This document shows positions 1-42,829 of a stretch of DNA of 42,829 nt, one piece after another; the first letter of the stretch is position 1, and each line of letters begins with the position of its first letter. A program made the translations under genes and the position numbers. The notes beneath the pieces are model-generated. The model saw nothing but the letters and a program-made list of their open reading frames with translations, had not been told where the DNA came from and made no database searches. The stretch spans positions 1 to 42,829 of the forward strand of contig JASMMK010000006.1 of assembly GCA_030748215.1 (NCBI GenBank). Direction: 5' to 3'. Source of the stretch: Candidatus Scalindua sp. GTDB taxonomy: Bacteria; Planctomycetota; Brocadiia; Brocadiales; Scalinduaceae.

Positions 1-372
1 TGGTCCCATTATTATACGTTTGGAGGAAAAAGATTAAAGGCAAAGGGAAGGTTGATTGGCAATGAGCGAACTTCCATAATATTCATAAACATTGTTATTC
101 CTGTATTCCTGGCATATGCAAGAAAAAGAGAAGACTCTGAATTAGAAGGAAAATTATTTAAGATCTTTAAACAGCATCCGAAATTATCTCCAAACAATAT
201 TACAAGGTTTATGGGTTATAGAATTCTGGGTAAGGACTCACAGGAAGGAAGCGTGGTTAATTCGGCAAGACGCCAACAGGGACTCTTGCAAATATTTAAA
301 GACTTTTGTGAAAGCGACGACATTGCGTGTGAGAAATGCGTTCTTCTGCAATCAATTAGTTCAATGGTATAG
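1..372 (+). CDS. DUF2851 family protein, C-terminal part (start outside window)
   Basis: The frame is open from the first base and ends in TAG at 370-372, so this is the last 123 residues of a longer protein. The visible part has the C-terminal pattern I associate with DUF2851: a GRLIGNERTS stretch, a helix with NIVIPVFLAYARKRED, and near the end QQGLLQIFKDFC followed by C-x(8)-C-x2-C (DDIACEKCVLL). The family has no established function. The acyltransferase gene begins 11 bases downstream on the same strand, so the two are probably cotranscribed. The family call rests on memory of the C-terminal motif and is moderately sure; the partial status is certain. Confidence 0.65.
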   Translation, partial: WSHYYTFGGKRLKAKGRLIGNERTSIIFINIVIPVFLAYARKREDSELEGKLFKIFKQHPKLSPNNITRFMGYRILGKDSQEGSVVNSARRQQGLLQIFKDFCESDDIACEKCVLLQSISSMV

Positions 373-383
373 GTAGCTGGAAT

Positions 384-1043
384 ATGAATTTGCAAAAAAT
401 TAAGTATTTTCTGGTGGGTGTTTTGGGTTCTATTACTATCAGGTCTTTATTTAGTACAATGAGTATTAAAGAGATTCCGGATGGCTATTCACTAGACCTG
501 GAACGTCAGGGTAAATACGCAATATACGCCTTCTGGCATGCGCATATGCTGCTTCCGGCATATGTAGGCAGAAATCGTAATGTAAAGGTATTGATAAGCC
601 AACATCGTGATGGTGAATATATTGCACAGATTGTTCAGCGATTAGGCTACGGTGTTGCCAGAGGGTCTACTACCAGGGGAGGCGCAAAGGCTTTATTGAG
701 AATGATAAAGCAGATAAAAGAGGAATCTATATCCCTGGCAATAACTCCAGATGGTCCGAAAGGCCCCAGGTTTGTCGCTCAATCAGGAGCAATACTCTTA
801 GGGCAGAAGACTGAATACCCAATTATTCCGGTTATGATATATCTTGAGAAGTATTGGGCGCTTCCAAGTTGGGATAGGTTTTGTATACCCAAGCCTTTTT
901 CTAAAGCGAGAATATTTTATGGAAACCACATTCAGGTGCCGTCCAGGCTGGAAAAACATGAGATGGAGGAGTACCGTGTGGCATTAGAGAACGAACTCAT
1001 AAGATTGGAGCATGAGATAGAAAGTATTATCAAGGATGTGTAA
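384..1043 (+). CDS. DUF374 lysophospholipid acyltransferase-like protein
   Basis: 219 residues, the usual size of the DUF374 branch of the LPLAT superfamily. Residues 50-60 read YAFWHAHMLLP, where HxH replaces the HX4D box of classical acyltransferases as is usual for DUF374. It is followed by ISQHRDGEYIA, a glycine-rich RGSTTRGGAKAL segment and the strongly conserved ITPDGPKGPR. The N-terminus is weakly hydrophobic, which fits membrane association. Family members are thought to transfer acyl groups to lipid A-like or other glycolipids; the substrate here is unknown. The ATG at 384 has only a weak upstream purine stretch. It follows the DUF2851 gene closely, and no gene follows on this strand. 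Confidence 0.85.
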   Translation: MNLQKIKYFLVGVLGSITIRSLFSTMSIKEIPDGYSLDLERQGKYAIYAFWHAHMLLPAYVGRNRNVKVLISQHRDGEYIAQIVQRLGYGVARGSTTRGGAKALLRMIKQIKEESISLAITPDGPKGPRFVAQSGAILLGQKTEYPIIPVMIYLEKYWALPSWDRFCIPKPFSKARIFYGNHIQVPSRLEKHEMEEYRVALENELIRLEHEIESIIKDV

Positions 1044-1077
1044 TGCGATAAATTAGATTTTTCATTCCGCTCCGCTA

Positions 1078-1113
1078 CATTCAGAATGGCATCTCCTCGT
1101 GTCATTCTGAATG
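1078..1113. repeat. REP-like inverted repeat in the convergent gap
   Basis: Perfect 11-base inverted repeat: CATTCAGAATG at 1078-1088 and CATTCTGAATG at 1103-1113, with a 14-base loop. It is followed by GAGGAACGACTGAAGAATCT, a wording typical of dispersed intergenic repeats in many bacteria. It lies between the convergent acyltransferase and rseP genes. Neither side has a T-tract, so it is more likely a REP-type element than an intrinsic terminator, although it could protect both 3' ends. Confidence 0.55.
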
Positions 1114-1165
1114 AGGAACGACTGAAGAATCTTTACTTTGCAACTTGCTGTTTGTTGTTACGTGA

Positions 1166-2977
1166 CTATATATGAAATAACCTCATGATGTCATTCTTGG
1201 TTGCATAGACCATAAGTGTCAGCACTAATCCCATACCGATATAGTTGGCAATTGCCATTGTTTTTTCACTGACCGGAGACCCTTTGAGCTTTTCTATGCC
1301 AAGGAACATGAGGTGGCCTCCATCAAGAACAGGGACGGGTAATATATTTATCACTGCCAGATTGATACTGATAATGGCCATGAAGTACATAAGCTTGCCT
1401 ATACCAGATTGTGCCGATGCGTAGGATGCCTGAGCAATCAATACCGGACCTCCTAACGCTTTAGTTGATAATTTTTTTGATAAAAATCCCTGAATAGTCA
1501 GATAGATTCTTTTAATATTTATTACTGTTTTGTGTGTGCCTACACTACACGCTTTAAAGAACCCATATCTTCTGTACTCCTTCTTTTCTCTGAATTTAAT
1601 TCCCAGTACACCTTGTGCACTCTTCTCGTTCTTCTGTGGCTTTATTGTCTTTGTGACAGTCTCATAATTATGAGACCATGCAATTTCAAACTCATTGCCT
1701 TTACTGGCAGTAACAAGCGTTAATAGCTGGCTCCACTCCGTTATGTTTTCTCCGCTTATTGATGTGATTTTGTCACCGGGTTTTATTCCTGATTTTTCAG
1801 CAGGAAAACCCTCAACTGTTGAGTCAACTATTAATCCGTAGTGAGGGAAGATTCCTTCAGAGAATTCCTTGACAGTTTTTTCTCCCTGTTTTGTAAATTT
1901 TATATTCTTTACTTCGTTACCTCTTTTTACTTGTAGTGTGATCATGCCGTCAGGTGAATCCTTTACTGAGCTTATTAACTCTGAGAATCCATGGATATAG
2001 TGTGCGTTAACTTTGACAACCTCGTCGCCTTTTTCCAGTCCAAGGGAGTACGCAAAACTATCCTTTTTTACACCATCAAGTTTTGATGTTGCACAGGAGA
2101 GTCCGATCATCCATCTGGTAACCACAGATGGGGTCACCTTAATATTCCTCTTTTGCTCATTTCGTAAAACAGCAAGGTTGAGCTCTTTGCCTGGATTTGC
2201 ATTTACTATTTTCCTGAAATCGTTTGCTGTGGCAATTGCTTTGCCATTAACCGCAATTATTTCATCATTCACATTCAGCTCTGATACATTCGCAGGAGCA
2301 TCTGCATTTTCGACAGTAAATATTTTGTCTACTTCCAGGGTACTTGCCGGTGCGATCCCTATGCGCTGAACCCCGACTGAAGCATCATACTCAGGTACTA
2401 CGTTAACACTGAATGTCTCATTGTCTCGTTCAACCTCCATGTTAACACCTGCAGGAGATCCACTGAGCGCTATGGAAATGAAAATATCCTCAAAGTCTGG
2501 TTCGGTAACGTTGTCGATTCTGACAATTTTGTCTCCTGCTCGTATTCCGGCTTCCCATGCAGGTCCACCTGGCATGGCTTGTCCTATTTCTGATGTAATG
2601 AAAGGGACTCCAACATTGAAAGCTACGATGAAAAGAATGAATGCTAAAATTGTATTGCAAGTGACACCGGCTACGAGTACTGCAGCACGCTGCCATGGTT
2701 TTTTAGACATGAACTCCCAGGCTTCGCCGGTGTTAGAATCCTCTCTTTGCTCACCTGCGAGTTTTACGTAGCCGCCCAAAGGAATAAGTGAAACTCTGTA
2801 CTCAGTTTCACCAAACTGTTTGCTGATGATCGCCGGACCGAACCCTAGAGAAAATGCATGTACTCTAACACCTATCTTCTTGGCAACCAGGAAATGTCCT
2901 AGTTCATGTATAAAGATAAGCAACCCAATTCCAATAATTACTAAAACAACATTTGATGATATTCCTATGAAAGGCAT
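1166..2977 (-). CDS. rseP: RIP-type site-2 metalloprotease RseP with four PDZ-like segments
   Basis: Intramembrane zinc metalloprotease that cuts anti-sigma factors and other membrane substrates. The zinc motif HELGH is at residues 24-28 inside the first membrane segment, and the second catalytic motif LDGG is near residues 551-554. Between them I see four PDZ-like segments, around residues 130-195 (GGPAWEAGIRAGDKIVRID), 215-280 (LNVNDEIIAVNG), 305-360 (SLGLEKGDEVVKVN) and 385-445 (AEKSGIKPGDKITSISG). At 603 residues it is much longer than the roughly 450-residue E. coli enzyme with two PDZ domains. Its start overlaps the end of dxr by 13 bases, so translation is likely coupled in an ispG-dxr-rseP operon. 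Confidence 0.95.
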   Translation of the reverse strand: MPFIGISSNVVLVIIGIGLLIFIHELGHFLVAKKIGVRVHAFSLGFGPAIISKQFGETEYRVSLIPLGGYVKLAGEQREDSNTGEAWEFMSKKPWQRAAVLVAGVTCNTILAFILFIVAFNVGVPFITSEIGQAMPGGPAWEAGIRAGDKIVRIDNVTEPDFEDIFISIALSGSPAGVNMEVERDNETFSVNVVPEYDASVGVQRIGIAPASTLEVDKIFTVENADAPANVSELNVNDEIIAVNGKAIATANDFRKIVNANPGKELNLAVLRNEQKRNIKVTPSVVTRWMIGLSCATSKLDGVKKDSFAYSLGLEKGDEVVKVNAHYIHGFSELISSVKDSPDGMITLQVKRGNEVKNIKFTKQGEKTVKEFSEGIFPHYGLIVDSTVEGFPAEKSGIKPGDKITSISGENITEWSQLLTLVTASKGNEFEIAWSHNYETVTKTIKPQKNEKSAQGVLGIKFREKKEYRRYGFFKACSVGTHKTVINIKRIYLTIQGFLSKKLSTKALGGPVLIAQASYASAQSGIGKLMYFMAIISINLAVINILPVPVLDGGHLMFLGIEKLKGSPVSEKTMAIANYIGMGLVLTLMVYATKNDIMRLFHI

Positions 2978-4113
2978 ATTTTTGTCTCCTTGCGTGCGTA
3001 TTCGTCCGCATCCATGATATCCTGCAGAGTGGGGTCACTTATAAAATTATGCTCATTCATAACGTGTTCCACCGTATTTGCGATATCGGTAAATTTGATT
3101 TTGTTATCTAAGAACTCCTGGACAGCTACTTCGTTTGCTGCATTAAATGTAGCACCCATAGTACCACCTTTTTCAACTACTTCATATCCTAATCTTAATG
3201 CCGGGAATTTGTCCATATCTGGTTTCTGGAAATTAAGAGTGCCCAGCTTAGCCAGGTCTAGTGATTTTACATTACCATTTTCTCTGTCAGGGTATGTCAG
3301 CGCAAATTGTATGGGCACTTTCATATCAGGTAATCCCATCTGAGCAATGACAGAACCGTCACAGAACTCTACGAGCGAATGAATTATTGACTCAGGGTGT
3401 ATAACTACCTCAATCTGAGTCGCGTCCAGATCGAAAAGCCATTTCGCTTCAATTACCTCAAGCGCTTTATTCATCAATGTTGCAGAATCGATAGTAATTT
3501 TATTACCCATGCTCCATGTCGGATGGTTGAGAGCTTCCTCTTTTGTAACTTCAGACAACTTTTCTATCGGATGGTTACGGAAAGGCCCTCCTGATGCCGT
3601 AATGATAATTTTTTTAACCTCATCACGGCGTCCAGCTCTTAATGCCTGCAACACAGCGCTATGTTCGCTGTCAACGGGAATTATGCTTACGTCATTCTCT
3701 TTCGCCAGCGGCATGATCAATCCTCCCGCCATAACCAATGCTTCCTTGTTTGCCAGGGCAAGAGTTTTTCTGTTTTTAATTACTTCAATAGCAGCCGGGA
3801 GTCCTGCTCCTCCTACTATTGCCGAAAGGACTATATCTACATTTTCCTTTGAAACCATCTCACTGACACTATTCTGGCCGGTAAGTATTTGTACAGAATT
3901 GTCTGGCAAGCTATTTCTCAGCGAATCTATATATTGTTCATTCGCAAGCGACACGCTTTCGGGTTTAAACTCACTAACCTGTTCTGATAACAGCTCCCAT
4001 TGTGAATTTGCTGATAATGCAACAACTTTATATTTGTGCTCAAGATTTCTTATAACATCAAGCGTGCTTTTGCCAATTGAACCTGTTGAGCCGAGGATTA
4101 CTACATTTTTCAT
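2965..4113 (-). CDS. dxr: 1-deoxy-D-xylulose 5-phosphate reductoisomerase
   Basis: Second enzyme of the MEP isoprenoid pathway: NADPH-dependent conversion of DXP to 2-C-methyl-D-erythritol 4-phosphate in the cytosol. The NADPH-binding GSTGSIG is at residues 8-14. Further signatures are ALANKEALVMAGG, the metal/substrate motif PVDSEHSA, SGGPFRNHP, MGNKITIDSATLMNKALE and the HPESIIHS/MGLPDMKVPIQ block. At 382 residues it is close to full family length. It sits two bases after ispG and overlaps rseP by 13 bases. The gene order ispG-dxr-rseP joins two MEP-pathway genes to the membrane protease, a pairing of dxr and rseP that is common in bacteria. Confidence 0.97.
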   Translation of the reverse strand: MKNVVILGSTGSIGKSTLDVIRNLEHKYKVVALSANSQWELLSEQVSEFKPESVSLANEQYIDSLRNSLPDNSVQILTGQNSVSEMVSKENVDIVLSAIVGGAGLPAAIEVIKNRKTLALANKEALVMAGGLIMPLAKENDVSIIPVDSEHSAVLQALRAGRRDEVKKIIITASGGPFRNHPIEKLSEVTKEEALNHPTWSMGNKITIDSATLMNKALEVIEAKWLFDLDATQIEVVIHPESIIHSLVEFCDGSVIAQMGLPDMKVPIQFALTYPDRENGNVKSLDLAKLGTLNFQKPDMDKFPALRLGYEVVEKGGTMGATFNAANEVAVQEFLDNKIKFTDIANTVEHVMNEHNFISDPTLQDIMDADEYARKETKICLS

Positions 4114-4115
4114 AA

Positions 4116-5165
4116 TTATATTGTTTCGATTTCTTCCAGTAAGGTAGATACCATCTCACTTTCAGGAATTTTTCTTATCTTTTCACCTTTTTTAAACAAG
4201 AATCCGACTCCATTTCCACCGGCTATTCCTATATCGGCTTCCATTGCTTCTCCGGGGCCATTAACGATGCACCCCATAACGGCAATCTGAACAGATTTTT
4301 TCTGCTCAGGAAGTCTTTTCTTCACTTCATTAACAATGTTCAGAAGATCAATTTCGCAACGACCGCAAGTAGGACATGATATTATCTCCGCTTCTCTTCT
4401 CTTTGATAGTCCAAGTGCTTCAAGGATCTTATAGCCCGCCTTTACCTCCTGATGGGGGGGACCTGTATAAGAGACTCTCAGTGTGTCTCCAATTCCTTCC
4501 GAAAGCAAACCTCCGATGCCGATTGCAGATTTTATTACTGCATCGTCAGGAGCACCTGCTGCTGTAATACCCAGATGCAGTGGATAGTCACACTGTTTTG
4601 CTATTGATCGGTATGCATCCATTGTCTGTTGTACATCAGATGCCTTTAGTGAGACTAAAATATCCTTAAAGCCCAATGATTCAAAATGCTCACAGTAACT
4701 TAATGTTGTTTTGACCATTAAGGAGACAAGATCTTCATTGTGTCCATTATTACTTCTGATAGAGCCGGAATTAACGCCAATTCTTATGGGTACGCCCTTG
4801 TCCTTGGCAAGGTGTACAATATCCTCAAGCTTGTTCCTGTTTTTCATGTTGCCGGGGTTGATACGGATCTTATCTACACCTTGCTTAATGGCCTCAATGG
4901 CGAGATTATGTCCAAAATGTATATCCGCAACCAGCGGTATGTTTATTCTCTTTTTAATTTCACCAAGACATTTGACCGCATTAACATCAGGAACAGCAAC
5001 TCGAATAATCTTGCATTTGAGCGCTTCAAGCTCGTGGATCTGCTTTACTGTTGCTTCGATGTCATCTGTGTGGGTATTTGTCATTGATTGAATAGCGACT
5101 GGTGCATTACCACCAATCTCTATAGAACCAACTGAGACAGTCCTTGATTTACGTCGTTTTGTCAT
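4116..5165 (-). CDS. ispG: 4-hydroxy-3-methylbut-2-enyl diphosphate synthase (flavodoxin type)
   Basis: IspG (GcpE) is a [4Fe-4S] enzyme that reductively opens methylerythritol cyclodiphosphate to HMBPP in the MEP pathway. Cluster ligands are visible as CPTCGRC (C264, C267, C270) and MGCIVNGPGE (C299, with catalytic Glu306). TIM-barrel signatures VADIHFGHNLAIEA and RINPGN are intact. At 349 residues it is a normal bacterial short form. It is the first gene of the minus-strand operon, with dxr starting two bases after its stop. Upstream is a 324-base gap shared with the divergent iron-sulfur protein gene at 5490. Confidence 0.97.
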   Translation of the reverse strand: MTKRRKSRTVSVGSIEIGGNAPVAIQSMTNTHTDDIEATVKQIHELEALKCKIIRVAVPDVNAVKCLGEIKKRINIPLVADIHFGHNLAIEAIKQGVDKIRINPGNMKNRNKLEDIVHLAKDKGVPIRIGVNSGSIRSNNGHNEDLVSLMVKTTLSYCEHFESLGFKDILVSLKASDVQQTMDAYRSIAKQCDYPLHLGITAAGAPDDAVIKSAIGIGGLLSEGIGDTLRVSYTGPPHQEVKAGYKILEALGLSKRREAEIISCPTCGRCEIDLLNIVNEVKKRLPEQKKSVQIAVMGCIVNGPGEAMEADIGIAGGNGVGFLFKKGEKIRKIPESEMVSTLLEEIETI

Positions 5166-5343
5166 TTAAAAGCAGTCTATAATTAACTTTATCGAATTTA
5201 ATTAAGTCCATTCTAACAACAAATTATATAAACTCAAGTTATTATATTATGCTTGAATTTAGTCAATACAGGACCATTATAATTGGTTTATTTTTAAAGG
5301 AATAGAGTTAAATTTGCTAAATAATGAGCCTTAAACAAAATAC

Positions 5344-5371
5344 TTGACACTTAATTCTCACGGCTTATTAT
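5344..5371 (+). promoter_or_regulatory. Sigma-70-type promoter in the 5166-5489 gap
   Basis: TTGACA at 5344-5349 and TATTAT at 5366-5371 are separated by 16 bases. It points toward the membrane iron-sulfur protein starting at 5490, giving a leader of roughly 110 bases. The rest of the 324-base gap between the divergent ispG operon and this gene is AT-rich, and I see no ORF or strong hairpin in it. Confidence 0.55.
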
Positions 5372-5489
5372 AGGATTTAAACCTGAAACTTGTGGATAAT
5401 TTAGTAAAAACAAGGGAATTTAATTAATTTTACCAGTGCGTATATGCTTGAAGTGATTACGCACTTTTTAACTGGAATGGGAGAGTGTT

Positions 5490-6785
5490 TTGGCTGTACA
5501 AATTGAAAATTTTAAACAGAACGATGATGAATCAGCGGTAGAGGGAAAAAAGAAGAAGTCATCATGGATGACTTCGCTCAGATTCAGATGGATATCGCAG
5601 ATTTCATTTATTATCTTAACAATATACATTGGATGGTCATTTTATCTGTTTGTGAAATATTGTGAATCCGGCGGTATTAGTACTTATGTGGCAAGGCCAC
5701 CGGGGATAGAGGCATTTTTGCCTATTGGCGCATTTATGGGTCTTAAGTATTTTCTGGGTACCGGTGCGGTAGACCCGTTGCATCCTGCTGGCTTTATTAT
5801 ATTTGCTTCAATTCTGGTAACATCGCTTCTATTCCAAAGGGGTTTTTGTAGCTGGATATGTCCGGCTGGGACAATATCTGAGTGGGCGTGGAGATTCGGT
5901 GATTGGGTAAAGTCTAAATTTAACAGCAGGGTTAGCTATTGGTTGGAAAAGTTTCCGGTAAAACTTACCTGCGGCCTCAGCATGATAACAACACCAATTG
6001 TCGCATTGATGCTTCTGAATATGATCACTTTTGCCTCATTTAAATCACCAGGCATGAAGTATATCTTTCCTCTGATGATTGCGGCCATTATCATACCCTT
6101 TGTCCTTCCCAGGAAGATATGGCTAGCCCGAGTGGAGGACTCTATCGCACGCGCGTGGAAGTATACCCTTTTGGCTTTTTTTGCCGTTAACATTGTGATA
6201 AAGATGTCTGCTGTTCAGATTGGGATGATATTTGCGAAAGCTCCGTATATGAAGGTTGCAGATATAAAGATGATGAATTTTTTCCTTAATCTTTCTATGC
6301 TTGCGATAATTATTTTATCGTTGATATTCTTTTTTTCAATTTTCAATAAGAATTACTGGTGCAGGTATTTTTGTCCTTATGGTGCATTTATAGGGATTCT
6401 GGGGTGGGCCAGTGCAATTAGAATAGTCAGAAATAAAAAAACGTGTATTGATTGCAGTAAATGTACGGTTGCCTGCCCTGTTTACATAGAAGTGGAAAAA
6501 AAGAATATTGTATATGATGTAGAGTGTCTGGGGTGCTATGATTGTGTTGATTCGTGTCCCGTAAATGGTGCGCTCGATATGAAGCTTTTAGGATTTGGCA
6601 AGAAGGTTCATTATGCTGTTTATGCCGGTCTTGTAGTTGGCCTATTTGTGGTCTTTATGAATACCGCACGTTTTACCGGATACTGGCATAATAATGTTTC
6701 AGTACAGGAGTACACGGAATTGGTACAGGACTTGGATAATCCCAGGTTTAAACATAAGCAAGGGAAATTCGAGATAGAGGAGTAG
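5490..6785 (+). CDS. NapH/CcoG-like membrane 4Fe-4S polyferredoxin
   Basis: 431-residue membrane protein with four cysteine clusters. C120 and C124 (CSWICPAG) and C291 and C295 (CRYFCPYG) are the CxxxCP motifs of the NapH/MauN/RdxA family. Two ferredoxin-type sets follow, C319/322/325/329 and C346/349/352/356, enough for two [4Fe-4S] clusters. Hydrophobic segments lie near 38-56, 80-112, 160-180, 190-206, 225-245, 265-285 and 375-395. Such proteins carry electrons between the quinone pool and periplasmic or cytoplasmic redox partners. The start is TTG at 5490, supported by GGGAG about 6 bases upstream. No nap, nos or nor gene lies beside it, so its partner is unknown. Confidence 0.85.
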   Translation: MAVQIENFKQNDDESAVEGKKKKSSWMTSLRFRWISQISFIILTIYIGWSFYLFVKYCESGGISTYVARPPGIEAFLPIGAFMGLKYFLGTGAVDPLHPAGFIIFASILVTSLLFQRGFCSWICPAGTISEWAWRFGDWVKSKFNSRVSYWLEKFPVKLTCGLSMITTPIVALMLLNMITFASFKSPGMKYIFPLMIAAIIIPFVLPRKIWLARVEDSIARAWKYTLLAFFAVNIVIKMSAVQIGMIFAKAPYMKVADIKMMNFFLNLSMLAIIILSLIFFFSIFNKNYWCRYFCPYGAFIGILGWASAIRIVRNKKTCIDCSKCTVACPVYIEVEKKNIVYDVECLGCYDCVDSCPVNGALDMKLLGFGKKVHYAVYAGLVVGLFVVFMNTARFTGYWHNNVSVQEYTELVQDLDNPRFKHKQGKFEIEE

Positions 6786-6823
6786 CGTTTAATTATCATG
6801 TGGTTGTAAAGTGTTATTCATTT

Positions 6824-7402
6824 ATGTTAGATAAAAATAATATATTTCATGATCTTATAGTAGAGGTGAGAACGCTAACAGCGTCTCACAATCCCATTCC
6901 TCTATTTGAAGACTTGCACCTTGACTCTTTAGATGGTGAATGCCATTTTACAACATCAAGGGAAACACTGTTGGTGATGAGCAAGGTAATCGAAGATACA
7001 TTGAAGTTGCACAAAAAACGATGTTCATTGTATTCAGGATTCCAGGAATTAAGCAGGTTTAAGGAACATCGTGAGAGATATACTAAATTAGCAGCCTCTG
7101 CAGACAAGATATTTGTTATAGGTGTTGCAGACTCACCGGTTGAAGACATTGCGGATAATGTGCATATAAGGACAATGAATGCAGATATAATTCGCAATAA
7201 CTGGATTTCAATCATTACGGACAAAAATATCAACATCTCATTGATAGCACAGGAATTGACTTCTCCGGAACATCACAGAGGGTACATTGGTTTTTATACA
7301 AACAGTAAATCTATCACCGATAAAGCCGTTAACTTACTAATTGATAATAATGTACTGAGTGAAGATCCGGTTCCAGGCAAACAAACCTATTTTAATATTT
7401 AA
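6824..7402 (+). CDS. Stand-alone DICT-domain sensory protein
   Basis: About 192 residues with the signature of the DICT domain, a sensory module first noted in diguanylate cyclases and two-component systems: LYSGFQELSRFKEHRERYTKLA followed by IFVIGVADSPVEDI. The protein is essentially this domain alone, with no output domain in the frame. I place the start at ATG 6824 (MLDKNNIFHD), because the longer GTG reading from 6800 lacks a ribosome site; neither start has a good Shine-Dalgarno. It begins about 40 bases after the iron-sulfur protein and may share its promoter. A role as a light- or redox-type sensor adaptor is only inferred from the family. Confidence 0.7.
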   Translation: MLDKNNIFHDLIVEVRTLTASHNPIPLFEDLHLDSLDGECHFTTSRETLLVMSKVIEDTLKLHKKRCSLYSGFQELSRFKEHRERYTKLAASADKIFVIGVADSPVEDIADNVHIRTMNADIIRNNWISIITDKNINISLIAQELTSPEHHRGYIGFYTNSKSITDKAVNLLIDNNVLSEDPVPGKQTYFNI

Positions 7403-7491
7403 TAATCACTTGTTACATTAACGTGTTTTTTCTTTCGGGGTGGCTTCAGAGTTGAAATTCTCTCGAAGGAGAGGTCGGCTTCCTGATCTTT

Positions 7492-8190
7492 ATGTCAAAT
7501 TCTAAAGTAACTATTCTTGCAGTAGGTTCACACCCTGATGATGTAGAAGCTGGGATGGGGGGCAGTATAATAAAATTCCTGAAACTTGGACACGAAGTTC
7601 ATATCGTTGATCTTACAAATGGAGAACCTACACCGCATGGCACTCCGGAAATAAGGAGTGAAGAGTGTAACAAGGCAACTGCCTTGCTTGGTGTATCTGG
7701 CAGAACAAATCTTGAACTTCCAAACCGTTACCTCTTTGATAATGTAGAATCAAGGAATAAGCTTGCTGAGGTTATTCGTAAAGTGAGACCTCATATCATG
7801 TTTCTTCCATATTGGGAAGATGCACATCCTGATCATATACAGGCAACACAAATTGGTGAGGCAGCAAGGTTTTATGCAAAGCTTACGAAAACTGATTTGG
7901 CAGGCGAACCATGGTATCCCGGTCGAATTCTCTATTATTTGTGGTCTCATCAACGAGTGCATCTCTCCCCGGCCTTCATTGTAGATATCAGTGATGAGTT
8001 TGAAAGTAAGGTAGAGGTGGCAAGATCCTATAAGTCTCAATATTCTTATGATGAAGAAAGATGGCAAACTGTAAATGGGGCAATGCGTTCATGCGGTCAG
8101 TATTTTGGTTCGTTAATTGGAACACGGTATGGAGAACCATTTGCGAGTCGTGAGGAATTAGGATTGAGAGATATAAGAGACTTGATATGA
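7492..8190 (+). CDS. LmbE/PIG-L deacetylase, BshB1-like
   Basis: Zinc-dependent N-acetylglucosaminyl deacetylase family. The metal motif HPDD is at residues 14-17 and HPDH at 112-115. The C-terminal GTRYGEPFASREELGLRDIRDLI closely matches the ending of BshB1, which deacetylates GlcNAc-malate in bacillithiol synthesis; the 232-residue length also fits. No bshA or bshC is in the window, so the bacillithiol role is inferred from the family. Its stop overlaps the next start by four bases (ATGA at 8187), so the two genes are translationally coupled. A small CTCTC-GAAG-GAGAG hairpin lies in the 90-base gap upstream. Confidence 0.85.
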   Translation: MSNSKVTILAVGSHPDDVEAGMGGSIIKFLKLGHEVHIVDLTNGEPTPHGTPEIRSEECNKATALLGVSGRTNLELPNRYLFDNVESRNKLAEVIRKVRPHIMFLPYWEDAHPDHIQATQIGEAARFYAKLTKTDLAGEPWYPGRILYYLWSHQRVHLSPAFIVDISDEFESKVEVARSYKSQYSYDEERWQTVNGAMRSCGQYFGSLIGTRYGEPFASREELGLRDIRDLI

Positions 8191-9194
8191 AAGGGTTCCG
8201 TGTTGGCAAATTAAATACTGATCTCCTGGACGAGTTGGTAAGTGGTATAAAGAAAAAGGATCCAAGAGTTATTGTGGGTCCGAGAATCGGTGAGGATGCT
8301 GCAGTAATTGACACTGGTGACAAATATCTTATTGCAACAACGGATCCTATAACCTTTACGTCCCATAAGATTGGATGGTATATGGTTAATGTGAATGCAA
8401 ATGATATTGCCGCTATGGGAGGGACTCCAAAGTGGCTTCTTACATCAATCTTTCTGCCGGAGAATAAAACAGACAGTGCATTAGTGAAGAATATATTTCG
8501 TGATATTGAAAAGGCTGCTGATGAATTAGGCATTGCCATTTGTGGAGGACATACAGAAGTTACTAAAGGTCTAAACAGGCCAATAGTTTCAGGGAATATG
8601 CTTGGCGAGGTTGACAAAAATAAATTAGTGACAAATTCTCGTGCGAGGGTTGGAGATGAGATTATATTGACCAAGGGCATTGCGATAGAAGGAATGGCGC
8701 TTCTTGCGAGGGATAGAGAAAAGGAACTGTCTGGAAAATATGGAAATCTGTTTGTAGAGAGGGTTCAGAACTTTTTACATGATCCGGGTATCAGTGTTGT
8801 CAAGGAAGCACATATTGCAAATCAAGAAGCTGATATTCGTGCGATGCATGATCCGACTGAAGGTGGATTGGCAACCGGATTATTGGAGCTTACAAGAACG
8901 TCAAATACTGGTGTTATAATTTATGAAGACAAAATCCATTGTTTAGAGGAAACAAGGGTTTTGTGTTCTGAGTATAAAATTGATCCGTTGGGTGTTATTG
9001 CATCCGGTGCATTATTAATAGTAGTAGGCACTGATGATAGAGATTTGGTGCTAAGCAAGCTTGTGCAAAGTGATATAGAGTGTGCAGTGATTGGCAAATT
9101 AACGGAGAAAGAGAATGGTTTGAAAATAGTGGCTGATGGGGAGGAGAGGGAGCTGCCTGTTTTTGAAGTAGATGAGATTGCAAAGGTTGTCTAA
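8187..9194 (+). CDS. AIR synthase-related protein, HypE-like
   Basis: 335 residues with the PurM/HypE/ThiL/SelD superfamily fold: GPRIGEDAAVIDTGDKYLIATTDPIT at residues 32-57 (ATP and metal binding), NVNANDIAAMGGTPKWLL, GGHTEVT, and the C-terminal block MHDPTEGGLATGLLE. This is closest in wording to HypE, which dehydrates thiocarbamoyl in making the hydrogenase cyanide ligand. However, the HypE C-terminal Pro-Arg-Ile-Cys end is absent (it ends EIAKVV), and no hydrogenase or other hyp gene is near. It is therefore a HypE-like paralogue of unknown substrate. The ATGA overlap with the deacetylase suggests joint function. Confidence 0.8.
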   Translation: MKGFRVGKLNTDLLDELVSGIKKKDPRVIVGPRIGEDAAVIDTGDKYLIATTDPITFTSHKIGWYMVNVNANDIAAMGGTPKWLLTSIFLPENKTDSALVKNIFRDIEKAADELGIAICGGHTEVTKGLNRPIVSGNMLGEVDKNKLVTNSRARVGDEIILTKGIAIEGMALLARDREKELSGKYGNLFVERVQNFLHDPGISVVKEAHIANQEADIRAMHDPTEGGLATGLLELTRTSNTGVIIYEDKIHCLEETRVLCSEYKIDPLGVIASGALLIVVGTDDRDLVLSKLVQSDIECAVIGKLTEKENGLKIVADGEERELPVFEVDEIAKVV

Positions 9195-9243
9195 ATCAAT
9201 AAAAGACAACCGCATAACACTGTCATGATCGTCATAAATTAGC

Positions 9244-9272
9244 TTGACACCTATAGGTATTGCTTGTAGAAT
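9244..9272 (+). promoter_or_regulatory. Sigma-70-type promoter for hflKC
   Basis: TTGACA at 9244-9249, a 17-base spacer, then TAGAAT at 9267-9272. It lies in the 165-base gap before hflK (start 9360) and gives a leader of about 80 bases. Consensus spacing and near-consensus boxes make this one of the clearest promoters in the window. Confidence 0.65.
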
Positions 9273-9359
9273 CCTCAAAAATTGATCTATGAAACTTCTT
9301 GTTTCTCAGAAGTGCCTTTATAAACGCTACTTAACCATTTTTTTCGTGAGTAAAAAGTT

Positions 9360-10355
9360 ATGAATGGATACGGCGATAAACCGGAATTCAAATTTGAAAA
9401 AATACAATTTGATCCCTTCAAAAAGTTTATAATACCTATAGCTATTGTTATAGGTATCATCATACTCGGGTTTTCTTCAGTATTTACTGTGAAGGCCAAC
9501 CAGGAAGCTGTAATACTAAGATTTGGTAAGTATTCTGATACGGTTGGGCCGGGATTGCATTTTAAGATGCCCTTTGGTATTGACAACGTGTATGCAGCGG
9601 AGGTCAAGCGTATATATAATGAAGAATTTGGTTATAGGACTGTTCGCTCTGGAAGAGAGAGCATGATTGATTATAACTTCAGGGGTGCGGCCGAAGTGTC
9701 TCTCATGCTGACCGGAGATAGGAACTGCGCCGTGGTTCATTGGGTAGTAAGATATAAGATTAAAAACCTGAAAGAGTTTCTATTTAATGTCCGGAATGTG
9801 AAAAGTACTATAAGAGATGTTTCTGAAGCCGTAATGAGAAGAATTGTTGGTGACAGGTCTATCGATGAGGTGCTGACTATTGGAAGAAGAGCAATTGAGG
9901 ATGTTGCGGAGACGGAAATTGAAGCCGTTTTGGATTCTTATGGCTGTGGAATAGATATACAAGTAGTAAACTTGAAGGGTGTAAACCCCCCAGCGCAGGT
10001 TAAGGATGCATTTGATGCAGTTAATAAAGCTGTACAGATGAGGGATCAGATTACGAATGAGGCTGAAGGAAAAAAGAACAAGATCATACCTGCTGCAATG
10101 GGAAAGAAGGAACAGGTAATCAGAGAGGCTGAAGGGTACAAGATAAAGAGAATAAACGAGGCGACGGGAGATACTAAGGCATTTCTTGCTGTCTTGAAAG
10201 AGTATGAAAAGGCGAAGGATATAACCAGGAGAAGGCTTTACCTTGAAATGATGGAGAAGGTAGTACCTAAATGTGAAGATATATATATAATTGATAAAGA
10301 GCAAAAGGGAATTTTGCCAATACTCAAATTGGGAGAGAGTAAGGTGTTGAAATGA
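9360..10355 (+). CDS. hflK: SPFH-domain protein HflK-like
   Basis: Membrane-anchored prohibitin-like protein that, with HflC, forms a cage around the FtsH protease and modulates its activity. It has a single N-terminal membrane segment (residues 24-40, FIIPIAIVIGIIILGFSSVF) followed by the SPFH domain (ANQEAVILRFGKYSDTVGPGLHFKMPFGID). A charged coiled-coil tail follows from about residue 220. At 331 residues it lacks the long glycine-rich N-terminus of E. coli HflK. Its stop overlaps the hflC start by four bases (ATGA at 10352), matching the usual hflKC pair. A clear promoter lies upstream. Confidence 0.88.
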   Translation: MNGYGDKPEFKFEKIQFDPFKKFIIPIAIVIGIIILGFSSVFTVKANQEAVILRFGKYSDTVGPGLHFKMPFGIDNVYAAEVKRIYNEEFGYRTVRSGRESMIDYNFRGAAEVSLMLTGDRNCAVVHWVVRYKIKNLKEFLFNVRNVKSTIRDVSEAVMRRIVGDRSIDEVLTIGRRAIEDVAETEIEAVLDSYGCGIDIQVVNLKGVNPPAQVKDAFDAVNKAVQMRDQITNEAEGKKNKIIPAAMGKKEQVIREAEGYKIKRINEATGDTKAFLAVLKEYEKAKDITRRRLYLEMMEKVVPKCEDIYIIDKEQKGILPILKLGESKVLK

Positions 10356-11305
10356 AACAAAATACTCAGGCATTCATAACAATTGCTATAATTGCTGTAG
10401 TGGCAATTATTATTATAGCCAGTAGCTCTTTTTATGTGGTCGATATAAAGTCTCAATGTGTGATTACTCAATTTGGAAGGCCGGTTAAGGTAGTTCAACA
10501 ACCTGGGTTAAAGATAAAGACACCTTTCATTCAAAAGGCGAAGTTTTTTGAAAAGCGTATCATAGAATGGGATGGAGAGCCAAGCGATATTTTGACAAGA
10601 GATAAGGAAAATATTGGCATTAATACCTGGGCGCGTTGGAGAATTGTTGACTGCTTGAAATTTTATACCTCACTGGGAACAGAAGGCAGGGGGCAGGGTG
10701 TGCTGGATGAGGTGATAGAATCTGCCGTAAAAAATATTGTAAGTGCATATCCTCTAAATGAGGTACTCAGAAATTCTAAACGAAAGCTGGAGTACACGAC
10801 AGTAGAGTTGGAAAAAGCGGAAATGGATAAGAATGTAAAGGTTACTCATGGAAGGTCTAGCCTGGTCGGAGAAATAAATGAGATGGCAAATAAAGAATTG
10901 CGTGAAAGATATGGTATGGAGTTGGTTGATGTCAGGATAAAGCATATTAATTACGTGGCAGCAGTTATTCCTAAAATATTTGACAGGATGCGCTCTGAAA
11001 GAATAAGAATTGCAAACAAATACGAATCTGAGGGTAGAAGAGATGAGGCTGAGATTCTTGGATTTATGAAGAAAGAACTGGAGAAGATAGAGTCTGAAGG
11101 TTATAAAATAGCGACTGAGACAAGAGGTGAAGCAGATGCTGCAGCAGTGAAAATATATGCGGATGCCTATGAGAAAGACCCTGACTTTTATTCTTTTACA
11201 AAGACCCTTGAAACGTATGAAAAAACAATTGACGAAAACACCCGTTTATATTTGAGCACAGATAGTGATTACTACAAATATATAAATAGTTTTATGGAAA
11301 ATTAG
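10352..11305 (+). CDS. hflC: SPFH-domain protein HflC-like
   Basis: Partner of HflK in the FtsH-regulating membrane complex. There is one N-terminal membrane segment (FITIAIIAVVAIIIIASSSFYVV), then SPFH signatures QCVITQFGRPVKVVQQPGLKIKTPF, and KRIIEWDGEPSDILTRDKENI, which is HflC-like. It continues into LREEYGIEL-type text (LRERYGMELVDVRIKHINY), RMRSERIRIANKYESEGRRDEAEI and a coiled coil ending with FYSFTKTLETYEK. 317 residues, normal length. It starts inside the hflK stop codon. A 247-base gap with no obvious feature separates it from the TonB-like gene. Confidence 0.92.
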   Translation: MKQNTQAFITIAIIAVVAIIIIASSSFYVVDIKSQCVITQFGRPVKVVQQPGLKIKTPFIQKAKFFEKRIIEWDGEPSDILTRDKENIGINTWARWRIVDCLKFYTSLGTEGRGQGVLDEVIESAVKNIVSAYPLNEVLRNSKRKLEYTTVELEKAEMDKNVKVTHGRSSLVGEINEMANKELRERYGMELVDVRIKHINYVAAVIPKIFDRMRSERIRIANKYESEGRRDEAEILGFMKKELEKIESEGYKIATETRGEADAAAVKIYADAYEKDPDFYSFTKTLETYEKTIDENTRLYLSTDSDYYKYINSFMEN

Positions 11306-11552
11306 AAGATTTCCGTGTTATTAGCGTCGGTTGGTCTGTAATGGATAATTAGGTGTCCATTAGCAAACACATCATATTGGCGTAGAAATTAGGATTGTAA
11401 TGACGTTGCTTGGCTTACACTCGATGTACAACATGCCTGATTGCATTTCGTTTTAATCTGTTGGATATTGTGCTGCTTACCTATACCACTCGCATATATT
11501 ACTTCTGCCTTAACTGGTATAAACGTTAAACATCTTCAGCTGATAATAATTT

Positions 11553-12857
11553 ATGCATCCTAAACCTCATTTTATTTCTGGAAATAGAAAGATTTTTTTT
11601 TGTTTTCTAGCGATATCCGGAATAATACACCTTGTTTTCATTTATTCAACCTCCAACATGGGCCATTTGCTGAAACCGGTAATTAATTATAGTGATTATG
11701 GAACGAAGGAAAGTGATTATCTTATAGAAATTGATCTTGAATCCGAAGAGCAGAATGAAGAGAATGTTGAAAGCGAAGAGTTAGGAGAAGCTGATGTACG
11801 TGAAGAGGAGGAGCAGCTTTTTGTGGATACCTCTGAAAGTGCTGTAGATGAGGAAACTCAAGCTGAGACCAATAAAATAGGTGAAAAGGGGTCTATTGCA
11901 AGAGACATGTATTCGGGGGAAAAAAATATCAATGATAAACCCCGGCTGGAGAGTGAAAGTGATTTTCCTGGAGAAGCTCCTGATGAATTCGCATCAACGG
12001 TTACGCAAGAATCAGGTATGCCAACTGATATTAGTCCAACTGAGCCGGTAAACGATGAGACTGAGAAAGCTGCTGAGGATTCGGTTGAAGAGGAATCGGC
12101 CGCGGTAGCTGTTTTGACTGAGGTTGGCAATAGTGAGGAATTGCCAGCTAGTGATGATGATGAAAAACTCGATGCGACAATGGAAGATCCTGTCGTTAAG
12201 GATGTAAAGCCGGTAGAGAGTGCTGAGGAGTTTGTTTCTGAAGTACTGGGTTCAGACGTTGTTGTATTGGAGTCAGAATTAGAAGAGAGTGATGATACAG
12301 AAGCAGACGTAGTAGAGGAGGAGATAGAAGAACCAACTGATCCGGCTGAGGAATATACGGAAATGGCATCTATTTCAAAAATAATGATGAAAGAAGTAGT
12401 TGAAGGCAGGAGAGAGAGTATAGCGAACAAGATGCAGAATAAAAATAAGCCTCGTGAACAACAGGAAAATAACGTTCCTCGTGGTAGCGATGCTCCTTTT
12501 TTTGAAGATAATATATCCAACGCTCCTCTAAGTGGCGCAGAATCTTTTAATGTAAAAAAACACGAATATGCACCTTATTACAAACATATAAAAGGTAAAA
12601 TAGGGTTGTACTGGTTATTGCAGTATGGTACAGATGCTTCTATTAATCAAGTAACCAAAGGTTTTAAGCCTATTGTCGTTACTTTCAAGGTATTTCCTTC
12701 CGGGAAAATAGAAAATGTTGAGATTGTCGATACTGCGGGTAATGAGTTATTAGCTTCTAAGATTAGAGTATCAATTAAGAATACAGCTTTAGATAAGTTC
12801 CCGGATTACATTAACGAAGAACATATAGATGTTAAATTTAGTTATTTCTTTTATTGA
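11553..12857 (+). CDS. TonB-like energy transducer with a long acidic linker
   Basis: 434 residues. The N-terminal membrane anchor is at residues 10-26 (IFFCFLAISGIIHLVFI). The region from about 45 to 275 is extremely rich in Glu and Asp, with repeated EE and DD runs, where classical TonB has a Pro-Lys-rich rod. The C-terminal 95 residues, from YYKHIKGKIGLYW, have the TonB C-domain pattern (KPIVVTFKVFPSGKIENVEIVDTAGNELL), the part that contacts the TonB box of outer-membrane receptors. ExbB and ExbD follow 15 bases later, which supports the assignment. The acidic linker may span a differently charged periplasm. No TonB-dependent receptor is in the window. Confidence 0.8.
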   Translation: MHPKPHFISGNRKIFFCFLAISGIIHLVFIYSTSNMGHLLKPVINYSDYGTKESDYLIEIDLESEEQNEENVESEELGEADVREEEEQLFVDTSESAVDEETQAETNKIGEKGSIARDMYSGEKNINDKPRLESESDFPGEAPDEFASTVTQESGMPTDISPTEPVNDETEKAAEDSVEEESAAVAVLTEVGNSEELPASDDDEKLDATMEDPVVKDVKPVESAEEFVSEVLGSDVVVLESELEESDDTEADVVEEEIEEPTDPAEEYTEMASISKIMMKEVVEGRRESIANKMQNKNKPREQQENNVPRGSDAPFFEDNISNAPLSGAESFNVKKHEYAPYYKHIKGKIGLYWLLQYGTDASINQVTKGFKPIVVTFKVFPSGKIENVEIVDTAGNELLASKIRVSIKNTALDKFPDYINEEHIDVKFSYFFY

Positions 12858-12872
12858 TAGGGAGGTTTTGTA

Positions 12873-13508
12873 TTGGAATGGTTGATGGGTGGTGGCCCCA
12901 TAATGGTACCCATATTTATTTGCTCGGTTATCGCACTAGCCGTTATTTTGGAGCGTATGGTCAGCCTTCGCAGAAGTCGTATTATGAGGTCTGAATTAAT
13001 CGAAGTAATTGAAGCGGTCAGGGGTCCGGAAGATCTACAGGTAATATTCAACAGATGCAATGTAATACAGGGTCCTTTTTCTAATATAATTAAACGTACA
13101 ATATCTAACACTCATTTGTCGAGGGAAGAAAAAGTGTTAGATATTCAGGCTACAGGAAGACAGGAGGCCAGGGCTCTGGAGAGAATGTTGGTAGTCCTGG
13201 AAATTATTACTGCAATTACTCCGCTTCTCGGATTACTTGGAACTGTGCTGGGAATGAGCCAGGTATTTGATGTGATATCAGAAGTTGGATTGGGTCAGAC
13301 AAAGGCATTTTCCGGTGGTATTGCACAGGCACTCAGGACTACCATAATTGGACTGGGAGTGGCAATACCTTCATTGATTGCATATACTAGTTTTGATAGG
13401 AAGGTTGATAACCTTATACTTGAAATGGAAAAGTACTCAATGTCTCTTTTGAATAAAATATATCCTTCAGAGAGCGTTGTGGAAGCCATTGATACTGGTG
13501 GGAAATAA
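12873..13508 (+). CDS. exbB: MotA/TolQ/ExbB proton channel protein
   Basis: 211 residues. Membrane segments lie at about 8-24 (MVPIFICSVIALAVILE), 110-130 and 150-175. The hallmark stretch EIITAITPLLGLLGTVLGMSQVF with downstream GGIAQALRTTIIGLGVAIPSLIAY is the proton-channel core of the family. It powers the TonB-like protein using the proton motive force, with ExbD. The TTG start at 12873 is chosen because GGAGG sits 7 bases upstream; the next ATG (12885) lacks a ribosome site. exbD follows two bases after its stop. Confidence 0.92.
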   Translation: MEWLMGGGPIMVPIFICSVIALAVILERMVSLRRSRIMRSELIEVIEAVRGPEDLQVIFNRCNVIQGPFSNIIKRTISNTHLSREEKVLDIQATGRQEARALERMLVVLEIITAITPLLGLLGTVLGMSQVFDVISEVGLGQTKAFSGGIAQALRTTIIGLGVAIPSLIAYTSFDRKVDNLILEMEKYSMSLLNKIYPSESVVEAIDTGGK

Positions 13509-13510
13509 CT

Positions 13511-13912
13511 ATGCAATTTCGTATTAAAAGATATATAAAACCGGTAATAAACATTGCTTCATTAGTAGATGTTCTCTTTCTGCTTTTAATATTTTTCATG
13601 GTGACCTCCGCATTTGTAGAACAGCCAAATATTAAATTAGAGTTACCTGCGACCAGACATTCCGAGGTAAGTAAGGTAGAGAGAACGGTGTTAACTATCT
13701 CTCGTGATGGGCAGTTATTTCTGAAAGAAAAACTAGTTGACAAACAGAACCTTGAAAAAGAACTCAGAAGATTAATGTTGGACACCGGAGATGAAGTTCT
13801 GGTCTTGAAGGCTGATAAGATGGTGCCTTACGGGGATGTAGTTGATATCATGGATTATGCAAAAGGTGCAGGTTTTAAAAAGGTTGTTGCTCCAACTATC
13901 ATGGAAGAGTAG
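13511..13912 (+). CDS. exbD: ExbD/TolR family biopolymer transport protein
   Basis: 133 residues with a single N-terminal membrane helix (residues 14-35, INIASLVDVLFLLLIFFMVTSAF) that carries the essential protonatable Asp in SLVDVLFLLLIFF. The periplasmic domain holds LKADKMVPYGDVVDIMDYAKGAG, the typical ExbD ending. It forms the ion-driven motor with ExbB and the TonB-like protein just upstream; all three genes are in one operon. Confidence 0.93.
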   Translation: MQFRIKRYIKPVINIASLVDVLFLLLIFFMVTSAFVEQPNIKLELPATRHSEVSKVERTVLTISRDGQLFLKEKLVDKQNLEKELRRLMLDTGDEVLVLKADKMVPYGDVVDIMDYAKGAGFKKVVAPTIMEE

Positions 13913-13977
13913 TAACGAGGTGGTGGATCAACATTACATGTAGTCTCTTGTTCAAAAATATGAAAGGAGTGTAGGGC

Positions 13978-14766
13978 TTGCTGGGTAATAATTTTAAAGA
14001 TTTAGTAAAAATAATGGAAACTCTCAGGAGCAAAGACGGATGTCCCTGGGATAATGAGCAGACGCATGATTCTCTTAAATCCTGCTTAATTGAAGAGGTT
14101 TATGAGATTGTTGATGCGGTAGATTCAAAAGACTGTGAAGGTTTAAAAGAAGAACTCGCAGATCTGTTTTTTTTAATTATATTCTATTGTAAAATTGCAG
14201 ACGATAATAATAATTTCGATATCAATAATGTCTTGGAGTCTTGTTTAGAAAAAATGACCAGGCGGCACCCTCATGTCTTTGGTGATAAGTCAGCTAAAAA
14301 TGCAAGTGAGGCTTTAAACCAATGGAATGAAATTAAGAAAAAAGAAAAAGAGGCAAAGCGAAATGATAAAAACAGTAATAAATCAATAGTAGATAATGTT
14401 CCAATCCATATGCCTGCGTTACAAAAGGCACAAAAAGTTCAAAAAAAGGTTGCTCGTGTTGGCTTTGATTGGGAGGTTGTAGAGGATGTAATAGCAAAGG
14501 TTCATGAGGAGCTGGAGGAGGTCAAGGAGGCAATCAATAATAAGGATAAAGAGCCGATAGCCGAAGAGATAGGTGATTTATTGTTTGCAGTGGTAAACCT
14601 TTCAAGATTTCTCAAGCTAGACTCAGAGGATTTATTACGGAAAAGTATTACTAAATTTACTGATAGATTTAAACAAGTGGAGATGCGAGTTGCCGCTTTA
14701 GGGAAGAAAATAGAAGACTGTTCACTGGGTGAGTTGGATGGTATTTGGAATGAAATCAAGAATTGA
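13978..14766 (+). CDS. mazG: Nucleoside triphosphate pyrophosphohydrolase MazG
   Basis: 262 residues with two all-alpha MazG domains, as in E. coli. The first holds CPWDNEQTHDSLKSCLIEEVYEIVDAVDS, with metal-binding EExxE at residues 39-43 and the downstream EELADLFFLI. The second holds RVGFDWEVVEDVIAKVHEELEEVKEAI and EEIGDLLFAVVNLSRFL. It hydrolyses NTPs and dNTPs to monophosphates, as house-cleaning or alarmone control. The TTG start at 13978 is favoured by AAGGAG at 13964-13969, eight bases upstream. The linker between domains is unusually lysine-rich (KKKEKEAKRNDKNSNK). It follows exbD by 65 bases. Confidence 0.93.
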   Translation: MLGNNFKDLVKIMETLRSKDGCPWDNEQTHDSLKSCLIEEVYEIVDAVDSKDCEGLKEELADLFFLIIFYCKIADDNNNFDINNVLESCLEKMTRRHPHVFGDKSAKNASEALNQWNEIKKKEKEAKRNDKNSNKSIVDNVPIHMPALQKAQKVQKKVARVGFDWEVVEDVIAKVHEELEEVKEAINNKDKEPIAEEIGDLLFAVVNLSRFLKLDSEDLLRKSITKFTDRFKQVEMRVAALGKKIEDCSLGELDGIWNEIKN

Positions 14767-14971
14767 GCTTTGGCAATGTAAGAATTCATGCCGCTACGCA
14801 TTTTATAGCTGAGCCAGGCAAAATTTATTTGTTTTTGATAGATAAACATTCAGATGCTTGAAAAAGAGTTTTTATGTAAGGGTCATGAAACATATCAATT
14901 CCTTCATATTTCTTAATCTTGTATTCGATAAGTGAGGAACAGGATTTGACAATTTTATTCGCATAATTTTG

Positions 14972-15001
14972 TTGACTTTATGGGGGAGACTGCAATATAA
15001 T
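14972..15001 (+). promoter_or_regulatory. Sigma-70-type promoter far upstream of amt1
   Basis: TTGACT at 14972-14977 and a perfect TATAAT at 14996-15001, spaced 18 bases. It faces amt1 but lies about 650 bases before its start, so either the amt1 transcript has a very long leader or a separate small RNA begins here. Confidence 0.5.
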
Positions 15002-15516
15002 CCGAAACATTGCAGGGAGTAGCTATTACGTCTCTAATTAGGGTGTATCTGAGCCATCATGCTGTGAATAATATTTGCCAGAATGTTGCTAGTCTAAATA
15101 TTGATCAGCCTTAGAGATATTCATATTGCTACTAGTTAGATTTACTCCGTGAATCAGTGATTAAATAGATATTATCACAGATACTTGGTTCCGTTAAGTT
15201 GTTATAGCATTGAGCGTTAGGAGCATTTGTGTGATTTCATAGATTTTTGTGAATACGTTACTGTACCCGATTAGCTTGTCCATTTTTGATTAGATATTAT
15301 TTGGTCTTTTAAGGTTTGTTAGAGACTTTATTTCACACACGATCGTAACCAAATATGCAAAATATGAAACTAGCTACATACCTAAAGAGATTTTCCTTCC
15401 ACACAATATTGACTTTAATTCTTGCTACGTTAAGAAGAAATTATATACATTCAACGTGTTTTGACCTATTTAATGGTTCTTTAATGCGTTGGTCTTTCAA
15501 TGGTTGTCACGCTTCT

Positions 15517-15571
15517 ACTCCGCTCGGTGTGGCGTTGTCACCTGTCTTATTGACAGGTGTGAGGGCGGAGT
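15517..15571 (+). promoter_or_regulatory. Structured hairpin in the long amt1 leader (gap 14767-15649)
   Basis: Two nested stems: outer ACTCCGC (15517-15523) with GCGGAGT (15565-15571), and inner CACCTGTC (15539-15546) with GACAGGTG (15552-15559) around a five-base loop. The element is visibly GC-richer than its surroundings and ends about 80 bases before amt1, with no T-tract. It may be a leader regulatory structure or part of a small RNA. The rest of the 883-base gap shows a promoter at 14972 and no convincing ORF. Confidence 0.45.
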
Positions 15572-15649
15572 CATAAAATATAAATTGTTTGTCTTTTATT
15601 TTATTACATCTAAAGTAACAAGTATTGGGAAATAGAAAGGGGGAAGTAT

Positions 15650-17035
15650 ATGCGTTTTAAACAGAACAATGTGATATGGTTTCTGTTGATTTTGGTTGCT
15701 GCTGTTTTCCTGATGTGCGGTGTTTCGAGTGCGGCAGATCCAACAGGGGATAAGACTTTTGCTTTGGACATCAGGGGAATAAGTATGTCCAACAACTTTA
15801 CATGGATTCTTATTTGTTGTTTCGTGATATGGTTCATGCAGGTAGGTTTTGTCTTGTTGGGAGGCTTGTTGCCTGCCAAGAATGCGCTGAACTACATGAC
15901 TCACTGCTTTATCGCCACGACTCTTGGTGTTATCATTTATTGGTTCGTTGGTTTTGGACTAATGTTTGGCGGATTTGAATTCCTGGGACAGCATATTGGT
16001 CACGGTAATCAATTCATGGGTCTGAGTGGTTTTATGTTGCTGGGTGATTCATACGACGTAAGAGTGATTTTGCTGTTTATATTCCAGGCAGTTGTAGCTA
16101 CATTTATAGGTAGTATCATTGCAGGTGCAGTTGCTGAGAGAATGAAACTCTGCTCCTATATACTCATGTTTTTCTTCGTTTATATCTTCATATATCCTAT
16201 TTATGGACATTGGGTATGGGGAGAAGGATGGTTGTGGGAGTTGCCATACGGTGTAGGTATGAGAGACTTTGCAGGCTCTGGAGTTGTTCATGCAATTGGT
16301 GGAACTATCGGCTTTGTCGGTGCCGCCTTCCTGGGCCCACGTGCTGGCAGGTATAATGAGGATGGATCATCAAACTCAATACCGGGTCACAATGTAGGGT
16401 ATATGATTGTTGGTACAATCCTCCTTGCGTTTGGTTGGTTGTTTTATGATGCCGGTAGCACATTGGCTGCAGGAGATTTGAGAATGTCTGTTGTTGCAGC
16501 AAATACCGCGCTTGCCGGGTCAATTGGTGCTGTTACGGTACTCTTCCTCACATACCTGTTGTCAGGTCACACTGACGTTGGTGAAGCATGTAATGGTGCG
16601 CTTGCAGGGTTTGTTGCTATTTCAGCAGGGTGTGCTTATGTTGCACCATGGGCTGCGGTAGTGATAGGGTGCCTGGGTGCCATAATCTACTTGATTTCAT
16701 TCTGGATTATCGGTAATAAGTTTAGAGTTGATGATCCACTTGGTGCGTGTTCCGTTCATGGTGCTAATGGTTTCTGGGGATTAATTGCCTTAGGTATCTT
16801 TGCGGACGGTTCGTATGGTGGAGTTGCTGGTGTAATTACCGGCAATTACGGGCAGTTAGTTGCACAGGTTATCGGAGCTGGAACTGCTCTTGCTTGGGCT
16901 GGAATAATGGCCGTTATATTGTTCAAGTTGATTGGCGGCAAAAACAGCAAATCAAAGATGAGGGTGTCTGAAGACGTTGAAAAAGACGGATTAGACCTTC
17001 ATATTCATGGTACAGCATGTTACCCTGAACAATAG
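15650..17035 (+). CDS. Ammonium transporter family protein Amt1, altered gate residues
   Basis: 461 residues with a signal peptide (cleavage near VSSA, residue 28) and 11 membrane helices of the Amt/Mep/Rh family. The twin pore histidines are kept (H214 in SGVVHAIGG, H370 in CSVHGANG), as are Asp206, Trp190 and Ser270. Several residues at the periplasmic ammonium-recruitment site differ from its three paralogues here: the position of E. coli Phe107 is Val149; WGGGW is WGEGW (Glu192); and WFGFNAGS is WLFYDAGS (263-270), giving Tyr266 for Phe215 and Asp267 for Asn216. The C-terminus keeps the PII-responsive tail pattern (MRVSEDVEKDGLDLHIHG). The ribosome site GAAAGGGGG lies upstream. No PII gene follows directly; a strong terminator does. 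Confidence 0.93.
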   Translation: MRFKQNNVIWFLLILVAAVFLMCGVSSAADPTGDKTFALDIRGISMSNNFTWILICCFVIWFMQVGFVLLGGLLPAKNALNYMTHCFIATTLGVIIYWFVGFGLMFGGFEFLGQHIGHGNQFMGLSGFMLLGDSYDVRVILLFIFQAVVATFIGSIIAGAVAERMKLCSYILMFFFVYIFIYPIYGHWVWGEGWLWELPYGVGMRDFAGSGVVHAIGGTIGFVGAAFLGPRAGRYNEDGSSNSIPGHNVGYMIVGTILLAFGWLFYDAGSTLAAGDLRMSVVAANTALAGSIGAVTVLFLTYLLSGHTDVGEACNGALAGFVAISAGCAYVAPWAAVVIGCLGAIIYLISFWIIGNKFRVDDPLGACSVHGANGFWGLIALGIFADGSYGGVAGVITGNYGQLVAQVIGAGTALAWAGIMAVILFKLIGGKNSKSKMRVSEDVEKDGLDLHIHGTACYPEQ

Positions 17036-17053
17036 ATGATGTATAGAAGTATG

Positions 17054-17100
17054 AATAGCCACCCGCTAGAAAAGGGCGGGTGGCTATTATTACCATTTTT
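17054..17100 (+). terminator. Rho-independent terminator of amt1
   Basis: A perfect 13-base stem, AATAGCCACCCGC (17054-17066) with GCGGGTGGCTATT (17076-17088), loop of nine bases, followed by a T-rich stretch ending in TTTTTT. It starts 19 bases after the amt1 stop, so amt1 is transcribed separately from glnK1-amtB2. Confidence 0.9.
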
Positions 17101-17696
17101 TATTAGTAGTAATTGACTTGATTGTACTATTAAGTCAAAATCTGGCGGGTAGTAATCGTCCAGGTTTCATGTTCGTTAATGTCTGTGAATAAATCGTAAG
17201 CGAAACGATCTAAGGAATACGAATTCGCAAATGTAGCACTTTAGTTAGCTGTATTTTATTTTGACGCTAATACATACCCACATGCATGCCTAGTATAGAT
17301 AAGCGAGGATCACTCGATACTGGTAAATTGCAAAACTTAAGAATACAAATTTCAAATTATAATTTCAGAAGAATAGAAATCTGATTATTTATAGCCTTAG
17401 ATTTCGTCAATGAGATTTGCCTATTATTTGGATTTTGGTACATACCTGAAAGAAAAAACTTTTGCTAAGTTTAATGCCAAAAAGAGTCAAAAAGTATTAT
17501 TAAGAGACTAGGTGAGTTTACAGTTTGTATTAATATGTGCTATAGTGCATTAAAATAACATTATTATATAAATTCTTACATATATTTTATCGAAATAGAA
17601 CTGTATTCATTTCATTCAAAGTGTTTGGTGTTGAAAACGCTTAAGATGGCTAATAGTCGTGATTCTTCTTAATTTATACTGCCAGTTATAAGTGTA

Positions 17697-17768
17697 ATTC
17701 TGTTTTAGCAATAAGTATGGCAGTTTCGCCACTGGTACATATAAGCCATAATATAGCTAAAACAGAAT
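17697..17768. repeat. Long nested inverted repeat between amt1 and glnK1
   Basis: Perfect 13-base arms ATTCTGTTTTAGC (17697-17709) and GCTAAAACAGAAT (17756-17768) enclose a second stem TATGGC (17716-17721) with GCCATA (17745-17750). The 72-base element has no T-tract after it and holds no ORF. It could be a small structured RNA, a miniature transposable element or a regulator-binding region. It sits in the 1.5-kb stretch 17101-18600, which otherwise contains only a doubtful 128-codon ORF and two terminator-like hairpins. Confidence 0.55.
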
Positions 17769-18334
17769 CGGCTCAAATATTGCACTGATGTTTGTAAGGA
17801 CCTGAACTTGCACGACTTAAGATATTTTTGTATGTGCTGTTTCCTATTGGTATATGTATTGCTGTACTGTATTCTTTAGTTTTTTGTTATTAGAGCATAG
17901 TTTTCTGTTTGTATTTAACTGTTTGAGTTTTTATTTGAAATTACTTTTTTTTGAAGAAAATGTATGAATAAGTCCGTGGAATCGATACCAAATGTCAAAT
18001 TAACGACAATAATAAATCATTCAGAAGAAAATAATGATTTGTTCTTGGCAGGGTACAGTAGCTTGCTGGTGAATAGTGATTCAAGGGCTGCGAGGGATTT
18101 TTATTTACTTTTGATAGTATATGTAAATTATTTTTGTGTTCCTGTATTTTCTTTCGTTTTTAAGAGTTTATGTGCATTGAGAAGTAGCATTCGATGCAAA
18201 TTAAGTGAAATTACGAGAGTTGCAGATATGGCAATTACTTTTCTTATGGTGGACAAAAAGTATATTACATTACTGCCATTTTCACGAACAAAACAGGTAG
18301 AATATAATTTATTATCAAGCAATATATATAGAAG

Positions 18335-18378
18335 AACCGTGTTGCTATAGATCGGCTATGGCAACACGGTTTTTTTAT
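18335..18378 (+). terminator. Strong intrinsic terminator upstream of glnK1
   Basis: A 16-base stem, AACCGTGTTGCTATAG (18335-18350) with CTATGGCAACACGGTT (18356-18371, one G-T pair), a five-base loop and a run of T's. No convincing gene ends here: the only ORF running into it (17964-18350) has an unconvincing composition. It therefore ends either a non-coding transcript from the 17.1-18.3 kb region or a fast-evolving small gene. Confidence 0.88.
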
Positions 18379-18450
18379 TAGTTTTAGATAAATGGCATAA
18401 ATGTTGAATTTGTATATTACCGACATTAGAAGATTAGATATATTTTTTTG

Positions 18451-18498
18451 TGCCCAATAGTGTCTCAAGCCTCTGGATAAGTATTTGGGCAGTTTTTT
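18451..18498 (+). terminator. Terminator- or attenuator-like hairpin in the glnK1 leader
   Basis: TGCCCAA (18451-18457) pairs with TTGGGCA (18485-18491), followed directly by GTTTTTT. The loop is long (27 bases) and can fold further. It lies 112 bases before the glnK1 start and 73 bases after the previous terminator, so it could act as a conditional attenuator of glnK1-amtB2. Confidence 0.5.
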
Positions 18499-18610
18499 AG
18501 TTTTGAGATGAGGTTGACCTTATTGGCTGAAAGAAGGGGGGGGGATTTATTAATCGGTAGTATGAATTGTATTCTTTTATTATTTAATGCGTTAATAGGA
18601 GGTGGCTGTA

Positions 18611-18949
18611 ATGAAAAGAGTTGAAGCAATTATCAGGGATGAAAAACTATGTGGCGCTAAGGAAGCATTAAAAGCCCTTGGAGTTGCAGGTATGACAGTT
18701 ACTGAAGTAAAAGGGCACGGTGCTCAGAAAGGTATTACTGAAGTGTATCGTGGTAGGCAGTATTCTGTAGATCTGCTGCCGAAAATTAAGATTGAAGCAA
18801 TTGTTGATGATAATGATGTAAAAAAGGTAACTGATGCTATTTGTGAAGTATCAAGAACCGGTAGTATTGGAGATGGAAAGATATTTATTTCAGGCGTGGA
18901 AGACTGCATTCGTATAAGAACAGGCGAAGCAGGAGCAAAAGCAATTTAA
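18611..18949 (+). CDS. glnK: Nitrogen regulatory protein PII (GlnK1)
   Basis: 112-residue trimeric signal protein that reads 2-oxoglutarate and ATP/ADP and plugs the Amt pore when nitrogen is plentiful. The T-loop runs KGHGAQKGITEVYRGRQYSVDLLPK with Tyr46 and the uridylylation residue Tyr51 both present. The B- and C-loop motifs RTGSIGDGKIF and RIRTGE are intact. ATG 18611 is chosen over the upstream GTG 18602 because AGGAGG ends nine bases before it. amtB2 follows by about 80 bases, the classical glnK-amtB arrangement. Confidence 0.96.
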   Translation: MKRVEAIIRDEKLCGAKEALKALGVAGMTVTEVKGHGAQKGITEVYRGRQYSVDLLPKIKIEAIVDDNDVKKVTDAICEVSRTGSIGDGKIFISGVEDCIRIRTGEAGAKAI

Positions 18950-19030
18950 CATTTTTTTATAGAAATGTGAATAAATTGTTAACGTGTTTAGTTTAAATGA
19001 AAAGTTTGTTAACAAAAGGAGGTTACGCGG

Positions 19031-20362
19031 ATGCGAAAGTTTAGTTATATTTCTATTTTGATGATGGTCTTTATGGTGGTAGCATCCCAGACGGGATGGG
19101 CAGATGATGCTGCTCTAGATACAGGTGACAATTCCTGGATTCTTACATCTTCTGCACTGGTGCTCCTCATGACACCTGGTCTTGCATTCTTTTATGGAGG
19201 TATGAGCTCTGTAAAAAATATAAACAACATGATTATGATGGTCTTTCTATGCATGGCTATAATCAGTGTTCAGTGGGTATTCTGGGGATATACCCTTTCA
19301 TTCGGCCCTGATTGTGGAAGCTTTGTAGGTGGTTTAGGTATGTTAGGTTTACATGGCATTACACCTGATTCACTCTCTGGTACGTTGTCAGAATATACGT
19401 TTGTCGCGTTCCAGGCCACGTTTGCTATCATTACTGTTGGTCTTATACTAGGTGCCGTTGAGGGACGCATGAGGTTTAACGCATGCATGCTGTTTATTCC
19501 TCTTTGGGCAACTGTCTGCTATGATCCTGTTTGCCATTGGGTATGGGGTGGTGGTTGGGCCGGTAACATGGGTATACTTGACTTTGCCGGTGGAACAGTT
19601 GTTCATATCAACTCTGCTGCTGCTGCGCTTGCTCTCTGCTTAATGCTTGGGAAACGTAAAACTGCAAATATCAGACCTCCTGCAAATGTACCTATGATAG
19701 CTCTTGGTGCAGGTTTGCTTTGGTTTGGTTGGTTCGGATTTAATGCAGGTAGTGAGTTAGCTGCTGATGGTAGAGCTGCATTCGCATGGGTTATTACAAA
19801 CACTGCTGCTGCGACTGCTGCCTTTACGTGGGTTGTTGTTGAGTGGATGCATCGAGGAAAACCAACACTGCTTGGCTTGGCCTCTGGTGCTGTTGCAGGT
19901 TTGGTTGCTATAACTCCAGCAGCCGGATTTGTTGGACCATTGGGTTCAGTTCAAATAGGTATTATGTCTGGTGTAGGTTGCTATTTTGCAGCTGTTAAGA
20001 TGAAAGAAGCTATTGGATATGATGACGCATTAGACGTTGTTGGTGTACATGGAGTTGGTGGAACAATAGGAGCATTTGCTACAGGACTTTACTGTACTAA
20101 GTTTGTTATGGGTCCTGATGGTGTTGATGGTTTGTTCATTGGATGGAGTGCCGAGGGTGCTAACCAATTGGGCTTGCAATGTGTAGGGTTCCTTGCTACT
20201 TGGGCTTATACATTTGTAGTAACCATTATTGTCTGCTTAATTGTTAAATACACAACAGGTTTAAGAACTACTGAAGCGCAAGAGGATGCAGGTCTTGATC
20301 TGTCGCTACATGCTGAAGCTGGTTATCACTTAGAAACTGAACCAGTAGGTACTTTAAAGTAA
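19031..20362 (+). CDS. amtB: Canonical ammonium transporter AmtB2
   Basis: 443 residues with a signal peptide (to about GWA-DD, residue 25) and 11 membrane helices. All textbook residues are visible: FQATF (Phe107 equivalent), HWVWGGGW (Trp148), LDFAGGTVVHINS (Asp160, His168), WFGFNAGS (Phe215, Ser219) and VVGVHGVGG (His318). The cytosolic tail GLRTTEAQEDAGLDLSLHAEAGY is the PII-binding, gating-coupled C-terminus. AAAGGAGG precedes the ATG at a good distance. It conducts ammonium across the cytoplasmic membrane (or, in anammox cells, possibly an inner compartment membrane) under GlnK1 control. A terminator follows. Confidence 0.96.
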   Translation: MRKFSYISILMMVFMVVASQTGWADDAALDTGDNSWILTSSALVLLMTPGLAFFYGGMSSVKNINNMIMMVFLCMAIISVQWVFWGYTLSFGPDCGSFVGGLGMLGLHGITPDSLSGTLSEYTFVAFQATFAIITVGLILGAVEGRMRFNACMLFIPLWATVCYDPVCHWVWGGGWAGNMGILDFAGGTVVHINSAAAALALCLMLGKRKTANIRPPANVPMIALGAGLLWFGWFGFNAGSELAADGRAAFAWVITNTAAATAAFTWVVVEWMHRGKPTLLGLASGAVAGLVAITPAAGFVGPLGSVQIGIMSGVGCYFAAVKMKEAIGYDDALDVVGVHGVGGTIGAFATGLYCTKFVMGPDGVDGLFIGWSAEGANQLGLQCVGFLATWAYTFVVTIIVCLIVKYTTGLRTTEAQEDAGLDLSLHAEAGYHLETEPVGTLK

Positions 20363-20446
20363 GCATGTATTGACTTTGTTGTGTCAGTCATAAACCGTTG
20401 GTTCTTACGTGATATATTTAGTACGTTGGAATTAATGGGAATTGAG

Positions 20447-20487
20447 AGGCGTTGGCTATTCTTATAATAGTCAGCGCCTTTTTTTTT
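20447..20487 (+). terminator. Rho-independent terminator of glnK1-amtB2
   Basis: AGGCGTTGGCTATT (20447-20460) pairs with AATAGTCAGCGCCT (20466-20479, one G-T pair), loop CTTAT, then nine T's. The convergent small gene on the other strand ends inside the hairpin. Confidence 0.9.
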
Positions 20488-20938
20488 CGGAAAGGAATTT
20501 AAAACCTCTCAGGTTGTAATTGCAAGTAGGGCATTTCCTAATAAAGAGATACATAACACAAAGGAAAATTGCCCACAACCCTGCAGTAAACAAAGCTAAT
20601 ACTATATCTGCAAAGTCTAATTTATGAAGCCTCTTTGGAACTACAGCTTTTTCACAATATGGGCAGAAAGTTTTTTCAGGGTGTTTTGTTGGTGAGGACT
20701 GTGCTTGACGAGTTTTACTCCTATTTTGTTCAGGAATTATGTCGGTAACTTTGAGGTTTAAGAGTTTAAACCAGTTGCGTTTAGCAAAAAATATTTTGTA
20801 TTTTCTTGCTGCATAGAGATCGATTCGAAAACCTATAGTGTTGTGATATCTGTTATGTTTATTTATAAGGATGCGTTCAGGATCTTTAACGAGATTCTTT
20901 ATTTTACCAATAAAAATATTGAATTTGTTCATGATCAT
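20471..20938 (-). CDS. Hypothetical membrane-associated zinc-finger protein, LITAF-like layout
   Basis: 155 residues, basic N-terminal half without recognised domain. The C-terminal half has CPYC (about residue 92), then 25 hydrophobic residues (FADIVLALFTAGLWAIFLCVMYLFI), then CPTCNYNLRG. Two CPxC knuckles on either side of a hydrophobic stretch is the layout of LITAF-like domains, which bring the knuckles together on one face of the membrane around a zinc ion. This is a pattern comparison only. The stop codon lies inside the amtB2 terminator. No clear ribosome site was seen; the ATG six bases inside is also possible. Confidence 0.6.
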   Translation of the reverse strand: MIMNKFNIFIGKIKNLVKDPERILINKHNRYHNTIGFRIDLYAARKYKIFFAKRNWFKLLNLKVTDIIPEQNRSKTRQAQSSPTKHPEKTFCPYCEKAVVPKRLHKLDFADIVLALFTAGLWAIFLCVMYLFIRKCPTCNYNLRGFKFLSEKKRR

Positions 20939-21151
20939 ATTTGGTATGCATTAAAGGGATCATTGCTAGAAGATGTTTGGTGTGTAAAGAGATCAAAATA
21001 TACAATTTTGTATCTATTGAGAATAGATATATCTCTGTTTGATGATAATATTTGAATGCAGAAAACATGCAAGGACATCTGCAATATTACAACTACTAAC
21101 AGTGCAATTGTCTCTTTTTCATGTCAGCCATTTTTAATTTAAATTAGTATG

Positions 21152-21982
21152 TTATATACTTGCAAGCTCGCTTTTTAATTTTTCTACAGAAGGTATCCTG
21201 TTTGAAGGTTCTTCCTCCAGAAGTCCTAATGTTATTTCATTTAATTTTTTAGGGACTGCGCTGTTAATCTCTATCAGAGACTCGCTGGGTTGTGATTTAA
21301 TTTTACCTGTTAGTACTTCGAATAGAATCAAGCCCATTGTATATAAATCGGTCTTACCATCAAGTTTTATCTGTTCCAGAACAGCCTTTTCGCCTTTTTC
21401 ATCTGTAACATCCTTTAATAAGTTATTCATCTGCCTTTGCTCCGGTGATGCATATTCAACAGTTAAGCCATTAATAAGTTCGCCAGCTTTAATAGAGAGT
21501 TCTAAATCGATCAAGCCTACTATTCCAGTGTCCGAGTTCAGAATTAGATGGCCTGGTTTAATGTCAGCATGGACATACCCTTGTGAATGTAGATATTGCA
21601 AAGGTTCCGCAGTACTTGCAATATACTTTATTACGTTCTCAATCTCACTGGAATCAGGCACACCTTTCTGCTTGTAGTACTCAACTAAATCCTCACCTTC
21701 AAAGTTTTGTAACACAATGTAATACTCGTTCAGTACAAGTTTATCGTCTTTGAATAATTCACCTCTACCAGTGCCAGACTCATATCGTTTTGGAATCTGT
21801 GGATGTGAGAAATTTTTCAAAACTTCATATTCTCTATCATAGCTGTAAGTAGGCGAGTATTTCATTCCCCATTCTCTGTTTCCAGGATTAATCAGGATGC
21901 CATAATTTGCCCTGTGGCCAGGTCTGTACTTAAAATCTTCAAATTCGTAATTTCCTAATTTGTACATATTTTTTTCTTTCAA
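21152..21982 (-). CDS. Atypical protein kinase-like protein 1
   Basis: 276 residues with a Hanks-type kinase fold but altered active-site motifs. Lys41 (WGMKYSP) and a following Glu (51 or 53) can form the usual salt bridge. The catalytic loop is HADIKPGHLIL (H138, D140, K142), where the magnesium-binding Asn is His145. DFG is DLE (159-161). SPE (179-181) replaces APE, and DLYTMGLILFEVLTG is the F-helix motif. There is no Gly-rich loop. It is cotranscribed with amt3, 65 bases downstream of it. A paralogue with the same odd motifs lies at 26293 beyond the transporter genes, so the changes are selected rather than random. It may be an active atypical kinase or a pseudokinase. Confidence 0.82.
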   Translation of the reverse strand: MKEKNMYKLGNYEFEDFKYRPGHRANYGILINPGNREWGMKYSPTYSYDREYEVLKNFSHPQIPKRYESGTGRGELFKDDKLVLNEYYIVLQNFEGEDLVEYYKQKGVPDSSEIENVIKYIASTAEPLQYLHSQGYVHADIKPGHLILNSDTGIVGLIDLELSIKAGELINGLTVEYASPEQRQMNNLLKDVTDEKGEKAVLEQIKLDGKTDLYTMGLILFEVLTGKIKSQPSESLIEINSAVPKKLNEITLGLLEEEPSNRIPSVEKLKSELASI

Positions 21983-22047
21983 AACGAGTTGAATATTTAC
22001 TTATTCAAATTTGATTTACAAAGCCGTCTCGTACATATGGATTAACA

Positions 22048-23469
22048 TCAATTGAAGCCAGGATAGCATGGAATTCCGTGTTCATAAAGATCGATACCAG
22101 TGTTTTCTTCTCCTACAGGTACTCTTAGTCCGACTGTTTTCTTTAATATATAGAATAGAATATAACCCGTCCCTAATGCCCATATCAAAAGAACTACACA
22201 ACCAATGAACTGTGATAACAGCTGCCATCCTGAACCCATAATTAGTCCCTTAACGCCAAGATAAGAACCATCGGCAAAGATACCTACTGAAAGTAATCCC
22301 CAAAGTCCATTTGCTCCGTGGACAGAGATTGCACCGACAGGATCATCTATTCTCAGCCTGACTTCTATAAAGTGCAAGCTCTCTCTCAGAATGATAACAG
22401 CGATTAGACCGATAACGACGGCTGCCCAGTGTGATACATAAGCGCCAGAGGCAGTTATCGCTACGCAACCAGCCAGAGTGCCATTACATGCCATAACTAT
22501 GTCAAATTTTCCGGTGTCATAGTATGTGATGTACATAAGTGCCACACCCCCAGTACATGCTGAAAGGAAGGTGTTTGCCGCAATTATTGAAACCCTGAGA
22601 TCAGTTGATCCTAATGTGCTTCCCGCATTAAATCCAAACCATCCAAACAGCAGGAATAGGGTTCCCAATACTACAAAAGAAAGGTTGTGGCCATGAAACA
22701 TATTTGAAGTGCCGTCAGGGTTGTACTTGCCGAATCTAGGACCGATTTTCCATGCACCGATAAACGCTATTAAGCCTCCAATTCCATGGACGACACCTGA
22801 TCCCGCAAAATCTATCATCCCTGAACCGAACGGAAGTCTTGACAGCCAGCCGCCTCCCCAGACCCAGTGGCCGTATATTGGATAAATAATGCCACATAGA
22901 GTCGCACTACAAATTATATGGGTATTGAACTTAATTCGTTCAGCAACAGCACCAGCCACAATTGTACAGGCGGCAGCAGAAAACATCATTTGAAACAACC
23001 ACAAACTAGACGTTGAGTAGTCATATGAGCTAAAAGAGAGGAAGAACCCACTATATCCGATAAGCATATTTCCGGCGTCGAGTCCATAGGCCAGAAAGGA
23101 TCCTCCAAACATGAGCGCAAAACCAAATATCCAGAAGATCAGCCCTCCAACGCAAAAATCCATAAAACTCATTGTCAGGTAGTTTAAAGTGTTTTTCTGT
23201 TGCAGAAAACCCGCGCCTCGAAAAGCAAATCCCGCTTGCATATTAAAAATGAGAAATCCGCAAAGCAATGTCCATGCAAGATCAATAGATACTTTGACCC
23301 CTGTCACATCAATAATTTCATCAGAATGAACCGAATAATTACTGGCTATATCAGCGGCACCAGCTGCGTGAAAAGCAACAAATAAAATACAGAACATGGT
23401 GACAGGAGTAACTATGTACCGATGTGTCGCTTGTCTTAATAAACTATGTATATTTATTCTGTTCAGCAT
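22048..23469 (-). CDS. Ammonium transporter Amt3
   Basis: About 473 residues from the ATG at 23469; a TTG at 23511 would add 14. There is an N-terminal hydrophobic segment (TPVTMFCILFVAFHAAGAAD), then 11 helices. Pore residues are conventional: LFQMMF (Phe107 equivalent), HWVWGGGWL, IDFAGSGVVHGIGG (first His), WFGFNAGST (Phe215 equivalent) and AISVHGANGLWG (second His). The tail reads GLRVPVGEENTGIDLYEHGIPCYP, sharing the HGxxCYP ending with Amt1 and Amt4 but not AmtB2, so these three form a subgroup. It is separated from glnK2 by a terminator and followed by the kinase-like gene on the same strand. Confidence 0.93.
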   Translation of the reverse strand: MLNRINIHSLLRQATHRYIVTPVTMFCILFVAFHAAGAADIASNYSVHSDEIIDVTGVKVSIDLAWTLLCGFLIFNMQAGFAFRGAGFLQQKNTLNYLTMSFMDFCVGGLIFWIFGFALMFGGSFLAYGLDAGNMLIGYSGFFLSFSSYDYSTSSLWLFQMMFSAAACTIVAGAVAERIKFNTHIICSATLCGIIYPIYGHWVWGGGWLSRLPFGSGMIDFAGSGVVHGIGGLIAFIGAWKIGPRFGKYNPDGTSNMFHGHNLSFVVLGTLFLLFGWFGFNAGSTLGSTDLRVSIIAANTFLSACTGGVALMYITYYDTGKFDIVMACNGTLAGCVAITASGAYVSHWAAVVIGLIAVIILRESLHFIEVRLRIDDPVGAISVHGANGLWGLLSVGIFADGSYLGVKGLIMGSGWQLLSQFIGCVVLLIWALGTGYILFYILKKTVGLRVPVGEENTGIDLYEHGIPCYPGFN

Positions 23470-23647
23470 TGTATTAATAGTAAATTTGTATTTCAGCACA
23501 TTAGAGTACAAACATGTAACTAACTAATAGAAAAGGTAAAACAAAAAAAGTATGATGAATTTATTACATCATAATAGTAGGAATGATAACATTTTCTTTA
23601 GTAAGAGTAAATGCGAAATTGGAGGAAAAAACAGGGGGGGTAAATAC

Positions 23648-23710
23648 AAAAGGAGACCAGTGCTATATCGATATCACTATGCTATGTGATTCGAGACAGC
23701 ACTGGTCTCC
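23648..23710 (-). terminator. Terminator of the minus-strand amt4-glnK2 unit
   Basis: GGAGACCAGTGCT pairs with AGCACTGGTCTCC (plus coordinates 23652-23664 and 23698-23710), a perfect 13-base stem with an inner ATCAC/GTGAT stem in the loop. On the minus strand it is followed by TTTTG. It lies about 55 bases after the glnK2 stop. Confidence 0.8.
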
Positions 23711-23765
23711 ATTATTAAAAACAATTAAAAGTCAATAAATTTCAGTTTTTTTGCAAATAATTGTA

Positions 23766-24104
23766 TTAAATTGCTGTATCACCCTGTTCACCAGTACGAA
23801 TTCTATACACGTTTGAGATTTCAGATACAAATATCTTTCCGTCTCCAATACTTCCTGTCCGCGATTCGTCTACAATGGTCTGAACAACCTGTTCAACAGC
23901 GTCATCTGAAACAACAAGCTCAATTTTAATCTTTGGCAGTAGATCTACTCGGTATCTTTTTCCTCTCCAGACTTCACTTACCCCTTTCTGGTTGCCATGG
24001 CCTTTCATTTCTGCAACTGACATTCCGCCATAGCCTTTCTCTGTAAGCGCATCCTTGATGATATCAAACTTTTCGGGACGAATTATTGCTTCTATCTTTT
24101 TCAT
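23766..24104 (-). CDS. glnK: Nitrogen regulatory protein PII (GlnK2)
   Basis: 112-residue PII protein. T-loop KGHGNQKGVSEVWRGKRYRVDLLPK keeps Tyr51, but position 46 is Trp rather than Tyr. RTGSIGDGKIF and RIRTGEQGD complete the ATP and 2-oxoglutarate sites. A strong ribosome site AAGGAGG lies eight bases before the ATG. It is paired with the broken amt4 gene 93 bases upstream on the same strand, so its original partner is probably lost and it may now serve Amt3 or Amt1. Confidence 0.96.
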   Translation of the reverse strand: MKKIEAIIRPEKFDIIKDALTEKGYGGMSVAEMKGHGNQKGVSEVWRGKRYRVDLLPKIKIELVVSDDAVEQVVQTIVDESRTGSIGDGKIFVSEISNVYRIRTGEQGDTAI

Positions 24105-24197
24105 AAAGTATTCCTCCTTCGATCAAAAACATTTCCAAAATATTTATTTTAAAGAATAAAATCATAAGCTTGATACGTTCTACTGTTCCTTGCTATG

Positions 24198-25753
24198 TTA
24201 TTTCCCTCTTGGTTTGGCATATATCCACCTGCCAAGCTTATCAGAATAAATCTTCTCTCTACTTGCGTCCTTTGCCATAGATTCTTCCAGTATAGCCATG
24301 TCTCTATGAACAGTCTCTTCTACATCTGCTGTGCCTATCTGTGACGTAAGCTCAGATTGTGCAGGGTAGCATGGTGAACCATGTAAGTGTATATCAACAC
24401 CTTCATATTCAACCAATTCAGAGACACGAAGACCAAAGGTTACTTTGAGTATAAAAAACAACAGTGATCCACAAGCAAATGCCCATGCCATCGCAGTTCC
24501 CGCGCCGATAACCTGTGCCTTCATCTGATCAACTCCTCCAACGATCCATCCGCTTACACCTCCGTATGTACCGTCCGCGAATATGCCAATTGCAAGCATA
24601 CCCCAGATTCCATTAGCACCATGTACAGCAACAGCGCCAAGTGGATCGTCAATTTTAAGTTTAGATTCAACAAAAATAACGTGCCACACATAATAGCTCC
24701 AGCCAGAATACCAATAGTTACTGCAGCCCATGGTGGAACATACGCGCAAGGTCCGGTTATAGCAACTAGTCCGCCAAGTGCACCGTTACATGCCATACCG
24801 AGATCTACGAATCCAAATGCGATCCATGATACGAAGATCACAAGAGCTGCACCACCTGCTGCACCCAGGAATGCATTAGTCGCAACAACAGAAATTCTCA
24901 AGTCTGTTGCGCCTAGTGTACTACCGGAATTGAATCCGAACCAACCAAATGCCAAAAGCAATGTTCCCACAACTACCAGTGTAAGGTTGTGACCAGGGAT
25001 CGCATTTGCAGTTCCATCCGGATTAAATTTGTTTTTTCTAGGTCCAAGGAAAGCAGCGCCTACCAGAGCAAGCATGCCACCTACAGTATGTACTACAGCA
25101 GATCCTGCGAAATCAACACATCCTGCACCATATGGTAAGCTTCCTAACCAGCCTCCACCCCACATCCAGTGGCCATACACCGGATAAATTATTCCGCATA
25201 CAAAAACGCTGTAAACCACGTATGGCGCAAACTTCATTCTTTCCGCAACCGCACCTGCAATGATAGTAACTGCCTTGGTACAAAATACCATCTGGAAAAG
25301 CCAAAGCATAACAGTTTGAACATCATAACTGTCGCCAGCAAGGAAGAACCCACTGTATCTCATAAACCAATTACCGTCTTCCAGACCCGGTGCTGCCATA
25401 GAGCCGCCAAACATAACTGCAAAACCACACATCCAGAAAAGAAGTGCTCCCACGGTACCATCAACGAAACAGTGTGCCATGTAGCCAAGCATATTTTTGG
25501 ATTGAAGGAACCCTCCAAGCAATGCAAAACCTGATTGCATTGAGAATACCAGGAATGCTGCAACAAGGGTCCATGTGAAATTGATGGAATATTTTAACCC
25601 GTCAATGCTGTCGGAATAAGTGGCCTCGCCACTTATTCCGACAGCAAACACGATCTTAGAGCTAAAATAAAGCAGTCATGATACGCTTACAATAAAACAG
25701 ACTACATTCAGCCATTTCATGTTACCACGCGACTTATTAAACAATAAATTCAT
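24198..25753 (-). pseudogene. Ammonium transporter amt4, broken by a stop codon and a frameshift
   Basis: Reading from ATG 25753, which has GGAGGGGGG just upstream, the frame gives MNLLFNKSRGNMKWLNVVCF, and a TGA at codon 26 (25678-25676) falls inside the signal peptide; translation would resume as LLYFSSKIVFAVGISG. The rest is a full Amt until GAIMCGTLF, where a run of five A's on the plus strand (24672-24676) is one short. A sixth would restore LFFVESKLKIDDPLGAVAVHGANG. Pore residues are conventional (LFQMVF, HWMWGGGW, VDFAGSAVVHTVGG, WFGFNSGST). The C-terminus has an extra 50-residue tail after HGSPCYPAQ. Two separate lesions argue for a decaying gene, though either could be a sequencing error. 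Confidence 0.85.
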
Positions 25754-26292
25754 CTATCCCCCCTCCAAAGAATAAATTAAAAAATCTACCAGCATACTCG
25801 TGTGCCAGTGAAACAAGGTTAACATTATACGCTAGTTAGGTACTAATGTTAATAAAAAAATTACTATTTATAAGAGCTTGTTTAAATGGTCTAACAATGA
25901 GTTTCTTCTCATTTATCTATCAAGAAGTATTTAACAATATGGTCTTTTGATAGAAGAATAGTGTTATTAATCATTTTGCAAAACAATCGATATTGCACAA
26001 TACTCAAGGAAGAAATTAGCATAAAAGTCTGTAAATTATTTAAATACCAATCCCACTTCATTTTGTTTTTATATTAATTATTATTTTTTACGACTTGCAT
26101 CTTATTGAATTTTGTTGTATCTATACTAAGCGATTTTCGGAGCTGCGACCTTCTGGTTGCGTGACTTACGTGAGTTTTACAATACTCAACAGATCGTGCA
26201 GAAGTGTAAATTTAGCCTTTGTCTACTATAAATTACATGCTATAACCCTTGACTAAATTGCATTAAAATTAATACTAACCTGAATTAATGTT
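25754..26292. other. Divergent intergenic region between amt4 and kinase-like gene 2
   Basis: 539 AT-rich bases holding the control regions of two divergent units. I see no ORF or terminator. On the minus strand CTGGCACACGAGTATGC (about 25791-25807) resembles a sigma-54 site, but its GG and GC are 11 bases apart rather than 10. On the plus strand TTGACT near 26249 could be a -35 box for the kinase gene, without a good -10 match. Confidence 0.4.
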
Positions 26293-27114
26293 ATGTTCTC
26301 GATAAAAGAATACAAATTTGAATCCTTCCGAACAGTTGCCGATATGCACAAGTCAAATTATGCAATGTTATTAGAGAATGACGCTTTGGATATAAAAAAT
26401 ATGGGTATAAAGTACTGTCCACATTTGACTTTTGAAGATGAATATTATGTTTTACAAGAACTAGACCATATGCAAATTCCAAAGGCTTATGATTTTGGCC
26501 AGGAAATCATGTACGATGATGAGAAGGTTGTACTGAAACAGCATTTTATTGTACTCGATCATACCAGCAATACTGATCTTATGGGACATTTTAAGATGAA
26601 AACAGGCTATTTCCCTCCGATAGATGAGGTTGTGAAATGTTTTATCAGTGTATGTGATCCATTAGATTATTTGCATTCAAAAAATTTCATTCATTGCGAT
26701 ATAAAGCCTGGCCACCTGTTGCTGGACCCGGACATAGGGGCAGTGTATTTGATTGATTTTGAACTTACGATACGAAAAGCAGGAATTTTAAAAGGAATTA
26801 GCATGGATTATGCTTCTCCCGAGCAGCTTACTCTGGTTGAACAACTTAGGGGTACACCTGAAAATGTTCCACTAGAAGCAATTTCGTTTTTTTTGTCCAT
26901 CGATGGCAGGGCAGATTTGTATTCAACAGGAGCAATTTTCTATGAAATCCTTACTGGACAAAAATGGCACGAACAAAAATCTCCTCCAATTGAATTTAAC
27001 AAATCAATCCCTCCAAAACTGGAAGAGATTATAATGTCAATTTTAGAGGAAGATCCTGCGAAAAGAATAGATTCGGCTAAGCAACTAAAACAATCATTAG
27101 AATCTGTATTATGA
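26293..27114 (+). CDS. Atypical protein kinase-like protein 2
   Basis: 273 residues, paralogue of the protein encoded at 21152-21982 on the other side of the transporter genes. Lys40 and Glu50 form the N-lobe pair, the catalytic loop is HCDIKPGHLLL (H134, D136, K138, His141 for Asn), DFG is DFE (155-157), ASPE is at 174-177, and ADLYSTGAIFYEILTG marks the F helix. The Gly-rich loop is missing in both paralogues. There is no transmembrane or sensor domain. The phosphoesterase gene follows 10 bases after its stop, forming a possible kinase/phosphatase unit. Targets are unknown; Amt tails or PII are candidates by location only. Confidence 0.82.
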   Translation: MFSIKEYKFESFRTVADMHKSNYAMLLENDALDIKNMGIKYCPHLTFEDEYYVLQELDHMQIPKAYDFGQEIMYDDEKVVLKQHFIVLDHTSNTDLMGHFKMKTGYFPPIDEVVKCFISVCDPLDYLHSKNFIHCDIKPGHLLLDPDIGAVYLIDFELTIRKAGILKGISMDYASPEQLTLVEQLRGTPENVPLEAISFFLSIDGRADLYSTGAIFYEILTGQKWHEQKSPPIEFNKSIPPKLEEIIMSILEEDPAKRIDSAKQLKQSLESVL

Positions 27115-27124
27115 GGGTAGTAAA

Positions 27125-28045
27125 ATGAAATTCTTAATCATATCAGACATTCACAGTAACCTTGAAGCGTTGGTCTCTGTTTTTTCTGACCTTCATAGCA
27201 ATAATGAAAAGATTGATAGAATATTGATACCAGGTGATATTGTCGGATATGGACCTAATCCAAACGAATGCTGTACTATTGTAAGGTTTCTAAACAACGG
27301 TAAATCATTTTTAAAGAGAGAGATTCAAGAGTTAATACAAGAAGTAGACCTTGACGATGCTGACAAAAAAAATATTATTGATTATATTTTTTCAATGGGC
27401 AATAAAGCTAACGTAGTAGCAGGTAATCATGACAAAGAGGTTATTGGGCAGCCTTCTCTATGTAGTGTAATGGCCGCTTCTGCAGGAAATGCAGCAAAGT
27501 GGACAACCAAGGTTCTGCAGAAGCCTAATGCTAGGTTTCTCGATTCATTATGTTATAAAAAGAGAATAAGAAAATTTGGTATAGAGTTGGTTCACAGCAC
27601 GCCAGTCTATCCTCAAGGTTATCGGTATGTCAAGAATGCGGCAACTTTGAACTACGATATACTACATTCAAGCATAACCATTTCCGGTCATACGCACAAG
27701 CCGTCAGCATATTTATATACAAAGCAAAAAAGAGATATCTCTGCTTCTGTCTTCATACCAACAGACCAATTTGATAACAGACTTATGCTGGTTGAAAGAG
27801 AATCAATGGAGAGGCAGGAGACATTTGATATTTCTTTGGCTAGCGGTCAACGTTACTATATAAATTCCGGTTCTGTAGGCCAGCCAAGAGACGGAACTCC
27901 TAAGGCCTCTTATATGATTTACGATACTGTGGCAAAGCAAGCTTCTTTAAGAAAAGCAGCGTATAATACAGAAATAGTAAAGAAAAAAGTACTTAAAGCC
28001 ACCCTTCCATTTGATCTTGCGGAACGTATAGTAAAAGGAGTGTGA
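27125..28045 (+). CDS. Calcineurin-like metallophosphoesterase
   Basis: 306 residues with every metal motif of the family: DIH (D8, H10), GDIVGYG (D38), GNHD (101-103), VHSTP (H157) and GHTH (H189, H191). There is no signal peptide, so it is likely cytosolic. Relative to YfcE-like enzymes it has an insert of about 35 residues (57-95) between the GD and GNHD motifs. It is coupled tightly to the kinase-like gene, which suggests it removes phosphate from the same target, though nucleotide substrates are equally possible for this family. Its stop overlaps a 14-base palindrome GTGAACGTGTTCAC (28042-28055). Confidence 0.9.
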   Translation: MKFLIISDIHSNLEALVSVFSDLHSNNEKIDRILIPGDIVGYGPNPNECCTIVRFLNNGKSFLKREIQELIQEVDLDDADKKNIIDYIFSMGNKANVVAGNHDKEVIGQPSLCSVMAASAGNAAKWTTKVLQKPNARFLDSLCYKKRIRKFGIELVHSTPVYPQGYRYVKNAATLNYDILHSSITISGHTHKPSAYLYTKQKRDISASVFIPTDQFDNRLMLVERESMERQETFDISLASGQRYYINSGSVGQPRDGTPKASYMIYDTVAKQASLRKAAYNTEIVKKKVLKATLPFDLAERIVKGV

Positions 28046-28186
28046 ACGTGTTCACTTAACACGTTATATTCTGCAAGCTGATTAATTCTACAAAAGACGA
28101 CACTTGAAAGTTTTTAGTTCAATAGGCTCAAGTTACATAACGTTTAGTACACAATTTAACTTATACACTTTCATCAAATAAAAGAA

Positions 28187-28939
28187 ATGCGATTCCCTAT
28201 TATTTCAGACATACACAGTAACATGGAAGCTCTTATAGCTGTTTTCTCTGAACTTCACAAACAAGATGAAAAAATAGACGGTGTTCTAGTGCTTGGAGAT
28301 ATTGTAGGTTATGGAGTCAATCCTAATGAATGTTGCACAATAATAAAATATTTGAAAAGCGGTGAATCCTTTATGAAAAGTGAAATTGATGCAATTATCC
28401 ATAAAAGTGATATTGATAAACTGGCAAGACATTCGTCCATTCCAGTAGAGTGTATTGTTCATGGTTCCCTTCCAAGTATGCTACTGGAGCATTGCCTGCC
28501 GGCAATGCTGGTTACTAAAACAAATGCAAAGAGTGGATGCAGATTGCCCTGTCGCTATATCAACTACGGCCTAAAGGATGAAAAGGGAGAGATCAGGACG
28601 ATAGAAGTAGACCAGTATTGTAGGAATCATATTATGTTTGCATCAGACTTGTGTGTGTTGCCTTACCTGAATTCATTTCTGATGACAGATGTAGAGACGT
28701 TTAGAATTGAGGCACAGTACTATGAAGATGATCTGGTGGAAACGGTAGTAAACCAATATCGTAAACGTATGGATCTGTTAATGGAAAACCCGACAGTTTT
28801 CTACCCTTTGCCCGAAGCGGAGTGGAAAGACCTGGTAGAGAAATCTCCAAAAGAGTTAAGCTTGTGTGCATACTCTCAGAATGTTACATATTCACGAAGT
28901 ACACTGGAAGTAATGAAGACCGCAACTCAGGCAAATTAA
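28187..28939 (+). CDS. Chimeric protein: phosphoesterase N-terminus fused to U32 peptidase C-terminus
   Basis: 250 residues. Residues 1-78 align throughout with the preceding phosphoesterase (SDIHSN, LGDIVGYGVNPNECCTII, KSGESFMKSEID) but stop before GNHD, so most metal ligands are absent. From about residue 85 the text is that of the C-terminal half of U32-family peptidases: VECIVHGSLPSMLLEHCL, GCRLPCRYINYGL, VDQYCRNHIMFASDLCVLPYL, and RIEAQYYEDDLVETVVNQYRKRMD. The four cysteines of the U32/UbiU iron-sulfur site appear to be kept (C103, C118, C122, C145). The joint is in frame and no stop interrupts 250 codons. It may be a genuine new fusion or a recombination relic. There is no clear ribosome site. 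Confidence 0.7.
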   Translation: MRFPIISDIHSNMEALIAVFSELHKQDEKIDGVLVLGDIVGYGVNPNECCTIIKYLKSGESFMKSEIDAIIHKSDIDKLARHSSIPVECIVHGSLPSMLLEHCLPAMLVTKTNAKSGCRLPCRYINYGLKDEKGEIRTIEVDQYCRNHIMFASDLCVLPYLNSFLMTDVETFRIEAQYYEDDLVETVVNQYRKRMDLLMENPTVFYPLPEAEWKDLVEKSPKELSLCAYSQNVTYSRSTLEVMKTATQAN

Positions 28940-29088
28940 AATAAGGTTTGAGGCAAATAAAATTTCGGAAGCGCTTTCAACGCGTATTGTTTTATATAAA
29001 ACTAATTGTGACAAGGGCACACAAATTAACTTTAGCTCACTTCAAACTTTAGGCACTTTTAACTCTCTATAAAAAGGATAACCTGTAA

Positions 29089-30300
29089 ATGAGAAAATTC
29101 GGAATTATTGTTAATCTCCACTTTTTTATAATTCTTACCATTGTATTGAGTAACTGTGCAAATGCAGAGATAGCAGCAAGTGCAAAGTCGCAACAGAATC
29201 TCATAATTGAAAAGATACGAGAGGCAATGGAGTTGTCTTATCAAATGGATATGGAACGTTCTGAAGCTGTTTTTGACGAGGCTATAAACGAATGGCCGGA
29301 TGATCCAAAGCCTTATCTCTTCAAGGGTGGACTATATCTAAATATGTTTCAAAACCTTAATAATGAAACGGAGAGTGAGGTAGAGAGATTGAAAGAGCAG
29401 ATACTTTCTCTGAACAACAAAGCCATAGACCTTGCTCGCAATCAGATAAAGGAAAACCCAGATGATGAGACCGCTCAATATTGTATGGGGGGAGCAACCG
29501 GTAATATTGGACGGTTCTATATCCTGAACGGTCAAATGTGGAAGGCTTTCTGGAAGGGCAAGAAGGGGTATAAGATGATGAAAAAGATTGTAGATAAAGA
29601 TCAGGAGTATCACGACGCCTATCTTGGTCTGGGTATATATAACTATTTCTCTGCTATAATGCCTAAATTTGTAAAGGCATTGTCATTTCTGCTTGGTGGA
29701 TCTACGGGTGATAAGGACGAAGGTATCAGGCAGCTGGGACTTGTTCGTGACAATAGCTCATTACTTTCTGTGGAAGCGAGAAAGATTCTCCTGAGAACTG
29801 ATCGTGGAGAGGAAGATTGGGACGCGTTTTATCTTAACTCTAAATGGCTTGCAGAACACTATCCGGAAAATGTCTATTTTCAGGTACCATACGTTTACGG
29901 TCTCACTCAAAACAAACAATATAGTGATGCTTATAATCAGCTGAATCAAGTGAACACTATGCTGGAAAATGATCCATCTCGATTAGCAATTAATATGCGT
30001 GTTAAATATTACAGGTACGTTGGGCTTTTGAACTACAGACTTGGTAAATATTCGATATCAGAACAGTCCTATATGAAAGCACTGGATCTTAGCCGTGGTG
30101 TTTTTCCGCCAACAAGGATATGGGGAGAAGACTATTATTATCTTGCCGCTTCTAATGCCAGACTTGAGAAAGAAGAAGATGCATTTAAATATCTACGGAA
30201 AGCGATAGGCAAAGAGTGGCAAATAGATAACATAGATAAACTACCTGAATGGCTGCCCTACAAACAGAACCAGGAGTTTCTTCTTCTAATTGGCAAATAA
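29089..30300 (+). CDS. Secreted tetratricopeptide-repeat protein
   Basis: 403 residues with a signal peptide (hydrophobic residues 8-22, cleavage near ANA-EI at residue 26; the Cys in SNCANA is not in a proper lipobox). The body is alpha-helical with repeats of TPR type, for example around 40-75 (AVFDEAINEWPDDPKPYLFKGGLYL), 105-140, 290-330 and 345-375 (YLAASNARLEKEEDAFKYLRKAIG). There is no catalytic motif, so it is probably a periplasmic scaffold. The aminotransferase gene begins six bases after its stop. Confidence 0.8.
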   Translation: MRKFGIIVNLHFFIILTIVLSNCANAEIAASAKSQQNLIIEKIREAMELSYQMDMERSEAVFDEAINEWPDDPKPYLFKGGLYLNMFQNLNNETESEVERLKEQILSLNNKAIDLARNQIKENPDDETAQYCMGGATGNIGRFYILNGQMWKAFWKGKKGYKMMKKIVDKDQEYHDAYLGLGIYNYFSAIMPKFVKALSFLLGGSTGDKDEGIRQLGLVRDNSSLLSVEARKILLRTDRGEEDWDAFYLNSKWLAEHYPENVYFQVPYVYGLTQNKQYSDAYNQLNQVNTMLENDPSRLAINMRVKYYRYVGLLNYRLGKYSISEQSYMKALDLSRGVFPPTRIWGEDYYYLAASNARLEKEEDAFKYLRKAIGKEWQIDNIDKLPEWLPYKQNQEFLLLIGK

Positions 30301-30306
30301 CTAGTA

Positions 30307-31617
30307 ATGCAAAAAAAAGAATCTTATATTGGCCCACAGGAAATTATTAGAAAAAAGAACGAGTTCATGATTCCCTGTGTCTATCATTTTTATCAAGACC
30401 CTGTGCAGATGGTAAGAGGAGAGGGGCAATATGTATTTGATCATTCTGGGAAAAGATATCTGGATTTCTATGCCGGTGTTTCTGTTTTAAACGCTGGACA
30501 CTGCCATCCTGAAATTGTAGATAAGATATGTGGACAGGTCAAAACACTTCAACATACTACAACGATATATCTAACTCAGCCAATAGTGGATCTTGCTGAG
30601 AAACTTGCTGAGATAACTCCTCAGAAACTGAAAAAAAGCTTTTTCTGTGCAAGCGGGTCTGAAGCTAATGAGGGCGCGTTACTGCTTTCTCAAATATATA
30701 CCGACAGGCATGAATTTCTTTCGCTTTATAATGGTTTGCATGGAAGAACAAAATTAACCATGAGTGTGACAGGATTGAAATTCTGGAGAACAGATTCAAA
30801 TCCTGTTGGCGGTATTAGCTTTGTGCCTGATGCATATTGCTATCGCTGTATTTTTAAACTTACATACCCTGATTGTGATCTAGAATGTGCAAGGCAAATA
30901 GAAAAGGTGATAGAGACATCTACATCCGGTGAGGTCGCTGCTTTTATTGCCGAACCGATACAGGGTAATGGAGGTATTATAACACCTCCTGACGAATACT
31001 TTAAAGTAGTAAAGGAGATATTGGATAAGTATGGAATATTGTTTATTGCTGACGAAATACAGACCGGTTTCGGGAGAACCGGGAAAATGTTTGCCATTGA
31101 ACATTCGGGTGTTGAGCCGGATATAATGACATTTGCCAAAGCAATTTCTAATGGAACTCCGGTTGGGGGGTTTATAACCTCTGACAAGATCGCGTCTTCA
31201 TATACAAGGCCGGGTGCGTCTACTTTCGGAGGTAACCCTGTTACAAGTATCTCTTCATTAGCTACGCTTGAGGTAATATGTAAATATAATCTGGTTGATA
31301 ATGCAAAAACAATGGGTGAATATCTTAAAGAGAAGTTGCAGATGCTTCAGGAGAAACATACATTAATAGGTGATGTTAGGGGAAGAGGGTTAATGCTGGG
31401 TGCAGAGCTTGTGAACGAAGGCAAAGTACCTGCCGTACAGGAAACAGATATTATTCTGGAATATATGAAGGATAATGGGGCTTTAATAGGTAAGACAGGG
31501 AACAATCGAAATGTTTTAGCATTTCAACCACCCCTGATAATCGATAAAGATAATATCGATGAGTTGACTGATGTACTTGATGACGCTTTGGGATATATTG
31601 AAAAAAACAAGAAATAA
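30307..31617 (+). CDS. Class III pyridoxal-phosphate aminotransferase
   Basis: 436 residues, AGXT2-like branch of the acetylornithine/4-aminobutyrate aminotransferase family. Signatures in order: YLDFYAGVSVLNAGHCHPEIV, CASGSEANEGALLLS (PLP phosphate), IAEPIQGNGGI, FIADEIQTGFGRTGKM, and the Schiff-base lysine in TFAKAISNGTPVGGF. An extra Cys-bearing segment (YCYRCIFKLTYPDCDLECA) is typical of this subgroup. The exact amino donor and acceptor cannot be read from sequence. It is transcribed with the TPR gene just upstream. Confidence 0.9.
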   Translation: MQKKESYIGPQEIIRKKNEFMIPCVYHFYQDPVQMVRGEGQYVFDHSGKRYLDFYAGVSVLNAGHCHPEIVDKICGQVKTLQHTTTIYLTQPIVDLAEKLAEITPQKLKKSFFCASGSEANEGALLLSQIYTDRHEFLSLYNGLHGRTKLTMSVTGLKFWRTDSNPVGGISFVPDAYCYRCIFKLTYPDCDLECARQIEKVIETSTSGEVAAFIAEPIQGNGGIITPPDEYFKVVKEILDKYGILFIADEIQTGFGRTGKMFAIEHSGVEPDIMTFAKAISNGTPVGGFITSDKIASSYTRPGASTFGGNPVTSISSLATLEVICKYNLVDNAKTMGEYLKEKLQMLQEKHTLIGDVRGRGLMLGAELVNEGKVPAVQETDIILEYMKDNGALIGKTGNNRNVLAFQPPLIIDKDNIDELTDVLDDALGYIEKNKK

Positions 31618-31696
31618 TAGTACACTAGACGAGTTGTAATGAACAAACTGTTTCAATAGCTGTCGTCAGATCTCAAATTCAAAATGTGAGTATAGA

Positions 31697-32323
31697 TTGA
31701 TTGATCAAATCAATATTAAAATATTTACTGATATAAATAGATTTGCAGGGGAGAGTGCATTATTAGATAAGATAGCGATAGATATTGCTGAGTATTCGCC
31801 GTATGTGTTCATAGCGGTATTGTTTTATCTATGGTTCAGCTCAATGAAAGATGGAAAATATTATGCTTTGACTGCCGGTTATTCTGCTATCTTAGGTATC
31901 CTGATAAATCGATCTATTACTCTTTTCTATTTCCATCCTCGTCCGTTTATGCAGGAGATTGGTACGCAATTGGTTTATCACGTTCCTGAATCGTCATTTC
32001 CGTCTGATCACACAACCTTTATGCTTTCCATTGCTGCTATGTTATTATATTTCAGATCAACTGTAACGATAGGTTGCCTGCTGTTCTTTTTCGGTCTGTT
32101 GAGTGGCGGATCAAGGGTATTTTGTGGTGTTCATTTTCCGGTGGACATAATTGGTTCAGTGTTAGTTTCATTGATAGTAGCTTCTACGGTTTGGGGTCTT
32201 CGAAAGAGACTGAGAGTGTTAAATGACCTCATAATTAATGTGTATTACAGAATTCTCTTCAGGAAAAAATTATATACACCCAACAAGCAGGAATTAAAGA
32301 GTGTTGTGAATAACAAAGAGTAG
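31697..32323 (+). CDS. PAP2-family phosphatase, BcrC-like undecaprenyl-diphosphatase
   Basis: 208 residues with five to six membrane helices and the three-part acid-phosphatase signature: FYFHPRPF, SSFPSDHT and GGSRVFCGVHFPVDIIG. Order and length match BcrC-type enzymes that recycle undecaprenyl diphosphate at the outer face of the membrane. Start TTG at 31697 gives MIDQINIKIFTDINRFAG, which fits the family N-terminus. It is followed one base after its stop by the cytochrome b gene. The link between lipid phosphatase and cytochrome genes is probably only positional. Confidence 0.85.
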   Translation: MIDQINIKIFTDINRFAGESALLDKIAIDIAEYSPYVFIAVLFYLWFSSMKDGKYYALTAGYSAILGILINRSITLFYFHPRPFMQEIGTQLVYHVPESSFPSDHTTFMLSIAAMLLYFRSTVTIGCLLFFFGLLSGGSRVFCGVHFPVDIIGSVLVSLIVASTVWGLRKRLRVLNDLIINVYYRILFRKKLYTPNKQELKSVVNNKE

Positions 32324-32324
32324 A

Positions 32325-32935
32325 TTGAGTATGAATAAGACCAGCAAGGATGACAAATTGTCGAACAGTGATAAGGGTTTGTTTAATGAGGGATTTGGAC
32401 TTAAAAATATAATAGAGAAGAACATAACAAAAAAGTTAATACCAAGGGGGCTCAGCTGGTTCGGATGCATGGGTGGGTTGGCACTGGTTGCCTTTATGGT
32501 TCAGGTGGGTACAGGGATATTTCTGTTTTTTTACTATGCTCCCTCACCCGGTGAAGCGTTTAACAGTATTAAGTATATAAGACACGCGCTTCCTTATGGC
32601 TGGTTAATACAGAAGGTACATGCCGTTCCCATTTTATGATAACCCTTGTATTTGCACACATGTTAAGGATACTGTTTAAGGGGATCTACAAGAAACCAAG
32701 GGAGTTGCACTGGGTTCCCGGTGCAACTCTATTGGTATTGACATTAACTCTATGTTATACCGGTACTCTTCTGCCGGCTAATAATATCCTGGATCAGGGC
32801 AGTAGCACTGTTTCCACACGTGGTTTTGGCGTTGTTTATGCATTACATATTGCATGTATACCACTGCTTATGTCTGCTTTTATGGGATTTCATTTCATGA
32901 TGGTGCGCAGAACAGGCATTTCGGAACCGTTGTAA
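32325..32935 (+). pseudogene. Cytochrome b6-like protein, frameshifted or split, with a shortened Qo region
   Basis: Two overlapping frames make one cytochrome b6. The first (32325-32639) ends YGWLIQKVHAV-PIL-stop; the second begins MITLVFAHMLR at 32636. Haem ligands are present: His in KVHAV, His in FAHMLR, then His in YALHI and His in FHFMMVRR 15 residues later, the normal b6 spacing. KKPRELHW and the C-terminal RRTGISEPL match b6. Between LLP and YALH only 22 residues remain, where spinach b6 has about 45; PWDQ and the following cd helix are gone. The frames meet in an ATGA overlap, so coupled translation of a split protein cannot be excluded, but the cut falls inside helix B. Confidence 0.75.
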
Positions 32936-33037
32936 TTTATGAGTTTACGTCGGCTATAGAAACCCGAACTACAGAGAATATTGGCAATAAGTGGGCCGCG
33001 TTTCTATACGCACTTGTCAACTGTTTGATTATACTAT

Positions 33038-33436
33038 ATGGTAGACTACAGCAAAGGTAGAAGCGAAGAGGAACTGGAGCCGTTCTTTCCGAATGAGATA
33101 CTCAGGCACACTCTGCTATCATTTCTCCTGTTAAGTGCTATTATGCTTGGAGTTCTCTTTCTGCCGGAATCATATATGAACACTGTTGAAGAGTCTGCTT
33201 CATCTGTAAATAAAATTCCTTGGTTTTTGCTACCATTTTATTACATATCCGGATTAATCAATCACAAGGCCTTGTTTCTTTTCATTATTACACTCTATGC
33301 TATGGCTTTTATCAGCGTTCCATTTTTAGATAGAAATAGTGAAAGAAGCCTATGGAATAAGCCGGTCTTCCTTTTAATAGTATTAGTGAATTTGTTGATG
33401 ATCCTCGCATTGGGAATAATTAAATACATACAATAA
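33038..33436 (+). CDS. Cytochrome b6f subunit IV-like protein lacking PEWY
   Basis: 132 residues with three predicted helices, resembling subunit IV (the C-terminal half of cytochrome b): FFPNEILRHTLLSFLLLSAIMLGVLFLP, then IPWFLLPFYYISGL, then ALFLFIITLYAMAFISVPFLDR. The Qo-site motif PEWY is replaced by IPWF. It starts 102 bases after the b6-like gene; the gap holds no convincing ORF. The pentahaem cytochrome starts two bases after its stop. It probably forms a membrane quinone/cytochrome complex with its neighbours but is unlikely to have a normal quinol oxidation site. Confidence 0.7.
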   Translation: MVDYSKGRSEEELEPFFPNEILRHTLLSFLLLSAIMLGVLFLPESYMNTVEESASSVNKIPWFLLPFYYISGLINHKALFLFIITLYAMAFISVPFLDRNSERSLWNKPVFLLIVLVNLLMILALGIIKYIQ

Positions 33437-33438
33437 CA

Positions 33439-34527
33439 ATGGAACATAAACATTCCTGTACAAAATCTTTTCTTCGCATATCGGCCATGCTGTCGATAGC
33501 TGCAATTCTATTTATATCTGCAGGGTGTAAATTAATTGAAAATCTTCATCCTGAACTTGCTCAGAGAGGGGAAGAGTTTCCGGGGTCTAAAGAGTGCAGT
33601 GAATGCCACATAGATATTTATAATGAATGGGTGGAGTCGTCACACTCAAGCAGCTACACTAATGAGGCGTTTAAGACATCTACAAATAATTATGAATTTA
33701 AGTTCTGTCTTGGGTGTCATGTGCCTGAGTCGATATTTAAACCGCAGAGTGGTGATTCGGCTGATATAGCAGGAGTTGGCTTGTCCGAGCTGAATGATGA
33801 AGAGATATCGGCACGGTCCTATAAATTTGCTGATGGTGTCGATTGCCAGGGCTGCCACCTTACCGTGGATTGTACACTGGCTGGCCCGCATGCAGGTGTC
33901 TCACCGCATCCTTCTGAGAAGAGAGAGGAACTGTATAAAACCAGTGCACTTTGCGGGGTTTGCCATAGAGACACTATGGAAGAGTATTTAGCATATACCG
34001 AAGGGGGTGGAGAAGACACGTGTCAAGACTGCCATATGCCAGCTGTTAATCGCAAGCTTATACAGAACGAACCTTGGCAGAAGATACATGTGCGAAAGGA
34101 AGGAAAGGCACATACTTTTTCCAGATTGAGTGCTATAAAGAAGAACAGAGATTTCATAGAGTTAAAATTTACCGGAATAAACAAGGGTAATTATCAGATC
34201 ACTGGTAATGTTGAAATAACCAATACTAATACCAGCCACTCCATTCCCACCGGTAAATATGGGTATAGAGAGCTTCTTTTGATGATCAACCTTAAAGATA
34301 ACCTGGGGACAATTATCAAATCTAAACAGGAGAGTATGTTTCTGGAACTTAATACACAGCTGAATCCCGGAGAGAAGAGGATAGTCAATTTTATTTTTGA
34401 TCTGAAAGACAGAGATAGTCGGTTAAAAGGACTGGAGGCAATCATTTTCAGGACAAACTTTGATAGAGTAGATAGAACCGAGTTTGCAAAGGTGGAGTTG
34501 GAATTGGATCAGTCTAAGAAAGATTAA
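33439..34527 (+). CDS. Pentahaem cytochrome c lipoprotein
   Basis: 362 residues. The signal sequence ends in a lipobox (FISAGC, Cys near residue 30). Five CxxCH haem motifs follow: CSECH, CLGCH, CQGCH, CGVCH and CQDCH, all in the first 200 residues. The layout resembles cytochrome c554-type multihaem proteins. The C-terminal 140 residues are haem-free and beta-rich (NYQITGNVEITNTNTSHSIPTGKYGYRELLLMINL), a domain seen at the end of several multihaem cytochromes. It lies between the cytochrome b pair and the hexahaem protein and is likely the electron exit of this complex on the outer face. Confidence 0.9.
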   Translation: MEHKHSCTKSFLRISAMLSIAAILFISAGCKLIENLHPELAQRGEEFPGSKECSECHIDIYNEWVESSHSSSYTNEAFKTSTNNYEFKFCLGCHVPESIFKPQSGDSADIAGVGLSELNDEEISARSYKFADGVDCQGCHLTVDCTLAGPHAGVSPHPSEKREELYKTSALCGVCHRDTMEEYLAYTEGGGEDTCQDCHMPAVNRKLIQNEPWQKIHVRKEGKAHTFSRLSAIKKNRDFIELKFTGINKGNYQITGNVEITNTNTSHSIPTGKYGYRELLLMINLKDNLGTIIKSKQESMFLELNTQLNPGEKRIVNFIFDLKDRDSRLKGLEAIIFRTNFDRVDRTEFAKVELELDQSKKD

Positions 34528-34587
34528 TGGTTGCGGTTTACGAGCTGAAGAATTGGCGATATTGTGTCTTAGTGCCTAAGAATAATT

Positions 34588-35397
34588 ATGCTGGAGAATA
34601 TTAGAAAAAGAGATAAGAGAGTAGTTAAAATACTATCACTGGTGACAATTTTGTCAGTAATATGCTGTATTACGTTAGTTGTTGTATCAGCACAAAAACC
34701 GAGCTCTCCAGAATTCTGTGCAAGATGTCATGCCGATGATGTAGAGAGGAATTTCAACGCAGGCCCGGATAGGAGTGATAGCCTCTCGTGGACCGTATCT
34801 TTCACTCATACTCAACATCAGGATGATAATCTGTCATGTAAAGATTGCCACTCAATTAGCCATGAAAGTGATGCAGGTATGGTTGAGTACAATGTCAATT
34901 GCAGTAAATGCCACCATGTATCTGATGAAGAGACGGGTTGTATCAAATGTCACAAGGAGCCTTTAGCATATTTGCTGGGAGAGACAGGACTAAAAGAGAT
35001 TGAGCCAATACCGGATATGATGTCCAGGGCCGTTAAATGTGAAGACTGTCATAAATACAGTAAAGAGAGTCTGAGATTCAAGGGCGTTGAGGAGTACTGT
35101 ATAGAGTGTCACAATGGAGATTATGGGGAATTGTACAATGCCTGGACAAAGTCGATCAGAGACAGACTGGAAGAGTTCAACCTTCGTGTGCAGCTGATAG
35201 TTGGCGATGATACAAAGAGAATCAATGTAGATTTGGACATGCAGGAGAGAGCGGTGAGACGGATGGATATGGACACATTTTTAGAGAAAGCTGGATTTGC
35301 AGTTGATCTTCTGCCACGATACGGGACACACAATTTTAATCTCTCCAGAGAAATCCTGGACAGCCTTGAAGCGGAGGTCGATAGTTTTAAGAAATAA
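34588..35397 (+). CDS. Membrane-anchored hexahaem cytochrome c
   Basis: 269 residues. An uncleaved-looking N-terminal anchor (residues 12-32, VVKILSLVTILSVICCITLVVV) is followed by six CxxCH motifs: CARCH, CKDCH, CSKCH, CIKCH, CEDCH and CIECH. The CSKCHH double histidine could supply a distal ligand. The final 80 residues are helical and haem-free. It is the last gene of the cytochrome b operon. Resembles small NapC/NrfH-like or c7-type tetrahaem cytochromes in motif spacing, without a close match that I recognise. Confidence 0.88.
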   Translation: MLENIRKRDKRVVKILSLVTILSVICCITLVVVSAQKPSSPEFCARCHADDVERNFNAGPDRSDSLSWTVSFTHTQHQDDNLSCKDCHSISHESDAGMVEYNVNCSKCHHVSDEETGCIKCHKEPLAYLLGETGLKEIEPIPDMMSRAVKCEDCHKYSKESLRFKGVEEYCIECHNGDYGELYNAWTKSIRDRLEEFNLRVQLIVGDDTKRINVDLDMQERAVRRMDMDTFLEKAGFAVDLLPRYGTHNFNLSREILDSLEAEVDSFKK

Positions 35398-35529
35398 ACC
35401 TGCAAATTGAATTTACCTTTCAGGTTGTTCTTTGTTGACAGAAATTTTATAACAAGTAAATTATTCAGGTTTAAGAGCTAATCTATATACTATTAGTGGA
35501 ACTGATTAAGCGAGAGGAGGATGTTTGTA

Positions 35530-35826
35530 ATGAAAACCATTTTGTTGCTAGTAGCGTTGATGTTTGTTATTGGATGTGCAATGACGGAGACCTCGTCTAA
35601 TTCCACTGGGCCAACAAAGAGTCAGATTAGTTACAAGTGGTCACAGATACCAAATTACCTTACCAAAAAAGAGGTAGAAAATATACTGGGTGCCCCTACT
35701 GATATTCATTATACTGAAGATGCGGAGATTTGGAAGTATGAGTATGATAATGCACGATCATTTGGCACTATCAGTTTCCGCAGAAGCGACAATCGTATAT
35801 GGTTTAAGTCAAAACCATCATTTTAG
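35530..35826 (+). CDS. Small SmpA/OmlA-like lipoprotein
   Basis: 98 residues. The signal peptide ends in lipobox VIGC (residues 13-16), giving an outer- or inner-membrane lipoprotein. LTKKEVENILGAPTDIHYTEDAEIWKYEY is the SmpA/OmlA (BamE-like) fold signature, here as a single domain. ATG 35530 is preferred to ATG 35521 because the ribosome site GAGAGGAGG ends right at 35520, leaving nine bases. The function may be outer-membrane assembly, but many homologues are uncharacterised. Confidence 0.75.
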   Translation: MKTILLLVALMFVIGCAMTETSSNSTGPTKSQISYKWSQIPNYLTKKEVENILGAPTDIHYTEDAEIWKYEYDNARSFGTISFRRSDNRIWFKSKPSF

Positions 35827-35890
35827 TAAATTACAAATAACTGCCTGTAAAATATGATGCAATACAGTAGGTCGGGGAGGGGAAATAGTA

Positions 35891-36924
35891 ATGTCTAAAG
35901 TTCTTATTGCTGAAGACGATGGTACCAGTCGGTTACGTCTTGTTCACATTTTGAGCAAAGCCGGTTAGATGTGGTTGCTGCAGTAGATGGCGCAGAGGCT
36001 TTCAGGTTGGCTCAGAAATAGCAATTCGACGCATTGGTTACCGACTGGATGATGCCTGATGTGGATGGCATTCAGCTCATAAAGTTGATGCGAACCAAGA
36101 TCAAACTAACTCCTCCAATCATGATGATCACGGCTCTTAGCTCAAAAGAGGCCCACGATCATGCTCTTGACTCTGGTGCTGATGATTTTATAGGCAAGCC
36201 TTTTGATTCTGTTGAAGTTGTCAGTCGATTGAATAGTTTGCTTGCTCGGTCATCCCAGACTGCGGTGTCGGCTCCGGCTGTAATCAGAAAACAAGTCCCA
36301 GGAAGAACGCCGATTAGTCACCCCAGAGGGGGAAAACAAGTCATGGTGGCAGTTGCCGCCAGCACAGGCGGCCCCCCTGTACTTAAGGATTTTTTAAAGA
36401 AAATCCGTAGCAGTAAAAGAGCGACTATTATGGTGGTCCAGCACGGACCCAAATGGATGTTTGAATCTTTTGCAAGCAGCCTTTCCAAAGTGACTAATAT
36501 TCCTGTTCACTTGGTCACAGAGGAGATGCCTCTCGAAGTGGGGAATATATACTTGGCCTCCGGTAACGGTCACATGGTTGTCGATCCATCCGGTAGAAAG
36601 GTTCAAGTGGAAGACGGCACTGATATCAATTACGTCAAACCGGCGGCGGACCCCCTGTTTGAATCAGTAGCCAACACTTTTGGTGAAAATGCGATTGGAG
36701 TAGTGTTTACCGGCATGGGGAGTGATGCAGCCTATGGATGCCGGGCAATAGCCGAGCAAGGAGGACACGTGCTTGTCCAGGAGCCCGAGACGTGTGCCGT
36801 TGCCTCTATGCCAGAAGCGGTAAGCAAAGTCGGTGTCACACCATTGATAGTTTCCGATACAGAAATGCACAAGGCTGTTGCCAAAATTGTACAGGAAATT
36901 GTAAAGGATGTTTCCAGCGTTTAG
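35891..36924 (+). pseudogene. cheB: CheB-type protein-glutamate methylesterase with a broken receiver domain
   Basis: From ATG 35891 the receiver domain begins MSKVLIAEDDGTSRLRLVHI, then meets TAG after LSKAG. One missing T at 35965-35966 would continue it as LDVVAAVDGAEAFRLAQK, where a second stop, TAG 36019-36021, falls before QFDALVTDWMMPDVDG. The remaining 297 codons are open and keep the phospho-acceptor Asp (TDWMMPD) and the methylesterase residues in AASTGGPP, VVQHGP and GMGSDAAYG. In intact form CheB removes methyl groups from chemoreceptors. No other chemotaxis gene is near, and the 60 bases from 36301 hold 35 G or C, richer than neighbours, suggesting a transferred gene in decay. 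A truncated protein might still be made from within. Confidence 0.85.
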
Positions 36925-37154
36925 AGAGTTAGAGTTACTCAAACCCGCCACATACCATATAGAACCAACATAACGATTGTCTATTCAATGCTAAGAACAA
37001 TTTCGAACAGACTCTATTTTGCCTTAATTTGTACTAATCAGAATTGATGCCATATTTTATGGCAATACAAATTTAGTTTGAGTATTATAACTTCCCATTG
37101 CAGTTTATTGTGTTAGTAGAGAACAGCAAATATCAAAAGGCATTAGAGGATATA

Positions 37155-37832
37155 ATGATTGAAGAGCTTGTACATTTCAACTCGGACTGTTTGAAGCTGG
37201 AGGGTGTTTTGGCGTATGATGAAAACGTTATAAATCCGCCGAGGGTACTATTGTGTCCGCCGCACCCACATCTGGGTGGTGATATGGAGAATAATGTTAT
37301 TATTGCGCTGAGTAGTGTGTTGGCAGAAAATGGCTTTGCAACGTTGCGGTTTAATTATCGTGGTGTTGGTAACAGCGAAAGTAATCTTGGGAATATCGCA
37401 GAGGTATATGAGTATTGGGAAACTATTTTAAACAATGATGACTGTTCAGATGCGATTGTTGATGCTGCTTCTGGATTGAGCTATTTGGAATCGACGATTG
37501 AGACGAAAAGGGTATTTATAGCAGGGTATTCATTTGGTGCAATAGTAGCGATGATGCTGAGTGTGAAGAATGCAGACATAAGGGCATTGGCATCAATCTC
37601 AACGCCTTTTGGTAGATTTGATACTTCATTTCTATCAGACTGTAAAAAACCGAAACTGTTTATCTGTGCAGATAATGATTTTGCAGCATCACTTGAAGCG
37701 GTTGAGAAGGGAATGTTAAATATCTCAGAACCAAAGAAACTTGACATAATGAATGATTGTGATCACTTCTATATAGACAGAGAGCAGGAAATTGCAAATA
37801 GTATATTAGAATTCTGTAAGCTTAACACTTAA
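37155..37832 (+). CDS. Alpha/beta hydrolase
   Basis: 225 residues. Nucleophile elbow GYSFGA, oxyanion region CPPHPHLGGDMENN, NYRGVGNSE and a late acid/His pair (FICADNDF and NDCDHFY) mark a serine hydrolase of the small cytosolic family that contains PHPHxGG. There is no signal peptide. ATG 37155 is chosen over TTG 37098 because GAGGA lies five bases upstream and the family N-terminus fits. Substrate unknown. It stands alone between two gene-poor stretches. Confidence 0.85.
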   Translation: MIEELVHFNSDCLKLEGVLAYDENVINPPRVLLCPPHPHLGGDMENNVIIALSSVLAENGFATLRFNYRGVGNSESNLGNIAEVYEYWETILNNDDCSDAIVDAASGLSYLESTIETKRVFIAGYSFGAIVAMMLSVKNADIRALASISTPFGRFDTSFLSDCKKPKLFICADNDFAASLEAVEKGMLNISEPKKLDIMNDCDHFYIDREQEIANSILEFCKLNT

Positions 37833-38260
37833 AATTTGAATATAGACAATATTATACACAACCTTACTTAGTGTGTAAGCAGATTACACAACCTAAAATG
37901 ATATTACTACAATAAGTACCTAAAAAGCACTGTTTGAACCATTCTTCCAATCTCTTCTAATTTAGCTTATAATAATAGCATGCCTTCAACTTAAATCTAC
38001 TGCCTTCTTCTAGACACTTAAGTATCACACATAAGGCTTTGTGACTCCTGAAAATATTTCTTACCAAGTATGTATTAAAGTAAAAGTAACAAATTCCTGG
38101 AATTGGTTTTTAAGGTACAAATTGTGTTTATGAGCCAGTTTATAATGTCTTGGACAAGAACAGGATTTCTTGTTTCAGCATAAGAAGCTGATTTTAAATA
38201 TCTTATGAATATTAATTTCTATTGTAGAATAATGGTATTAAAATTGCTGATCAAACGAAT
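37833..38260. other. Gene-poor stretch after the hydrolase
   Basis: 428 AT-rich bases without a convincing ORF, hairpin with T-tract or clear promoter on either strand. Confidence 0.5.
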
Positions 38261-38653
38261 ATGTCCAAAAACCTTAATGCCAATTTAGTTAGATATGAAT
38301 ACATTGCTTATTCCAGCCTGCTCGATATTGATGATGTTAAGGAGATACTGATTACACGGGATGATTTTGGCGATATGATTTCAAATAGTGATCATATTAA
38401 GTGGTCTCCGGTGACAAATATGAATATTGATATTATTGACTCTGTTGAAGATACTGGAAATGGTGGTGATACTCCTTCCAGGAAAACCAAGAATAGAATC
38501 TGCGGACTTTTTGACGCCGAACCATTGGATTGGAAATACGCTCGTATTTTGGTTAATAATAAAGCACATACAAAAAATAATTTTGCTATAGCTAAAATGC
38601 CACATAGTCCGATCGTACCAATTATTTTCGAGATAAATGAAAATAGTCTTTAA
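38261..38653 (+). CDS. Hypothetical protein
   Basis: 130 residues, not recognised. Cytosolic composition, acidic, with no signal peptide or membrane segment. The text has a codon pattern and residue mix like real proteins (IAYSSLLDIDDVKEILITRDDFGDMI; AEPLDWKYARILVNNKAHTKN), but no motif. It ends IPIIFEINENSL-like (VPIIFEINENSL). No ribosome site is visible before the ATG. It may be a small lineage-specific gene or the remnant of a longer one. Confidence 0.4.
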   Translation: MSKNLNANLVRYEYIAYSSLLDIDDVKEILITRDDFGDMISNSDHIKWSPVTNMNIDIIDSVEDTGNGGDTPSRKTKNRICGLFDAEPLDWKYARILVNNKAHTKNNFAIAKMPHSPIVPIIFEINENSL

Positions 38654-38934
38654 ATTGATTCGGCAAGTATTTTTCTAAATCTCTAGTGAATTCAAATTTA
38701 AGTTTTTACATGTTTTTTGAGTTTCAATCTGTAACACTATTATTGTGAACGACTTGTGTGTTTGTTGAACGGATTAAATAATAATCTGACTGAATATTTA
38801 CTTAGTTTTATTAAAAAAGATGCTGTATCTGATCTAATTTAGCAGTCTTGACAAACGTATTTTTTCTAGACATTCGTTAATGTGTTTTATAGAATGCCTC
38901 TAGTTTAAATGATACTCACCCACAGAAAAATCCT

Positions 38935-39057
38935 TATTTGTAATAAGGGCATAAATTTAATGGACATTCTAACGCCCATTAAAGTAGAGGCCGTAATATA
39001 GATAGCCTTGCTGTGTGAGATATTCTAAACTAATGTCTACGCAGTAAGGCTTTTTTT
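38935..39057 (+). promoter_or_regulatory. Probable diverged c-di-GMP-I-like riboswitch with terminator (first of tandem)
   Basis: The 3' half, AGCCTTGCTG at 39004-39013 through AAGGCTTTTTTT at 39046-39057, aligns closely with the clear riboswitch 190 bases downstream, including the shared loop words AGAT-TTCT and TAATGTCT, and forms a terminator stem AGCCTT/AAGGCT with seven T's. The 5' half has AAGGGCATAAA and ACGC...AAAG words resembling the GEMM core, but the central helix (TTTAATGG/CCATTAAA) is rearranged and GACGCAAAG is not intact. Likely a degenerate or specialised copy. Confidence 0.45.
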
Positions 39058-39124
39058 ATGACGATTGCCAGGATTATTGCATAGGCTGACAGTTCTTTTA
39101 TAAATGTAATAATTGTTTACGTCG

Positions 39125-39242
39125 AGATAAGGGCAAATCGTGAGTGATCACGAGACGCAAAGTGAAGGGTCTTGATATAGTTTAAAGACAGCCTTACTGC
39201 CAAAGATGTTCTGATTAATGTCTTAGGTTGTAAGGTTTTTTT
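39125..39242 (+). promoter_or_regulatory. Cyclic di-GMP-I (GEMM) riboswitch with expression-platform terminator
   Basis: The core matches the GEMM-I consensus: GGGCAAA (39131-39137), helix TCGTGA/TCACGA capped by the GNRA loop GTGA (39138-39153), then GACGCAAAG (39154-39162), then GGGTCTT...AAGAC-AGCC (39167-39193) as the second arm. The 3' end CCTTAC (39192-39197) can instead pair with GTAAGG (39230-39235), aided by AAGA/TCTT, to form a terminator followed by seven T's. The aptamer and terminator thus compete for the same bases. It lies about 215 bases before the 3D-domain gene, which is the probable target. Direction of control was not worked out. Confidence 0.75.
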
Positions 39243-39457
39243 ATTGATCTATCGTAAGCAATCTGCCTTTTGTATATTTGCTTATTATTGTTTATAAAGT
39301 TCTATAATCAAAAATAAAAGGGTGGAGAGAAAATATTGCCAGGGAAAGGGTGATATTGAGTGTTACTGTAAATTGCTGCATTTAGAGATTCAATATCAAG
39401 GCAAGGAGGCTTGTTATTGAGTGCTTTAAGCAAGTTTTTTCAAAAAGAGGTTGTCAA

Positions 39458-39883
39458 ATGAGGATTAGAAGAGAAGGAAGTCTGGCATTATTATGTACCA
39501 GGAAGTTTGTCACAGTGTTCGTTGTTGGTATGTTTATTTTTCTATCTAGTGTGGTCTTCATTAACAAAGTGAACGCTGAGGTATTCAAAGCAACTGCTTA
39601 CTGCTCATGTGAGAAATGTTGCGATAAGGATCCTTCTGATGAATTGTATGGGATTACGGCATCAGGTAAAAGGGCGCGTTGGGGAACTGTTGCAGTTGAC
39701 AGAAGAGTTATAAAGCTGGGCAGTCGATTAAGGATAAAGGGTTTTCCTGATACTATATTCAGGGCTGAAGATGTTGGTAGCGCTATAAAGGGTAATCGTA
39801 TTGATGTATGGTTTCCAAGTCACAGAGAAGCATTAAAGTTTGGCGTCCAGAAAATCGTTGTTCATCGTGTGCGAAACGGATGA
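39458..39883 (+). CDS. 3D-domain secreted protein (putative peptidoglycan-active enzyme)
   Basis: 141 residues. The N-terminal signal segment (residues 13-33, VTVFVVGMFIFLSSVVFINKV) ends near VNA-EV. The rest is a 3D domain (double-psi barrel of the MltA/YabE/YocH type): TAYCSCEKCCDK, GITASGKRARWGTVAVDRRVIKLGSRLRI, and RAEDVGSAIKGNRIDVWFPSHREALKFG, which holds the three conserved aspartates. Such domains cleave glycan strands or assist resuscitation-type lysis. The Cys-rich loop (four Cys in ten residues) is typical of the bacterial YuiC/YabE group. It is the likely target of the c-di-GMP riboswitch upstream. Confidence 0.85.
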   Translation: MRIRREGSLALLCTRKFVTVFVVGMFIFLSSVVFINKVNAEVFKATAYCSCEKCCDKDPSDELYGITASGKRARWGTVAVDRRVIKLGSRLRIKGFPDTIFRAEDVGSAIKGNRIDVWFPSHREALKFGVQKIVVHRVRNG

Positions 39884-39943
39884 TATAACGTGTTTTTGGT
39901 ATTAAGTTTTATATTGTTTGTCAAAATCTAATTGAACTGCTTT

Positions 39944-39981
39944 TTATGGATCCATGTCAGAAGGTTGACATGGATCCATAA
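39944..39981. repeat. Perfect 16-base hairpin after the 3D-domain gene
   Basis: TTATGGATCCATGTCA (39944-39959) and TGACATGGATCCATAA (39966-39981), loop GAAGGT. No T-tract follows on either strand, so it is not a standard terminator. It may still stop transcription or stabilise the 3' end of the 3D mRNA, or be a small dispersed element. The remaining gap up to cstA (39982-40120) shows nothing clear. Confidence 0.75.
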
Positions 39982-40120
39982 TGTAATGAGTCAAAACGGT
40001 TCTGCTGTCTGTCTGCAGGCCGCTCTCCTTAGCTTCACATTTCTAAATTACCATTTGTGATTGTTTTAATTGAAAAATCTCTCAATCATTGAATTCCAGA
40101 ATTACATAGATAATTAATAT

Positions 40121-41800
40121 ATGAATGCTGCCATTTTAGCCATTGCTTCTCTATCCTGTTTTTTTGCAAGTTACTTTTTTTATTCAAAATTCCTTGCAGA
40201 CAAAATATATAAACTGGATTCAAATATTGTAACACCGGCCCACGAATTTAAAGATGGTATAGATTATGTTCCAACAAACAAACACGTTCTTTTTGGCCAT
40301 CATTTCACCTCAGTAGCTGGTGCTGCTCCAATTGTCGGGCCTGCTATTGCAGTAATATGGGGATGGCTGCCCGCAGTGCTGTGGGTAGTCTTTGGTACTA
40401 TATTCATAGGTGCGGTACATGACTTTGGATGTCTTGTTCTCTCTGCAAAGAACAAAGGACACTCCATTGGTGATTTGACAGGTATAATCATTGGTAAAAG
40501 AGCACGTGCACTTTTTCTCACTATAATTTTCTTTCTTACATGGATAGTCATTGCTGTTTTTGCTTATATAATTGCTACCCTGTTTTCTCAATTCCCAACC
40601 ACAGTATTACCTGTTAATATTGAAATCATTGTTGCTGTGGCTATAGGCGTTGTTATTTACAGAGCAAAGTATGGGATACTCATTCCTTCAATAATTGCGT
40701 TGTTTGTTTTATACGGATTTATATATCTTGGTATGTATACACCCTTGCACTTACCTGTCTTCATTGGTGGGCAGATTGAGTCATGGATTATGTTGCTTCT
40801 TGTCTATGCATTCATAACATCTATCCTTCCGGTTTGGCTACTGCTACAACCAAGAGATTTTATCAACTCGCATCAGCTCTTTGTGGGATTGGGTATTATG
40901 TATTTAGGCCTTTTTATTGCGCACCCTCCAATGGTAGCACCAGCCATTAATCTTGAGGTTGAGGGGGGCTTGCCGTGGTTTCCATTCCTGTTTATTACGA
41001 TAGCATGTGGTGCAATATCAGGATTTCATGGTCTTGTAGGTTCTGGTACTACATCCAAACAACTTAATAACATTAAAGATGCCAGGATGATTGGTTTTGG
41101 ATCAATGCTGGGGGAAGGCTCATTGGGGTTGATGTCTATAATCGCATCAACAGCTGGATTCGCGACACTCGCCGCATGGAAGAGTCATTATGTCAGTTGG
41201 AGCTCAGCAGGCAGTTTGGATGCAAAAATGGGGGCTTTTGTAAATGGAGGCGCCTATTTCATGAAAGAGGGGCTTCATCTGCCTGAAGTGTTTGGTACTA
41301 CGCTGATTGCTGTTCTCGTTATAAGCTTTGCTGCCACCACTCTTGATACTTCAACCAGGATTCAACGGTATATAACGAGTGAGCTGGGAGAAATATACAA
41401 TATTAAAATATTGACAAATAGATTCGCAGCGGCAGCGATTGCCGCCTTCACTCCGCTTATCCTTATCTTTGGGGGAGAGGGGCTAAGCTGGAAACGTTTG
41501 TGGCCAATCTTCGGTGCAACAAATCAGTTGCTTGCGGGACTGTCTCTACTGGTGCTGACAGTTTATCTGTATAGAAAAGGTAGAAATATTCTATTTACTC
41601 TAATACCTCTGATATTCCTGATTATCATGACATCTACCGCAATGGTGATGAGCTTAAGGGAATTTATAATATCACGAAACTGGATATTAACTATTTTATC
41701 AGTACTTCTTCTTTCATTCTCTGCCTGGATTATCCTTGAGGCGATCAGTGTAGTAAGGAATTTGAAGAAGAATGCTAATAGTGTTGACGGTCTGGTCTGA
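40121..41800 (+). CDS. cstA: Carbon starvation protein A (CstA), peptide/pyruvate transporter family
   Basis: 559 residues with about 14 to 16 hydrophobic segments. Family signatures: YKLDSNIVTPAHEFKDGIDYVPTNKHVLFGHHFTSVAGAAPIVGPAIA near the N-terminus, FIGAVHDFGCLVLSAKNKGHSIGDL, GAISGFHGLVGSGTTSKQL and SFAATTLDTSTRIQRYITSELGE. This is the shorter CstA form common outside enterobacteria. Members import peptides or pyruvate when carbon is scarce. No BtsS/BtsR-type sensor is next to it. ATG 40121 begins directly with the first helix (MNAAILAIASLSCFFASYFFYS). Stands alone. Confidence 0.93.
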   Translation: MNAAILAIASLSCFFASYFFYSKFLADKIYKLDSNIVTPAHEFKDGIDYVPTNKHVLFGHHFTSVAGAAPIVGPAIAVIWGWLPAVLWVVFGTIFIGAVHDFGCLVLSAKNKGHSIGDLTGIIIGKRARALFLTIIFFLTWIVIAVFAYIIATLFSQFPTTVLPVNIEIIVAVAIGVVIYRAKYGILIPSIIALFVLYGFIYLGMYTPLHLPVFIGGQIESWIMLLLVYAFITSILPVWLLLQPRDFINSHQLFVGLGIMYLGLFIAHPPMVAPAINLEVEGGLPWFPFLFITIACGAISGFHGLVGSGTTSKQLNNIKDARMIGFGSMLGEGSLGLMSIIASTAGFATLAAWKSHYVSWSSAGSLDAKMGAFVNGGAYFMKEGLHLPEVFGTTLIAVLVISFAATTLDTSTRIQRYITSELGEIYNIKILTNRFAAAAIAAFTPLILIFGGEGLSWKRLWPIFGATNQLLAGLSLLVLTVYLYRKGRNILFTLIPLIFLIIMTSTAMVMSLREFIISRNWILTILSVLLLSFSAWIILEAISVVRNLKKNANSVDGLV

Positions 41801-42688
41801 ATACTATTCATCAAATAAATCAAATTATCAACTTCATATGTTTATCATCAACTAACAAGCGTGTAAAGTCATCTGCTTAACCAATTCTCCTCAAATATCT
41901 GCTCACCAAAGCGTGCCATGGCACATAAATGGCTGGCACACAAATGTGCATTGGCACATACCTCTCTTTTCAAATAATAATATTTCTCTACAAATAGCAT
42001 TAAGGCACTACTATTACATATGTGATAAGTATTTAGAATTAAAGTATTTATGATAATATTTATTTTATAAAATCAAGAATCAATTTGTACTCCTACTTGG
42101 TATCAGTTTTGATATAGTGATAAATGAGAAGAGTATGTAGATCATAAAAAATAAAAGAAGTCACGAATCTAATCTCTTAATGCTTTGTAATTAAAACACT
42201 TACAAAATTTAAATATAAAAAATAATTGACAACTAGGGAAAACTTTCCTATACAATTAATTTTATACACATGTTAATTAGTAGTAAACAGGTATATAAAA
42301 TACCTACTATATGGCAGTTATCATACATCCAAGGTATCACTTCATATTCTCATTACGAAGCTGAATTATGGTTTCGTTGATATATTAAGCATTAAAGTTA
42401 TTTGAGTACTATTTAAGTTCTTTATGGTGACTATTCAAAAAGTTGCGTTTTTTAAAGGTCTTAAAAAGGAAAAATGATTGATCTATGTCTTAATATTAGC
42501 TTCTACACTTTCACCACTTAGACTTTAAGCATATGCTATTTGTGTAAATTGGAGGCAAGCATATTAATGTTTCTAATGTACTACTAGTCTAGGCTTTTTT
42601 CTTGATGAGTTTTTAGCAGGTGTAGAAAGAAATTCAATTAATCATGGACTCCCAGCTATATTTTCAAAAGATTCAATTAACAACCTAC
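41801..42688. other. Long gene-poor region with repeats of TGGCACA
   Basis: 888 AT-rich bases without a convincing ORF. Around 41914-41956 the word TGGCACA occurs three times within 43 bases beside the palindrome GTGCCATGGCAC (41913-41924), suggesting a regulator-binding site. An orphan promoter at 42226-42254 lies further right. Confidence 0.45.
42226..42254 (+). promoter_or_regulatory. Orphan sigma-70-type promoter with palindromic spacer
   Basis: TTGACA (42226-42231), a 17-base spacer and TATACA (42249-42254). The spacer contains GGAAA-AC-TTTCC, a small inverted repeat that could be an operator. No gene follows before the IS end at 42689, so it may start a small RNA; a GGCTTTTTT stretch lies at 42593-42601. 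Confidence 0.45.
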
Positions 42689-42829
42689 TGACATGCCCCC
42701 GTTCTTTGTACCACCTTTAAAGTTAGAGTTCAGGATAATACAGACAGTTTCCACTACGTTACAACTGTCTGTACCGCTTCAATTGTCTCTGGAGCAGGTG
42801 GCAAGTATCCAAGAGCACTATGAGGCCGA
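42689..42829 (-). mobile_element. End of an IS3-like insertion sequence (continues past the window)
   Basis: The putative terminal repeat starts at 42689 with TGACATGCCCCC, a wording like IS3/IS2-family ends (TG...CCCC). The transposase C-terminus begins 65 bases inside it on the minus strand. The other end and any target duplication are outside the window. Confidence 0.55.
42754..42828 (-). CDS. IS3-family-type transposase, C-terminal 24 residues
   Basis: Reading the minus strand from the window edge gives RPHSALGYLPPAPETIEAVQ followed by TVVT and TAG (42756-42754). RPHSxLGYxPPAPEAI is the characteristic ending of integrase-core (DDE) transposases of the IS3 group. The catalytic core is outside the window, so completeness cannot be judged. 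Confidence 0.8.
   Translation of the reverse strand, partial: RPHSALGYLPPAPETIEAVQTVVT

Follow-up and report, generated by a model that had tools for sequence, protein, structure and literature searches.

In those anammox-type bacteria whose genomes yielded no GlnD, an atypical Hanks-type kinase (KA) and the calcineurin-like metallophosphoesterase (MPE) encoded directly after it may constitute a conserved two-gene signalling module that, with a second kinase (KB) as an accessory, would control the GlnK2–Amt branch of ammonium uptake, a reading to which we assign, from comparison of gene sequences, a probability of about 0.4. The gene pair, its co-inheritance with GlnK2, the lack of a detectable GlnD domain and the conservation of catalytic residues are seen directly, in the window (the whole stretch of 42,829 nucleotides analysed) and in related genomes. 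The window contains the following features.

15650–17035, + strand: amt1, ammonium transporter of 461 aa (Pfam PF00909, E 4.6e-101)
18602–18949, + strand: glnK1 (PII), T-loop QKGITEVYRGRQYS (PF00543, E 3e-29)
19031–20362, + strand: amt2, 443 aa (PF00909, E 2.7e-116)
20471–20938, − strand: small protein of family c6 between amt2 and KB, without Pfam or NCBIfam match
21152–21982, − strand: KB, atypical Hanks-type kinase (Pkinase, E 1.8e-16)
22048–23511, − strand: amt3, 487 aa (PF00909, E 2.4e-115)
23766–24104, − strand: glnK2 (PII), T-loop QKGVSEVWRGKRYR, of the PII type that occurs together with KA (PF00543, E 2e-29)
24198–25753, − strand: amt4, long-tail Amt, broken by an in-frame TGA and a frameshift
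24225–24251, − strand: IYSDKLGRW, central part of the conserved tail block at the C terminus of amt4
26293–27114, + strand: KA, atypical Hanks-type kinase (Pkinase, E 2.3e-19)
27125–28045, + strand: MPE, the calcineurin-like metallophosphoesterase paired with KA (PF12850/PF00149)
28187–28939, + strand: chimeric ORF with the N-terminal 77 aa of a second MPE and, beyond a junction at about 28418, a U32 peptidase of which the C-terminal half is present

The four amt and two glnK genes of the original prediction are all placed correctly, but amt4 is not intact, its TGA lying inside the signal-peptide region and its frameshift near 24681. The two genes proposed as paralogous kinases both match Pkinase and are 37% identical to each other, and the phosphoesterase gene indeed starts 10 bases past the end of KA. 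The homology of GlnK1 begins at the ATG at 18611, the conserved start of KB is the ATG at 21967, and the KB gene lies about 65 bases downstream of amt3. Family c6 has 15 members across 15 loci of the initial locus map. A tRNA search of the window gave none, and a c-di-GMP riboswitch at 39123 was the sole Rfam match at gathering scores.

A scan of 84,980 species returned 51 loci, namely 50 members of the kinase subfamily, all in Scalindua/Brocadia-type or related records, and one ordinary kinase. The kinase-bearing families (52 genomes, draft and complete) are f1 (Scalindua type), f2 (Anammoxibacter) and f4 (Brocadia/Kuenenia/Jettenia type). Per-genome counts omit ORFs shorter than 230 aa (e.g., a partial KA copy in G058, locus L177), the generic kinase ORF of G014 (the first ORF of L166) and a second KA-like copy in G002 (L049), the last of which is included in the motif count. 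In 49/49 KA-bearing genomes the next gene after KA, on its strand, is MPE, supporting the two as a fixed pair, and this order, together with pairwise dN/dS values of about 0.07–0.11 for KA, KB and MPE (four pairs), argues that the cluster is not due to chance. A threshold of E<=1e-40 finds MPE in 48 of the 62 genomes; genomes without a match at this threshold (nine of family f3, one of f5, G046 and G033) are all KA-less, and G012 and G043 fall below the line where the gene is cut at a contig end after KA. The kinases do not mark anammox metabolism as such: hydrazine synthase alpha is matched in 31/49 KA genomes and also in 6/9 f3 genomes, all kinase-free.

The KA–MPE pair adjoins amt in 37 of the 49 genomes and lies away from it in 11 (10 KA-bearing g13 genomes and G043), one genome being uninformative and the gene-order calls for G023, G026 and G041 resting on short contigs. 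KB lies away from amt in 25/45 genomes, and 25 of the 29 f4 genomes with KB have no amt within 3.4 kb of it. The predicted bracketing of amt/glnK genes by the two kinases is thus found in Scalindua and Anammoxibacter but is not general, KB being mostly elsewhere in f4, and the location away from amt/glnK that had been named as contrary to a functional link is observed in part, for KB in 25 genomes and for KA–MPE in 11. Gene linkage by itself is not decisive, and co-inheritance is the better evidence.

That the KA–MPE pair tracks one GlnK type is supported by the occurrence of the special GlnK2 T-loop in 46/49 KA genomes, of which 45 were recognised by pattern and G034 by eye, and in none of the PIIs fetched from KA-less genomes. 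In the three genomes with KA and no GlnK2 among the PIIs read (G038, G050 and G051, the PIIs of the latter two being read in part only), the contig ends 0.3–1.5 kb from KA on that side; one more PII each from G038 and G051 is not of the GlnK2 type. Within the KA-bearing families, KA has been lost in G016, G033 and G046, and GlnK2 is absent in all three; G016 has no intact PII, only fragments of KA and no KB match, and G046 has a similar PII (SEVF), yet no KA. The co-inheritance argument is carried by only about three independent losses, and one ancestor could account for most of the correlation. KA–MPE might then be a general signalling pair, its proximity to amt/glnK being an inherited order without function, as would fit the location of KA–MPE elsewhere in g13 and G043 and of KB elsewhere in most of f4, and the ability of KA to do without amt4. 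In G016, moreover, MPE is intact although KA has decayed, so that MPE may have another job. However, KA and GlnK2 are jointly missing from the three genomes above, and in g13, where linkage is gone, GlnK2 and the Amt tail block, the latter kept in all 10 KA-bearing genomes, stay with KA; we consider a general pair unlikely.

KA and KB form one divergent Hanks-type subfamily and are atypical, old paralogues, the KB clade having a support of 1.0; a KA query against the draft genome containing the window matched these two only. KA is a stand-alone protein of 270 aa in which a Pfam scan detected no additional domain, and a Foldseek search with its AlphaFold model (pLDDT 89.3) gave PknB as the best PDB match (E 1.8e-16, TM about 0.7). 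Its key residues are K40, E50, H-x-D136-x-K-P-G-H141 and D155-F-E157. Across 50 aligned sequences, the beta-3 Lys (K40), the alpha-C Glu (E50), the catalytic Asp (D136), the catalytic-loop Lys (K138), the metal Asp and an Arg are invariant. KA thus has in common with Hanks-type Ser/Thr kinases such as PknB (PDB 5u94, 1o6y) the kinase fold, the catalytic Lys/Glu/Asp and an APE-like motif, but differs in having HxDxKPGH instead of HRDxKPxN and D-x-E instead of DFG. The Mg-binding Asn of the catalytic loop is replaced by His, and the Gly of DFG by Glu with the Asp kept, in all 95 distinct KA/KB genes (97 ORFs, two stretches having been fetched twice), whereas ordinary kinases of the same genome set have the Asn and DFG in 14/14 readable cases (20 fetched, 6 unreadable by the pattern). 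The GxGxxG glycine-rich loop is absent, its place being occupied by the invariant H19, N22 and Y23.

With other residues in place of the metal-site Asn and the Gly of DFG, and with the glycine-rich loop missing, kinase activity is uncertain, and phosphorylation by KA and KB is suggested by the predicted fold and the retained residues. The same replacements would be expected if both were pseudokinases, i.e., ATP- or ligand-binding adaptors docking on GlnK2 or Amt and acting allosterically, without phosphotransfer. Pseudokinases, however, often lose catalytic and metal residues such as those that are all invariant here (the catalytic Asp, the catalytic-loop Lys, the ATP-anchoring Lys–Glu pair and the metal Asp), and the phosphoesterase gene stands directly after KA in every KA genome, which makes the adaptor role distinctly unlikely. 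The metal ligands of MPE (D-x-H, GD, GNHD, H and GHTH) likewise show no variation among 55 sequences, which come from 47 genomes and include second copies (residues D8, H10, D38, N101, H102, H157, H189 and H191); a PDB sequence search with MPE found 3rqz, whose title says no more than "Metallophosphoesterase", and, weakly, one other entry.

KA is intact despite the breakage or loss of its neighbour amt4 in the window, in L092 (the nearest relative found, where almost the entire amt4 is gone) and in G057, so that Amt is not its only client; the Amt tail as sole client of KA is rejected. The tail block REKIYS[DE]KLGRW is present on the long-tail Amt in 45/49 KA genomes and on none of the Amts fetched from KA-less genomes. 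Gene order indicates that Amt_1 is probably the long-tail Amt. The structure model of Amt is poor (mean pLDDT 59.9) and gives a hint of a tail hairpin, to which no further weight is attached. The position of the block behind a variable linker, on a single Amt, might also befit a membrane-targeting or assembly signal (e.g., for plasma membrane versus anammoxosome) unrelated to KA, but its occurrence follows KA, and in f3, with its hydrazine synthase matches, the Amts read in five genomes are tail-less, so that we regard such a signal as quite improbable.

The original prediction envisaged phosphorylation control "beyond the usual uridylylation", which does not hold in this form: the GlnD/GlnE domain (PF08335) was detected neither in the window genome nor in the 52 genomes of the kinase-bearing families, many of them drafts, and the known uridylylation is therefore probably absent. 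PF08335 is present in 10/10 genomes of f3 and f5, which belong to the same order and are without the kinases. Replacement of GlnD by the kinases is not established, because 12 of 13 genomes from other orders of the same class have neither. It is highly improbable that KA is a kinase-fold nucleotidyltransferase acting on GlnK Tyr51, with MPE as the reversing phosphodiesterase and the two substituting for GlnD as unrelated enzymes: the missing GlnD domain, the Tyr51 kept in GlnK2 T-loops, the remodelled active site and a match of MPE to the YfcE phosphodiesterase model (below that model's cut-off) would suit it, but several f4 PIIs have Phe51, the catalytic Asp of KA is retained, and no sequence mark of the known kinase-fold nucleotidylators was noted in KA. 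Nor was a shared sigma-54 promoter found for the genes, the corresponding patterns not being enriched upstream of KA (0/53), KB (0/43), MPE (0/62), PII (2/111), long-tail Amt (1/44) or other Amt genes (3/135), as compared with other genes (26/1174).

The proposed module is worth comparing with known systems. GlnD-dependent uridylylation/adenylylation is likewise a covalent GlnK switch coupled to Amt, differing in the enzyme, whose domain was not detected here. Cyanobacterial PII, also under phosphorylation control, is phosphorylated at Ser49 and dephosphorylated by PphA, the kinase being unidentified at the time of writing according to an excerpt of PMC4285133; in the window, position 49 is Arg in GlnK1 and Lys in GlnK2, the partner is a metallophosphoesterase instead of PphA, and a candidate kinase is encoded alongside. 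Kinase signalling is tied to Amt in anammox bacteria also by Kuenenia Amt5, a fusion with a two-component histidine kinase (PMC5764959, excerpt), whereas KA and KB are separate Ser/Thr-type proteins; the window genome has a fusion of the Amt5 kind on another contig (C40). Phosphorylation of the cytoplasmic tail by kinases controls the channel of plant AMT. Control of an Amt/Mep channel through its tail is similarly described, for eukaryotes, in Mep2 (PMC4852598, excerpt); no bacterial counterpart was found in the open-licence PMC literature, covered mostly by title, or in the excerpted text of PMC10433425. In the same literature, no title dealt with Ser/Thr kinases or phosphoesterases encoded in the amt clusters of anammox bacteria.

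For the KA–MPE module we infer a kinase activity, a substrate and site, a direction of control and a phosphatase role of MPE as follows. KA, possibly with KB, would phosphorylate GlnK2, most likely in the T-loop at Ser43 or Tyr51 (Ser/Thr43 and Tyr51 also occur in other PIIs), and perhaps also the partner Amt, in the tail block at its C terminus; the phosphate state would decide whether GlnK2 plugs the Amt channel, and MPE would take the phosphate off. This specific form, in which KA is the GlnK2 kinase and KA and MPE together make a covalent ammonium-uptake switch in GlnD-less anammox bacteria, with GlnK2 and a tail block dedicated to it on Amt as the points of action, is tentative and clearly less likely than not. 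A kinase–phosphoesterase pair tied to one GlnK type offers definite test objects, both whole proteins and the T-loop and tail block within them, and its co-inheritance in many anammox bacteria suggests an uncharacterised switch of ammonium uptake where the usual PII-modifying enzyme seems to be missing.

The span 15650-28045 of the window holds what the original prediction placed there, namely four amt genes, two glnK genes, two kinase-like genes and one calcineurin-like phosphoesterase gene, of which the following are discussed here.

21152-21982, minus strand: KB, kinase-like gene
23766-24104, minus strand: GlnK2, PII protein gene
24198-25753, minus strand: amt4, long-tail Amt gene
26293-27114, plus strand: KA, kinase-like gene, paralogue of KB
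27125-28045, plus strand: MPE, calcineurin-like phosphoesterase gene, 10 bases after KA

The 2.44-Mb draft genome containing this contig (C6) encodes a hydrazine synthase alpha domain and is therefore most likely that of a Scalindua-type anammox bacterium; its named relatives include Scalindua, Anammoxibacter, Kuenenia, Brocadia and Jettenia. The expanded amt/glnK cluster of anammox bacteria is already known, with published examples in Scalindua profunda (four amtB genes clustered with two glnK genes, PMC3655542) and Kuenenia (the amt/nrp operon and its expression, PMC7438415); the latter paper does not use the terms GlnD, uridylyl or phosphatase, and its kinase passages concern histidine-kinase domains. 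Amt5 is a histidine-kinase fusion (PMC5764959), and the present genome has one on contig C40. PII modification (PMC4285133) and prokaryotic Amts (PMC10433425) have been reviewed, and among the open-licence PMC titles listed none concerned the kinases described here.

KA and KB, 37% identical and the only two matches to KA in the draft genome, proved to be atypical, as had been proposed. Each of the 95 distinct KA/KB genes read (from 97 ORFs, with two stretches fetched twice) has His in place of the metal-binding Asn and D-x-E in place of DFG, and the glycine loop is absent, whereas Asn and DFG are present in 14/14 readable ordinary kinases of the same genome set (20 fetched, six not read by the pattern). 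An alignment of 50 sequences shows no variation at Lys40, Glu50, Asp136, Lys138, Asp155, Asp208 or Arg258 (KA numbering), the KA structure model (pLDDT 89.3, confident) resembles PknB, and pairwise dN/dS is 0.09–0.11 for KA, 0.11 for KB and 0.07 for MPE. These replaced and invariant residues alike bear on a rival reading of the proteins as pseudokinase adaptors. The KA/KB duplication is old, because KB forms one clade (support 1.0) spanning the Scalindua-type (f1), Anammoxibacter (f2) and Brocadia/Kuenenia/Jettenia-type (f4) families; KA does not appear as a single clade in this tree (midpoint root, beside one stray kinase). A second KA-like gene (L049, 6526-7338) occurs in the Anammoxibacter-type genome G002, with a PII about 4 kb off and no MPE or amt adjoining.

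A scan of 84,980 species (one genome each), seeded with patterns derived from KA, which strongly diverged relatives could escape, returned 51 loci, 50 encoding the KA/KB subfamily and one an ordinary kinase (Anaeromyxobacter). The 50 record titles name Scalindua, Anammoxibacter, Brocadia, Kuenenia, Jettenia, Brocadiaceae, unplaced Planctomycetes, one "uncultured bacterium" and one Parcubacteria. At E ≤ 1e-25, a kinase match was found in 50 of 62 genomes of the order and in 0/13 other genomes of the class. KA is present in 49 of the 52 genomes of f1, f2 and f4 (missing from G016, G033 and G046), and in 0/9 and 0/1 of the other families f3 and f5, respectively.

In 49/49 genomes KA is followed by MPE in the same orientation and at a distance of no more than 450 bases, and in this pair itself separation was never seen. 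The predicted tie to amt/glnK held less widely: the separation that would count against it was seen for KB across most f4 genomes and, in G043 and the f4 genus g13, for KA-MPE. KA has an amt gene no more than 1.3 kb away in 16/16 f1, 2/2 f2 and, outside g13, 19/21 f4 genomes, the exceptions being G043 (11 kb upstream of KA without amt) and G038 (contig stops 343 bases upstream of KA); in g13 the count is 0/10 (amt 6.6 kb away in G019; G023 on a short contig). KB is within 1.3 kb of amt in f1 (14/14) and f2 (2/2), whereas of the 29 f4 genomes with KB, four carry the row KA-MPE-KB some 3 kb away from amt, and in the other 25 the fetched stretch shows no amt up to 3.4 kb from KB (three of them, G023, G026 and G041, standing on short contigs). 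The counterpart amt cluster of f3 (G004, spread over two contigs, G005 and G010) comprises a sensor kinase, an NtrC-like regulator, two PIIs, an Amt and later a second Amt, with no KA, MPE or KB. Gene order is weak evidence, and losses are better evidence; one rival explanation is a merely inherited neighbourhood.

Several other features of these neighbourhoods were observed. A small protein (c6, 20471-20938) with two cysteine pairs (CPYC, CPTC) either side of a hydrophobic stretch, without a family hit, is encoded beside amt2/KB in both f1 and f2, and in g17 and g20 its gene is found close to the cluster; a protein of about 325 residues without a Pfam match (c11; L054, 14703-15683) is encoded between a pair of amt genes in f4 as well as in f3 clusters. 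The ORF at 28187-28939 joins the first 77 residues of a second phosphoesterase to the C-terminal half of a U32 peptidase, and is likely the product of a deletion or assembly join, since the two points are about 10.8 kb apart in the relative L032. A c-di-GMP-I-GGC riboswitch (39123-39205) precedes an ORF at 39458.

In f1 and f2, and in most f4 genomes, the long-tail Amt gene adjoins KA, its product ending, behind a variable linker, in LLE...D..REKIYS[DE]KLGRW[IV]YA, with R499, E500, I502, Y503, S504, K506, G508 and W510 invariant in 20 sequences picked for bearing the motif. Of the 49 KA genomes, 45 carry this block, the exceptions being G057 and three with cut contigs; all 10 KA-bearing genomes of g13, the genus in which KA has moved, are among the 45. 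The block was on none of the fetched Amts of KA-less genomes (a subset of Amts; 5/9 f3 genomes). All four predicted amt genes are at the locus, but amt4 is broken in the window: a TGA falls within the signal-peptide region in one frame, and relatives' proteins run on in another from about 24681; the gene is likewise split over two ORFs in G014. In L092, the closest relative found (KA 87% identical), amt4 is a remnant, chiefly the last 48 residues, with KA, MPE and GlnK2 intact, and in G057 a PII directly adjoins KA with no amt between, so the decay among these relatives is probably genuine. The L092 record is titled Parcubacteria, yet bears a Scalindua-type cluster, and is apparently a mislabelled bin. 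Three Scalindua-type sources have the gene broken, a remnant or absent (window 24198-25753; L092 2478-2664; L042), with KA, MPE and GlnK2 intact. Because KA outlasts loss of this Amt, the tail is ruled out as its sole client.

GlnK2 fits the losses better than the tail. Its T-loop, QKG[VI]SEVWRG[KR]RY[RK], was read in 46/49 KA genomes (45 by a pattern including the next two residues, one of which differs in G034) and in none of the fetched PIIs of KA-less genomes. In the other three (G038, G050 and G051), the contig ends 0.3–1.5 kb from KA on the usual GlnK2 side; one further PII place each in G038 and G051 did not carry the loop, the rest of the G050/G051 PIIs being outside the count. G016 (99% complete), the sole genome of 62 without an intact PII, has a PII remnant with stops, an intact MPE and no KB match left; beside its MPE lies a KA pseudogene (L157, 9952-10706) in pieces in several frames. 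G033 lacks KA, MPE and GlnK2 and keeps KB, and G046 lacks KA, KB and MPE, with a single Amt in a 685-residue kinase-fused frame and one PII whose T-loop differs somewhat from the GlnK2 type.

Within the order, GlnD/GlnE mirrors the kinases: its domain (PF08335) was found in 0/52 genomes of f1, f2 and f4, 9/9 of f3 and 1/1 of f5, where the open frame looks GlnE-like. In three f3 genomes (G003, G007 and G008), the classical LELYQGSEY T-loop was read on PII and a GlnD/GlnE-type enzyme shares a contig with a PII. Outside the order, however, 12/13 genomes of the class have neither the domain nor the kinases, so the kinases are not needed wherever GlnD is missing, and the mirror pattern could stem from a single evolutionary event.

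We propose that KA (and KB) act on GlnK2 and the Amt–GlnK2 complex, with MPE as the putative opposing enzyme; activity, modification site and direction of control are all inferred, and nucleotidylation is a rival to phosphorylation. Unlike cyanobacterial PII, phosphorylated at Ser49, the window PIIs have Lys/Arg at this position, so the acceptor would be either a different residue of the T-loop, Ser43 or Tyr51, or a site in the Amt tail. MPE may do more than oppose KA/KB, because it is kept in G016. The atypical kinase subfamily appears to be new, as does its co-inheritance with one GlnK type and a fixed MPE partner; the subfamily, the MPE partnership and the GlnK co-inheritance are each testable.
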